Below, piece by piece: positions 1 to 64,000 of a stretch of 64,000 nucleotides of DNA. Source of the stretch: Tetrapyrgos nigripes (taxonomy: Eukaryota > Basidiomycota > Agaricomycetes > Agaricales > Campanellaceae). The notes beneath the pieces were generated by a model. It saw nothing but the letters and a program-made list of their open reading frames with translations, had not been told where the DNA came from and did no database searches. Every line of letters begins with the position of its first letter. Within the stretch, counting starts at the first letter, position 1. The DNA lies in contig JAACJM010000048.1 of assembly GCA_013368315.1 (NCBI GenBank), positions 310,001 to 374,000 of the forward strand. The letters run 5' to 3'. A program made the position numbers and the translations under genes.

Positions 1-2
1 TT

Positions 3-86
3 TCGGACCCCCTTGATTTTAAAACTTACTGGGAGGCAGTAAAAGCTGCCAAAGGCTGGGAAATCCCTGTGGAGCTTACAAACTGA
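3..86 (+). CDS. C-terminal end of an unidentified protein (partial)
   Basis: Frame 3 is open from the window edge to a TGA at 84-86 and reads ...DFKTYWEAVKAAKGWEIP.. for 27 residues. The composition is protein-like and the first part lies outside the window. No family is recognised, and chance cannot be excluded at this length. Confidence 0.25.
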   Translation, partial: SDPLDFKTYWEAVKAAKGWEIPVELTN

Positions 87-361
87 TGTGCATTGTGTTG
101 GTTTAATAAGATGTCGTTCAACTGGATATGATTATGAGTCCAAATGTTAATGAGGCTCGTCAAAGGGTGTGCAGCCAGTCTACCTGAGACAGGATCTTTG
201 GAGAGAGCTTATGACCCAAAAGTACACCATGTCCTAGAGGGTGTATAGACCCATTTTCTGGAGTCATTTCAGCTTGAAAGGATCAGAAGTACACTTTGAG
301 AGTAAAAGGCATGCCTAAAATGCCCAAAAATGCCTGTAAAGTGTTGTCTTTAGGTGGAACC
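87..361. other. Non-coding flank left of the Copia element
   Basis: No ORF or repeat structure is evident. The last five bases (357-361, gaacc) are the left target-site duplication of the Copia element. A GGGTGTGCAG-containing patch near 150-175 weakly resembles, in inverted orientation, sequence near 8495-8530; this is too short and diverged to call a terminal repeat. Confidence 0.4.
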
Positions 362-729
362 TGTTGAATTGGTGCATTCAGTTGCAGCCATCAACGTCAT
401 CTATGTAGAACAATAGTAGTAGTTATAAATAGAACAATAAGATTATATAGACAATAAATGTAGTACGACAATAGTGTACGAAACCAGCATTGTACTATCA
501 AGTACAATAGAATCTTATTGTTACTCTAGTATTAGTTTACATGTATTTGTACCTCCTCAAAGGTATATAAGGACTCGTAGATAGTCCTCCAAATAACAAG
601 TTTAATACTTAACTCTCATCGCTCTACAAGCCTCTAACAAGCCTTACAAGCTACTCTCTATCCACAGGTAAGTTGCGTAGTTGCCACTGTGTTTAGTAGT
701 GTACAGGACCATACCATGCCTGCTTAACA
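362..729 (+). repeat. 5' LTR of the Copia element
   Basis: 368 bp, TG...CA ends, with a TATA box at 564-570. A GTAAGT hexamer at about 667 could be a splice donor in the leader but nothing proves use. It differs from the 3' LTR at eight positions, all within CpG or former CpG dinucleotides. Confidence 0.97.
564..570 (+). promoter_or_regulatory. TATA box of the Copia LTR promoter
   Basis: TATATAA within aggTATATAAgg. The same motif is conserved in the 3' LTR at 7058-7064. In the 5' LTR it lies about 160 bp before the LTR end, the usual place for the U3/R promoter that starts the genomic RNA. Confidence 0.7.
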
Positions 730-741
730 GGTTATGGGCCC
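730..741 (+). other. Primer-binding site matching the initiator tRNA-Met anticodon arm
   Basis: GGTTATGGGCCC lies directly after the 5' LTR. It is complementary to GGGCCCAUAACC of the initiator tRNA-Met anticodon stem-loop rather than to the tRNA 3' end. Copia-type elements are known to prime with such an internal half-tRNA fragment. Confidence 0.75.
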
Positions 742-934
742 CGAAGGCCCTTGGGAGTGCCTTCAATGGCTGCAAACCATAGACTTCGCATACTACCTGG
801 ATGGCGCCTTCATGGCAGCCTGTGGTGCCCTTTGTGGCAGCCTGCGTCGCCTTTAATGGCTTGATGATACGTCCAACAGCGCAGGACTTATGTCCAGCTG
901 CAGTTGTTGACGATCTAGGGGAGTAGTCACTGTC

Positions 935-2145
935 ATGGCGCGTTCATCGCTGCCTCTCTTCACTTTCGCATGGCGCATTTATTGCTGCCTTCTTATGCTG
1001 CATATGGATAAAATGCTGACAGTTGACCTTCCCCAGAACTTATCAAAGATGTCTTCCAACGTTTTGATGACCACTGTCCCCGTCTTCTCTGGTGTTGATT
1101 TCAACATCTGGGCCGACATTCTTCTCTCCTGGCTCCAGGCCACTGGACTTAGTTCAGTCCTTGGCTCTGATCGCCCTAGCGACACCACCGTGAGTACCGT
1201 CTCCCCTCTATCTGCTGAAGATACGGCGGCTCAAGCTGAGGCTATCATGGCGGCTCTAAAGAAACAGGCTGACTGGGATGAGAAGAACGATAAGGCCATT
1301 GGGTCAATCAAACTTCGTCTTTCTCCTGCTATTCGTCAGAAGACACTCGGTATGACTAGTGCCAAAGAAATTTGGACTACTCTCAAAACTACCTACGGGA
1401 AACCTGGTGTTTCCGCAGTCTACACCGACTTTAAACGTGCCACTTCCATCACCATTCCTAACGACGCTAATCCTAGTGCTACAATTGAGCTTATTCGCAT
1501 GCACTTCAATAGGGTTAGTGCCGCTGGTATCTCTACTGATACTACTGACTCCACAACTCCAAACGTTTCCATTACGAAAATCCCCAATTTCCTCATAGTC
1601 ATGTTCATCATATCGAAACTCCCTCCCAGATATGAGTATATCATCAATCAATATACTCAATTATCTATCTCACAGATCGACAATCAAGATCTTGATGAAC
1701 TGCAAAGCGAGATTGTCAATGTCTGGGAATCTCGCCAAGGGGCTTTGAAGGGAAAACCACAGGCCAACCGTCTTTCAGCTGTCAAGCGAAAGGACGGTAA
1801 TCCTAGTTTCCAACAGCAGCAGCAGCAGTGCCCTAGTGGCAGCAGCAGCGGCGCTAACAGAGATAATAAAGGAAAAGGCAAGGGAAAGGGAAAGGGCAAA
1901 GCTCATTTCCGTCGATGAGGTCGAGCTGGAAAAAATGAACAGGCCAAGAGACAGGGACAGGCACATCTCGTTCATGGGGATATGTCTCCCATGATGCACA
2001 CAGTCACCTTTGTCGACACGCCCGCTGCAGTTGATTCCCGTACCAAAAGAGCTATCAATCTTGCACGCAATATTGGCGCGAGACCATCTGACCGATTCAG
2101 ATGCCGATATGGGATGCGCTCAGGAAGAAGATGCCAGTTGGAATG
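935..2145 (+). pseudogene. gag: Copia gag (decayed)
   Basis: Capsid-type Gag. The frame is open from 935 to a TGA at 1916-1918; the ATG at 1049 (MSSNVLMTTVPVFSGVDF) is the likelier start because the fold typical of Copia Gag begins there, with W-A-D at residues around 59-61 of the long frame. A poly-Q run and a (GK)n basic tract precede the stop, and the same frame stays open and arginine-rich past the TGA to 2145, so the stop looks secondary (CGA to TGA). No CCHC zinc knuckle is visible; the basic GK tract may replace its RNA-binding role. A change of frame into the next block is needed at about 2085-2120. Confidence 0.8.
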
Positions 2146-4598
2146 AGGACACTCTGGTGAACACTTCGGAACTTGGAAGTGTGTTTGGCTCCACAACGAC
2201 GGAGTCAGGTGTAAAGGTACCACAGGACACAAGGACCCCTGTTCCACTTATCGACCGTCTTGCCTTGGATCCTGCTGCCGAGATAATGGAGTGCGGAATT
2301 CACCTTGGGGAGAGATTCCAGAATCCCGAGGACCCTCTCCACATCTATGGGGAAGGAGCAACTCCATTCCAAGCAGTAGTGAACGCCTGTGCATCAACGG
2401 GCACTCTTTCTCTGGTCCAACGCCTTGCTGCAGCCCGCAGCGAGATGCAAAGTGGCTCACTGCCTGCACATCCCAGTGGCATGACCACTCAGTCCTTACC
2501 CTCCAGCCGTGTTGCAAGCCCAACACCTGGAACGACTTCAACGGGATGGGAATGGCTAACTCCTCATCTCGAAAACGAGGATGGAAGGTACGACGAGCTG
2601 CTTGATTGGCAGAGAGACGCAACAGTCGGATTAGGAGGAATGGAAATGGAGGAGGAATTACCATCCAGGGTCCCGACTCTGAGTTCAATGCCAGAACTCC
2701 GGAGCATGTCTCCGAGCCTATCCAGCACCAGTGACCTCGAGTATATGTCGACTCCGTGATCGCTCAGCAGGATGAGCCACTCTACAGATCCTGGAGAGGC
2801 AACTTCGTCAGCGAGTATTGCCGCAATAGGGGCATGGTCAGACGGAATTCCAAGTCCAAGACCTTCTACACCCGCCATGGTTATCAGCAGTGCCGCAAAT
2901 AATTATGGTTGGTCCCTAGACTCTGAGGTGTCTGGCATGGACAACGGTTATCTCAGGTCAGATCTCACTTCAGATCTTATGAATAAAAGTACTGATGTGC
3001 TTTTTCCAGCAGCTCGTAATATGGAAGCAGGTTCTTCATGTATATATTTATTACATACCGCTCCTCTGGGTTTAACAACCCCTTTTATTTATAATGAACT
3101 GTACACTAGCCCTGGCGGCAACAATAAATATTTATGTGCCTGTGGCACTTTGTTTTCATTATGCCAGAAGTGTAAGAAGAAGAGATCTGATACTGTCAAA
3201 ATCCACTTCAGTGATGGATGGTTACTTGACTCTGGAGCATCAGCGCATTTTACGTTCGACATTAATGACTTTGTTGAATTGAGTTATATAAAACCAATTC
3301 CAGTGAAAACTGCCAATGGATTCACGAATATTCGTGCATCCGGAACAGTCCTGATCTCTCAACGTAAAAGAGTTATTAAATTAGATCCGGTCTATTACAT
3401 TCCCGATCTAAATCAACGACTCTTATCTGTCGGTCAATTCTTAAATGACAACATGCTTATGCGCGGTAACTCCGATCATATCACCATTTCAAGAAATACA
3501 ACATTCTTGACTTTCTCAAAGCGTATACCGGAAGAAACGCTATACTATCTTCCACACAAATCGAAAATTGTCGCTTCTAAAGCCAATCTTTTGATTTATC
3601 TTATCAACTACGAGATCTTACATTGTCATATAGGGCATCCCTCTCATGATGTTCTAAAACATGTCCGACAACACACCCTTGGCACTCCTGAATTCATCAT
3701 TCTGAAGGAGCTTTCTTTGTGCAAAGGCTGTCTTGAAGGCAAAACTCCCAAACAAGCTTACCCTCCTAACCAACGACGTGCTACTCATCCTTTCCAAATT
3801 ATCCATACGGATTTGAAGGAATTCCCCACGATCTCTTACCACAAGTACAAGTATATAATCATCTTCTTTGATGATTACACTTCAGATGCTTGGGTACGAT
3901 TTCTTAAAGACAAGATACAACCACTAACTGCCACTCATCAGTTCCTTGCGATGGTAGAAACTCAATATAAGACGAAAGTCGAACAGTGGATGTCTGATAT
4001 GGGTGGTGAATTCATCAAAGGCACCTATCGAGAAATGTTACTCGAGAAGGGTATTAGAATCCTTAAAAGTGCACCATACATTCATCAACAGAATGGACGA
4101 GCGGAGCGCTTTATACGCACCCTAATGGATAAGGCACTGGCAATGATGAAGCTAGCGTGTCTACCTGAATCCTGGTGGGAATATGCTGTCTGTCATGGAT
4201 TGTATGTCTATCGACGTACTCCCTTACGACGACACAAATGGATAACTCCATTTGAAATGCTTGAAAAGGAAAAACCGCGTATCGATCATTTGCGAGTTTT
4301 TGGCTGTGGAGCTTATGTCTTTAAACCCGAGGAAACTCGAAAGAACAAACTCGCTTCCAAGTCAGAACTCATGACGTATCTTGGTGTAGCACCGGGAGAA
4401 CGTGGAAATCTTTTCATGCGTACAAACAATGCAGAATTTACATCCCCGCAAGCCGTGTTTGAGGAAGACTTCTTTCCTCGATGTAAAACTCAATCTCGTG
4501 GTTCGAAACAACTTCCTATTGAGTCGTCGCAAAGCGATGACACTCCTCTACCACAACCAATCCCTGACGATGATGATGAAGATTTTGATCATCCATAA
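2010..4598 (+). pseudogene. pol: Copia protease-integrase segment of pol (decayed)
   Basis: One frame, interrupted by TGA at 2757-2759. The retropepsin active site LDSGAS lies near 3225-3243. The integrase HHCC zinc finger follows (HCHIGHPSH near 3619, CKGC near 3720), then the D,D,E catalytic core: HTD near 3804-3812, SDMGGE near 3990 and NGRAER near 4095-4110. The block ends in an acidic stretch and TAA at 4596-4598. A single-base frameshift at about 4586-4598 joins it to the next block, because the other frame reads on directly as RRPDQLRDDEPEQDPP. Full set of Copia integrase residues; not translatable as it stands. Confidence 0.92.
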
Positions 4599-6739
4599 GG
4601 AGACCTGATCAGCTTCGTGACGACGAACCTGAACAGGATCCACCACCTTCGTCCCCAGATAGTGACTTAGAATCAAGAAGGCCTATAATGCCACCTCCAA
4701 GGGAGACACCACATCCTGAGGCACCTCGAAAAGTCACTAGACCAAGATGGGATTACAGAGAACCAACACGTCAAAGCGAGTGTGTTAGTGAACCAAACAA
4801 ACAGTACGGAGATAAACACCCCGTACAAGTTACACACGATCTTGAACCTCAAATCGCAGCTGATAAAAGAGCGGAAGCAAAAGCTAAAGCAGAGAGAGAT
4901 GCTCGGAGAGAACACCGACGTCAACAAGCTGCAGAGCAACAGGTTCCCAGACCTAGTTCTGCATCCGGAAGCGCACCCCAGGGGGAGCAGCAAGCTGAGA
5001 GTGATGACTCTGCACGCCCTGAATCAGAACATATGGCAGAACCATGCCGGGAAGGGGGAGTATCTATAAACTTCTTGCTTATGCAGGCAGTTGCTCCTGG
5101 AGAAATCGATTCCCACTTGCTTATTCAGAAAGTTACTTCGAAGAATGATGGGAATCAACCGAATGTCCGTAATATTCGCGAATGGACATTCAAAGATATT
5201 GCACTCTTACCTAAAGATGTGCAGGAGGAATGGAAAGTTGCTTGCCGCGAAGAACTAGAGGCTCTTCGCAAGTGCGACACCTATGAACTGGTTGAAAGAC
5301 CTACAGATAGGAAGGTCATCAAAAACCAATGGGTCTTCGACATCAAGTCTGATGGTCATAAAAAGGCAAGACTCGTTGCAAAAGGTTTTTCACAGATCGA
5401 AGGCATAGACTTTGATCAAGTATATTCACCTGTTGTTCGATTCGAGACTGTGCGCTTAATCTTCGCTTTAGCTGCACTTAAGGGTTGGCACGTGTCCGGT
5501 GTCGACGTCTGATCAGCCTATTTATATGGCTTACTCGATAAAGAAATCTATATGGAACAACCAGAAGCCTTTAAAGAAAAGGGACAAGAGCATAAAGTCG
5601 TCCAGCTTCTTCGTGCTCTTTATGGACTCAAACAAGCAGGACTTGCGTGGTGGAAAAGTCTTGATAAGTCCATGGCGGAACTTGGTTTTAAACGAATCAT
5701 TTCCGACGCCGGAATCTTCATTCACAAACGCTATGACGCCAACAATGATCTTATTGAAAATTCTATCGTTATTGCCGTAGTCTATGTGGATGACGCTCTA
5801 TTCTGTGGAGCTAACAAAACCTTAGTCTTATGACTCAAAGGAAACTTTATGAAGAGATGGGAATGTAGGGATCTAGGCGATGCCAAAGAATTCCTTAGGA
5901 TGAGAATTACCAGGAAAGGCAGCAAGGTCTCTTTAGACCAGTGCGCTTATCTGGATAAAATCCTAGAGACATATGGAATGCAAAACGCAAAAGTTTCTGC
6001 TACCCCATTACCCACCAATTATCACCCTCTTCCTCTTCCAGAAGACGCTCCTGTCAACTATACTCTTCGTCAAAGTTATCAGGAGATAATCGGATCCTTA
6101 CTCTACTTAATGTTAGGAACACGTCCTGATATATCCTTTGCTGTCACAAAACTTGTGCAATTTGCTGCAAACCCCTCACAAGAACACTACAATAAGGCAA
6201 AAGACATTTGCCGTTACCTTGTTGGCACTAGAAAATATGCTCTTGTGTACAACGGTCGAGGGGGAGAAGGCTTATCAGCCTATACAGACTCTGATTGGGG
6301 ATCAGATCCTGGATGTCGCAAATCTCAAACTGGCTTCTTTCTACAATTAGCCCAAGCACCATTTAGCTGGACGTCTAGACAACAAAAAACCGTTGCCCTA
6401 TCTTCGACTGAAGCTGAATACATGGCACTTAGTGACTGCAGTCGACAAGTATGCTGGTTCAAGACTCTTCTCAGTGAAATCGAATATCCTCTCCACGCTA
6501 TTCCAATTTACGGTGACAATCAGGGATCAATTTTTATTGCATCAAACCCTGTCACGGATAAGCGAACCAAGCACATTGATATTCGATATCATTTTGTTCG
6601 AGAAAAAGTCATCGACGAGACAGTCAAGTTATTCTTCATTGAAGGAAGCAATAACCCTGCAGATCTACTCACTAAAGCTCTAGATCGAGTAAAGTTTGAG
6701 AAGTTCAGGAAACAATTAGGACTTCAGTTTTATAATTGA
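4599..6739 (+). pseudogene. pol: Copia reverse transcriptase-RNase H segment of pol (decayed)
   Basis: RVT_2-type reverse transcriptase: NQWVFDIKSDGHKKARLVAK near 5325-5385, then ALYGLKQAGLAWW near 5615-5655 and the catalytic YVDD at about 5785-5796. RNase H follows with YTDSDWGSDPGCRKSQTGF (about 6280-6340), SSTEAEYMAL and NPADLLTKAL, ending at TGA 6737-6739. Two in-frame TGA codons (5510-5512 in the GVDV-x-SAYLYG motif, 5831-5833 in KTLVL-x-LKGNF) sit where arginine is acceptable, so each fits CGA to TGA decay. All catalytic motifs are present. Confidence 0.92.
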
Positions 6740-6843
6740 AGAAAGTCCTATAAATCGCATCAAAAATATCGAGACACTGGATCCCTTCCTTCCATGGCTG
6801 CTTACAGCGCCTACCTATGCTTACACGCACTACTGTGCTGCTT

Positions 6844-6855
6844 AGCAAGGGGGAG
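6844..6855 (+). other. Polypurine tract
   Basis: agcaagggggag immediately before the 3' LTR, the expected primer site for plus-strand DNA synthesis. Confidence 0.75.
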
Positions 6856-7223
6856 TGTTGAATTGGCGCATTCAGTTGCAGCCATCAACGTCATCTATGT
6901 AGAACAATAGTAGTAGTTATAAATAGAACAATAAGATTATATAGACAATAAATGTAGTATGACAATAGTGTATGAAACCAGCATTGTACTATCAAGTACA
7001 ATAGAATCTTATTGTTACTCTAGTATTAGTTTACATGTATTTGTACCTCCTCAAAGGTATATAAGGACTCGTAGATAGTCCTCCAAATAACAAGTTTAAT
7101 ACTTAACTCTCATTGCTCTACAAGCCTCTAACAAGCCTTACAAGCTACTCTCTATCCACAGGTAAGTTGCATAGTTGCCACTGCGTTTAGTAGTGTACAG
7201 GACTGTACCATGCCTGCTTAACA
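6856..7223 (+). repeat. 3' LTR of the Copia element
   Basis: 368 bp, same length as the 5' LTR, followed at once by the gaacc target duplication (7224-7228). Confidence 0.97.
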
Positions 7224-7228
7224 GAACC

Positions 7229-7920
7229 CCATTGAAATGGAATATAGTTCTCATGGATAGTGATATCATCAGTTGTCCAACATCACGAACTTTTTGGAAA
7301 AAATATTTGCTACATCAATAAAATGGGTGCTACATTGCATCTATTACTGTTCCATTGTATCTTTAGGTCAGTAGGGGCCCTAGGGGGTCTTTGAGGCAGC
7401 CTGAAGGAAAAAATGACTTGATATGAGAATTGGTAATGGTGGTGGGCAAATCGCGCCAGTGACACGGACGCTTACGAAGCTTCCCATCAGAAAACCCCTA
7501 TCCCAAACCCACGATGCTCAATAGCTTCTTCGCTAGCTCATTAGAGGTCTTCAGCTCATCTTAGAAACATGTTTTTGGTATCTACAAACATTCCTTCAGA
7601 GAGACTTCTGAAAAATTTGTTGAAGAACATTCATTTGTAATTGGTAGTAATAGCTAGATGACACAAATATATAGATATCTCTCTGAACGGCTCTTCCGAT
7701 ACTCTCTGAGAATGATGCCTGAAAACATGGGCATCTAAAGTCAAGGACTGCAGAAGCTATTGAGCAAACAAAACGGAAACAGCCAAACTCACCAAAGTCG
7801 ATTACATAATCAAGCTACGACGCGTCGGTATGCGTCTTCGTTGATCAACGAAGCGTGTTGAGGGTGGTAGGTGGTGACACGCCATTGATTACATCCGTCA
7901 CACAGATCCGGGAGAAGGGA
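7229..7920. other. Region without recognisable genes
   Basis: No long ORF with an ATG and no tandem or inverted repeat is clear. It is the right flank of the Copia insertion and includes a short palindromic patch around 7832-7856 (cttcgttgatcaacgaag). Confidence 0.4.
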
Positions 7921-8175
7921 ATGACACGGACGAAGCTTGAGAATCAACTGGAGAAGCTTCGACGGATGTGGAAAGACAAGATTTCTATTAAAAAGAAGTC
8001 CCATCTGCCAAACCTCCCCCACAAGCAAGACGCTCTCGAAGAGGCTTTCAAGGCTCACCTCAAGTTAGTTGAGAAGTATGGCGACCCAAAAATGAGTGGT
8101 AATGGGTCAGTGGAGGTGATAGCTATTCAGGATGATTGGTATGAGGAGGAGGATGAGGAGGAGGAGATAGAGTAA
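7921..8175 (+). CDS. Small basic-to-acidic protein or C-terminal exon, unknown
   Basis: ATG at 7921 opens 84 residues ending TAG at 8173-8175. The N-terminal half is lysine/arginine-rich and helical (KLENQLEKLRRMWKDK), the C-terminus very acidic (EEEDEEEEIE). The frame is open upstream to about 7855 without an ATG, so this may be the last exon of a larger gene. No family recognised. GC content is a little higher than in the flanking AT-rich sequence. Confidence 0.4.
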   Translation: MTRTKLENQLEKLRRMWKDKISIKKKSHLPNLPHKQDALEEAFKAHLKLVEKYGDPKMSGNGSVEVIAIQDDWYEEEDEEEEIE

Positions 8176-8551
8176 TATACTATCAAATTTTCATACTAAT
8201 TTACTTACACCTGTTCAATACCCTAGTATATGTACATAGACTCTCACCTGGGCATTTCCAAGGCCTATATAATTCCCATAACCTCGAAGTGGAGGAGGAG
8301 GATTGTAACGTGGAAGAGCAGGTCTTGGTTGCTTAAGTGTGGGATCAGCTTATAAAGCTGTCTGCGCCGCTGGCAGGAATTGCCCACCACCATTGGTAAG
8401 CAAAATCTTATCTTATCACTTGCCTTTTTAGGAAGGAGAGGGGAGGGGGGGTGTCTGGCTGGACCTTACAACCCAAAAGGAATGTCCGGTCCAGTCATAA
8501 CTGTCTGCACACCCCTTGAGGCTCATTCTTTATGGTACCTTTTTTTCACCA

Positions 8552-8810
8552 TTTAAGTGGTGGTTTGGCTTTGTTTGGTGTCACTGCATCTACCTGGGCT
8601 CCAGTTCCCATTAAGTGGTGGTTTGGCTTTGTTTGGTGCCGCATCTATCTGGGCTCCAGTTCCCATTAAGCAGTGGTCAGTTTGGCTTTGTTTGGTGTCA
8701 CCATGTCTACCTGGGCTTCAGTTCCTGTTATTATTAAACAGTGGTTTTTGGCTGGGCTCCACCTCCAGTTAAGCAGTAGTTTGGCTATGTTTGGCCTCAC
8801 CATGTCCAGA
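8552..8810 (+). repeat. Degenerate tandem repeat, unit about 55-60 bp, about 4-5 copies
   Basis: Units share TTAAGYRGTGGTTTGGC, TTTGTTTGGTGTCAC and CTGGGCTCCAGTTCC. Units start near 8552, 8610, 8665, 8735 and 8770. The first two differ by small indels, the last two are more worn. No coding role is apparent. Confidence 0.8.
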
Positions 8811-9053
8811 CTCAGATGGGTTGACTGTTAAGACTGTTCTTTCTTTAGTTCATTCTCATTGTGTTTATGTCAAAAAAATTTTGTTGCTAATCTTCCCTAT
8901 GTTGGCATTATGTTATTACAACTACAGCTTCATTTGCTAATCTCCATGCAACCCATCTTCATGTTCGTCTCTGACTCCATTTCCATCCAGTTACCAACTT
9001 TCCTCTTGAGTGACTCCCCTTGTATCCCTTCATCTTCCTCCTTCAACGCAGCT

Positions 9054-10398
9054 TCAATAGCCTGCAAATTGATTCTTGTCAGATGTATCTGCAACCTTCA
9101 TGTTCATTTGTGTTACCTTGTCTGTGAAGGAGCCATTTGCCAAAGTGATTGAGCACAACATAACACATGTCTTGTACTGTTGGTTGAATTTCTTTCCCAT
9201 CAGCACTAACATCACTGTAAACTGTACTTCAACCACATCACCACATCTGAATTTGGCAGGCTGCACATTGGTGAACCTGTCATTGGGAAAGTTGTTTTAG
9301 ACTCTTGAAATGATGGGTATGTAAGATCACGACTCACTTCCAATATCCATCTTCTGTCTCTCTCATTTCAGTGTACTCAACTCTGTTTTCCTCCAGGTAC
9401 ATGTAATCACTTCATACCAGCTTTTCCAGCATTATTTGTTGGGATCCACCTCCTTTGTGAGGTCCATAGTGGGCTGAAACAGAGTGAGAGTGTGAGAGGT
9501 GAAGTACCTGTTAGACAGATGCAACACTGGTCCCTTGTAATACTTGTTGTCAATCATGTTGTTCTCCAATACTGCCTTTTCATCTACGCTGCATTTGAGG
9601 TAGCTCTCTTTTTTTTGACACCTTCTAGAGCCTTGGTGAACTCTTTGATGTTCATACTGCTTATCATGATGGCCTGTTTCAACTGCACTGTTCTTGCTTT
9701 TCTGTTTGTCAATGTCAATGTCCCATGTGGCAAGCATGATGCAGAAAAAAAATGGGAGCATAGATAGAGAGCAAGGGAGAGAGATAGCTACGTCGGAGCC
9801 ATGGAAAGCACTGGTTCATTTACTTTCCTATGACCTTGGTGAATGGTGGTAAATCCTTGGTGATGATGATGCCTTGGATTGACACCACTAGTTCTTTGGG
9901 ATCAGGACCGGTCTTCACCATCCTCCAGGCTAGTGGGACACCCACATATGTTGGTGTGTATGTATCTTTCCAATCTTTGTCCTGTATGATTCTGCTCCAT
10001 TGTGACCAGGCTGTTTAGATCACATTGCATACATACTTCAGCAAATTTGGCTGCATTGTCTGTTGTGTATGTGGTGTTTCGTCTTTTTTCAGCGAACATC
10101 TTCAGGAATGTCTCTGTTGGAGGGGATGAGAGTGTGTTGTCATGTGGCTGCTGGTATACTCACGAGTGTTTGGAATGTCATAATGATTGTTCATGGTCTG
10201 TTCTTTTTGCTGCTGTCCATGATATACCTTGGACCTCCCTGTTTCTGTCCTCAATTGTGTCTTCTTTATCTGCTGCTTCTTTTTGATTTCAACTGTAGAT
10301 GTCTCTGTTACTCCATTGAGTTCTTCACACCTAGTGGTGTATGTTTTCCTTTCCCTCCTCTTGTCATCTCTTTGACACAGATAGATATTGCCAGACAT
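9054..10398 (-). pseudogene. Decayed gene of an unknown repetitive basidiomycete family
   Basis: On the minus strand successive frames give protein-like blocks in order: AEKRRNTTYTTDNAAKFAEV and CGCPTSLEDGEDRS (10099-9902), PKELVVSIQGII (about 9900-9855), DIDIDKQKSKN plus YYKGPVLHLSNRYFTSHTLT (9761-9432), and KFRCGDVVEVQFTVML up to a stop at 9054. They lie in different frames with stops between them. I recall closely similar block order in multi-copy Agaricomycete proteins of unknown function, but cannot confirm it here. Introns may account for some frame changes, though not all. Confidence 0.5.
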
Positions 10399-10399
10399 T

Positions 10400-11166
10400 G
10401 TGTTGATTGTTCACTGTGTATAGGTGGTGAGTATGGTTGCTCCCTTGATGTTCGCAATTATTCCTGATTTGTGGTGTCTGTGGTACCTTTATTTGTTGTA
10501 CTTTACGTGCTGCTTATTGCTAATTCATCTCTGCTTCCTTGTTCTGTCTATTTTGCGTGGTTGTATCTGTAAAGCTTCTCACATATGTCTCCTCCAGCTA
10601 TAATTTGTATCTCAGTTCACCTGAATTATTTCATTCTGCCCTATATGTTCTTTTCCTCTGATTTGAATTTTCATACTTGTTTGTCTGGCCTGGAATATAT
10701 TCAGTCTTGGTGATCCGCCACAGTACACTTAAATGTGTTTAGTCAATTGCCAGACATATACTAACTGCACACCACATCCAGTGTTTCTTCTCATCTCTCC
10801 TTCCATTCTCTCTTCACTTTCTATCTCTCCCACTTTTTGTATGTTATCCTCACCTTTATTCTGTCTGGCTTGTCATTTCCTCTCTAGTCTTGCTGCTTTC
10901 TAACTGTTGTTGTACTGTATCTGCTCTTTTTTTATGGTCAGTGCTTCTCACAAAGTTACTACCTTTTTTACCTGTCCTTGCTTCCTTCTGCAATGCAATT
11001 TGAGCTTATTTGAGTCCTTCTTCTGGTTTCTCAGTGTTTCTTTTTTTTTGGATGTTTGTGCATGGACCATTTTTTGGGATATAAAGCCTTTCTATCTTTT
11101 GACAACAGGCATCTTCAACTTCCCTCAAATCTTTCTGAGTTTGCCTTTGATTCACTATCTCTTCTC
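10400..11166. other. T/C-rich region without a supported gene
   Basis: Strongly pyrimidine-rich on the plus strand with only short open frames. It may hold introns or the decayed leader of the gene that starts near 11167. Confidence 0.4.
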
Positions 11167-12672
11167 ATGTCTAAAAAGCCCTCCAACAAATCTTCAACCA
11201 AAAAGGCCATCAAACTGCTCCTGTTTCCTTGTGTGTATATTCTTCTGTCATATGTTTTTTCTGTTCACACATTGACCTCCATCTGTTCGTATAGTGCACT
11301 TACTGCTTCCCCTCCTGCACTGTGTGTGTGTTATTTGTTTAGGTCTACTTTTCCTCCAGTTTCTTAACTCTGTCACAGTTGTGTGGACAGTCCCACTTTT
11401 AATTTCACTCTTCCAGATGAGGCATATGTCTGTTCTTCACTACTTCCTTTTATTCTACTCATCTCTTTTCATGTCTTCTTACCATCTCAGCCTTGGTTCT
11501 CCTATTGGCTTTGATTGTTCTGGCTCTGCCCAGGTCTATTTCCTCTATGATAATGATATGTGGGCATGTCTAATACCTTTATTATTGAAGTTGTCCTTGT
11601 CCTCATTGGTCTGGCTGAGTGTCCGTCAAGACTGAACATGCTTGTCAGGCTGATGATATGGGGCTTGACATAGATGAGGGACATTTAGACTTTGCTCAGC
11701 CTAATCATTCACTGGAGTGCCATAGAGAAGAGACTTTATCTCCTTTACCTTAATTGACTGATAGGTAGGTCATTCACCCTTTGTTGAGTGGTTTTTTGTT
11801 TTTCACTGAGTAATGTTCTTTGTTTTTCTCTCTGCAGTGACAGCCATCTTGAATATGTTGATACTCCTTTTGGTTCCCCAGTATTGTATCTGTCAGCTGA
11901 TGTGACCACCCCTCTGTCTGCCAAAACAATTGTCGAGTCCACTATTGTTCAAAGGTAGGCAGGCACTCAGTGGTTTCTTTTTTAGTCATTTCTTACTCTG
12001 TCTCCATTGATAGTGACAAAGATTTCCCTGAACCCACTGCCAGTGCTATCCTTGGCTCTGCCTCTTGTTGAACCCCAACATTGTTTCTACCTTGTGCCAC
12101 CTCCAAAAGGCGTCACTTGTGAGTCTTTATCATTTACTCTACTTTCTCTCTTGACATAATGTTCACTTTGAATGTATGCTAGAGTGTCCCCACCACCTGC
12201 TCACCTTTCCACATCCAAAGGTAACAAGAAAGTGAAGGTTGAGGCATCCCCTGAGGCATCACTTCTTCTTCCTTGGTACAAAGGAAAAGGGAGAGCAAGG
12301 CAGGCATCTCCTGAAGTTTCTAAGTGAGTTGCCTTTCTACTATTGCTTTATGTTGCTTGTTCTGACATTATCATATTGTAGTGATGCAGATGTTTCTAAC
12401 ATTAAGCCTCTGATCCCTCCTCCTCACTGTGTCAGTGTAAAAGAGGCTCCAAAGTGGGTTTTTTATTTTTCAGTTCCAGTACTGATGTCTTATCTTCACC
12501 TTCTGCTGCAGAGTGTCTACTGGTCCTCCTATTTTTATCTCAGATGAAGAAGACTCTCAAGACAATGACACTCCAAAAGCAAAAGCTCCAAGGGGTGTTC
12601 ATCAAACTTCCTGCATGTCCACTGGTGCCTGCCCACCTGTCGGAAAAAATGCAATTGGAAAATCAGCACTGA
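11167..12672 (+). pseudogene. Multi-exon Ser/Pro/Lys-rich gene, unknown, decayed
   Basis: A start near 11167 reads MSKKPSNKSSTKKAIK. Further on, exon-like blocks are separated by good short introns: gtgagt...tgctag (about 12119-12183) and gtgagt...attgtag (about 12324-12380). The exons read HLEYVDTPFGSPVLYL, KKVKVEASPEASLLLPWYKG, DADVSNIKPLIPPPHC and FISDEEDSQDNDTPKAKAP. The composition suggests a disordered N-terminal region of a nuclear or transposon-associated protein. In-frame stops (for example after ILGSASC) indicate decay. It ends shortly before a MITE. Confidence 0.45.
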
Positions 12673-12715
12673 CCCATACTGACAGAGACTGATTGCTTGG
12701 TCAGCCATGGGGTTG

Positions 12716-13385
12716 ACTGATCAGATGGATAAGTGGGAAAAGTTTTGGGTCAGTTTGATCAGACTGGTCAAGCTGACCTTGCTGGTCAAGGTGTCAAGGT
12801 TGTCGGTACACTCAATAACCACCCAAGTCACACAATACGAGAAAGCCGGTTACAAAAGAGTAGATTGATCAAAAGAGATAGAGAGATAGAGAGATAGAGA
12901 AAGTAAGCTGACTAGGCTCTACACTGCGTAGTAAAAGTACGGAGTGGAGACAAAGTGAACGAACTAAAGAATAGGTTACAAAGATCACAGGTATATAAGT
13001 AAAATATGAACAGATGGGAAAGAGTAAGTAATAATAGACAGTATCATGTGGAAACATCAAGTGCGAGAGAATAATGAGTTAGATATGGATAGATGAAGGT
13101 ACTGGATCATAAGGAATGATTGACAGTGAGAATGTCCGTGGAGATAAGAAGCGGAGGAAATAAGAGTGTGAGTCATAGATCTATGGAGACGGTAACTATA
13201 GATGATGATGGGAAATGGTTGATGTTTATGGGGTTAGAGTGGGAAGTAGGTAGTAAAAGGAAAAGAATAGAAAGGAAATGAATAGGTAGGGAGCGATTCA
13301 TGACACAAGGTGATCACTGGTGACCAAGTTCACCAGGGCTGATCATGCTGATCCAGAACGTTTCCCACTTATCCATTTGATCAGT
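12716..13385. mobile_element. MITE with inverted ends, split by a solo LTR
   Basis: Left end ACTGATCAGATGGATAAGTG at 12716 pairs with the inverse of 13366-13385 (ACTGATCAAATGGATAAGTG); similarity continues inward about 70 bp and is rich in GATCA and GGTCA. Removing the 514-bp LTR and one target copy leaves about 150 bp. A target duplication for the MITE itself could not be resolved. Confidence 0.7.
12792..13305 (-). repeat. Solo Gypsy LTR with 5-bp target duplication
   Basis: 514 bp from TGTCAAGG to CATGACA, flanked by caagg (12787-12791 and 13306-13310). It matches the LTR at 35218-35660 (both contain GGTACACTCAATAAC, AGTAAGCTGACTA and CTCTACACTG), which belongs to a minus-strand Gypsy, so this copy also points left. 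There is no internal sequence: it arose by LTR-LTR recombination. Confidence 0.85.
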
Positions 13386-13505
13386 GCTTCCTCCTGCTCA
13401 CAATAAGGAGGAAAAATAATGCAACCACAGCCCTTTCTACATTGCCCAGCTATTAAGTACTCAACCTGCTCGACACAAAGTAGTTAATACAGGAATTTTC
13501 AATTA

Positions 13506-13592
13506 CTTACTGAGAATCGAACCCCCATCACATAGACACACTTACATAAGATAAATGGACGACACACTTTACCGTTCAGCCAAAGACGTCTT
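13506..13592 (-). ncRNA. tRNA-like sequence (SINE head or tRNA relic)
   Basis: On the minus strand a good Pol III A box (TGGCTGAACGG, about 13572-13582) is followed by a B box (GGTTCGATTCT, about 13513-13523). The gap between boxes is about 48 bases, longer than in most tRNAs, and the would-be acceptor arms do not pair. A tRNA-derived SINE or tRNA pseudogene fits better than a working tRNA. Confidence 0.4.
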
Positions 13593-13719
13593 TTCATTTT
13601 CTCAAGTGCCTAAAATATATACCGCTTTTTTGGGCTGATTAGTACTGACCATCCCTCACATCCATTGCTTGATCAGATATGCATATATCAGTATGTCTTT
13701 ATTTATTGTCCTTCGTAAG

Positions 13720-14880
13720 CTAACTAAAGGTCCTCTGTAGTACCGCCACCAGGATTGCTGTCTCTGTCACCGCCTCCAGACTGTTATTACCATCACCACC
13801 ATCACCACCATCACCATTGTCATCACTGTTGTCATCACTATCACTCTCCTGCTCATCCAACAGCTCATTCCTTTCCTCCTCCCTTCACTGCTCAGTCCCT
13901 GAGAGAGACTGGCCTCCAGTACTCAAAGAGGTTCCTCACCCAGCGTTCATTCCGTTGCAAGGCTTTGGAAATCTTCTGATGGTATGCCTCCAAATTGGCT
14001 TGGTAATTGATCCCAGTGACCAATCCAGTTGCAGTCAAGCTTGAATCACCAGATAGCACCCAATGAGCCTGGATTTTTATCAACAATCATTCCATGCTGA
14101 AAGTACTTTCAGCCACTCACCAATATTGCACTGCCCGCTATAGCTCCCAGCCTCATAAAGAAGATTTTGGCCTTGTTCCGCATGATCTCAGTACTAGGCA
14201 TCAAACATTTTCCCTCCATTAGACCCTTGGGCACATTTTCCCCTCAGATCAACACAGCAAAAAGCTAAAAAAAAACAAGGCAATGTCAATGTGAGTGCAT
14301 CATCTGAATCAACGACACTTACCTTGAGCAGTACAGGGTTTCGGAAAGCATGCTTATGATCCCATTTTGACGAGAAATTGTCATGCAGAATAGGTATGCG
14401 AAAAGTCGAGTAATAGGATCCCTTGCCATCCTGTGACTTGTGATACCCAATGTCCTCTGCAAAGTTCTCCTGACGGTGATCCATTTTAACGTGGACCTCG
14501 GTACCAAAGATCTGAACAATGGCTTTGAGTCAAAGTTGAGTGGCAGTATTGGCTAGTTGCTGCTTCATGGAGTCTGTGAACTGGGAAGTCAAGGGTAAGT
14601 ACTTCTACATCTGGAAGTCCCGAAGCATAGCATGTACTGTTGTGCGGAACCATGGCTTTCCGATGTGCGCATGCAAATCCTGGGGAACCAACTCATACAA
14701 ATCCTGAAACTGACCTGAATGATAGACTCCTTGTTTTCGAAGCATGTGGTATCATCAAACTCGTTGTTGTACTCCCTTCAAAAGAAAAATGAGGTGCTGT
14801 CAGTCAACCACAATCCATAAGTAATGACATATTTCTTGCCCAAAATCTTGACCTCTCCCTCTTCACTAGCTCAAGCCAGG
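13720..14880 (-). pseudogene. Decayed gene of an unknown TE-associated basidiomycete family
   Basis: The minus strand gives ordered protein blocks: EEGEVKILGKKYVITYGLWL (about 14865-14805), FENKESIIQGQFQDLYELVP and HIGKPWFRTTVHAMLRDFQM (about 14740-14605), GTEVHVKMDHRQENFAEDIG and YYSTFRIPILHDNFSSKWDH with AFRNPVLLK (14505-14325), a likely intron from gtaagtg at about 14323, AGSAIL, LTATGLVTGINYQANLEAYH and ERWVRNLFEYWR (14050-13895), and an acidic tail ending at 13720-13722. TAG and TGA stops and frame changes break it. The layout resembles a multi-copy Agaricomycete family (DUF6698-like, from memory, unverified). Its 5' end stops exactly at the inverted repeat of the next element. Confidence 0.5.
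13784..13846 (+). repeat. CAC/CAT trinucleotide microsatellite
   Basis: Imperfect (CAC/CAT)n run. On the minus strand it encodes the Asp/Gly-rich acidic tail of the pseudogene above, so it is probably an expanded codon tract. Confidence 0.8.
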
Positions 14881-15140
14881 ACACAGTTTTTTTATAAAAG
14901 TTTTACCCTTAGAAGCTCCTTTATAAAAAGTGACAGTTGAACCTTGGCCACACGTGACTAGACTGTCTTATAAAGCGACCTGCCCTTTTCAGCGGTAGCT
15001 CGTAGACCCAGCATGGTCTCTTGCAGAAAATGCCATCATGGGCATAGCTCGGCACTGCGCTGCCATCGGATTTTTCGGAAATTGCTGAGCTAGCTCGGGT
15101 TATTCGGAAAATGCCTGGGCCTTGGGTTATTCTGTGCATG

Positions 15141-15524
15141 GGAACATTTCCGCCCTCCTTGAACTTGCCTTGCGCCTGCCACGGCGCCATTTCTGCTATA
15201 TATATACTGCTCTACTACTGTATTATAGTACAAATTGCATGAGTACATAAGTAAATAATGGTACATGAGCTCAACTGAGCTTGCTTTTAGGTCTGCTGAA
15301 AGCATGCTGGTCTGGGTTACGCTTGGGCTCGGGCTGATCCCTGCGTGGGAATATTTCCGCCCTCACCCGCCGTTGCTGCCATATATATTGTCCTACTTCT
15401 GTATTATCAAAAGAATTACATACGTACATTTTTAGATGGTACATACAAGAGAGATCGCTGTTGGGTTTGCCGAAAAGATGCTGGGGGCGGGGGGCACCAC
15501 ATCCTGGGAATATTTCCACCCTGC
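15141..15524 (+). repeat. Degenerate tandem units marked by GGGAATATTTCC
   Basis: GGGAAYATTTCCRCCCT recurs at about 15141, 15349 and 15509, each followed by TGCYATATATAT- or CCTATACATT-like sequence and a GTACATA patch, and preceded by TCGGAAAATGC-like or GAAAAGATGC-like sequence. The spacing is about 160-208 bp. Probably non-coding. Confidence 0.5.
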
Positions 15525-15779
15525 TTGGGCACCCGCCTATACATTTCTAGGCCCATCCAGAGGTTATTGTTGTACCCAGTGAATGAGGATATGCTTAGAG
15601 CACCCTCGAAGAGAGACTCGGCTTTAAAACTATCGGAAAATCTGTCGCTAGCATCGGTTCCCACGGCAATCGGGGTAGGGTCAGGCATGGTCCCTTCTTC
15701 GCTCCGTGTGCCATCGTTGCGTATTCACCCTAGATATATCCATACAGGTGCATGTGAGGTGCTTACTGTATCCTAAATG

Positions 15780-17576
15780 GTGTCCGATGCAAAACAAAAC
15801 TTGAGCCAAGGTAGCTACATGAGTAGTTCGACCAAATTTTGACGTTAATTCAACAATCATTCACAGTGTATGATACTTTCTGACTTGGATAAATCAGTTG
15901 GATCATGTCCAGAGCTCCAAAATAAAGATTTTACATGTATATGGACTCAGCTCTAGGTCTTGATATTAAGTGTCAATATATTCAGGTGAGTCTAGTAAAC
16001 AACGTATGCTTTCAAGTCTTTGGATTATCACTTTTTTGCAGTTTTGCATCCCAAAGTTGCTTTTAAGGATCTATCAATCTTAGATGCTCATAATATGGCT
16101 GTATACCTTCCAATCATTTTATATGTTATACCAAGCATTTCACGATTTTTCAGTGATTTTAAGACCACTACATCATACCTTGAATTCAAGACGAATGTCT
16201 GTTATTGACCATTTTATGACTGTTGTAGATTAATTCGCAATTATATTGCATATCACTCAGCAGATAGTAACAAGAAATATTTATGCAGTGCTCATATGTA
16301 TTCTGAACCTATCCCGAAGCTCTCCGAGGTCAAAAAGACTCTGTAGATACAACATGAGTCAAAGCAAAGACTGAGATGGCATGCTAAGCGCCCAGGAAGT
16401 GTGTGGGAATACTGTTCAACAGTAATTCGACAGTAATTTGACGACACGTCATCATCGTTGAACTGCCAGCACATCCCTTGGGCATCCACTCCTGAGCTTT
16501 TTTTGCGTCCATGGAGGACAACAGACAGCTACATGTATAGGTGACTTTTCCCATTGAAAAATACCGCCTCATTTGGAACACTTGGCCATACATAGCCATC
16601 AACTTTTATGGTGCATCCCAGTACTCTCATACCTCCATAGCTCATACCTCCACCTGCTGGTTTTAACTCTCTTTAGAACGCCTATTGAATCCCCTTTCTC
16701 TCTTTCAATCAGCCCTTGCCATCCCTCACTTGCTGGAACTGTCATGTTTGGGGGGGAGCTAATCAAGGGGTGTTGGTGAGGCGGGAGAAGGAGCAGGGTC
16801 AGTGATGGATTGCATGGCCTGGAGACTAGTACAGATGTTGTGGGAATGGGTTACGAGGAGTGGGCACAGGGGAGTGGTGAGCCATCCCTTTCTCTGTTTT
16901 TTTCTCTCTCTTTTCTTCAAGTCAGTTTCTTTTCCTGTTTCTTGGCTTTTTATACTGACTTTTTTGATATGTAGACCTCTGACGGTCTTCCCCTCATCAG
17001 CCCGGATGCAGCAAACCCAGTCTATGAATGCGTGCGGGCACTGCAGGCCATAACAGTCATGGGTGTGTCTTTTCATTTGTTGTTTGTCCTCTTTACATTT
17101 GCTTGGCTGACTTTCCAATGCTTAGCGTCCAGTGTACAAGGTCCAACATCTACACATCATTTATGACATGGTGTACCCACAGCAACAGTTTCCACCGCTG
17201 CTCCTGGCCTCATTAAACTCATGTGAGGAGGAACGTGGGATGAGCCGACTCTTCTGGAGCCAGGAGTGGTTCGAGGCAGACGATGGCTGAAGATTAGGGC
17301 CTACAGTACTACTAGATATATTTGTAGATATTGTGTGCATCAAAATATCTGTGCCCGACTGTGTATGACTGCCAAATGATACTTAATGACTAAGGATGCT
17401 TGATTTGGAAAGTGGCTGTCCAAGCTGAGTTACAGTCCAAAACTGAGCTGAGGAGCCTTGGAGAGCTATGGACCAAGGTCCATCACTCTCAGGCCAGTGC
17501 TCTAGTCAGCTGAATGTGCGTCGTAGCTGGTAGGTTAGTTGGCAGTGATTTTATAAAAAGATAACCTTAAGATTAT
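15780..17576. other. Interior of the putative element; no supported gene
   Basis: Only short unrelated open frames occur. A tRNA-like A-box patch (AGCTGACTAGAGCACTGG, minus strand near 17490-17510) is the only notable signal. Confidence 0.35.
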
Positions 17577-17628
17577 CCAATGATTTTTATAAACGAGCTT
17601 CTAAGGTACAACTCAGGATTTTATATAA

Positions 17629-18011
17629 TTACTGTGTCTCAGGGTGACTAGCTGTTGCCTCCCGGTCATCTTCTTCATCTCTGTCTGTTTCCTCGTCATC
17701 AGAATCCCTGCTAGTATGATGGAACTTGCAATGTTGATCTTGAGAGCCCTCTGAGTCAGAAAATTCATTGGTCATATCTCCAAGGTGACGTCGCAAGCCA
17801 CGTTGTTCATCTTCTAGTTTCTGTGCTTGGGCTTGTGCCTCCCGAGCAATCTAGTATATGTAGAAGGTCAATGCAAAGCAGATCAACTGACAAATGGTCA
17901 ACATACACGAGTGAGGGTGCGAGGTGTTGTTGATGGGGATATTGCAGGTACGGCAGGCCAGTCGTTCTGGTCCCGACCATGTTGATGTTCAGCTCTAGGA
18001 GGTGGCGACAT
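17629..18011 (-). CDS. Two-exon acidic coiled-coil protein, 108 aa, or N-terminal part of a split gene
   Basis: ATG at 18011 opens exon 1 (18011-17907, MSPPPRAEHQHGRDQNDW..), then a 56-bp GT-AG intron (17906-17851, gtatgt...actag). Exon 2 (17850-17629) reads IAREAQAQAQKLEDEQRGLR.. and a very acidic tail ending in TAA. The frame is intact. A short helix is followed by an Asp/Glu/Ser-rich region, as in disordered nuclear proteins. The last six coding bases and the stop lie in the right inverted end of the 14881-17637 element, so the original C-terminus may be lost; the block at 14880-13720 is a candidate continuation. Function unknown. Confidence 0.55.
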
Positions 18012-18224
18012 TTTTTTATGCCTCTAGACATCTGTCCCACTTTTTTAAGTATGTACTCAGCAAATATGGCTTGATGTCATTGTCATCATCATGGTGGAGT
18101 ATGTGTAAGTACTTGTAAATGTGGTCCTGAGTGTGGCATAGGATCTTGGTATGTGACCATTTGAGTTTCTCCATAGCACATGTAAGTGACATCATCAGTA
18201 CCTCTCCTCTGACTCAACTCCAAT

Positions 18225-20157
18225 ATGCCCAAGAGACCCACCACCAAGAAAGAGCCTCAATCTACTAGAGAAGAAGGCAAGACAAAATATTGTGAGTATT
18301 GCAATGAATGGAAATATCCTCGCAGATTCAAACACCACAGCACTACCTGCAAATGAAAGAACCCGCTCGTCACTGATAAAATATTGACAACTTCTGCACC
18401 CAGAGTGAGGAAGCAAAGAAAGGTAGATTCTGGGCATTCTTTTCGGATTGAGGAGCAGCAAAACATTCAGTCCTCAATCAACAGACTCAATGAGGTTTTG
18501 GCTCTTTTTTTCACTGTCTAATCATTCATTAGTATCCTCATGAATCCTGATTTGTAGGACCTGTTCGATGACTTAGTCCCTCACGAAAATCATACAGTTG
18601 CACAGAACAATATTGCACAGCCTGAAGGTATGTTTCTCAACCCAAATATCAGATAATGGTGCCAGAATTGAAGTTGACCTTAGCCAATGTTGGTGAGATT
18701 GAGGATTCGCAGGTTGAAGGACCTAGACTTCCATCACAATACATCAAGATCATTCTGCACCTGTCCAGTGAGGACTTAGTGATGTTAATACTGATTGATT
18801 CTACCTCAGTATCTGCCACATACGAACCTACTCGCAAGGCTACTCCTTGGATGCCATTCAAGTCACGCGAAGATCTCGAGTTTTCTGCGTTGGCTGTGCA
18901 TGCGTTGAAGTTGAAGGAGATTGTTAACAAAGAACTTGATGGAATCCATGGACAATGGTCAAAAGCAGGAAGTACACTCACCATTCGCACTTGGGACGAC
19001 ATGCAGAGAACGATAGACAAAGCAAAAGAGTACTTCATTTGTGTGCGTAGATTCTGCCTCAGAGTTATAGATATACCTACCTTTACTTATTACTGAAGTT
19101 TAAAAGTTCCATTACAGTTGCGTATGATGGCGTGGATCGATGATTTGACTTCAAGTATCACTCCCCATGGGAAATACTAAAATCATTGGCACAGGACCAG
19201 TCTCTTGCTCTGTTCTCATCCTGGAATTCCCACTGGAAGATTTACTGTGAAGGTGGACTTGAGGAACATGAGATCATCTGAGTGATTGATGAACCTTGCT
19301 CAGCGAACAGATGGTGGGAGGTTGACGTATGTAATTTCCTTGTTCTGATTCAACTTGTTCAAATTATAACTCACAAACCTTTGCCACAAGACGGATATGT
19401 GCATTGCTATATGCCCATTCATCTTTGGCTGGATAAGGGACAAGTGTCTCGCAAGGTGAAGAAACATCCCATGGTAATATGTCCAATCTGGTTACCTCAT
19501 GAAATCTGTAATGGATCTGGTAATGGAGGTGGCATGCTTGTGGCTTATGTTCCAGTGGTAAGCAGTATACTACTTACTATGCATACTAGTATAATCTCAT
19601 GTTTTTGACATTGATTTTTGAAAGATAGATGACCCTTTTGATAGTGAAGAGGCAAGTGCTTCGGAAAGAGAGGCCTTTCAGCATTTCAAGCGTGAAGTCT
19701 ATGCATGGGTGGCTGAGGTTATCTTTGGTCTGGACCTTCGCACACATTCTTGTTATGGTGAAGCTTTCATCTTTGGTGATGGTGTCACTCACATCGGTCA
19801 CCCCAGAATTCTCATAGAAAGCATGGATGCTGAAGAAGCTGCTTCTGCCACTGCAAAACATCCTTGCCCGACATACCTTGTATCAAAAGATGAGCTCAAT
19901 CAGCTCAGTAAATGCTTTATGCCACAATTGTCAGCATCAATGCATGAGGCAATCGAGAGGGCAAGATCCCAAACCACTAAAAAGGCACGCAATGCCATCT
20001 TCGTGGATTATGGTCTCCATAACATTAACGTTTGTATTTCCAGTTTTTATATTGGCTTTGGGACTCACTCGGAAGTTTTAGCATTTCATGTGGGATTTCC
20101 AATACTCAGACCTGTATCAGGCATACTTCTATGACCTACTGCATTCAGATGACCTAG
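18225..20157 (+). pseudogene. Plavaka-type transposase, 3'-truncated and decayed
   Basis: Starts MPKRPTTKKEP with a zinc-finger-like YCEYCNEWKYPRRFKHHST and C about six residues later. After introns (gtatgt...gtgccag near 18628-18665 is clear) come PWMPFKSREDLEFSALAVHA (about 18845-18905), DEPCSANRWWEVD (about 19288-19326), IHLWLDKGQVSRKVKKHP (about 19420-19475), NGSGNGGGMLVAYVPV and FGDGVTHIGHPRILI (about 19772-19815) with CPTYLVSKDELNQLSKCF. This is the block order of Plavaka (CACTA-related) transposases. TGA stops, for example after the zinc finger, and frame changes make it inactive. Near 20157 it runs into Gypsy sequence, so the catalytic 3' part is missing. Confidence 0.75.
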
Positions 20158-21607
20158 GGACTGCTACTGTGCTGGTAAACCCCCTAGAGGAATAGATTCA
20201 GCAGGCACTGGGGAGAGAAGTAGAGGTGTTAAAAGGACTAGAGAAGTTGAGGAAGGAGGGATTGCAACAGCTTGCCAATGGCTTACCTGAATGGGAAGAG
20301 GATAATGGATTGGTATACCACAAGAGCCGAGTCTACGTTCCTCCAGATGAAGAGCTGCAGAAGGCAATAGTAGAACAGTGCCACGACAAGCTGTCAGCAG
20401 GACATCCAGGGCTGCATGGGACACTTGACCTGGTAACCTCACACTTCTGGTGGCCTACTGTTCACTCCTTTGTGGAGAAGTATGTTGAGGGATGTGACAA
20501 ATGCACCAGGAAGAAGCTACAGCATCACCCATGAGCAGTAATCCAACCCTTGGATGTACCCTTAGGACTCTGGGAAGAAGTTGGAGTCGACCTCATTACA
20601 CAGCTACCATCCTCACAAGGTTATGACACAAACCTAGTCTGCACTGACCTCTATAGAAAACAAGTGCACACCCTTCCGCCACTGAAGTCACCAACCTATA
20701 CTACCGAGAGATTTTCTGCCTTCATGGCCTCCCACTTCGCTTTGTGTCCAATCATGGTCCACAGTTTGCAGCCCAAACCATGCACTCTCTGTTAGATCGT
20801 CTCGGGATCAAGTCAAACCTTTCCTCAGGCTACCGACCCCAGACGAATGGACAGACAGAACGAGCCAATCAGGAAGTGGAGAAATACCTGTGTCTCTACA
20901 CTAACTATAGGCAGGATGATTGGGTAGAGCACCTTCCTATGGCTGAGTTTGTTCTGAACTCCTGCACACACTCTGCACATGGCTTGGCACCATTTGAGGT
21001 GACTTATGGCTACCTTCCTCTGTTTAACATACCGGTGGGCCACCGCACAGATTGGCTCAAAGTCCTAAGACAGGTTCAAAAGGATGCAGGATCAGCATTA
21101 CACCTAGCCAAGCGCTGTATGAAGGAAGGGTACGAAAGAGGGAAATGGAAGGGACATCAGTTCAAGGTTGGAGACTATGTTTGGCTGAGTGTGGAAGACA
21201 TCGACTTGAAACTTTCAAGTGACAAGTTGGGGGATCAACAGTTGGGACCATACGAGATTATGGAAAAAGTTGGAGAGTTAGACTATCGGTTAGACCTCCC
21301 TGAATCTCTTAATCGTCTGCACCCAGTATTCCACATCAACAAACTCTAACCCTACAAGGGTAATTTGGTGAACGGGCTCTTACCTGAAGAGCCAGAGCCA
21401 GTGTACCTTGAGGGGGAGGATGAGCCCGAGTATGAAGTGGACGCCCTTCTGGACAGCAGGATATGATGGAGGCAATTGGAATACCTTGTCAAGTGGAAAG
21501 GGTATGACGACAGCCATAACTCATGGGAGCCAGTTGCAAATCTCAAAAATGCGAAACGCAAGATCACAGCATTCCACAAGAAACACCCAGAGGCAACAAA
21601 GACTTAG
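20158..21607 (+). pseudogene. pol: Chromodomain Ty3/Gypsy pol, integrase half only
   Basis: Begins abruptly inside pol. The zinc finger H(x)nH...CDKC lies at about 20380-20510 (GHPGLHGTLDLVTSHFWWP). The integrase core WEEVGVDLITQLP is at about 20570-20610, NHGPQFAAQT at about 20748 and NGQTERANQEVEKYL at about 20845-20890. The C-terminal part LGPYEIMEKVGELDYRLDLP and HPVFHINKL ends near 21349. A chromodomain follows ([36 protein letters not shown], about 21428-21550). TGA at 20532, a frameshift near 20745 and a TGA in the chromodomain inactivate it. Chromodomains direct integration to heterochromatin. Confidence 0.88.
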
Positions 21608-21644
21608 GATTCATCGAGGACAATGAAGTGTAGGAGGGGGGTAA

Positions 21645-22103
21645 TGTCATGACATCTATATTTGGTACTATTTATTTCTTCTTATCTCTGTCTCCTCGGA
21701 TCTTTACACCATATGACTCTTGTTCCACATGCTACGCACCGGACCTTTCATTTCTCTGATACAGCTTCGATACAGCTTCTTGACAGCTTCCCTTACAGCT
21801 TTCTTTACAGCTTTCCTTACAGCCTCTCTTACAGCTTTACTTTTACATATATAAACCCTGTCCTGACACCTGGTTCCCCATCTCAACCTCTTCGTCATTG
21901 GGACCAGGTGTGTATTCCCCTTTTCATTACTTCTTTAAACCTTTACTGATGGACACTGTAGTTCCAGTACTTACTGCTGTCTGTTAGGTATTTAATACAT
22001 TCTTCGTCGTTGGGACCAGTTCCAGTACTTACTGCTGTCTGTTAGTTGAGTCAAGCCTGTAGCTCCTCGTTATCGCTATCTAAGCGCTCGCCTCTTTGTG
22101 ACA
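21645..22103 (+). repeat. 3' LTR of the chromodomain Gypsy fragment
   Basis: Preceded by the polypurine tract taggaggggggtaa. It starts TGTCATGACA and ends TTTGTGACA, with a TATA-like catatataaa near 21845. Its start and the GGGACCAGGT motif match the solo LTR at 62097-62592 (GGGACTAGGT), so both belong to one family. TTACAGC-type units repeat at about 21770-21840. Confidence 0.8.
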
Positions 22104-22314
22104 GGAAGGTAGCTGTTGGTTGAGTCATTTGCCTTTGACCCCACACTCAGCGTCTCAGTGAGGAATGGTAATGGTGTTCATCACTCAGATACTCGTCTTT
22201 TCTACCCTGTGCCCATCTTGGCATTCTTGCCCATCTGTACCTGCCTTTTGCCTGTCTTGTCTACTTGTCTTGTCTATGTCTTTTATCTTGTCTCACCTTC
22301 TGTCTTATTACACA
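22104..22314. other. Leader or junction between two Gypsy elements
   Basis: T/C-rich sequence between the LTR of the first Gypsy and the gag ATG of the second. No copy of the second element's LTR (27643-27833) is found here, so its 5' LTR seems lost or replaced. Confidence 0.4.
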
Positions 22315-23007
22315 ATGACTGACTCTATGCATGATGATAGTCCATGCAAGAGAAAAGCTGAAACTGCTGAGGTGGAAGTAGCCACTCCACAGACCACTTC
22401 ACCGTCTGCTGCTTCATCCTCCACTTCAACACCTGCATCTGAGCCTTCCATATTAACACTGCTCCCTGAGAACCTTCTGAGTCTACCCTCTTCCTTGTCA
22501 GACAAAGAAGAAGAGGAAACAGGAACTGCTGTCCTTGTTGATACTACCATACCTACACTGTCTGAACCTTCTAAAAACTCCAAACACAACTGTTTGCCAT
22601 CATCTTTGTCTGAATCATCCGCATCTTCTGTCTGCTCTGTCTTCATGTCTTCTTCTAATGCAGCTTGGGTGCCTGGTGGTCCAGGAAAGCCACCAAAGGT
22701 GCTCAAGAGGTCACTCACTGCCCAACAGTATGCCAATGTCTGCAGTTCCATGGCAAGTTACCATGGTGGTCATAAAACCCCTTTGACAGACTTCTTGATG
22801 TCTGAAGCTCGTGATCTCTTCGCTGAGTGCTTCCAACACCCAGACAGCATGAACCTTTTCTCTGTTCGCAAGGTGGATCTTCAAAAAGGCTGTGCAGCCA
22901 ACTTCGAACACATTGTGCTCTCTCATATCCTGGGTGAGGACTGGGAAGAGCACATAAGGACTCATCATCCATGCCGACCTCACCAAGTTCAAGGACTACA
23001 ACTTTAG
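22315..23007 (+). pseudogene. gag: Gag of a second Ty3/Gypsy element
   Basis: ATG at 22315 (MTDSMHDDSPCKRK) opens 230 codons: a Ser/Thr/Pro/Glu-rich N-terminus, then a folded part from about residue 130 (RSLTAQQYANVCSSMASYHG, LMSEARDLFAECFQHP). The TAG at 23005-23007 comes after a loss of frame (HHPCRPHQVQGLQL); sequence downstream near 23090-23210 (FLKKKEVLDSLPLQEW-like) appears to continue gag in other frames. Confidence 0.65.
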
Positions 23008-23223
23008 TACTATGTACTACATGCTGGTGACTTACAATGATCTGCTGGTGGGGGTCTAAGCGACACGTAGACGATAGCTGCCTTCACAGTGCCCTGCACA
23101 TGGCCTTGGAGAATGAGAAGGGCTTGAAGAGATTCCTGAAGAAAAAGGAGGTCTTGGACAGCCTACCTCTTCAGGAGTGGGTAGATCAGGTCAAGCTGGC
23201 TGTGTGAAATATTGTAGGGACAT

Positions 23224-24966
23224 TTGTCCCCAACAGGACCGCATCTCTCGTTTGGAGAAAGCCTTGGCAAAGGTGACCTCCTCCACTATGTCTTCCTCTC
23301 ACAACACCTTGTTGTTGTTGTTGTCCATGCCTACATCTTCGTATCAAGCTCCTTGCACCACACATCAACCAGCTGCAGCTGTCTCGGGTGTTGCTGCAGT
23401 CTTTCTGGCAAATCACATTCCCAGTACCCTGGTCAGTTCCAATTGTACAAGGAGGGCCACCTCTGCTTCACTTGCCACACTGCCAACACTGACCACAAGG
23501 GGTCTGATTGCCCTCACAAGGGAAAGCCTCCTGCCCTTACTGTTGCCAACTGTCCTCTGACTCAGGACGATATCGATTATGCAAATGATATGTTTAGGAA
23601 GCATAAGGTTTCCCTCACCTTAAACACTATGCTGAAGAGGACTCCTACAGCCATTGCTGCTGTTGCGCCTGCACCAACTACCACCGTTGTCGAGGATATT
23701 GAGGCCTTCTTGGAACAAGTTGGAAATTCTTCTCACCCTGTTGCTGCTGTTTACCCAAATGCAAGGTCTGTCAGAGATGAGAACCTGTACTCCAACACAC
23801 ACACTAGATGTCGTTCTGTCTCATGGTCACCTGCTTCTCCAATGAGAGCTCCTGGTTGTCAAGGCAGGAACTCTGAGGACTATTATGACTATGGTGATTC
23901 CCCATCTCTCCAATCTCATTGCTGTTGCTATAGCCCATCTCCTCCTAGATGTCGTCGCAACTCCTCTCAGAGATATTCACCAGTTGCAGCCTTGAATGAT
24001 GAGGAATGGGCAAATGTGGGAGGGAATTTGACTCCCAGGGAGCGTTCTTCTAGTCCAGATGGTCGTCACACTGTGGTGAGTGATGCCCCACTTCGTGTTC
24101 CACACTTAGGCTTTGAGGTCTTATTGGTGGGACCATTGTCTGTGTCTCCTGTTCCCATCTCCTTGCTGTAAGACTCTGGCTCACATATTGTTCTGATCAG
24201 GGATGATCTGGTTTGTCAACTGGGCTTGTGTCACTTCAAGCTACCTCGTCCAGAGGTTATTGGCATCACCACTACAGATACCTCATCACTGTCTTGCACT
24301 ACCCCCTTGCATGAATTTGTGAAGCTTCATATTTCAGATTGTTCTAATACGTGGACCTCTCACTCAGTCCACGTTATTGTCTGTTCGTCTTTATGTTCCC
24401 CCATGATTTTGGGCCTCCCATTTCTATCGCATAATAAGCTCACTCTAGACTGTGATAAAGTCTCAGGCATTGATATTTTAGATGCTAGGGCCTCAGCTGC
24501 CCATTTAGCTTTTATTTCCTGTTCTGTAGCACCTGATACTTGTAGCCCTATTTGTAAACTATGTCTCAAAGTCATTTCCAAATTGAAACCATTTCATGAG
24601 CGTAACCCTTGGCTGCATGAATCAGACACTGTTACTCCCTACAATGTTGCTGCTGCTGTCAAGGCTAAACTGGAAGAGTTGGAAATCTCTTCCGCTCTGC
24701 AAGCATGTTCAGACTCCTCAGTTTTCAATAAGATCCCTCATGTGTCTGATCTGCCCATGGAAATTTTGTGTTTGGTTAAACTGAAAGATGCAAACAAGGC
24801 CTTTCAAGCCTGTGCTTACTCATCTCCTCGAAAATACAAAGAGGTGTGGTCTGCACTGATTCAGGCTCATCTTGATGCACCTCGTCAACTACATCTCCTG
24901 CCTTCCTCATCCCGAAAGCAGATTCCACTGCACTGCTGTGATGGACTACTGACTCCTGAGCAGTAA
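23224..24966 (+). pseudogene. Gag zinc-knuckle and protease region of the second Gypsy
   Basis: A CCHC-like knuckle CFTCHTANTDHKGSDC is at about 23463-23510 (C-x2-C-x6-H-x4-C). A Ser/Pro-rich linker follows, then the retropepsin start DSGSHIVLI at about 24173, directly after an in-frame TAA at 24169-24171. The downstream PMILGLPFLSHNKLTLDC (about 24400-24455) is the conserved ILG-type protease C-terminal motif. The frame ends in TAA at 24964-24966, before the reverse transcriptase. Confidence 0.75.
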
Positions 24967-27530
24967 CACAGTACCAGATTGTCACCCACTGCCCCACCCC
25001 AGATTGAAGACGTCTTGACTGATTGCCTAAAGGGTCAGATATGGGGAAAAATGGATATGACAGATTGATTCTTCCAGACTCATATGGATGAGGCTTCCAT
25101 ACCACTGACTGCAGTAAATACACCCTTAGGACTGTATGAAGAATTTGAAATGCACCTGCAATCCACCAATGTCAGGTGGCGTCTGAAAGTTCTGCCATGT
25201 ATACCTGGATGATATCATTATTTGGTCAAAAGACGAGGATAAACATGTCAGGCATGTTGAGCTGATTATTACGGCCCTGAAAAAGAACTGCTTATATTGC
25301 AATGTGAAGAAATGCAAATTCTTCCAGGTGGAGATAGACTTCTTGGGCCATCACATCTCCAAAGTGGCAAATGTGATGCAATTCTACACTTCCCCAGACC
25401 TCACTCTGCAGCTGCTATGCAGAGATTCCTGGGAATGGTGAGATTCATTGCAGGCTACCTGAACAACCTGGCAGAGTACACCTGGGTGTTGACCCCGTTG
25501 ACACAGAAAGAGTGCAACAAAGTATTTCCCGAATGGTCCTCTGATCATGAGAAGGCATTCATATGAATCAAGGAATTAGTTGTCAAGAGGGCATGTCTGA
25601 CAACAATTGATCACACTAACCTGGGTGAGAATAAAATTTTCCTGATTTGTGATGCTAGCAACTGGTGCACAGGTGCAATCCTTGCTTGGGGTCCTGATTT
25701 GAAAAGAGCTAGGGCTGTCACCTTTGATTCCTCACAGTTGTCGGATGCTGAGCTGAACTATCCAGTGCATGAGAAAGAATTGTTGGCTATTATAAAGGCT
25801 CTGAAAAAGTAGAGAGCTGATTGCATTGGAATGAAGATTTATGTTATGACAGATCACTGTACCCTGACTAACTTCCAGGGGCAAAATGACCTTAGCACTT
25901 GCCAGATCTGCTGGCAGGAATTTCAAAGTCAATATGACCTTGACATCTCTTACCTTCCAGGTGACGAAAATTCTGGACCAGATGCCTTGTCTTGGATCCC
26001 TCCTAACTCAGTCGAGAGACCTCAACGTCTAGTTGATGTTTGGCATTGAGCCTGTGCTGTTGCTCCAGTAATGTCTGTTGAGGTTGATTCTGATTTCTTG
26101 GAGAAAATCAAGGCTGGTTATGCTGATGACGATTTTGTCAAAAAGTTGCAGGACTTGTCAGCCTTACCTCCAGGAATCGAGAAGCATGGAGACCTGTGGT
26201 TTGTTGCTAATAGGCTGTTTATTCCTGCTGGGAACAAGCTTAGAGAAACTCTCTACCAGCTTGCTCATGATAGCACTGGACATTTTGGTGGAGATGAGAT
26301 TTGTACTATTGGCCAAACATGCGTAAGAACCTGGTTGGTTCTTATATTCCTTCATGTCAGGAATGCCAATGTAACAAGGGAAACACAGCTAAAAATTCCA
26401 AAGGTCCCTTGCACCCTCTGCCAGTTCCAGATGGCTGTTTGGACAGTGTAGCACTGGATTTCATGGGTCTGCTGCCTGAGGATGAGGGCTACAATTGCAT
26501 TCTGTAAATGACGGATCACTTGGGTGCTGATTTGAGGATAGCCCTGACTCACACTGACATTACGGCTGAGGATTGTGCTCTTGTGTTTTTCAATGAATGG
26601 TATTGTGAAAATGGCCTCCCAACTGAATTGGTGTCAGATTGGGACAAGCTTTTCATCTCAAAGTTTTGGAAGGCCTTTACTGCCCTGACTGGGGTGAAGT
26701 TAAAGATGTCTTCAGCCTTCCACCCAGAGAGTGATGGATCGTCTGAATGCAGCAACAAGACCATTAATGTATCTTGCCAGCAAAAAGGTTGGGTTTGTGC
26801 ACTGCCAACAGTTCGTTTGACATGATGAATTCTGAGAATGCCAGTACTGGCATGTTGATGTTTCAATGCAAAATGGGTCACTCACCAAGGGTGCTGCCCA
26901 CTATTGTGTGCTCACCTGATGCCAGTCCTGAAGAATTGGATGCTCATGCGTTTTTGGAACAGATGGCATGTATCGAGCAAGATGCCCAAGAAGCCTTGTT
27001 CACAGTGAAAGTTCAACAAGTGACTCAGGCTAACAAGACCTGAGGAAAGCCTCCAGTATACCAAGAGGGAGATATGGTCATGTTGTCAACATTTAATTGT
27101 AGGAGACAGTATGCACAGTCTGGGCAGAACTGAGTAGCAAAATTTTTTCCACATTGTGACAGACCTTACAAAGTGATCAAGGCTCATCCAGAAACAGATT
27201 CATACACTCTTGACCTACACAACATGCCCTCAGTGTTCCCAACCTTTTGTTTCCCAACTCAAGCCTCATGTTCTGAATGACAATGCTGCCTTCCCTGGTA
27301 GAGCTCGAGATCCACCACTGCCACCAGTTTTAGTAAATGGTAAACCAGAACATTTCATAGATCATGGGGTCAAGGGTGGCAATTCCTGATACACTGGGTG
27401 GGTGAGGGACCTGAAGGTGACCAATGGGTGCCATTCTCAGAAATTTGCGACTGCAAATGCATCAATGAATGGGCTGCGCAGGGTGGTGCTGGTCCACAAG
27501 AGATGTTCTCAAATGTGGCCGTAATACATT
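24967..27530 (+). pseudogene. pol: Reverse transcriptase, RNase H and integrase of the second Gypsy
   Basis: Fragments in order: KMDMTD-x-FFQTHMDEASIPL and VNTPLGLYE (about 25045-25140), a deletion of the RT palm, the catalytic YLDDIIIWSKDEDKHV (about 25202-25250) and FFQVEIDFLGHHIS. RNase H is CDASNWCTGAILAWGP (about 25650-25700) with ELNYPVHEKELLAIIKALKK. The integrase zinc finger H-x-x-H / C-x2-C is around 26270-26375, LDSVALDFMGLLPEDEGYN at about 26435-26495, LVSDWDKLFISKFWKAF at about 26628 and FHPESDGSSECSN at about 26715. A chromodomain-like tail (FLIHWVGEGPEGDQWVPF) lies at about 27390-27445. Numerous stops and frameshifts. Confidence 0.8.
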
Positions 27531-27642
27531 GATTGTTTACTTACAAATTTTTTCTTCAAGATTCTTATTTCATTACTGATTCTCTGATACTCTCTCATTT
27601 CTTTCTCCATTAGAATATGCTCTGTTTTGAAATGGGGAGGAG

Positions 27643-27833
27643 TGTAAATGTATCTACATTTATGACCCAATCATATGTTGTGACTACCATATATTTACAC
27701 TGATAGTCACATTTGTAACTTACTTCTTCTTTCTTATCTCTTTCAATACAACGTGTTCCTGATTATATCTCGTCCCTGCTTTGCTCCCCATCATCATCTC
27801 CACTAGTGTGGCAGTCCCCATACTGCCATTACA
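27643..27833 (+). repeat. 3' LTR of the second Gypsy
   Basis: Starts after a purine tract (aaatggggaggag). It is a short LTR of 191 bp, TGTAAATG to CCATTACA, with matching inverted ends TGTAA/TTACA. No 5' partner occurs in the window. Confidence 0.65.
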
Positions 27834-28735
27834 TTGAAAGGTTAAAACAGGTAAATGAGCATAGAGTTATTTCCCTGAGACAGAATAAAATAGTGCAGAC
27901 ACAAGTCTACAAAAACACCAGCTAATGCTGAGTCAGCAACATAAGGACTCCAAATCCTGTGGGGTAGTACTGGTTGGTGACTACAAAGCAAGAGAGTGGG
28001 CTACTTCTGCAGTCTTTGAGGTAGCTCCTCTGAGTATGAATTGCTTTTCTTCTTCCTTTAACCTTCTACTTCCACCCCCCACTCCTTCCTAACCTTCTAG
28101 CATGGCCTATTTTTGTTAAGAGTGAGCTGTGCAAATAGAAGAGACAAGTTGAAGTTGTAGGGAGGAGCAACAATAGAATATAAATGATACTCTGACACAA
28201 CTGCATCATGATGACATCATCAACCCTGCTTTAAACTCCTCAGACAACTCCATTACAATGCAGATCCATTGTTTGAGTTTTGAACAACCTATTCAACAGC
28301 TCAGCTGCAAAATGAGGCCATTGTACCCACTGTACTCGATCATTCCAATGATCTTCTTATCCCAGGGCTAATGCACATACTTAGAGCTAGGAGATAACTA
28401 AAGGGTATCCTGTTACAATTACTATTTATAGGAATCATTATTTTTCGATGCCAACCCACCCAAATTTTCAGACGCAGATCTCTGATCCATGAGAATTTAT
28501 TTCTAGAGTGAGCTGAAAAGTCAGGTGATTTATTTGCTTACAGTAAGCGGTTGAGTATACCAAGGATTGAACTCATGTGAGCAAGAAACAACTGACATGG
28601 AGTTTGGAACAATGCAAACCATTGCAGTACAGGGCCTTTATTAACTTTGGTACATAATATTATGTATCTAGTTGTACAATAAATATATATTCATGACCAC
28701 ATGCATTTGCTCAACATTGTCAAGGATTATGGAGA
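27834..28735. other. Gene-free region
   Basis: No protein-like frame. A weak tRNA-like B-box (GAGTTCAATCC, minus strand near 28568) could be another SINE relic. Confidence 0.4.
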
Positions 28736-28739
28736 TGTG

Positions 28740-30150
28740 GGTTTATGGGGGAGGGGAATATATGTGAGTGCAGGGGATTTTATCATGAATGTATCTTTAA
28801 GGAGCCATTCAGGCATAATTCACTGCTAGTAATGGGAAGTTTATCATTGATATATATTTTTTCTGGGCCAATTATGGCCTCTAACTCCAGATTGAGAAGT
28901 AAAGAAAGCCTACAATGATATGTGGACGTGTATGTGAATGCAGGGTAGTTTATGATCAATATATTTTTGTTCTGGTCTAGTTCTGACCTCACTTAACTCT
29001 AGAACAAGTGGGAAAGAAACCCCATGCTGAAAACTGCTCTGGATCTGGAGATATGAGTTGTGGGTTGGGGAAGGAGAGGGTATGTGAGTACAGGGAAGTT
29101 TACCTTCAACATATTTTTTTTCTGAGGCAATTCTGGCCTCATTTAACCTCAGAATAAGGGGGAAAGAAACCTTAGAATTATAGGTGCTCTGGATGTGGAG
29201 ATATGAGTTTTTGGGCAGGTGAGGGGATGGTATGTGAGAGCAGAGAATTTTACCATTGATATATTTTTGTTCTGGGACAATTCTGACCTCCTTTAACTCT
29301 AGAACAAGAGGGAAAGGAACCCCATACTGAGAGGTACTCCAGATCTACAGATATGAGTTTTTGGGTGGGTGAGGAGAAGGGTATGTGAGTGCAGGGAAGT
29401 TTACCATCAATATATTTTTATCTGGGGCAATTCTGGCCTCATTCAACTCCAGAACAAGAGGGAAAGAGACCCCATACTGAGAGGCACTCTGGATCTACAG
29501 ATATGAATTTTTGGGTGGGTGAGGGGGAGGGTATGTGAGTGCTAGGAAATTTGCCATCAATATATTCTCGTTCGGGGGCAATTCTAGCCTCGTTTAACTC
29601 CAGAATTAGAAGGAAGAAAGCCCCACAATGATAGGTGGACTGGATATGGAGATATGATTTTGTGGGTGGGTGGGGGGAAGGGTATGTCAATGCAGGGAAG
29701 TTTACCATCAATATATGTTTGGTCTGGACCAATTATGGCCTCATTTAACTCCAAAAAAAGAGGGAAAAAAACCCCATACAGAAAACTACTCTGGATCTGG
29801 AGATATCAGAGGGTATGTGTACTATGTGAGTGCAGGGAAGTTTATCTTCAATATATTTTTGTTCTGGAGCAACTTTAGCCTCATTTCACTTTGGAATAAT
29901 GGGGAAAGAAACCCTAGAATGATAGGTGCTCTGGATGTGAAGATATCAGTTGTTTGGGTGGGTGAGGGCGAGGGTGCAGGGAAGTTTACCATCAATATAT
30001 CCTTGTTATGGGCCAATTCTGATCTCATTTAACTTTGGAACAAGGGGGAATGAAGCCCCATAATGATAGGTACTCTAGATCTACAGATATGAGCTTTTGG
30101 GTGGGTGAGAAGGCTGATATGTTTGATCAATTCTGGATGTGGAGCTATCA
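28740..30150 (+). repeat. Tandem satellite, period about 150 bp, about 9 copies
   Basis: Each unit holds GGAGATATGAGTTT, a G-rich GGGTGGGTGAGGG block, TATGTGAGTGCAGGGAAG, TTTACCATCAATATAT, TTCTGGGGCAATTCTGGCCT and AACAAGGGGGAAAGAAAC. The GATATGAG anchor recurs at about 29050, 29198, 29349, 29498, 29650, 29801, 29940 and 30084, i.e. spacings of 139-152 bp. The first copies (from 28740) are more worn and partly rearranged. Short ORFs inside are repeat artefacts. Confidence 0.9.
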
Positions 30151-30329
30151 GTTTGTGCATGCATGAGGGAGTTATGCATTGCAGACTCAGTTGGAGTGCT
30201 GGTGAAGCCTGACAAACTATCTGTGAGTATGAGAGATGGGGGCACAGTGAGTATGTTGGATTGGTGAAGAGGACTGTTGAGTCAAAGGTGGATTCTGGTT
30301 TGTAGAAGGGTGGATGGGCACAAAGATGT

Positions 30330-30680
30330 AGATGAAGTATCCTGGGAGGCGATAGAGATGATGATCATCCTTAGAGAGAGATATAGGAGCTCTGCCAGGC
30401 CATAAGGATGATCATAAGAGAATGATGCAAGGATGGAGGAACCCAGGTGCGACAAGGACACAGTCTGCATCAAAAAACCTGTTACTTCCTTCTTTCTGGC
30501 CATACACCCCATCTTTTCTTCTTTTCTTCTATCCAGTAACTCCTCTGAAAACCCAGCTGCTGTGTATGCTCCCAACATATTGAATCCAGGAAGTCTTTTC
30601 CAAATTTCTAGGCCCTATTAGCAAGCTGATGCTAGGACCATAGAGAGGTAATCGAGGTCAGTAGAAGTGGAGCAGAGTTA
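30330..30680 (-). repeat. Copy of a dispersed repeat also found at 61745-61985
   Basis: Read on the minus strand this matches the plus strand at 61745-61985: ATTACCTCTCT, ATCAGCTTGCT, TGTCCTTGTC and GGCAGAGCTC-type sequence occur in the same order. The flanks to 31040 are pyrimidine-rich on the minus strand. Probably a piece of one unidentified transposon family. Confidence 0.6.
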
Positions 30681-31338
30681 ATACAAGGGAGTCCATGAGA
30701 GGTGAGGTTCCAGAAAAGGAGCAACCAGATGAATATGATTCTGAATGAATCAGTCAATAGATCTCGGTTGACATAGGCAGCTGAACTGCGAAGGATCAAG
30801 CATTGAAGTAAAGACAAAGGAAGAGTTAGCGTAGAGTTCCGAATATCACTGATTAAGAATGTGAAATGTGAGAAGTATGTTGTGAATATAGTACAGTGTA
30901 AGAGGAGAGCACAGTAAAGATATAATGTAGAGAAGAGAATAGGAATACTGGTAGGCAGAGCTACAAAACCTCCAGCTGTACTGAGAGAAAGATGAAAGTC
31001 CCACACAGCAGCGTACACGAAGCAGTAGCCATGTCATGAAGATGTCAACAACAATCCAGAGAACAAGGAAGAGTAGTCAACACAAGAAAAGGGACAGAAT
31101 GAGGATGAAGATGTAGATGGTGTTCTGGAAGTGCCAATTGAGGAGACAATGGGAGCAAAATGAAGAGACAATGCTCAGGTGTTTCCAGCAATCAACTTGT
31201 TCTCAACTTTGACACCCAGCCTGTCAGCTAATGCTGTAATACTAAAGCAAAAGTACTGGACCTATCTTCCACACGAGATTTGCAAAAGTCAAGGTACATC
31301 AGTAGCAGCCTGGTGGCTGGTGGGTGGGGCTTAGCCAA

Positions 31339-31497
31339 CACTGCAGGCATAATACGATTTACTAACCTAGTAAATCGATTAGTCAGCTTAGGAAATCGAT
31401 AGGAAATTGGTTTCCTGGAATCTGATTGGCTGTTCACAATTTACTAAGGATTTACTATCAATTTACGCAGTGAGAAGAAGGTATTATGCCCGCAGTG
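31339..31497. mobile_element. 159-bp CACTA-like MITE
   Basis: The left end CACTGCAGGCATAATAC pairs with the inverse of the right end, CACTGCGGGCATAATAC. A 3-bp duplication caa flanks it (31336-31338 and 31498-31500). CACTG ends and 3-bp duplications fit the CACTA superfamily. The AT-rich interior has repeated TTTACTA motifs and no coding capacity. Confidence 0.75.
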
Positions 31498-32339
31498 CAA
31501 GGCAGCCATCTTTGGCAATTGCTCAGTTATGCTTGCTTAAGTCATTTTTATTATTTCTCGTTCTCAAAGCTTCGCAGCTGTAATAAAGCGTATTGCTTTT
31601 GCAAAAGATATGGAGAACGAGTAATATACAGCCCTTTTGCAAAAGATGGTGGTATATATGTATGTATCAGTATATATGTACAAGATAGCAACTAGATGAT
31701 AGGATACTGAAGGAGTCCAAGTGCAGGAGAGCAGGATGACGATGACAACGGAATGCAAGATGATGACAAAGCCAACAAAAGAACAAGGGGGACAACAATG
31801 GGATCAGGAGGAGACACAGGCTCTTTTTGAGGGTGGTTTCCTGTGCTCAGTCTCTTCACTCTGCAGAGCCTCCATCACCCAAACAACATCAGCAATCACG
31901 ACAGCCCCCTCTTCACTGGCCACAGCAGAATCTCCCAAAGACTCAGGGTGTGTTCAAAGCCACCAGAACAGGAATGCAAGGACATTATACATTCCATTGT
32001 TCCCAGGGCAGACCAGAGTTCCATAATCCCCTCCTACCTCTGTCTTCCACTGTCCACAACTATATTCATCAGAATCCTCAGCCAAATTTCTCCATTCCGG
32101 CTGTAAGTCATTCCACCAGTGTTTGAACACTAGGTAGTAGCTGTCGACAGGAGTTGAAATAAGTGTATGGGGAATCTGCTCCTTTCAGTCACTCCTGACC
32201 CAATAAGCGATAGCAGGTGGTCAACAAGTTGTGGAGAGGGTTTTAGTTTTAGTTTTGAAGCCATAGGATCTTTCCAGTGACATCAGGCACTCAACAGCAT
32301 CCTCCCAAATTGTCCCACTGATCCCATTCAAGAGGTAAA

Positions 32340-33899
32340 CCTTCAAATGGTTTCACATGAAGGTGCTTGAAGCCAATGGGATCCCAATCATGGAAAGCGA
32401 GTGGATTGGGTCCTGGCGTGTGGCCAACTTGGACACTATTTGAAAAATATCAGACATTGATGACTTCTCACCTGGCTGTGAATATTTTGTTCTTGTCTTT
32501 GCCCTGTAAGTCCTCTCCGGTGGCAACAAGGCTGATCTTGGTTCTGGTGGCCTTGTCAAAGTTTTGAAGAACCTCATTGAGTGCTGCAGGCAGAATCTTC
32601 CACCATCTGAGTCAAAGTAAGCTATTAATCAAAGTTTAGCAAAAGTGATGAACACACACCTGTCTACCAAGCTGGAGTCTGAGGTGTCATATTTGTTGTA
32701 ATTGTTTATATCCTGCTCATACTCCTCTTCCATTTCCTTTTGTATCTTCTCTACAGTTTCCGAATCCTCTTCGGCAAATAGTTCCTTAGCAATGAGGACA
32801 TGTTCCTGTAACCTAAAACAACTGCCTTCCTCAGGTGCACCAAATTGTTCGTTATAGACCTTGTTGACTTTGTGCTTGTAATCTGGATGTTTCTGGTAGA
32901 ACTTATAATCCGTCGTTCTGATGGGGGTGCAACCAATAGCAGTGTTGTGCAAGGAGCTGAGCAACACATCACTTTCTTTCAAGCAGGTGGATTTCTCTTT
33001 GGTCAGTCATGTTGAAAACCACTGGGCCACTTTCTAAAAGACAGAAAAAGTGAATATTGCTTTTGCAAAAGTGAAGGATATGGGGTATTACCTCATTTGG
33101 AGCAGCCCTCACCAGTAAAATATTCTCTGCATCAGTTCTCTCGATGGCCTTCTTCTTCTTGCACTTCTGCGTCATGACTGGTTCTGACTCTTTCTTCTTT
33201 TGACCTGACTTCTGTCCTTCATTGGCTCTGGCAACCTTGGCATTGTCATTCACAGAAGAGGTGGGCTCAGACAGCTTTCCATTGGTTTTATCAGATGAGG
33301 AGGGATCAGACACATTGGGGTTGATCAATGGGGGACGCTAGATGCAGACGCAGATGGACCATAGGTGGAAGATGACAAACCAGATGCAGCTTGGCCAGAC
33401 ACGTTAGGTTCAGCAGATCCAGTTGGCCCAGACGTGTCAATGTTTGCACCAGATGCATTCACTGTCCTGGACACGTCACTGGTGACAGACAAATTCAGTT
33501 CTGGCACATCCAGCCCACCTTCGGTGGAGTTGTGTTTGTCTTTCTGGGCAGACGCATCAGGCAGATTGGTGGTGGGAGCAGATTGGGGTCCATCTTCTTT
33601 GTTGTCATCATCTTTGTTGTCGCTGCCATCCCCAGTGCCCATTGGTCAATATTATGTTTGACTTTGATCTTCTCAACTTCTTTTACCTTATCTGCTGTCA
33701 GGTTGCATGGAGAGTTGGATTTCTATTCTCCAAAAAACTCACCCCAGAACTCAGCTCAGTTTTTGAAGTTGTCCCAATAGGTAGGGAAGAAGCTCTCAAG
33801 CAGCTCTAGAGGTGGACCAAGGAAATAACCCTTATTACTGCATTTTTTGTCTGTATTTCGCTTCTTTCTGGGAGTCTTAGCCTTCTTAGCGTGTGCCAT
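32340..33899 (-). pseudogene. Decayed gene of an unknown repetitive basidiomycete family
   Basis: Minus-strand ATG at 33899 opens MAHAKKAKTPRKKRN..GYFLGPPLELLESFFPTYWD. A TGA follows (…FKN-x-AEFWGEFF). Then come a long Ser/Asp/Asn-rich region (33642-33325), a basic KKKKAIERTDAENILLVRAA block (about 33160), DYKFYQKHPDYKHKVNKVYN and FRLQEHVLIAKELFAEEDSE (about 32905-32755), and ALNEVLQNFDKATRTKISLV (about 32585-32520). The order of a small N-terminal domain, disordered linker, helical region and C-terminal block matches multi-copy Agaricomycete proteins I recall without a known function. Stops and frame changes are present; some may be introns. Confidence 0.5.
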
Positions 33900-34274
33900 G
33901 GTCACTTGAGTCTGGGTCTGCTGTCAGAGAGATGGAGGTAAATTCAGTCAATAGGCAGGAATTGGGGGTAAAATACATTTGTAGCACTATATGAACTTAC
34001 TTGGCGATGAAAAAGACTTAAGAATAGAGAAGAAAACAGCACCTGATTTCAATGTGATCTTTTTTGAAAGTCAAGGTAACGAAGGAGGTGAGTGGCTCAG
34101 ATGCCCCTGTTTGGAAGCCAATCATGTGACCCTGATTATTTGTCTTCAACTCTTCTCTTGTTCAAAAACTTCATCAAAACTGCAGTTTTTTCTTATTTTG
34201 CACAGCTATTATTTTCTCTATTGACAGTGCTAGGTAAGTCCTATACTATTCCTTCACCACAATACATTCCTTTC

Positions 34275-35170
34275 TTTTAGAGTCTCCCCAAAATGGCTTG
34301 CAGCTCTGCTCTGTTATCAGTCCTGGGCACTTTGCTGTGAGCACAGGTTGTGATGGGGAGAATTCTCTTTTATTACTGTTTGTCATTAATGATCCAAAGA
34401 GTTCAACTACTGACATGTTGTTCTATGTTTTTTTAGGAAAATAATGGACAGAAAGGTAACCCCTATCCATGTCTTTTGCTAAAGTCTGATATTTACTATT
34501 GTGTACAGACCTGTTCTGGCAACATCTTTGCAGTGTGGAGTGGTGATGTGATCACTGCCTCCACGTCCTTCAATCTCTTTACGACTGTCCAAACACTCAT
34601 ACCACCAAAGCCTGCCACTCTCGACAAAGTTCAAGATATCCCGCTGTTTGATTCTGCAGACGCGACTCCTATCCAAACTCCTGAGCAGTCTAATACACTG
34701 CTCTATCTCTATTCCAACACATCCTCCCTGTCTACTCCACTGTCCTCTCAAGGTTCAAGTCCTGTGTGCTGAGGCAAATGGAAAAGAAAGACCACATGAA
34801 GCAGGAAGAAAACCCATGGTTCTATCAAATCAATACCTGATCCTGTGGTACCCCAAACTCAACACCTGAAAGCCTTGACCATTCGGAGCCACTCTTCCCA
34901 GGAAAAATATCGGATGGACGGGAGGGAGGCTTATGAGCGCACTCTGGGATACCACCCGAGGACGTCCATCAGCCACAATCTGTTTCTCAAAGATGACTTT
35001 AAAGAGACTCAAGCTGATGTTGTTTGTGATGTCTCAAAGCAGATATCTGGCTATTTGGGTGGTACTTCCAAGGAGATCAGTGGAGATGAGTCTTCTGACA
35101 AAGAATGGACTATTCAGGAGCTTTGTGGGCCAGACAGATTGGGTTTCCAATATGCTGCAGTGGGTGAAGG
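34275..35170 (+). CDS. Multi-exon gene of unknown function, 3' end removed by a Gypsy LTR
   Basis: Exon-like blocks are joined by introns with good borders (…tttttttag at 34437, gtaacc at about 34456, gtgtacag at about 34510). One exon reads KTCSGNIFAVWSGDVITAST, followed by a Ser/Thr/Pro-rich stretch ending in a stop at 34770-34772. The last exon, SHSSQEKYRMDGREAYERTL..DKEWTIQELCGPDRLGF.., ends at a perfect donor gtgagt at 35171. The matching acceptor is not seen because an LTR begins 47 bp later at 35218. One frame break between exons suggests decay. No family recognised. Confidence 0.4.
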
Positions 35171-35217
35171 GTGAGTGTCGAATCAGTACTTTTTCAAAAG
35201 TGTTCTTCCACTCAACC

Positions 35218-35660
35218 TGTCAAGGTCATTGGTACACTCAATAACAAACCACCCAAGTCACACAAAGACTAGAGAGATGAATAGAGAGCAAGAGTAAGCT
35301 GACTATGCTCTACACTGTGTAGTACTAGTATGGAGCAGAGACAAAGTGAACAAACTAAAGGACTAGTTAGAATGTCTAGTGGTTTATATAGAAGAACAAT
35401 GAATAAATGATAGGAGAAAGATAGGGGAAATAGGAGAAACCTAGGGAAAAGTGGAGAAACATAGGGGAAAGATAGGATCAATAGAATGGAAGATTGATTG
35501 ATAGTTATTATAGAGTTTGACAGGTTCTATAAGGTTCAAAGTCAGTAATATAAGGTTTAAAAGGTTTATTGAGGAAATGCAATAGATGAATGATCAAAAA
35601 ATGGGTTCAATAATGTAGTAGAAGAGGAAGGAGGGCAAAGAACTGTAGCAGTTTGTGACA
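35218..35660 (-). repeat. 3' LTR of the minus-strand Gypsy
   Basis: 443 bp, TGTCAAGG to TTTGTGACA, next to the purine tract (minus strand aaagagggggtaa, 35661-35675). It shares the family signature with the solo LTR at 12792-13305. A TATA-like ctatataaac lies near 35405 on the minus strand. Confidence 0.85.
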
Positions 35661-35699
35661 TTACCCCCTCTTTAAGCTGTGCTTTCGCCTGGAGCACAC

Positions 35700-37000
35700 G
35701 TGTACTTCTCCAAATATCCTCCATGCTAATTCCCATAGAATGTACTGTAGATCCTGCTCGTACCAAGTTTGGCAGACGATATGCATCTGGGTGATCTCGA
35801 TGGAAGGCTTTGATCATCTCCTTTAATTTCATCAACCCTGATGCTGGTTCCCATGAATTCTCTGAGTCTGAGTAGTCTAACCACTTGACTAAGTACTGCA
35901 CTCCTCAACAATTTTTAGTTGGCTTTGAATCTAGAATTGCTTCAACGTCATACTCGTTATCCTCAGGCAGTAAATCTGCTGGTTTGCCTGGATAGTTTTC
36001 TCCATGAGCTTCAGTTTCTTTGTATGGTGATAGTAATGAAGCATGAAAGACTGGGTGAATGTGCCAGGTGTTTGGTAGTTTGAGCCAATAGTTAACTTTG
36101 CTGATTATGTCAGTAACTTTGAATGGTCCATGACAATGGTTTGCCAACTTAGCTTTTGGCCTCATTGTTTTCAAATTCTTCCCACTCAACAATACTTTAT
36201 CTCCAACTTTGAACTTCACCCCTTCTTTTACATGGTCCATATTCCCTCTCTTCATTAACTCTGCAGCAGTTGTCAAACTTGCTTTCAACTCCTCCCATAG
36301 TGCTTCTAAGTTCTGAAGGCATTCTTCGACTTCTGGTACATGTGACAAAGGATTGATTGAGGGAAAGAGTTGAGGAAGGTATCCATGGATTAATTCGAAT
36401 GGTGACTTTCCAGTGGCAGAGTGGATTCGAGTATTATGGCAGAACTCAGCGTATGGCAGATATTTGACCCAACCATCTTGATGATAGTTACAGAAGGTTC
36501 ATAAGTATTGCTTAAGTTCTTGATTGAACCTTTCTGTCTTGCCATCTGTTTGCAGGTGATAAGCTGTACTAAGAGCTGAGGTAATACCTAACTTAGTGTA
36601 TATTCCTCTGATAACCTGGCTTGCAAATTGGGGTCCTTGGTCTGATATCATTTTGTCCCAAAGTCCATATCATCGCCATGTATTGTTGAATAGTACATCA
36701 ATAGTTCTGTCACTGTCAATATCTTTTCAGCATGGGGAGATTACTACAGTCTTGGTTGATCGATCTACTGTTATGTGGATTGCGTTGAAGCCTTCGCATT
36801 CTGGAAGATCCATAATGAAGTCGGTTGTAATAGTACCAAAGGGTCGTTCTGGAATGTTGTTTGGGACCAATGGTACATGTAATGGATAGTTTTGTGCCTT
36901 GGTCAAGGCAAGTAGCACATCCTTCAACATAATCACAAACAAATACTGACATACCAGGCCACCAAAATTCTCTACTAACTAATTCATAGGTTTTGAATCA
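35700..37000 (-). pseudogene. pol: Integrase and chromodomain of the minus-strand Gypsy
   Basis: Integrase core pieces: [20 protein letters not shown] and [20 protein letters not shown] (about 36885-36740), DKMISDQGPQFASQVIRGIY (about 36660-36600), DGKTERFNQELKQYL, HNTRIHSATGKSPFELIHGY. The C-terminal domain is KVGDKVLLSGKNLK and HGPFKVTDIISKVNYWLKLP with HIHPVFHASLL (36215-36030). The chromodomain EYDVEAILDSK..VQYLVKWLDYSDSENSWEPA is at about 35965-35845, broken by a stop and frame change near 35903. Confidence 0.88.
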
Positions 37001-37169
37001 GCCTGGGTGTCCAGCAGTGAGACTATCATGATGCATCTTGACAACTTCGAGAGCACTCACAACTTCATTGTCCTTCTTTGGACATTCTTTAATTCATCTT
37101 CTTAATTCGGCATCTCCGATTGTGACTACTGCTCCTGGTCACATAGCCCAAATCCTGAAAAACCTTGGA

Positions 37170-38460
37170 TCTAGCAACACTCTGTCCTTGTTGTTGTCTT
37201 TGACCCCCTCTTTATGATCTGGTCTTCAAGAAGGGGGATCACTGCAATTGAGACTTCCTGGTTTGTGGATAAGAGTAAAGTCAAATCATGTAAGAAACAA
37301 AGCCATTCTTGCTTGTCATCAACTAAGTTTTTGAGATGTGGTAAAGTACTCCAAGTTCTTGTGGTCTGTAAGGATCTCGATGGTATGTGGCATGCTTTCA
37401 AGGTAATGTCACCAGGCCTCTAATGCTCATATGATTGCCAACAATTCTTTATCATGAATGTCATAGTTCTGTTTGGTTTCAGATAAAGATTTCGATAGGT
37501 AAGCAATTGGGTGCCATTTGTCATCCGGTCCTTTTTGTGATAGAATGCCTCCTGTGGCATAGTCAGAAGCATCTACTTCTACTTGATATGGTTTAGAATG
37601 ATCAGGCATTAAGAGGACTGGTGAGGAAGTGAACACATCTTTAAGTGTCTGAAAGGCTTTTTCTGCATCGACAGACCATTTCCAGGGTTCATCCTTTTTC
37701 GTTAGATCAAAAAGTGGTCGAGCAACTTTTGAAAAGTCTTGTATGAATTGACAATAGAAGTTTCCAAATCCAAGAAATGATTGAACGTCCTTGACTGTCC
37801 GTGGGGTAGGCCATTCAGTAATGCCATGGCCAATGTATTGTGAGAAACAATGAGACCTAGGAACTCTACTGAATTGGCTTTGAAGATGCACTTCTCTGGT
37901 TTGGCATAAAGGTTGTTATCCTGGAGTTGTGAGAGCACCTGTTCATCTATTTGTTGATGTTCTTCTAGAGTTTCCATGAAAATCAAGATATCATCCATAT
38001 AGATGACCACCTTTCTGGAGTTCATAAGACTGAAAAACATCACCGTTGGTTCAAAAAGCCCTCTATTTGTCTTGAATGCAGCTTTCCACTCATCACCTTC
38101 TTTTATTCATACATTATTATATCCCCATCGAAGGTTGATTTTCGAGAAAACTCGTGCCCCTTTAAGTTTATCTACCAATTCTGATATGAGTGGTAAGGGG
38201 TATTCGTTCTTGATGGTTCCCTTATTTAATGCTCGATAGTCCTGTACTGGGTGTGGCTTTCCGTCTTTCTTTTTAACAAAGAAGAAGGGACTTGCCATAG
38301 GAGACTTCGATGGTCTTATATATTCCTTTTTCAAGTTCTCATCAATGAAGTTGTCGAGTTCCTTTTGTTCATTAGGGGATAAGGGATAGGTTTTGCAAGG
38401 ACAAGGTTCGAAATTCAGTTTCAGATTGATGGCATGATCCCATTCACCTCATCTCAGTAA
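37170..38460 (-). pseudogene. pol: Reverse transcriptase and RNase H of the minus-strand Gypsy
   Basis: [22 protein letters not shown] and [20 protein letters not shown] (about 38305-38190), [14 protein letters not shown], then the catalytic YMDDILIFMETLEEHQQ (about 38005-37955) and KCIFKANSVEFLGLIVS. RNase H-like region: TPRTVKDVQSFLGFGNFYCQ (about 37810-37755), DASDYATGGILSQKGPDDKW (about 37575-37515) and SETKQNYDIHDKELLAII (to 37427). Deletions and frame changes lie between blocks, for example within [11 protein letters not shown], where DLR is the usual motif, and at about 37800. Confidence 0.88.
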
Positions 38461-39428
38461 TCACGATGAAGTTTGTTTCTCAAAAACTGGTAAGAACTGA
38501 TGATATTGGGATGGAATCTTATCTGTAAGTGGCATGTCCTCTTTCATCTTTTGAGCTGATTCTGCTAGTTCTTGAGCCTTTGTAAACCCTGCACAAATAG
38601 GTATTTCCAAATCTGATGTCAGGTACTCCTCTCCTTTTCCAAACAGACTCTCTAACACCTCTTGTTCCCATTGGTTTGGAACATCCTCTCGTCTGAAGTC
38701 TTCTTCAGTAAAAATAGCTGTAGATCCTGAAAATGAAAGGATTGAATAGGAATACGATGATGTTGACCTGCCACCTTTGGCTGTGCAATCGGTTCTGACC
38801 ATTTCACTTGGTAATCCTTGTGATTGGTCCGTAGGTCAATAATCGTTGGTTTTGGAGATTTGGGTTTTGTGCATAGGTTGAGGATGGGAGGTTGTTCCAA
38901 AGTACATGTTTCGGGACATCTAACCATGTCTACCCTAGAAAATGATCAATCCTCTAACCAATCAGTACCAAGAATTATGTTGTGATCTCCAATGTCTGTA
39001 ACATAGAACTTGGCCATCTCTTCATGATATGATCTTTTGTCCTGAGAATAAACGCAGAGTTTTTGAATGGTGTAATGGTGTACCCATCCCATGGTGTTTT
39101 TGGAACTGTCAATGTTTTGTACGGGAAAGGGATTTTGGATGGGGAGAAGAGTTAAATGATTTTCTTGTGTGAAACGGCTGTTAATAATAATGCCTTCCAC
39201 ACCACTATCTATTAGGGCTTCTGCGTCGATTTTTCTGCTGGTAATCTTGGTGTTATTGAAGGTACCTGTCAGTTACAAGTGACTGCCGACATTCTCAATT
39301 CTGAAGGAAAGGTACACTCACAAAAGGGGTTTAAAACATGATATCGATTTGTTCCTTTTCTTCTCCTTCCAAACCCTTGACCTTGTTCATCATATCCGAA
39401 ATATCTTTGATTACATTACGAGAGGAGG
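38461..39428 (-). pseudogene. Protease and gag-pol linker of the minus-strand Gypsy
   Basis: The aspartic protease start ALIDSG at about 39225-39208 is followed by the conserved HNIILGTDWLED (about 38980-38946). The linker to RT ends in IPSQYHQFLPVFEKQ (about 38515-38470). At 39428-39345 the end of gag reads ISDMMNKVKGLEGEEKEQID. Sequence stops at the LTR beginning 39429. Confidence 0.8.
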
Positions 39429-40237
39429 TGTTATGATGTATACAAGAACTAAGTAGTAGTATATACAAAGTAAATGTATTTATGTCTGAGTACTTACGAG
39501 CCATGTAGGCAGCTCAATGTATACGTGCGAATAGGGGTTGCCGAGAGGTGAATTGACTTAAATGGGTATAGCGCTATGGTGAGATTATCAAGGGTATTGA
39601 ATGTGCTCACGAGCTGTTAATATCTCGGAGGATTATCGGTGGTGGCGAATAAGAATCCTGTTGCAGTCGATAGACTTGATGGCAGGTGGAGATTGAATAC
39701 TTACGATGTGAGAATACAGTTAGTAAACTTTAACAGCAGGTGCAAGAGAGTAGATAAGGGATTTAAAATAGTATATTGAATGGTAAGTGCAGACTGGGGA
39801 ATTGTGTGTCCCCACTCAGCTTATATACATAAAAGTTTGAATAGTACAGCCTTCTCGCTGCCTCTTTCCAGTCATTCTGACTCTTCCCAGTTCCTTCATG
39901 ACTTGTATCATTTCTCATGTCAATAGTCACCTGTCTTTTCCTCTCACAGTCCTGTGTGACTATTTCCTTCATGTTCTGGTACTTTTCACACGTTCCATTG
40001 AGTCTTGTGCTTCTTTCAGTTGCCTCTGAATATCCGAGTATGGTAAGTGTCATTCAGCCTTGATATCACTCCCATGAGATATTCTTGACTATCCATTGGG
40101 CTGTATTCCTGTGTTTGCGTCTCTTCTAGGTTTTGTTCATATGTCAGTTCTCAATATTTCTTTACTGGTATATACTTAGGTACATGTCCAGGTAGACTAC
40201 ACTGTATCGGGGTAGTGTACTTGCTTGAATCATAACA
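39429..40237 (-). repeat. 809-bp LTR of another retroelement family
   Basis: TGTTATGATG at 39429 and AATCATAACA ending 40237 are perfect terminal inverses. On the minus strand a purine tract (gaaaggagggagtaa) precedes it and a TATA box (gtatataagc) lies near 39820. It is therefore the 3' LTR of a minus-strand element whose inside should lie right of 40237. There only about 300 bp is left, including a short tail near 40460-40335 (TWFCQPPEEDLITYYIGRKR) of uncertain identity. Confidence 0.75.
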
Positions 40238-40562
40238 TTACTCCCTCCTTTCAAGTCTGAGCCCTTGAAGGCATGTGTCCTATGCTTCTAGGCTTTCATT
40301 TTGGGGGAGGTAGTGCCTTGGTCCTACTTCTTCATGATATGACAATGTATTCCAGTGTGAGTCTCTTTCTCCCAATATAGTAAGTTATTAAGTCTTCTTC
40401 AGGTGGCTGACAGAACCAAGTCTCAAAAATTGTTGTCCCCTTGACCCTTGGTATCATTTGATTCCAGTATCGTAGCTTCGTGTGAGGGCTTTGCTGGCGT
40501 ATAAAAGCGGTGAGCTTTTTGCTCAGTAACATCATTCCCCTCCACTCTCTCTCTTGTATGCA

Positions 40563-43381
40563 ATGGCCTCACCTTCTCATAACTTTCCTCCTACTCCCTG
40601 TCCTACTCCTGCTTCGCTTCCACCTCTCTCTAGTCCTATTCCAGGCCTCGTCAACGGCAACAGTGGTTTCAACTGTCAGGGGTTTGTTGTTTCGTTCTTC
40701 CTAATTTTATCCCTGGTCTAACTAATTGTTACTATGTGCCGTCCCTAGTGTTGCTTCCTCGGTAGACCATATTGTTTGTTTGGATGATCATATTCAAGAA
40801 CTGGAAACCGAACTCCAGATCAAGGAGGCCCTCATTTGTGGCTTGAACATCAAGATCAAGAAGGAAACGCAAGAATGTGTTCAGTGGGTTTCTTTCCTTG
40901 TGATCTATTCGTGTACTAATTTGTTCTCGACTTAATTACTAGGTTGATGGCTCAATTGGACCGTGAGCTAGACAATTGGTGCAGTATGAGTGGTATGTTC
41001 CCTTCGTTTACTTCTTCTTTGGTAGTGATACTTATCATTCTTTATGTTTCTCTTCAGCCACTGCTCAACAACTCATTACTACCATGCAAGCAGAGATTCG
41101 GTTTTTATCAACCGTTGGTCAGCAAGGCATTTGCAGTAGCATCATTTGAGAGGAACTGTCTTGGAAGACGCTGATGGTGTACAGGCTGCTTTGGAGATGA
41201 TCAATTTGTTGGAACGGCAGTGGCTAGCTCAAAACAACACTGCCCCTCCAGACAGTTCACCAATCACCCAGTCCTCTGTTAAACCACCAACCACATCATC
41301 CTTTGGCCCAGTCGCACCATGGTTTTCCAGCAGGATGACAACCACCATCACCACGTCTTCCACCATACAATCTCCACCGTCCTCCTCCAGTCCCGCACTC
41401 ACTGTCCCAACCTCATCACCACAAGTTCCTGGGGCACCAATTGCATCCACCAGTGCACAAGTCGATGTCATCAACATTGATTCTGTGCCCACCGTGGAAC
41501 TGCTGTTTCTGAGACAAGGCTCAGTTAAAGAGGAGAGTGATATGGACTGGCTGTGGTCAGAGTATCTTGTCTCTCCACCTGCCACTCCCACTCCAACCAC
41601 TATACCTTCCTCTGCTGCAGCCCATGATGCAGTTGGACCCAGCCCTACCACTGCTACAGACTATGCTGCCTCTCGACCTGCCTCTCCTACTCCAATCACT
41701 CTACCTTCCTCTACCACAGCCAACAACACAGTTGGACTCAACCCAGCCACTCCTATTCTGGCCATCACACCTACCTCCAGCAGTGCGAACAATGCATTAG
41801 CATCATCCTCTTGATATCCCCCCACCCAACTGGCCTCCCCAATACCACCTCGACCATGTCTCAGAACAATGCAGCAGCATCATCCTCTCGATGTGCCCCA
41901 ACCCCCACTGCCCTCTCCTCAATGTACTCACACACTGCAAGTCTCATCCAATCAGCTTTGTGCATTCCTGGCTTGTCTGGCTGGGTCTACATTGAAGCAG
42001 AGCCCAAACTCTATCTGTCCTTTGCGAGGTCAGCTCCTTTAATGGAGTTTCTGTGACATTGTCAATGCGTGAGGCATAGTCACAGTGGAAACCTTATCAT
42101 GGAACCCGTCTCTACTCAAGAGATGGGTCAGCTGCTTCTATGGACCCCCCCAGCCCTCAAACCAATGACCTGGGTGAGAGTGAGAAAGGGGATGTATACA
42201 GGTGATGTCAGCTTCCTGGTCAGATGAGAAACCTCAGGTCCTTCCCAACGAGTTGTCCTTCTCCTCATTCCTCAGTCTTCAAATGAGTCAGTTGGTTGCA
42301 ACACAACAACATTGTTCAGTTTACATGAGCACTATATACTCTCTTTGCAATGGGTCTTTACTGATTTTGCTTGCCAAAAACAGTTCATGAATGTATCTCA
42401 AGGATGTACTGCCTCTTGGACCGCATCAGCAACAGTTTCGTCAAGTGGACGGGTCAGGACAACAAGGACCAGCAGGGAGCGAAGCTGCAGTTCCCCATGA
42501 AGACACCAGATACACCCTGGAAAGATGTCCAAGTCATTGTAATCCGTGGTCCGAAGAGATCATATGAAGGGACCATCATTGACGTCATGCGAGGAGACAC
42601 CCTGAAACTCGCAGATGGGTGTCTGGCATACCCTGGTGGATTACACATCACTGTAGCTTCAGTCAGGTGATGACCTACAACCACGGAAATGCAGCAAGAT
42701 TGGAACTGGATTATAGTTGGATTTGAGATGCAAAGTGAGTGACTACAGTTTTTTTCCCCCTCATGCCTTCTGAACTGACTGTGTGAGCAGTACTGGACAA
42801 GGATTGGATGAAGTGTACCCATTAAAAGTTTCCCAGCAGTACTATCAACCCAAGTTTGCTGTGGAAGTGATCAAGATTCCAAAACACATCTCATCTCAAG
42901 AGAAATCCACCATTCCGCAAGGTCTGACTCTGCCTCCACCCGAGAATGAAGTGTGTTGTGATGGCAGTGCTTGGGACCCCACCTTCTCAGAAATAGACTT
43001 ACCATCGTTCTCCAAGCTTCTACCGATGTGGATGCACCCCCCACTCGATGGGAAGATGTTCCTAGCCAACCTGAAAAGGACCAGATACATGCTACTCCCA
43101 TCCTGAAGGATAAGAAGGTGCAGCTTCAATATGGCAAGAGCAGACCATTCCTTGTGGATCCTGACCAGGTGCATCTGAAGCCAGTGAAAGCAACTTCTCA
43201 TGAAGAAGGTATGCTCATTTGTTTCAGAGAACATGGTGGCAAGTATGCTCAGCATCTCTACATCCGGTATGACACAGAGGAGCACAAGGAGGTGCCTTGG
43301 ATGGTTGTAGCAACTTTCAGCAACTGGAGAACAGCAGAGGAGGAGGTCTTAGATGAGGAGTTATGTAAGGGCGACTCCTGA
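40563..43381 (+). pseudogene. Spt5-related (NGN/KOW-like) repetitive gene, decayed
   Basis: ATG at 40563 (MASPSHNFPPTPCPTP). Three short introns are clear: about 40682-40749, gtgggt..actag about 40883-40942, gtatgt..cttcag about 40993-41058. The exons encode a coiled-coil-like QELETELQIKEALICGLNIK and LDRELDNWCSMS. A one-base shift near 41143 breaks the frame. A long Ser/Thr/Pro region follows, then IPGLSGWVYIEAEP (about 41965-42005), which recalls the NGN domain of Spt5, and VIVIRGPKRSYEGTIIDV (about 42535-42590), a KOW-like motif. The last exons read GLDEVYPLKVSQQYYQPKF and EHGGKYAQHLYIRYDTEEHK. I recall expanded Spt5-like families in Agaricomycetes; identity is inferred, and more than one original gene is possible. 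Confidence 0.45.
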
Positions 43382-44223
43382 CATGTGAGGCAATCACTCA
43401 ACAACTGCAGGAGGGGATCCAAAGATATATAAATCAGAACTAGAAGATACAAGGCTGACATACTATGCACCTGCAGGAGGGGATCCAAAGAGAAAAACTC
43501 AAGGATCTTGCCTGCAGGGAAGGGTTATATATACTCGTATGAAGGCCTGGGAAAAGATCTACAAAACTGTACAGTTGAAATGAAGTAATGGAAAGGTGGA
43601 ATGATGGGAGATCAAATGATGAACGATGAATGATGGATGATGAAACAGTGAAACAGGAATAAACAAGTCAATGAAGTCTAGATAAAACAAGAACAAACAA
43701 GTCCTAAAGGAGAAGGGAAGGAAAAAGGAAACTGTCCCCTTACAAGTTACTCATTGATGCAAGTGTTTGCGTGAATGCTGGGCCTATAGCCTGTGATAAT
43801 CCTTTGACTCCCTGGGTGCAGCAGAAGAAACTTGCATTGAGACACAGTAGAAGAGAGCAGAGATGCCCACCCAACAAGAAGAAGAATTGAGTTACTGGAC
43901 ATTTACTGGACATTGTGGACACAGAATAGTTTGTATAGATGTGCTTCTTGGAACTGGTTTTGTCTTTATTGCCATAGACTTTTGTATCGATATTGCAATT
44001 CTTTTGAGCTACCACACATGTAGATATATGTAGATATATATATTATCTGATCAAGCTAATAGATGTACATTGTAACGCAAAGGCTGGAGATACAAACCCG
44101 TCCGAGACAACGTTAAACTACACTACCGACTATGCTACTGGCATTGGGAAGGGAGACTGGCAGAAAACAAAGTAGGGAAAAGTTATCCAAATCGACATTA
44201 AACTACACAGAAGGGAAACCATA
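43382..44223. other. Purine-rich gene-free region
   Basis: A 22-bp direct repeat (CTGCAGGAGGGGATCCAAAG core) occurs at about 43405 and 43471. GATATATGTAGATATATATA lies near 44025. No convincing coding region or terminal repeat. Confidence 0.4.
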
Positions 44224-44840
44224 CTACTCAATGGGGATTGGAGTCGGGTCTTGCAGGTTGATTGAAGTGTCGTCACTGGAAGGGTTTGTAAACCAAGACC
44301 AAGCTTGGCAAGATGTGCTGCAATTACTGGACATCCACCTGTAGGCTGTAATGCTCGTCAGAATAGACAAGAAAGAGACAAAAATGGGTAGGTACACACT
44401 GAGATCCTCTCCTCCTGGCGCTGACAATATCAATTCCCAGAACTGTAGGCCTTCACAATGAGTCTGATGGATTTCTAAGATATTAGGTGAGTAATTACAA
44501 TCCATTGCCAACGAACAACCAAAACTCACTTTCCCAGTGCTTGACAAGGGCTTTCTCTTCCCAGTTCCATGCCTGCAAGGCTGATGTGAATGCCACAGAC
44601 TCAGTTGCACCAATATTCACCCTCTGCACCTCCTCTCCTGAAGAAGAGTAGACAGTACCCATCCCTCGTTCAGAAACACTGATGGTCATGTTGAGACCAG
44701 GATCTTCTTCATAAATGACATGAAGCAAGTCTTCCACGAAAGCAGGTGCTACTTTGAGGGTGATTTGCCATTTCACATGTTCACAGGGGGAGGTGGTTTC
44801 GAGATAAGCGAAGTTGGGAGGAGGATGGAGCTGGGAAGTG
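44224..44840 (-). pseudogene. 3' part of a small gene split by the 9.9-kb transposon
   Basis: On the minus strand, coding sequence resumes after the target duplication with QLHPPPNFAYLETTSPCEHV and KWQITLKVAPAFVEDLLHVI (from 44832), to a donor at 44529. A 55-bp intron (44529-44475, gtgagt...cttag) follows, then EKIHQTHCEGLQFWELIL.. to TAG at 44224-44226. A second intron of 51 bp (gtgtac...attacag, about 44377-44327) is likely and also preserves frame. The 5' exon is at 54866-54761; summed exons give 660 nt, a whole number of codons. Without the insertion it would be an intact protein of 202-219 aa. Function unknown; no clear domain. Confidence 0.75.
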
Positions 44841-45094
44841 CACTTCAGGCACCCATACTAAGGTACCTAGTTAGGTGGATTAGCTCCTGCAAGCTAATCC
44901 ACCTAAGTAGGGATAGTAACCTGGTCTCTAACCAAGTACCTGGGATCTACCAACTACCTCCTGGGCCTTCCTGTGGGACATCCCATGTGGTCTGGGATCT
45001 ACCTGTGGGATATCCCATGAGCTGGTTCTTGGCTGTGGGACTAACCAGCTCATCCCTTTGGGACATCCCCAGTGTCACACTGTCACACAATTTT
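44841..45094 (+). repeat. Left 254-bp terminal inverted repeat
   Basis: 250 of 254 positions match the inverse of 54507-54760. It contains a 14-bp-stem hairpin (44872-44885 with 44892-44905, loop cctgca) and three palindromic GGGAYATCCC boxes. The frame reading through it is accidental. Confidence 0.97.
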
Positions 45095-45411
45095 AGTTAA
45101 TTACTGAATGTATTTCGTGCACTGCATGGCAGTCTTTACAATTTCACTGATTCACTATTTCCTTGGTTAAAACTGTAGGCAGTATTTTGAAGTTTCTTCT
45201 GTTTCAGATATGTTCTTTATTCATTTGATATACTGGCTCTCTGATGACTATCTCCATATTATTATTCCTGATCAATTTCTTACAGTTATGTTTAAGTATA
45301 TTCTACCAGCATTACTCCAAGAGGGCAAGAAGTGATTTTTAGCCACATTCCAATGGTAGTTGTCAAAGCCCTTCAAAATTTGTAGCTTGAACCAAGGCCC
45401 ACACACTTGGC

Positions 45412-45791
45412 TGGGAAATCCCAGCTCCCCTCACCAATGCCGGGACATCCCAGTTCCCCTCTCAAATGAAGGGACATCCCAGCAGCAAAAAGCTCACCTG
45501 GGATGTCCCACATCTACACAAATCTTGGGATATCCCTGGCACTGAACATGGGATCTCCCTTGTGGTCTTAATCTGCATGGGATGTCCCAGCCTCTATATA
45601 TGAGACTAACCATCCCAGCTTCACCACTTGGGACATCCCAACATGTGCAGTGGGGATATCCCACCACTCTTGATGTCATGGGATATCCCAGTTCACAACC
45701 CTTGGGATATCCCAATTGCGCAGGTGAGTGGGAACATCCCATTCTCAGCCACTGGGATATCCCAATAGCCCAGGTCAAGAGGGACATCCCA
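45412..45791 (+). repeat. Left subterminal array of 14 TGGGATATCCCA-like palindromes
   Basis: Boxes GGGACATCCC, GGGATGTCCC, GGGATATCCC and close variants occur 14 times in 380 bp, spaced about 20-50 bp, with unrelated sequence between. Being palindromic they read the same on both strands. Likely transposase- or host-protein-binding sites, by analogy with subterminal repeats of hAT elements. Confidence 0.93.
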
Positions 45792-46468
45792 ACAATTTAC
45801 TTACCACATGATTCTGTAGGCATCCAACCCAGTTCCAGGTTCCAGAGGACTGTCCCAGACTCTCCACTTGGTGAGGCATATTATCTTTTCAGTTAATCTC
45901 CTCAGCTTGAATGACGTTTTGAGACGCAAAGAGTTGTTACAATTACTATACAATTATCATTTGACATGAAGGGTATAACTACGATTATATTCGCTTAGAG
46001 CCTAGACATAGTAAGATGATAGCCCAGCTAAGTATGTTGAAGTTTCACAACAAGATGGACAGGATCACAAAGCAGCCACATGCCCACTGTATACTCCGGG
46101 TCAGCCAGAATTGTGCACATAGTGCCCACAAGCGCCCAAAGATGTGCACAGTTCTGGCTGACGTGGACTATACAGTACATGCGCTCCCAGCTTTGTCATC
46201 TCTTCTATCTTTCTTTTTTGTTCTCATTGTCGTCCTGAATGATGAGCTCTGGCCTCTTTGCATTGAACTGTGACACCTCCCAAATTAAGTTCATTTCATG
46301 ACGGTTCATTTTAGTTTTGGTACATAGTACAGTCTAAATGCATTACTGACTGAAATTGCGATGAACTGGACCTGAACAGTGCATTTTGAAGTAAAAAGGT
46401 ACATGGCCTGGAAGTTTTGGTGTTGGGGTTCAATTTACCAAAAATGGACAACCTGTCACAGTGTTGAT
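45792..46468. other. Gene-free interior
   Basis: A 20-bp class inverted pair, agccagaattgtgcacat (about 46104-46121) and atgtgcacagttctggct (46142-46159), forms a hairpin. No protein-like frame. Confidence 0.4.
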
Positions 46469-46535
46469 TGACAGAGCGGAGTGCAGAGCATATTTGCTAG
46501 CTATTTTTGTACACCCTTAAATGATGGATAGTTCA
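46469..46535 (+). repeat. Diverged partial copy of the 51961 foldback unit
   Basis: GAGCATATTTGCTAGCTATT, TTTGTACACCCTTAAATGAT matches the foldback unit's GAGCATATTTGCCAGCTATT and TTTGTGTGCTCTTAAATGAC. Confidence 0.65.
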
Positions 46536-46667
46536 CATGATTTTGGGTGAGATAAAATCAATTGTATTAGCTGCCAAAAAGCTGGGCCACTTAAGTTTTT
46601 CAATGCTAAACCCTTTATTCATTAAGGAAGCAAATTTTGATTGGTGAGAAAATGAGCCGAAAGGTAT

Positions 46668-46982
46668 GACTGGGGCAAAGAGCCATCGCTTTGCGTGGCA
46701 AATTACGAGACCCTTTCATGTAGTCTAGCTCAGGTTATGCAGAAGGGAGGGTGAATCAGTGGAAAGTGAGAGGGAAGAAGGGTTAAGTAGACCGATTTGA
46801 CATGCTAGCATGACATCATGGTTATTGACGTCAACAGTCCTTGGATCTGGTCCAGATCAAGTCTGGACATTCCAGTTGTTGGGAAAGACAAAGACTGGCT
46901 GTGGCGACGAAAAGGGGTGGGAGTTTGAGGTCGTGGTAAAATTTTTGAGGTCAACATAAGTTAATAAGAGGCCTTGTAATAA
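46668..46982 (+). repeat. Copy 1 of a repeat family starting GACTGGGGCAAAG
   Basis: Left part: GACTGGGGCAAAGAGCCATC then GCTTTGCGTGGCAAATTACG. Right part: GGGGTGGGAGTTTGAGGTC, then ACATAAGTTAA and GGCCTTGTAAT. The TTACGAGRCC near the left and the inverse GGCCTYGTAA at the right act as short inverted ends. About 315 bp. Confidence 0.65.
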
Positions 46983-47116
46983 GAAAAGGACTAGAGAAAG
47001 ATACGAGGTAATGGTAAAAGTGCGAGAAAGATGCGGATGACGTGAGAAGGGTACAAAGTATTAATAATGAGATGTAGATCGAGATCATTAAGAAGATATG
47101 AAGGTTAGAATGGTTT

Positions 47117-48353
47117 GACTGGGGTAAAAAGCCATCGCTTCGCGTGGCAAGCTACGAGGCCTGTTCAATAAAGCCAAAATTTTACTCTTATATTGACTAC
47201 GCGGATGAAACTATTTAGGAACCCCTGCACTGGCGGGAACCCGCCACAAACACGAGGTTAGCGTCTGTTACGCCTTTGTCACGCTTGAGTCGCGATCAAA
47301 TAGTGGTCGTCGTCTTTGGCGTCGTTCTACAGTCTCTGACACCAAATTTCTGTGCCAGCATCCCCCTCGCATGTTGCCTTCACTACGGGATGCTGTTGGC
47401 GAGGACCTAGTACTACATACTCACGCGTTCTCCGCAGTCGTAAGCTCTTCACATTATCATAGCGATTTTGGTCTTTCCATTGAAGTTCCCAAGGTCTTCG
47501 AGCTCAGCTTAGCATAGTATGTGAGAGTATGCGGTCTTTGAGGTGCTGTGTACGAAGCTTGGCTTGTAGAGAGTGGTCTGAGGTGCGTGCCGTTGTTGAA
47601 CTGACATTTCTTTTCGTGCCTGCTGCTCCCCGTTTTGATTTCTATGCCTCAGAACCCTGCGTTAATGTAGTTTGGACACAATCAGTACTTTTCCATAATC
47701 TTTTAACCAATTTTCACCACCCATTACACTGTTTCTCCCCTATTCTACATGTCTCTGTGCATCTAGACATGTTTCTAATATTAATGGACATTTTTCGCTA
47801 CAATCTACGCCTACAGTACGCGTAGTATCCTCGCCAGCGCCTCGCATCGTGACTCGATGTGACCTAGTGTGACATGATGTGATGGGAACCGGGTTCCCAA
47901 ATAAGCAAAGGGGTTCTCGGGGGGTTCCCGCCAGTGCAGGGGTTCCTAAATAGTTTTATCCTGACTACGCTGCAGCTGCTGAGAGAAGGAGAGCTAAAAC
48001 AACAAAAGAGGATTTGAAGACGAGAATTACGAGGTTTGTACTCGATGCAAAGGCAAGCTTGAGGAGTGGAGGAATAGGGCGGTGGACATTGTCAATGCTG
48101 GCAGTGAAAACGAGAGAGTCGACACGCTGCCAGCTAGCATGACGTTGGCATGATGTTGTGGTTGTCGACAGAAGGGCCTCGCGTTGGTTCGAGGAAGCCG
48201 TGAACAACGTCATGGGTCTTTGATGGGTCTCGACCGTGATTCCAGATGAGCGCCTATGAGCGCCAACGAACAGGGGTGGGAGTTTGAACCCGTGGAAAAG
48301 ATCTGGGAGGTCGCTACGACATAAATTAACTCAGCCTAAAGGCCTCGTAATAT
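47117..48353 (+). repeat. Copy 2 of the same repeat family, split by a MITE
   Basis: Left part GACTGGGGTAAAAAGCCATC, GCTTCGCGTGGCAAGCTACG. Right part GGGGTGGGAGTTTGAACC and AAAGGCCTCGTAAT. The 759-bp element at 47203-47961 sits inside; without it the copy is about 470 bp. Confidence 0.7.
47203..47961. mobile_element. 759-bp Mutator-like MITE with 9-bp target duplication
   Basis: Ends of about 40 bp are near-perfect inverses: GGATGAAACTATTTAGGAAC / CCCTGCACTGGCGGGAACCC against the inverse of 47922-47961. The 9-bp duplication tgactacgc flanks it (47194-47202, 47962-47970). Nine-base duplications are typical of Mutator-like elements. It is richer in CpG than its surroundings and has no transposase. 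Confidence 0.88.
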
Positions 48354-48669
48354 ATCAACGAGAAAAAAAGAGGAATCAAGGAAAGGCAATTGTGGAATGA
48401 TCAAGAAAGTTCAAGTTTGATGAAATATATGATGATGGAGGGCAAAGGATAGAGGCAATTCGTGAAAAATCCTGTCGCTGCTGGTAAACATCAATAGCAT
48501 GCTGGTACAATTGTTCTTGTTAAGATAGACTATATGAGATCTGATGATGCAAAAAGGTACCTGAATAGACTGATTCATTTCCTCAAAGTGTTCATAGCAG
48601 GCAACCACCTTTCTAATGTGATTCAATCACATTAACACGTGCGAAATTTGTGTGCAATTTACATCTGCC

Positions 48670-48882
48670 ATGTATCCTACCCTCCTGCATCCTTTTCATC
48701 TCATTCCTCCTTACATGCCTCGAACTTGTAATCAAGCTGTTGAAGAGGCTGCTGGGGCTGACAACCAGTCAGAAGAACAGGCAACATTGTCTACTTGGGA
48801 TTGTGAATTGCTAGCAAGTCAGGATGTTGAGGAATCGGCTGACAACAACTCAGCCCATGCCAGCCACGACGACGAGAACTAA
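48670..48882 (+). CDS. Short acidic ORF, unknown
   Basis: ATG at 48670 opens 70 codons (MYPTLLHPFHLIPPYMPR.. then Glu/Asp/Asn-rich to HASHDDEN) and a TAA. It ends 47 bp before the membrane-protein pseudogene. It could be a fragment of the lost transposase or a chance frame. Confidence 0.3.
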   Translation: MYPTLLHPFHLIPPYMPRTCNQAVEEAAGADNQSEEQATLSTWDCELLASQDVEESADNNSAHASHDDEN

Positions 48883-48929
48883 TTTGGCCCTCAGGTGGTG
48901 TGTTACAGTATGTAGAGTGGCTGCAGTAG

Positions 48930-49770
48930 ATGGTGTGTAAGGATATTCGCAGAGAGGACGAGATCAGGGATAGAGGAAAAAGCGACGCTCTGTCCAAATT
49001 CCTCGCTATAGGACAGACCACTTGGTTCATTGTCCAATGTATTTTTCGTGTTGTGGAAGGAATCTCTATCACAAACCTTGAGATACTCACACTTGGTTTC
49101 GCATTGCTCAACTTTTGGACATATTTCTTTTGGTTGGATAAACCTCAGAGGGTCTGTTTTCCAATTAAAATTAATTCTCAAAATCAAAGCTTTAAGGAGG
49201 AGGAAGCACATCCCGCAGGACCCAAGTGGTGGGGAGTGGATTGTATTATTTCAGGTTTGCAAGCCATACGGGATTGGTTCTAAGCAATTTGTCGGGAAAT
49301 AAGATCCAATTGGAAACTTTTAAAAGACAATGGCGTTCCACTCCTAGTCATTACCTACCCCCTCGCCACACTATTATCCGAGAGTATAACTTGGGAACTG
49401 GACAATCCAATTATCATAGCGGCCTCAAAAAGTGCCCCAAGCGCTTATATGTTTCAGTCATATTCATCGCAGTCATATTTGGGGCCATCCACTGCATCCC
49501 ATGGGCTTTCACATTTCCATCCCACACAGAGCAAATCGTGCTCTTGGAGTCACCTCTCTTCCCGTCTTGGGAATGTTTCTACCAGTCATCGATGACTTGC
49601 TTCAGTTGCTAGTGAGCTCAGACCTACCCACAGTTATAGGGTTATCTGTGCCAATTTTCTATGGCATTGCTCAGATAATCCTCATTATCCTCGCTCTGAT
49701 GGAGTTGCATGCACTTACGACCAGCGCCCATCAAACTGTAGAATGGACGAACCTCATTCCTCATATCTGA
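48930..49770 (+). pseudogene. Multi-pass membrane protein family of basidiomycetes, broken, cargo of the transposon
   Basis: ATG at 48930: RREDEIRDRGKSDALSKFLA, IGQTTWFIVQCIFRVVEGIS, ITNLEILTLGFALLNFWTYF and FWLDKPQRVCFP. Further frames give KRLYVSVIFIAVIFGAIHCI with PWAFTFPSHTEQ (about 49440-49530) and IFYGIAQIILIILALMELHA with HQTVEWTNLIPHI to TGA at 49768-49770. Four or more hydrophobic helices are visible. This order strongly resembles a widespread Agaricomycete membrane-protein family of unknown function that I recall. Two changes of frame occur: one near 49200-49300 may be an intron, that near 49530 is a true shift. Confidence 0.6.
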
Positions 49771-50559
49771 TTCAAATCTCATCGTATATCCTCTCAGATT
49801 GGGTCTCTTCACTGGTACGTACTCCGTTGCGATCCTTTCTTCTCTTACGTTCTCTGATATTTTTTGTTTGGTTTGAAATTAGCTATTCTCGACGATGAGA
49901 CTCAAGTCATTCACAATCTATGCAGCTGATATTCTCTCAGTTTTTTCTACCTACTTTGTGTAATTGTGATATTGAATAAAACATTTTATTTCCTGGAGGA
50001 TTCGGAGTCCGAGTCCTAGAGTAATGCAGATATGCTTTCGTGGTTGTACACCGGTATTCATGGAAGTCAGCACTCTCGCTTTGAAGTGCTCCTTCCTTAC
50101 TTAGTATGGTCCATATTGTCCTCTGTAGTATCTACTACGGAGTCGTATGTATCTCAGGACTCGCTCGCACAGGAGTACTAGGCCAGAATTTACTTAGAAA
50201 CCTGTACGTACTTCAGTATTCCCTCTATTCATACCAGAATCATAAGGAGTACTTTAAAATCAATTAAGAAGTCAGCATATTTTCGCCGTTTGGTCGCAGG
50301 CCTATCATGATTCCGCTTATACTTTCAATACTCATGATACTCATTTACAATGTACGACCAGGCGTAAAGCAGCCTTATATGTACTTTACTTATTGATTAT
50401 AACGAGTCAGATTCGAGTGAACTCCTACTATCCTGCATGGCCACTAGTACACCTGATATTGGTGAGTGACTCGAATCTAGGTATGTACATGAGTGTAGGA
50501 TTTATATGACGCCCATATGATGCCCACACACTCTTGAGTCGTTTCATAGACTCATTCTA
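49771..50559. other. Gene-free interior
   Basis: Tyrosine/TAC-rich motifs such as CGTACT and GAGTCGTATG recur, but there is no protein-like frame or clear repeat. Confidence 0.35.
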
Positions 50560-51009
50560 TCAGACTTCAACCAAAAAATCAGGATTCCAGTGGTAATTTT
50601 GGGTAAACTTGTCCCAGACCAAGACACCATGGCGATGGTCACCAAGGTAGGACCAGAAGTCGTGTTGTTGTGAATTGGTATACTCGGTAGGCAATGGAGT
50701 AGGGATATCGGCATCCCTACTCCAGTATTCAGGCTTATCCAAGCATCTTTATACTACAGAGACTACAAACAAGTCCTTCAATACGAGTATGGTAAGGCAT
50801 ACATGGACCATCTTGTTCCCGAAGACTACCACTGTCACCTACTTTCATCGTGTCTGACACAGAATGCAAGTCGTACGTTTGTCAACTTAATACGTGCCAA
50901 GTGGCTCGCCATTAATGATAAACATATGCCCAACATCTCAAAAATTCCTCAGCTGGGAAGAAGATTCTCGTTCAGGAAAATGTTTCCCTATCATATGACG
51001 ATAGCCTAG
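50560..51009. other. Two abutting protein-like ORFs on opposite strands
   Basis: Minus strand 50742-50560: CLDKPEYWSRDADIPTPLPT and DFWSYLGDHRHGVLVWDKFT to a TGA. Plus strand about 50729-51009: ASLYYRDYKQVLQYEYGKAY, HLVPEDYHCHLLSSCLTQNA and IPQLGRRFSFRKMFPYHMTI to a TAG. Both have natural residue usage; the plus frame lacks a good ATG. They may be remnants of one or two captured genes. No family recognised. Confidence 0.35.
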
Positions 51010-51960
51010 TACCATAACAATCAATACCGTGCACTATCCCTCTTTCAGTTTCACCTTGTTAGCTTCACAATTTGCAGCAAGGACCGCGTTCGATGCGTTA
51101 CCATTTTCAACCGTCCAGTTCAACATCCAACCAAACGGTGTTGCCCAATTTGGTCGAACAAAAGTGCTCATTTGCTCCAAATGAATAGGACAATAGGATC
51201 TATTTTCGAAAGACTATTCTAATTTGAATACACCAGACAAACGACATTCATTGTTCCGAAATTGGTAAGTCACTGAAAAGTGGTAGGCAATAAAGGACAA
51301 TTTGTCGTGTTGACCTGACCCGGCCGACTCACTGATTGAGGTAATGGGTCTGGAATCCGGGAAAATCTCTAAGTTTTCCTAAATTTATCGGGTCGTGGCA
51401 CCTGGGTTCTATATGGATATGTTAGGGTCCTCAATGTTGGATTTTGAATTTCCGCTGATGAGCTCGGAAGCTCAGTGATGCATCGACGCTCCTATTTATT
51501 GTCTACGATTTATTATGAAAACGCCTGTTTTAGTCATTGATATACTTATGTACGATTTGGGAATGTCGTGCGCTTGCCACGGGTTCCCTGCCTATCTGAA
51601 TTTACTTTTCGTTGCTGTGAAATCCTCTCTCTCGTTTTCATTCGACCGGTAAATTCAACACTCAAATACATCTGTACTGGGCCGCAAAGCTGTGACGCTG
51701 CATACTGTACCATTTAAAATAATTCGTCTCTCAAAATTTGTGTGACAACCCAGATGAAATTTTCATTTTTTCTGGACCTTCGGTGACCTGTAACATGTGT
51801 GGGGTAGGTACATTGAATAGACAATTTAAAAATGATGCGTAGATCTTGCCATTATTAGAGAACAATAGGAGAGAACAATAGGAATATGCTGGCACTTTGA
51901 ATAAGGGCAATTCCTATATGCAGAGATGGTGCCGAACAATTAAGAGACCAGAGCACCACC

Positions 51961-52371
51961 CACAGCGGGGCGCGGAGCATATTTGCCAGCTATTTTTGTG
52001 TGCTCTTAAATGACGGATCTTTGCTCGGCCCCAGGCATACTCCATATGAAATATCGGCCTCAAATCGGTGCCATATGGAGTATGCCCAGTGCCGAGCAAA
52101 ATCCGTCAATTAAGAGCGCACAAAAATACCAGGCAAATATGCTCCGCGCCCCGCTGTGACAGGTTGGAAAGGTCACAGCGGGGCGCGGAGCATATTTGCC
52201 TGATATTTTTGTGCGCTCTTAATTGACGGATTTTGCTCGGCACTGGGCATACTCCATATGGCACCGATTTGAGGCCGATATTTCATATGGAGTATGCCTG
52301 GGGCCGAGCAAAGATCCGTCATTTAAGAGCACACAAAAATAGCTGGCAAATATGCTCCGCGTCCCGCTGTG
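51961..52371. repeat. 411-bp foldback: two inverted 200-bp units, 11-bp loop
   Basis: 51961-52160 and 52172-52371 are near-perfect inverses around aggttggaaag (52161-52171). Each 200-bp unit is itself palindromic, ending CACAGCGGGGCGCGGAGCAT and its inverse with about 85-bp arms around a central CATATGRAATATCGG..CCATATG. The array is thus four copies of one arm in alternating orientation. The duplicated short ORFs here are artefacts. Confidence 0.95.
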
Positions 52372-53171
52372 CTTGGAGTCTCACTGCAATGCGACTTCAA
52401 CAAAAACCAATATGAATATCCCAATTGACATCGCAAAAACAATTCTACCTAGCGAAGAGCTTCCTATCACTGTTTGTTAATTTCCCTGTACCATCAACAA
52501 GGAAAAGGAAAATCGGTCATCAAGCCTGTGGCACAGTGTTGTCAGCAGGATGCACACACTTGATTTTCAATATATTTCTATTGGTAGAACAAATTTTGCG
52601 TTTACACCTCGCGTTTACACTGTAAGTATATATAGATTTTTGCGTCTAGGTACATCCTTCTTTTACAATTTACATGTATACAAGTATTGTATTTGCACTA
52701 AACACTTGGTTTCTTTACCGGTAAGCTTTGATATAGCTTGTGGGCCAACTATGGATAAGCCAGATATGTTGTTCTCAGGCTTAGGAGCGTTGCGTGGAGT
52801 CGAAAGTAGTGAATAAAAATAACAGATCTTGTGTAGAGTACCCATACAGTACCTAGAGAAGGCCCAAGCTGACCCAAAAATGTCAATGACCTCTTCACAT
52901 GCCCATCAACCATCCGCAGGTCATCCTCAGATTGGTCCGATAATATCCAAAGACCCTATCTGCCATCTGAATCCACTAAGACAACTCCATAGGAGACACA
53001 TGGGAAAGTTGTTAGATGTTGCCACTGTGGCAGCCATTTTATGATGGCCAAGCTGTGGAAAATGATTTACACGTGCGTTTCAAAATTTGCATTTACATCA
53101 ATGCTTTGCATTCACATTGAGGTGTTATATTTATACTAAATTTTGAAAGCTTAAGTAATAATAAAGTATAT
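52372..53171. other. Interior without a clear gene
   Basis: Short frames only, for example DPKMSMTSSHAHQPSAGHPQ near 52875. Parts of the missing transposase could be hidden here but cannot be recognised. Confidence 0.35.
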
Positions 53172-53549
53172 TTGATGGAATGGCTAAGATTTTGGCAACG
53201 ATTCCCCAATGTAATTTGCTCTTCGTCAGGGACAATGAACTCTCTTGCGTCGTCTCCTCCGTCTCCGCCAGGCTATTACGTGGTGCCAACATGCTTGGCC
53301 TGCAATCTTCTCTGTATTCCAGGCGAGTTTTGCTTTATTTTGTTTGTTTGTTTTTTTTTCCTTCATGAACTCATATACCTGTTCATAGGTTCTGCTGTTG
53401 GTGTCGAGCATAGCTTCTCTGGTGGCCGTGATACTATGCCCCTCGGTAGTCTTAGTGCCGAAGCAAAGACCATTTCAGCTTGGATGGTGGTAAAAGTTCC
53501 GCTACGTGTGGCTCACGCTGGAATCATGGAGATTTTGGTGGGTGTTTAG
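53172..53549 (+). pseudogene. hAT-type transposase C-terminus (dimerisation region)
   Basis: The frame reads MMEWLRFWQRFPNV (the W..RFP motif preceding the hAT dimerisation domain), then LACNLLCIPG and, after a 66-bp intron, SAVGVEHSFSGGRDTMPLGS and LSAEAKTISAWMVVKV. This is the IPxSSxxxERxFSxGRD..R..L..E signature of hAT C-terminal dimerisation regions (PF05699-like). The intron 53323-53388 has a GC-AG border (gcgagt..catag) and a length divisible by three. Only about 100 residues remain of a normally 600-900 residue protein. Its place just inside the right palindrome array links it to the element. Confidence 0.6.
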
Positions 53550-53808
53550 TTTGTATTCTAGTAGAGTCTTGTCGTCTTTGAGAATTATAATTATTTGGAC
53601 CATGTAATATTCTAATAGAGTCGTGTTGTCTTCGAGAATTATTATTATTTACGGTATGCGTATGCCATTATAAGTCCATTAATAAAATACAGCTGACTTA
53701 TATATTTTAACAGCCTTGTTCAGGCCCAATACTTTCACATACTGCTTATATCACACAAATGTCCAGGAGAGCACACAATTCACTATTTGCCCAGTGAGTG
53801 GAATCTGT

Positions 53809-54125
53809 TGGGATGTCCCACCGCATGATGATGGGAAGTCCCACTGAAGGCAGGCCATTGGGATATCCCATGTAAGCCAACTGGGATATCCCAGTCATGT
53901 TCAAGTGGATGGGATGTCCCATATGAGCCAACCGGGATATCCCATGCGCTGTTGTGGGCTGGGATATCCCAGGAGAATGCATAGGGGACATCCCATACAA
54001 CGTATGGTGTGGGGATATCCCCAAATATTTCTCAAGGGACATCCCTGTCTATAAATGTGCCTGGGATATCCCAATTTGCAAGATTGGGAGATCCCATGTG
54101 GATACATAATACTATGGGAAGTCCC
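53809..54125 (+). repeat. Right subterminal array of 13 TGGGATATCCCA-like palindromes
   Basis: GGGATATCCC, GGGATGTCCC, GGGACATCCC and GGGAAGTCCC boxes, spaced about 20-30 bp, mirror the left array. One box is shortened (GGAGATCCC). Further weaker boxes follow to about 54185. Confidence 0.93.
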
Positions 54126-54506
54126 ATGAAAAAGCACAAAGAATGTCAAGTCCCTTGCCCCAACACATTACTGGGATGTGCCAGCTGACAGGTGAGATCT
54201 TGGAATGTGCCAAGTCCCCACTTGTGCAGTTCAGTGCCTGTAGCACCAGGAAAAGCTTAACAAGTTATGGGCACTGTTGATATCTTTACTGGACAATGAA
54301 TTAAGTTGGAAGGCTGGAGTGAGCAATGGGTCTACAACAGAGTTTAGCATGGGTAAATGACTGATAAGTTATTTATTTTATGAGGCACTGCTCAGTATAA
54401 TATTTTGAGTGCAAGGAGATGATATGACTTTATAATTAAAATTGGCCATGCTAGGTAGTCCAGAGATGAGGTTGACAGGAAACAAAGGATCCAATTATTA
54501 TTAGGG
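54126..54506. other. Spacer between right array and right TIR
   Basis: No gene. It corresponds in position to the 317-bp spacer 45095-45411 on the left but the two spacers are not similar in sequence. Confidence 0.4.
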
Positions 54507-54760
54507 AAAATTGTGTGACAGTGTGACACAGGGGATGTCCCAAAGGGATGAGCTGGTTAGTCCCACAGCTAAGAACCAGCTCATGGGATATCCCACAGGT
54601 AGATCCCAGACCACATGGGATGTCCCACAGGAAGGCCCAGGAGGTAGTTGGTAGATCCCAGGTACTTGGTTAGAGACCGGGTTACTACCCCTACTTAGGT
54701 GGATTAGCTTGCAGGAGCTAATCCACCTAACTAGGTACCTTAGTATGGGTGCCTGAAGTG
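54507..54760 (-). repeat. Right 254-bp terminal inverted repeat
   Basis: Inverse of 44841-45094 with four substitutions and no indel. Followed directly by the target duplication gggaagtg (54761-54768). Confidence 0.97.
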
Positions 54761-54866
54761 GGGAAGTGAAGGAGGGAGTGATGCCTTCCATAAGGAAGAC
54801 ATGGTCGTTAGGGTAGTCAGTGTAGAACTGGGCGTGTTTGTAGAACTTGGGCTTGAAAGCAGCCAT
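54761..54866 (-). pseudogene. 5' exon of the gene split by the 9.9-kb transposon
   Basis: ATG at 54866 in a good context (cactATGGCT) reads MAAFKPKFYKHAQFYTDYPN and on for 35 codons plus one base up to the transposon. The frame continues exactly at 44832. A TATA-like gtataaac lies about 45-50 bp upstream on the minus strand (near 54915). Inside the transposon the frame reads on by chance through the TIR. Confidence 0.75.
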
Positions 54867-55336
54867 AGTGAAGGATGAGGAAGTGAGGAGGGTTGTACAA
54901 TGTTTATACCAATTGGGGAGCTTCCTTTTTGTACTTGATGTTTTTCAATAATCATGCAATAAACTGCATAAAGTAACTAATCAGCGTGTCTGCAGTAAAC
55001 AGAAACTGAGAAAAACCGAGTGTCATCCGAAAAGACGTAAAACTACTGTTCTCAGAAGAGTGACAATGAGTAGGCAACTTATTGTTCTCAAATCATTTTC
55101 ATTGTGCTTATTGGCTCGTCGACAAGGTTTGCAAGAAGGTCAATTCATTCCTGCCCCTGGCTCAAGATATCCTCAAAGTTCCCACTATTCTTGTTAAGGT
55201 AAGGAAAAACAAAAGTCTGTATTTGGAGTTCAACTTGACCAACAAAACGAATCAGGGTTGAACATGTGCAAGAGTTGCATCAGGTCATGTCTGGCATGAC
55301 AATCTCTCTGTAGCAACATCACTAATACAATCCAAG
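54867..55336. other. Intergenic region
   Basis: It holds the promoter side of the minus-strand split gene on the left and the lead-in to the KDZ gene on the right. No KDZ terminal repeat could be identified. Confidence 0.4.
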
Positions 55337-58300
55337 ATGACAAGCAGACATCATATGCCAAAGGCTCCACCCCCACAGCTGACAACGGAGGATTATCTTC
55401 CCAAAGTCATTGATCCCGCAGCTCATCCCAAACATCGAAAGCAAGGCAGTATTGTCATCCAACTTTCTGAAGACCGATATCTCACTCAACCTAATTGACT
55501 TCCATGTCTGCGTGGTCAACTGGGCATTAATGGTGATCATCCCATTGAGCTGGATGACGAGACACCTGCTGTCGCTCTGCCTGTTATGCAACACACCGAT
55601 ACACCCCTCGACAACCAAAATCATATAGACTTCGCTCTTTTCAGTTCCCTGACAAAGTCCACACATAGGAAGAAACGAGAGTGCCAATGGAAGTCATGGC
55701 TGAAGAACGTTATTCCAACTCTGGTTGTCCCTTACACAGAGATGATGGAGGAAACACAGGACCTTTGCTTACAGCCAACACTACACTTGGCCTCTAAATG
55801 CCTTTGCAACGGAGTGCACTCCATTGATATAGTAGTTATTCGTTTTAACAGTGCGTGGTTGAGTATTCTCTTGATGACTTGTCCTCAACAGACATTTTTC
55901 AGCCATCAAGAAATTGAGCATCTGGTTATGTAAATGCTCTCCAGTCACTGTTCAGCTTATCAGGAGTGGTCTGTTTCCTTGTGCCCCTTTCTCCCCCTCA
56001 CTTGCTGTGGATATCTGGATGCTAGACTTCGTCACACGTCTGTTTCTATGTGTCTCGCCTAATGTCACTGTGTGGTGCAACGTGTTGCAGGAGCAGCTCC
56101 ATCAACAGGGATATTGGTTGATAGGGATGGACCCTCTACGAAGATGATTTGGCAATTGTCTATTGTGGTATCGGAGCCTGATAGACGCCGTTCATAGTCA
56201 TATGAAGTCATTACTAGAGGATATCTGAACCAAGATCTTATCCCAGGAGCTTTCAACTTCTGCTCTTTCTCCGCCTCTTCCTGGTCCACCATTGGGTCCC
56301 CCTCCTTCTCCTCCATCACGTTCTGATATTGCATCCCAGTCTGACCCTTCTTGAAAATGAAAATGAGGCAAGAAAGAGGTCATTGAACTGGATGGTGTTG
56401 AGGAATCTCCACCTTCCAATCCACCACTTGAATCCCACACCAAAAATCCTCCTGAAAGTTCCAATCACACCAGTGCATATTTGCACTCACGGTGCACCCT
56501 TTGCTTTGGCAGTACGACACGACTGCAGCACCCAGATGGAATGCTTGATACATGTTTTATGCACAAACATTGTGATCAACATGGCTGAGATCCTCCTCGT
56601 TTTCATCCAGACACTTTCTTCCTGGCAGAGGACAACATCAAGGAATGGGCAGATATGGTCAATGAGGCTTGCTCTACCAGGCCTCCTAAACGTGCTCAGA
56701 AGAATGAAACAGAAGTAGAAGTGGATTACTTTGAGCACAGTATGCATGTCCCAAAGTCAGCGTTAGACATGTGCTTGGGCTCCTTCAAGGCAGCTCACGA
56801 GACGTTGGCCAAGGCATCTTGATCCAGATATGACAGCACAGGTTATGCTGCTCTGGTTTGTCCACATGACACCGCTTTATTCCTCATCAGCATGGATTCC
56901 CCTGGTGAAAGGCAGCATTATATGCTAGCTTTGCTGGGAGAATTCTTCAAGCACATCCCAGATGACTGGACCATTGGAATTCTCTACAATATTGGCTGCC
57001 AGATTGAGCGAAGCTGCTTGAAGTGGGGCCTGCTAAAAGAGTATCTGCCTCGGATTATATGGGAAGTGTCCATATTTCATGCCTATGGCCACATTTGGGC
57101 ATGTCAAATCATATACCACCCTCAGAAACACTGTGGCTTTGGGCTTTGTGATGGGGAAGGATGTGAATGGTGTTGGAGTTGTCTCAACCATTTAGTGGCA
57201 TATACTTGTGTTGTAGGGGTGAGTTGAGTCCGTTCTTTTCTTTTTGTCTTCATTTCCCTACCACGATGCTGAAGACAATCATACAGTTTTACCCTCAATT
57301 GTACACCATTGATGTCCAGTTACATCATCATAATGAGCAAGTTCTACTCAACGCCAGCCATTGGTTATGCCAGAAAATCCAACAATGCAACCAGTGTCTA
57401 CTGGACACTACACACAAGCTGCGTGACAGTGGCCAAACTATGGAATTCCTTCGTGAGCAGTGGAAAGCCCAAGTCTATGCTCAGACAAAGCCTTTACCTC
57501 ATAAGAATCTTCATTCTCTGATGTTGAGTTCTCATGATTTTTTTCTAGGCCAGAGAAGAGGTGCTGCTAATGCTGCTGTCCAGGAGGCCTTACACCTTAG
57601 TGAAGCTGTAGACATCTTGGATAAGCGTGTGTTGGATCTAGAAGACATGATAGTTTCTGGCCACTCTCAATAGTATCAGACTGTCACTGCCCATGACAAG
57701 CTAAGCAAGGCACGTCAAGCCCACCAGCAGGCCCAAGACAAACTGGTTGCTAAGGAGAAGGCACTTGGGATGAATAGGGAAGACTTCCATCACCTGAAGA
57801 ACAACACTTTTTTCAACAAGCATTTGAATGCCTTAGCAGTCAAGGAGAGGCTTCAGCAGAAACTCATTTCACAGAAATTTGAGTTGACTCACCTGGAGCA
57901 ATCGTTTCAGAAACAGAAAAGTGGTGTGTCTGTCTTGATAACCTGATGAAAATGTAAGCTAACCTGCAATCATAGAACATAAGGTCAACACTCATGTGCA
58001 AGACTCCATCAAAAGACATGATCCAATAATATCCACCCTAGCCAACAAGTATAACGGTCTCTGTGACGAATTGGGCAAGTTGATTGCAGCTGGCAAAAGC
58101 CCACGAAATGCGATAGCTCCTGTGAAGATTGATAAGGAGTGACTCTTTGATCTTGACGTCAATGACAGTATTTGGCAAGACTCTGGGCTAGAGCTGGACA
58201 CAGACGATAAGCCTCCACCTCCTTGGATGGCCAATGAGGATGTTCAAAAGGGGATCTGTGCAATGCTGGAGCTAGACTGCTGTCAGGAAGAAGATGGCCA

Positions 58301-58692
58301 TCTGCAAATGCAGCATCAGTCAATGCAGGAGTGGTTCATTGAAGAGTGGCAGGTGTTGATGACTGCAATGGAGCATGAGCAAGGTAAGCATTGTTCATTT
58401 GTTGCATTTCCAAGGTCCTGACTGGACTTTTCTAGCGAACGTCGGGCTCTCTCATCAGCTCAAACTTCGAAAAACATATCTGCTCAAGGTATATGTTACA
58501 TGCGAGCAAAAGTTGGTAGGAATTGCAGGAGGGTGCGGAGACTTCTGGGGTCCACTACCTGAGGAGCTAGCGCAAGCTTGTCAAGTCCATCTCATTGATG
58601 CTACGGCTGAGGATGATGATGATGATGAGTTTGGAGATGCAGGGTTAGTGGAAACAGCAGATGTTGGACTGACAGCAGAATTAACACTTTAA
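55337..58692 (+). pseudogene. KDZ (Kyakuja-Dileera-Zisupton) transposase, decayed
   Basis: ATG at 55337. Blocks in order: CQWKSWLKNVIPTLVVPYTE (about 55680-55740), CLCNGVHSIDIVVIRFNS (about 55800-55855), RSGLFPCAPFSPSLAVDIWM and FVTRLFLCVSPNVTVWCNVL (about 55965-56090), MDSPGERQHYMLALLGEFFK (about 56892), GILYNIGCQIERSCLKWGLL, ISIFHAYGHIW-type VSIFHAYGHIWACQIIYHPQ, GLCDGEGCEWCWS (about 57140-57180), and coiled-coil regions to about 57930. The C-terminus is ANEDVQKGICAMLELDCCQE, DEFGDAGLVETADVG, stop at 58690-58692. The HAYGH and DGEGCE motifs are KDZ hallmarks. TGA after LTQPN, frame changes at 55920-56700 and further stops inactivate it. Confidence 0.88.
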
Positions 58693-58871
58693 TTGACTAG
58701 ACTGAGATTTCAACACCCTAACAAAGAGAATGTGGCATGTTAAGCCATTTAGCAGCATCTTGGAGTCCACTTGCAGTTTCAATTTAAATCAACATTATCC
58801 TGCAAGTGGCAAGGGTATATTTGGATTGTACAATGAGACAAAAGCCCTATTGTGTCATCTTCACCATTAAT

Positions 58872-59697
58872 AGAGAGGTTGAGCACAGCCATGAGAAGCC
58901 ATATATGGCTGCTTTGTTGTGTGCACCTGGTAGGCTTCCATGAGTTGCAATTTGGTTTCTTCATCACATCTACAGTACACACCTCAGTATACTAGGTTAA
59001 TGCAAATGAAATACACTGCTTATGCCAAGTTAGAACACTTGGAAGCAAGCCATCCCTCTAATTTCGAGCAATGGCAGCATGTCATCATTGGTGTTTAAGG
59101 ACCCAGCAGCATTCTACTGGGGAAAGGTGCCACTGCTTCGCATGGCAAATTACAAGGCCCATTGGACAAGTAAAATGGTTTTGTATGCAGTAAAAAATTA
59201 GATAGAGCTCAATAGCTTAATGTAACGACGCCTTTAAATGACCTTGGATGGGGTGGAGGAAGCAATAGTGATTCAGAGAGCGGCTCTTGACGACTTTCGA
59301 CGGCTGCTGAGGGAAGGTAAACGCGTCTGAAGCTTGTCATGGTTGATGGGCTTGTAGTCGTCAACAGTGAAGGGAATGAATCATGACGTACTTCAATGCG
59401 TCAGTTGAGATAGCAGTGTGCAGGCATTTCGGAGCGCTGAGGTGGCGTGTAAAAGTTAGAACCTGTGAGAACCTTTGGTACTCAATTGAGGGGTCCACAT
59501 AAGTTAACTTGGCCTAAAGGGCCTCGTAACTTGCAGAATGGCTTCAGTAAGAGTCTGAAAGGTTGATATGATGATTTATGAGCTCTTTTTCCTCAGTAGA
59601 TATGCAACCTTCCACAGTACAATTTTCATGGCAGCCAACCAGGTGCACACAACAAAACAGCCATATATGGCTTCTCATGGCTGTGCTCAACCTCTCT
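58872..59697. mobile_element. 826-bp inverted-repeat element with 3-bp target duplication
   Basis: The left end AGAGAGGTTGAGCACAGCCA (58872) pairs with the inverse of the right end for about 75 bp (59623-59697), including CATGAGAAGCCATATATGGC and TTGTGTGCACCTGGT. A 3-bp duplication aat (58869-58871, 59698-59700) is seen. A copy of another repeat (59114-59534) is inside. Confidence 0.8.
59114..59534 (+). repeat. Copy 3 of the GACTGGGGCAAAG repeat family
   Basis: CTACTGGGGAAAGGTGCCAC, GCTTCGCATGGCAAATTACA at the left, ACATAAGTTAACTTGGCC and AAAGGGCCTCGTAACTTG at the right. Inserted inside the 58872-59697 element. Confidence 0.65.
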
Positions 59698-59801
59698 AAT
59701 ACTTATACATTGGCTACACCCACAAATCTCCTTGGCTTTACACCATTCATTATCATTGCTAGCTTGTGACCTATTTTCACTGAGGGAAAAGAAAGGATAA
59801 A

Positions 59802-60056
59802 ATGTTTAAAAATCAAAGTGGTAAGAATGGAAAGAGCTTAGAAATGGATATGATGGAATCAAACCATCCCTCAGTGAAGATCACCATCCAGCACAGAGAG
59901 GAGTTGAGGATTGCACTGAATGAAGAAGAAGCTTGCTGTAAAAACATGAAAAGAAAAAAAAACTCAGGTGGCTTTCCAGGGGTAATGCTGGTTGGAATTC
60001 AAACTGCAAATGGACTGCTAGATGTCACTATGGTGCTAGACGGCTCAACATTGTGA
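59802..60056 (+). CDS. Small basic ORF, unknown
   Basis: ATG at 59802, 84 codons, TGA at 60054-60056: MFKNQSGKNGKSLEMDMMES.., a helical EELRIALNEEEACCKNMKRK, then GVMLVGIQTANGLLDVTMVL. Protein-like composition but no recognised domain and no identifiable promoter. Confidence 0.3.
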   Translation: MFKNQSGKNGKSLEMDMMESNHPSVKITIQHREELRIALNEEEACCKNMKRKKNSGGFPGVMLVGIQTANGLLDVTMVLDGSTL

Positions 60057-60425
60057 CAGATGTAGGTATTAGTTACCTGTGTACTGCCTGAATGGGCTGT
60101 AGATATCCATTTTGTATATACTTACATAATAAGATTCTACTTGCTTTGAACTATTATGTTCCTGAAGCCCAGAGTCCTCTACCATGCAGCCTAGCAGACT
60201 GCAAGGTATTACCGGTGCTCTACCACATCAGCTGGGCATCCATTCAACTGCCCCAATGCCAGTAGTTACTGGTCATCTGACCCTCATCACTGGGTCAAAC
60301 CTTATTCCATGGCTCAAGAGGTCATCAGACCTATTGAGAGTCCTGGTATGCATATGTGAAGTCTTCACAGTGGTGGGGGTACCATGGACTCTCAAGGTCA
60401 CTCTCTTGAGTCCTATTCAGTTGAG

Positions 60426-61945
60426 AGAGCTTCTAGAGCACTCTCCCAACTTCCTGTTTGTGTTGACCATTGGTTAGGTGCTGCCAGTGCACCAACTCAG
60501 TCCATGATGCATCTCTCTCTCTTTCTGGTATAATGAGCACTTTAAGGGCACTTTCTACCTACCATTTTTCTCCTATGGGCTTTTGTTTGCTCTAAGGATT
60601 GATGGGTGCTTTAGGAGCATTCTCTCCTGCATTTCCCTTATATTTCCTTACTCTCTCCTTGATGATAGACACTCTACACCAGCATATATCGCTGGTTCTG
60701 TCTATTTTCATCCATAATACATACTACCTTCGTATCAAGACATTGTAGCCAGTGAATCAGTGCTGACTCTGTCTTTCTCCACCACTTACTCTGTCATTCC
60801 TACACCTTGTGCATTCTTCCATTTCTCAGCAGTTTCTATAGCTTCTTTTACGGGCATTCGTTCTCTCTTATGTGGATGATGGGTGCTTCTAGAGCACCTT
60901 CTCCCTCTTTGTTACCCCTCTTTCAGAATTGATGTGTGCCTCTATAGCACTCTTTCCCTCTATATTCTCATTAGGGATTGACAGGTGCTTCTAGAGCACC
61001 CTCTCCTGCTTCGTTCTCAATTGGTTTCCTTCTTGTTTGCTTGGTAGAGCTTCTATAGCTCCACCCAAAAACCTCTCCTATGGCTCGTTCATTCCCCCAT
61101 CTCTCAGATGCTTCTAGAGCACTCTCTCCATCTCTGTCTGTCACCCCTCCATTATCAATGCTGATAAATCCTACTCTGTACCATCCTTTCCCTGCTCTAC
61201 ACCATGAATGATCTATTTTATTTCTATGAGTGTTGTGCTGGTTCTATGACTATGGATAATGACGCTCTATAATTCCAACACACACTCGCTCTCATTCCAG
61301 TTCTGACTCTCATTCGTCACCCTCAACCTTCTATTGGATCCCCTGAGGATCAAAGAGTTCTAAAATGGGCTTGACAGCGATGATGTGGCCAGGACATTGT
61401 GATGTGGTTGCCAGCTTATGATGTGGGCAGCAATTCTGGTCTTTAATTATTGCCTATTCTCCCTTCTGTTTGCTTCCTTCTGCATTTGTTGATCACACTA
61501 TTGTTAATGTTACCACAAAGTGGTCACTGTTACTTCAAGCACCACCTATTATCTGTTCTCTGAAGAGGAGCAGGAGCTTCTAGAGTGCCACTCTTCTCAC
61601 TATTTGCTACAGGGATTCTCGTATACTATGAGGCCACATGATTCTCTTCCTCAATTCTCAGACCCCCTTGCCTTGTCTCAGTGAATATTCCACTGAGTAC
61701 ACAGTCATTAGCTTCATATCCCTGCCTAATCATACTCAGGTTGTTCCGATTCCCTTTCCAGCCTCAATTACCTCTCTGCAGCCTTAGTATCAGCTTGCTG
61801 ATAGGACCTGGAAAATTGGGAATGCAACTGGATATTCGAGGAAAGAAGAAAGAGAAAGAGGGAGTGCTAGGCTTTGGTGTGGACCATGTCCTTGTCCCAC
61901 CATCTTCATGTTCTTGTAGCCCAGCAGAGCTTCTAGAGCTCTCCT
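60426..61945 (+). repeat. Dispersed array of the palindrome GTGCTTCTAGAGCAC
   Basis: GTGCTTCTAGAGCACYCTCTC and variants recur about ten times: near 60430, 60534, 60606, 60888, 60932, 60980, 61047, 61108, 61574 and 61928. The motif is GTGCT-TCTAG-AGCAC, usually followed by CTCTCC. The intervening sequence is pyrimidine-rich and non-coding. Confidence 0.75.
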
Positions 61946-61985
61946 TATGGACAATCATTGTTTCTCTTGCCTCTTTTCATTCCTA
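61745..61985 (+). repeat. Copy of a dispersed repeat also found at 30330-30680
   Basis: Matches the minus strand of 30680-30330 in order, though diverged and with indels. The last palindrome box of the array lies in it, so the array and this repeat probably belong to one element. Confidence 0.6.
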
Positions 61986-62096
61986 GAGTTCACCTGTCAT
62001 TATCATTGTTGATGATGTCTTCATGATGTAGTTGCTGTCTTGCATGCAGAACATCACTTTTCATCTTTCTCCGTTCATCTTGCCAAGTGAGGACCC

Positions 62097-62592
62097 TGTC
62101 ATGACAGTATTATTTCAGGGTATTTTTGTTCATTTTCTGTTTCTTTTCTTCATCAGTCACTGCCTTTTGATCATCATTTTGATCATCCTTTGCCCTATCT
62201 TTTGTTCATCTTTCCTTGATCATCTATGCACAGCTACTATCCCCTGTTTAATCATTTGTTCATCTTTTTATGAAACATCTCTTACAGGGACACTACGCAC
62301 AGCTTGTTCATCTTTTGTTCATCTTTTCATGATACATCTCTTACAGGGACAATAGGCTGTACTTTGCTGATTCCTTTCTTCACTTTGCCCAGTTTTTATC
62401 TTTCTTTCTGTTCTGTGTATATAAGCTTAGAGTAGTAGCTCCCTAGTCCCCATCTTGACCTCTTTGTCTTGGGACTAGGTGAGCATCTCATGTATTTCTT
62501 GTCTTCACTTAATATTAACTTTGTCTTGGGACTAGGTTCTCATTGTCTTCTGTCTACTGTTGCTCTGTCTATGTCTACTGTTTGACACCACA
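62097..62592 (+). repeat. Solo Gypsy LTR with 5-bp target duplication
   Basis: 496 bp, TGTCATGACA to GACACCACA, flanked by gaccc (62092-62096, 62593-62597). A TATA-like gtatataagc lies near 62415. Same family as 21645-22103 by its start and the GGGACTAGGT motifs, which occur twice here. A TTTGTTCATC-rich tract repeats in the middle. Confidence 0.8.
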
Positions 62593-62689
62593 GACCCAGG
62601 GAAAACTGGATGAGTCTCAAAGATGGGTATAAGGGTGAAAGGATTAACATGACAGCGTGGAAGTGATGTGTCAAATAAGATTAGAGAAG

Positions 62690-62775
62690 GCTCAAGGACA
62701 CAAAAGGCTCAATAGATCAAGTAAGGGGCTCAGAAGGCTTGGATGGCTCAAGCTCAGGCTCAGAGTGGGCTCAAA
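62690..62775 (+). repeat. Cluster of GGCTCA hexamers
   Basis: GGCTCA or GGCTCAA occurs about six to seven times in 85 bp within a purine-rich stretch. Too irregular for a true minisatellite. Confidence 0.45.
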
Positions 62776-63451
62776 ATATGTATGAAGGGGACTAAATACT
62801 TGTAGCTACACTGGTGCCTGATCAAATAGAAGTACCAATTATACTAAAAAGAGTGCAAGATTTTTAAGGAACCATCATGTAGTACAATGTAGGAGTGGAT
62901 AGGAGTTAAATGGGAAAGAATCAGCGAATAAAAGTCAGAGTAAATAAGTCTGAGATAAAAATAGAAAGAGTCTATTGCAATTGCAAAGACAGATTCGCTT
63001 TTCACCAGTCACTTCTTCCTCTCCCTGAGTCAGTAGACCATCAGACGTAGAATTCGACGCAGCTAAAAAAGGGACCCCATAACCCTCAGTGCTTGCTCAA
63101 GGCACTGGTGCAAAGGATGGAACAGACTCAGGATGATTCAGAGATGATTCTAGAGCCCTGTTCCTCTTACTGTACTTCTTTAGGCCTTTGCTGTTTACTC
63201 CTTTATTCCTCCTGTTTGTTTTTATCCTATTTGACAAGAACTCTTACCACTTCATCACTCCATCTCCCTTCCCAATCTCTAGGTTCTCTCATCTGAGATT
63301 CAAAGACTCTCACAGGAAGCTGTTCCCCATACCCCTCTCCATTGTCACCTTTCAGCTTCCTTTGCTGCTTTTGCTCTCTATCACCTTCACCAATCCTCAT
63401 CTGTGAATACTATGAAATTGACAAGAGAAGGACAGTGGTGACATAGCAGTA

Positions 63452-63634
63452 ATGTGGTCACTGCCTGCCTCAATTTCACCTCAGGAATTGGCAATAACAT
63501 TGGATGAGTTGTTGAGGAAGGAGGTTGACTTTGGATTTCATAACACCATGAGGACCCTTTTCCCATCCCATCAGAACTGGTGCTCATGGAATAGTTCAGT
63601 CGTTGATGATGAGTTAGAACTTAGGACAGGATAA
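63452..63634 (+). CDS. Short ORF, unknown
   Basis: ATG at 63452, 60 codons: MWSLPASISPQELAITLDEL, LRKEVDFGFHNTMRTLFPSH, then VVDDELELRTG and TAA. Natural composition, so it may be an exon of an undetected gene, but length alone does not support more. Confidence 0.25.
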   Translation: MWSLPASISPQELAITLDELLRKEVDFGFHNTMRTLFPSHQNWCSWNSSVVDDELELRTG

Positions 63635-64000
63635 ACGACAAAGAGAAGGAAGGCAAAATGAAATGGCTTTCATCTCATCCTTTCTTCCCTGCGTTTCTTC
63701 TGCTATCCTCTCCCCTCTTGTCTTGTTCCCTCTCTTCAACTGTGCAAATGTGTAGCACTGAAATATTGTTTATATGAAGCTACCTTTCAGGACTTGGTGT
63801 CTTTTTACTGCTGATTTGGAACCTTTTCATCCCACTCAGAGACTGGAAGTGGATGTTGTCCCCCTCTACAATTCATTACCCACCTAACACTCAATAAACA
63901 TGGAACTATGCCTGTGGCCATGATTCTATTACTTCACATCTCAAATTTCCTACATCTATTTCATCAAGCCTTGCCTTTGCTCTCCTTTACAGCTTCTTGC
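63635..64000. other. Window end without a supported gene
   Basis: Pyrimidine-rich plus strand, no protein-like frame. Confidence 0.35.

Follow-up and report, generated by a model that had tools for sequence, protein, structure and literature searches.

The 64,000-nucleotide stretch of the Tetrapyrgos nigripes genome analyzed here, hereinafter the window, contains a 9.9-kb element with long inverted repeats and mixed cargo, which raises the question of what kind of transposon it is and which transposase moves it. We conclude, with a probability of about 0.88, that this element, 9,920 bp in length, is a gene-carrying transposon whose insertion duplicated 8 bp of the target, that it is likely non-autonomous, and that the KDZ transposase likely to move it is encoded by larger relatives with the same ends.

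Ends and insertion of the element

The element spans positions 44841-54760, and both of its ends are defined by terminal inverted repeats (TIRs).

44833-44840, no strand: left copy of the 8-bp target duplication, gggaagtg, present as a single copy at four of five paralogous sites
44841-45094, + strand: left TIR, 254 bp, with a hairpin at ~44866-44911 taken from reverse self-matches (query 26-71)
54507-54760, - strand: right TIR, 254 bp, with four mismatches and no gaps relative to the left TIR
54761-54768, no strand: right copy of the 8-bp target duplication, gggaagtg, a perfect match to the left copy

These coordinates, the 254-bp TIRs with four mismatches and the gggaagtg on either side reproduce the original prediction in full. 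Extension by repeat finding gives a TIR pair of 261 bp with 97% identity. The termini of the element are CA..TG. The TIRs of the sister element C339 are 1,235 bp long.

Duplication length was compared across seven end pairs. The window element, C339, C25 and C29 have a perfect 8-bp duplication, C37 and C395 have one of 8 bp with a single mismatch, and C376 has one of 7 bp. The predicted length is thus found in six of the seven pairs; a deviating length, the outcome that would count against the original prediction, occurs once, in C376.

Five non-self paralogous loci (L033, L034, L035, L036 and L037) were used for an empty-site comparison. At L033, L034, L035 and L037 the left and right flank alignments overlap by exactly 8 bp, and the overlap is gggaagtg at three of these loci, with one base changed in L037. 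No alignment spans the junction at L036. As judged by sequence comparison, an uninterrupted target with a single 8-bp copy at four of the five sites shows that the element entered as one unit.

The left TIR is identical to that of C213, differs by one base from that of C571, and differs by four from its own right partner. Insertion of a DNA transposon does not copy one TIR from the other. Because the left TIR is closer to those of C213 and C571 than to its partner, the left-right differences probably predate insertion. TIR identity was therefore rejected as a clock, and the proposal that near-identical ends reflect a recent move is not borne out. The 97.9-99.4% identity between copies of the element is better evidence and points to a fairly recent spread.

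Relationship to KDZ elements

Two end segments of the element have relatives elsewhere in the genome, and remains of a second element lie on either side of it.

41155-43886, + strand: what is left of the second gene of the outer, interrupted KDZ-type element, tentatively Spt5-like (NGN/KOW) from sub-threshold Pfam matches and from PDB matches
44841-46136, + strand: left end segment, ~1.3 kb, ~75-77% identical to one end of each of the larger KDZ relatives C301, C312, C290, C237, C131 and C376 (its right end)
53388-53546, + strand: hAT transposase C-terminus remnant, 53 residues, a foreign scrap, from similarity to an open reading frame (ORF) of C427
53668-54760, - strand: right end segment, ~1.1 kb, 69-77% identical to the transposase-side end of relatives
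56541-57239, + strand: KDZ transposase domain of the outer element, ~50% amino-acid identity to the KDZ domains of relatives, with three TGA stops inside

Ends matching the right end of the window element occur in C376, C379, C337, C83 and C229. Homology to the right end segment covers the whole stretch in C337 and C379 and part of it in C376, C83 and C229. The KDZ assignment was defined by the transposase domain PF18758 encoded between the same TIRs. A KDZ domain is present at four of these five ends, with none among the matches listed for C229; at C376, C337, C379 and C83, as well as at C89, it lies 2.8-3.1 kb inside the end in the same relative orientation. Rescanning the domain gave E values of 3.1e-48 for C337 and 3.6e-16 for C376. 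At least 173 KDZ matches are present in the T. nigripes genome.

C376, a 22-kb relative, is the sole large relative with both ends recognized. It is bounded by the same ends, with the KDZ domain inside both TIRs, which are 88-92% identical to those of the window element and 89% identical to each other. The two end segments of the window element match opposite ends of C376. In these alignments, the window element is shown to retain only the two end regions of a larger KDZ relative. No intact KDZ partner for it was found among the relatives, the KDZ frame of C376 being interrupted by a stop and its duplication being 7 bp. The window element has no KDZ domain among the matches listed, nor in the nine ORFs scanned of the 63 listed, as expected of a non-autonomous copy.

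PF18758 between the same TIRs in relatives, the 8-bp duplication in six of seven pairs, and the 254-bp TIRs (some 100-250 bp in KDZ1-KDZ3) agree with the KDZ superfamily. The likely reading is that of a KDZ element that captured a gene, is non-autonomous, and lies within another element of KDZ type. The KDZ transposase of the larger relatives would act on the inner element in trans. Specifically, the transposase would recognize the TIR tip and, via palindromes, the subterminal arrays, cut the element out, and join it at staggered 8-bp breaks.

The original prediction assigned the element to the hAT family. The hAT-like C-terminus is real as a fragment: it escapes recognition by Pfam but is 56% identical to the C427 ORF, which matches Dimer_Tnp_hAT at 1.4e-19. 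If the fragment were the relic of the element's own transposase, the element itself would be hAT, which we consider very improbable. TIRs of 254 bp would be long for hAT, and KDZ domains occupy a fixed place in relatives with the same ends. The 53-residue fragment also has at least 29 relatives (37-62%) elsewhere in the genome besides the C571 and C83 copies. It does lie near the right end and is common to C571 and, in part, C83, and hAT elements also usually have 8-bp duplications (PMC12730594). The 53-residue scrap is the only trace of a hAT transposase between these TIRs in the element, and the domain found in relatives, whose interiors were scanned in part, is KDZ. Of the predicted identity, a gene-carrying transposon with an 8-bp duplication stands, as does its non-autonomous state as far as the ORFs were scanned; the hAT family does not.

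TIRs of the outer KDZ-type element, searched as repeats of 40 bp or more, were not found in positions 20000-64000 of the window. The second gene matches Spt5 NGN at E 0.0044 in the outer element of the window and 0.15 in the relative C301, and matches KOW at 0.02, 0.067 and 0.025, KOW1_SPT5 at 0.065 and KOW5_SPT5 at 0.35, all below Pfam cut-offs. SPT5 is the sole PDB match (E 0.12 and 0.16). The 517-residue second-gene frame of C337 has no Pfam match at E up to 1, and that of C376 has no match among 561 protein-database candidates. The second gene of the relatives is tentatively Spt5-like. Sequence flanking 18 ends was set against the interiors of KDZ elements and the outer DNA of the window, and five of the 18 gave matches (best E 1e-19 to 4e-115); we do not claim an insertion preference, because the matched stretches may be other repeats.

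Cryptococcus KDZ elements seen to move have TIRs of 139-241 bp and duplications of 4-8 bp (PMC12810828). KDZ1 of Cryptococcus neoformans, also a basidiomycete, resembles the window element in its size (~11 kb), 241-bp TIRs, 8-bp duplications and superfamily (PMC12810828). KDZ1 encodes a transposase with a CxC1 domain (PMC12810828), whereas no transposase was found in the scanned ORFs of the window element, which, unlike KDZ1, carries captured host DNA. The CxC zinc-chelating domain is reported in the transposases of Cryptococcus KDZ1-3 (PMC12810828); ten ORFs of C337 and C376 have no match to it at E 0.01, in a scan of single frames without gene models that may miss exons. The proposal of an undescribed family is not supported as it stands: the superfamily is already described and KDZ1 is a close structural match. 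No description of this family itself was found in the open-access literature searched.

Zisupton and a Dileera family combine a KDZ transposase with 8-bp duplications (PMC12730594), the duplication length of the window element. Kyakuja families share its CA..TG ends but have 7-bp duplications and no TIRs (PMC12730594), as opposed to 8 bp and 254-bp TIRs here. The Zisupton, Dileera and Kyakuja families described there carry TET/JBP genes (PMC12730594). In the T. nigripes genome, Tet_JBP has two matches (C284 and C404), one below cut-off, and TET/JBP cargo was rejected because neither lies on a contig with an end of this family among the ends listed.

Captured cargo and its second copy

The ~1.3-kb and ~1.1-kb KDZ-element ends enclose 7.5 kb of other DNA, namely a captured membrane-protein gene with frameshifts, an insert of MULE-like type, a foldback, and the scrap of hAT sequence.

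47119-48349, no strand: stretch missing from the C571 copy, holding the MULE-like insert, from alignment of the copies
47203-47961, no strand: nested MULE-like element, 759 bp, with 43-bp TIRs and a 9-bp duplication
48950-50680, + strand: gene fragment captured from a multigene family of the host that encodes a fungal membrane protein, with 77-82% identity to the paralogues at C584 and C18
51956-52376, no strand: foldback with 205-bp arms, interpreted as a ~200-bp MITE present twice, head to head

The foldback was confirmed, and one nested insert was found, the MULE-like element, whose duplication tgactacgc lies at 47194-47202 and 47962-47970. Most of the cargo is present in C571 at 97.9-99.4% identity by block, in a copy that lacks 1.2 kb and ends at the contig end; part of it is found again in C83. 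By alignment, recurrence of the cargo is thus shown for most of it at one further place and for part of it at another.

The membrane-protein gene is a pseudogene, as predicted. That the element spreads a gene beneficial to the host or the transposon is hardly credible, even though the cargo is retained in C571 and both this host and related fungi have many genes of the family. Compared with the paralogue, the window copy has one stop and shifts frame twice. C571 shows frame changes at the same two places, near residue 190 and near residue 241, as well as a further one near residue 98, and such shared changes count against a functional cargo. The captured gene is probably a passenger broken before the copies spread.

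Pack-MULEs and gene-capturing Helitrons are transposons that hold captured host gene fragments, and Helitron gene capture is known from Pleurotus. The window element likewise holds a captured host gene fragment, but these systems use another class of transposase, whereas its ends are KDZ.

Palindrome arrays at both ends

The subterminal GGGANNTCCC arrays are the most novel feature of the element.

45413-45790, no strand: left array of 10-bp GGGANNTCCC palindromes, with three more at 44975-45069
53810-54095, no strand: right array of 10-bp GGGANNTCCC palindromes, with three more at 54532-54626

The predicted arrays are real: exact GGGAYRTCCC occurs 27 times inside the element and nowhere in the remaining 54 kb of the window. 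The spacing of GGGANNTCCC is mostly 23-30 or 50-53 bp, and larger relatives of the element have regularly spaced palindromes as well. The motif centre is mainly TA, CA or TG, and is CT in a sister subfamily, in which the outer half-sites and spacing persist.

We predict from these patterns that the GGGANNTCCC arrays are binding sites of the transposase complex. With the motif columns taken from a third sequence, and with pairs and references >95% identical left out, conservation is higher in the motifs than in the spacers in 81 of 81 comparisons (means 0.944 versus 0.848) and in 15 of 15 (0.911 versus 0.675), the comparisons sharing sequences and not being independent. An alternative, to which we give a clear minority chance, is that the arrays are ordinary satellite-like expansions inside a transposon with no part in movement. 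Their regular spacing resembles that of tandem repeats. Units also come and go, with 116 bp between two palindromes missing from the C571 copy. Seven of 19 ends examined have no more than one to five motifs, and the ends of C25, C293 and C412 have a single motif in the first 800-900 bp. Against this, the motifs are better preserved than the spacers in all comparisons, the sister subfamily keeps half-sites and spacing despite its other centre, and arrays are present at both ends. Duplication of repeat units can partly account for the array regularity.

Short-motif clusters at both ends of CACTA (En/Spm) and Ac elements are held to be transposase-binding sites. The window element differs from these in its 10-bp palindrome, its 23-30-bp spacing and its KDZ affiliation, and binding to its arrays is a prediction. 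For KDZ1, the passages of PMC12810828 covered do not mention palindrome arrays; in its text as a whole, 'subterminal' occurs 0 times and 'palindrom' once, outside those passages.

Beyond binding, a speculative and rather doubtful extension is that the phased GGGANNTCCC arrays form an address code. An element-encoded protein, either the KDZ transposase or the product of the relatives' second gene, tentatively Spt5-like, would dock at both ends. The change of centre from TA/CA/TG to CT would have divided a single lineage into two families that have ceased to cross-mobilize, with non-autonomous, gene-capturing elements riding on the code. If so, among GGGATATCCC and GGGACTTCCC arrays the protein of a relative would bind its own centre only.

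A fungal pathogen of humans has mobile KDZ transposons (PMC12810828). The passages covered in the literature on KDZ elements yielded no description of how a KDZ transposase recognizes its ends. The family offers a concrete, testable candidate recognition element for this transposase, and its two sister subfamilies with two motif centres are a natural experiment in specificity. The window element also indicates that KDZ ends are able to carry captured host DNA.

A 9,920-bp insertion

The window element spans 9,920 bp (44841-54760). The inverted repeats at its two ends are 254 bp long with four mismatches and no gaps, and gggaagtg adjoins the element on the left and on the right; direct comparison bears out the original prediction on both points. 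The 98.46-Mb assembly, in which the window is C48:310001-374000 (C numbers denote contigs), was searched with the left flank, and each flank was aligned separately to five non-self paralogous loci. The flank alignments overlap by exactly 8 bp at four of the five (C332, C243, C72:808 and C91), while at C72:40652 no alignment spanning the junction was obtained. The overlap is gggaagtg at three of the four loci and differs by one base in C91. This exact overlap indicates that the target was single-copy before insertion. Judged from these alignments, all 9,920 bp entered as one insertion, which duplicated 8 bp of the target, as predicted.

Composition of the element

The first 1.3 kb of the element resembles the non-transposase end of its large relatives, which are bigger KDZ-encoding elements with similar ends, and the last 1.1 kb resembles their transposase-side end. 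The 7.5 kb between these segments is foreign to the large relatives. Features of the interior are:

47203-47961: MULE-like insert of 759 bp within the cargo, bounded by TIRs of 43 bp and a duplication of 9 bp
48950-50680: piece of a host membrane-protein gene, 1.73 kb, with 77-82% identity to the paralogues on C584 and C18
51956-52376: foldback, as anticipated
53388-53546: hAT scrap of 53 residues

The C584 paralogue is 100% identical to Tetrapyrgos nigripes protein D9758_018413 over 98% of the query. Homology to the paralogues extends past the long open exon, which suggests that the gene was captured as DNA. By sequence, the captured gene is broken: compared with the paralogue, one stop interrupts it and its frame changes twice (near residues 190 and 241), in agreement with the predicted pseudogene. 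Several stretches related to this gene also occur on C249.

A second copy, on C571, is 99.4, 98.8 and 97.9% identical to the window element over three blocks, lacks 47119-48349 and another 116 bp, and ends at the contig end. In its captured gene the frame changes at the same two sites and once more near residue 98. Partial copies are found on C83 (right part) and C213 (one end).

KDZ-encoding relatives and classification

A 260-bp left-end query matched 53 stretches genome-wide, 17 of which are reverse matches of a TIR-internal hairpin. A separate search with the 17-bp tip gave, among the matches listed, 49 exact ones and seven with one mismatch; with up to two mismatches the tip occurs 115 times, versus 40 for the reversed pattern. 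The only other recognised end pair of this subfamily, C376:14162-36293 (22,132 bp), encloses KDZ transposase stretches (PF18758). This relative also holds a Tc1/mariner-type transposase (locus L011:1254-2378; 375-aa open frame; DDE_3, HTH_Tnp_Tc3_2). Ends similar to the window element's right end lie on C376, C379, C337, C83 and C229, with a KDZ domain in four of the five; none was seen near the C229 end among the matches listed. At C376, C337, C379, C83:288425 and C89, the domain sits 2.8-3.1 kb in from the end and is oriented toward it. Tet_JBP matches occur at C284:50588-51019 and C404:26041-26394, the latter below cut-off and with a KDZ match some 3.3 kb away.

End pairs of a sister subfamily are present on C339, C37, C25, C29 and C395. 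In the C339 element (L031:831-6427; 5,597 bp), both the 1,235-bp inverted repeats and the 8-bp duplication are perfect. Across seven end pairs, the predicted duplication length of 8 bp holds for six (perfect in four, a single mismatch in each of the other two), but the duplication is 7 bp in C376.

The hAT assignment of the original prediction is rejected, because the similar-ended relatives hold KDZ domains; the hAT-like C-terminus it had noted does exist, as the 53-residue scrap in foreign DNA. The window element is a well-supported KDZ element and likely non-autonomous, its membership following from ends common to KDZ-encoding relatives and not from its own transposase.

Sequence comparison further places the window element inside another KDZ-type element, the outer element, whose own ends were looked for and not found. 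Its decayed KDZ gene (about 55.7-58.2 kb; KDZ domain, 6.9e-43) has some 50% amino-acid identity to relatives. A second gene, at 41155-43886, is also present in the large relatives (~85% in the best stretch) and is conserved at KDZ-relative loci L010, L017, L020, L022-L025 and L029. It gives weak, sub-cut-off matches to Spt5 NGN and KOW domains in the expected order; its longest frame has no domain match at E up to 1, and a protein-database search with one frame found no homologue. A possible Spt5-like identity is a lead only.

Mobile elements built like the window element occur in Cryptococcus: KDZ1, of about 11 kb, has TIRs of 241 bp and makes duplications of 8 bp, and KDZ2 and KDZ3 have TIRs of 139 and 169 bp and duplications of 4-8 bp (PMC12810828). 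Duplications are 8 bp in Zisupton and 7 bp in described Kyakuja families (PMC12730594). The window element is a variant of this known type; a KDZ element combining captured host membrane-protein DNA with phased palindrome arrays was not found in the literature searched.

Palindrome arrays at the ends

The predicted palindrome arrays are confirmed: GGGAYRTCCC occurs 27 times in the window element and is absent from the rest of the window. At both ends, motif steps within the arrays are mostly 23-24, 27-30 or 50-53 bp, with occasional steps of 13, 32, 36, 39, 47, 58, 76, 80 and 91 bp. With motif columns taken from a third, non-close sequence, motif similarity exceeds spacer similarity in all comparisons (81 of 81 and 15 of 15), which share sequences and are not independent.

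Nineteen ends from both subfamilies were surveyed. Both window-element ends and those on C301, C435, C337, C229 and C89 have between 8 and 17 motifs apiece, where base shuffling predicts no more than 0.03, with TA, CA or TG centres in 76 of 95 and CT in 5 of 95. Ends on C339, C37, C29, C395 and C107 carry 8 to 14 motifs at much the same spacing, with CT centres in 44 of 56. Those on C23, C25, C304, C329, C293, C569 and C412 contain 1 to 5 motifs within their first 800-900 bp; here an array is not clear. The arrays are predicted to be docking sites for an element-encoded protein, and together with the switch of motif centre they are the part that deserves specialist attention.
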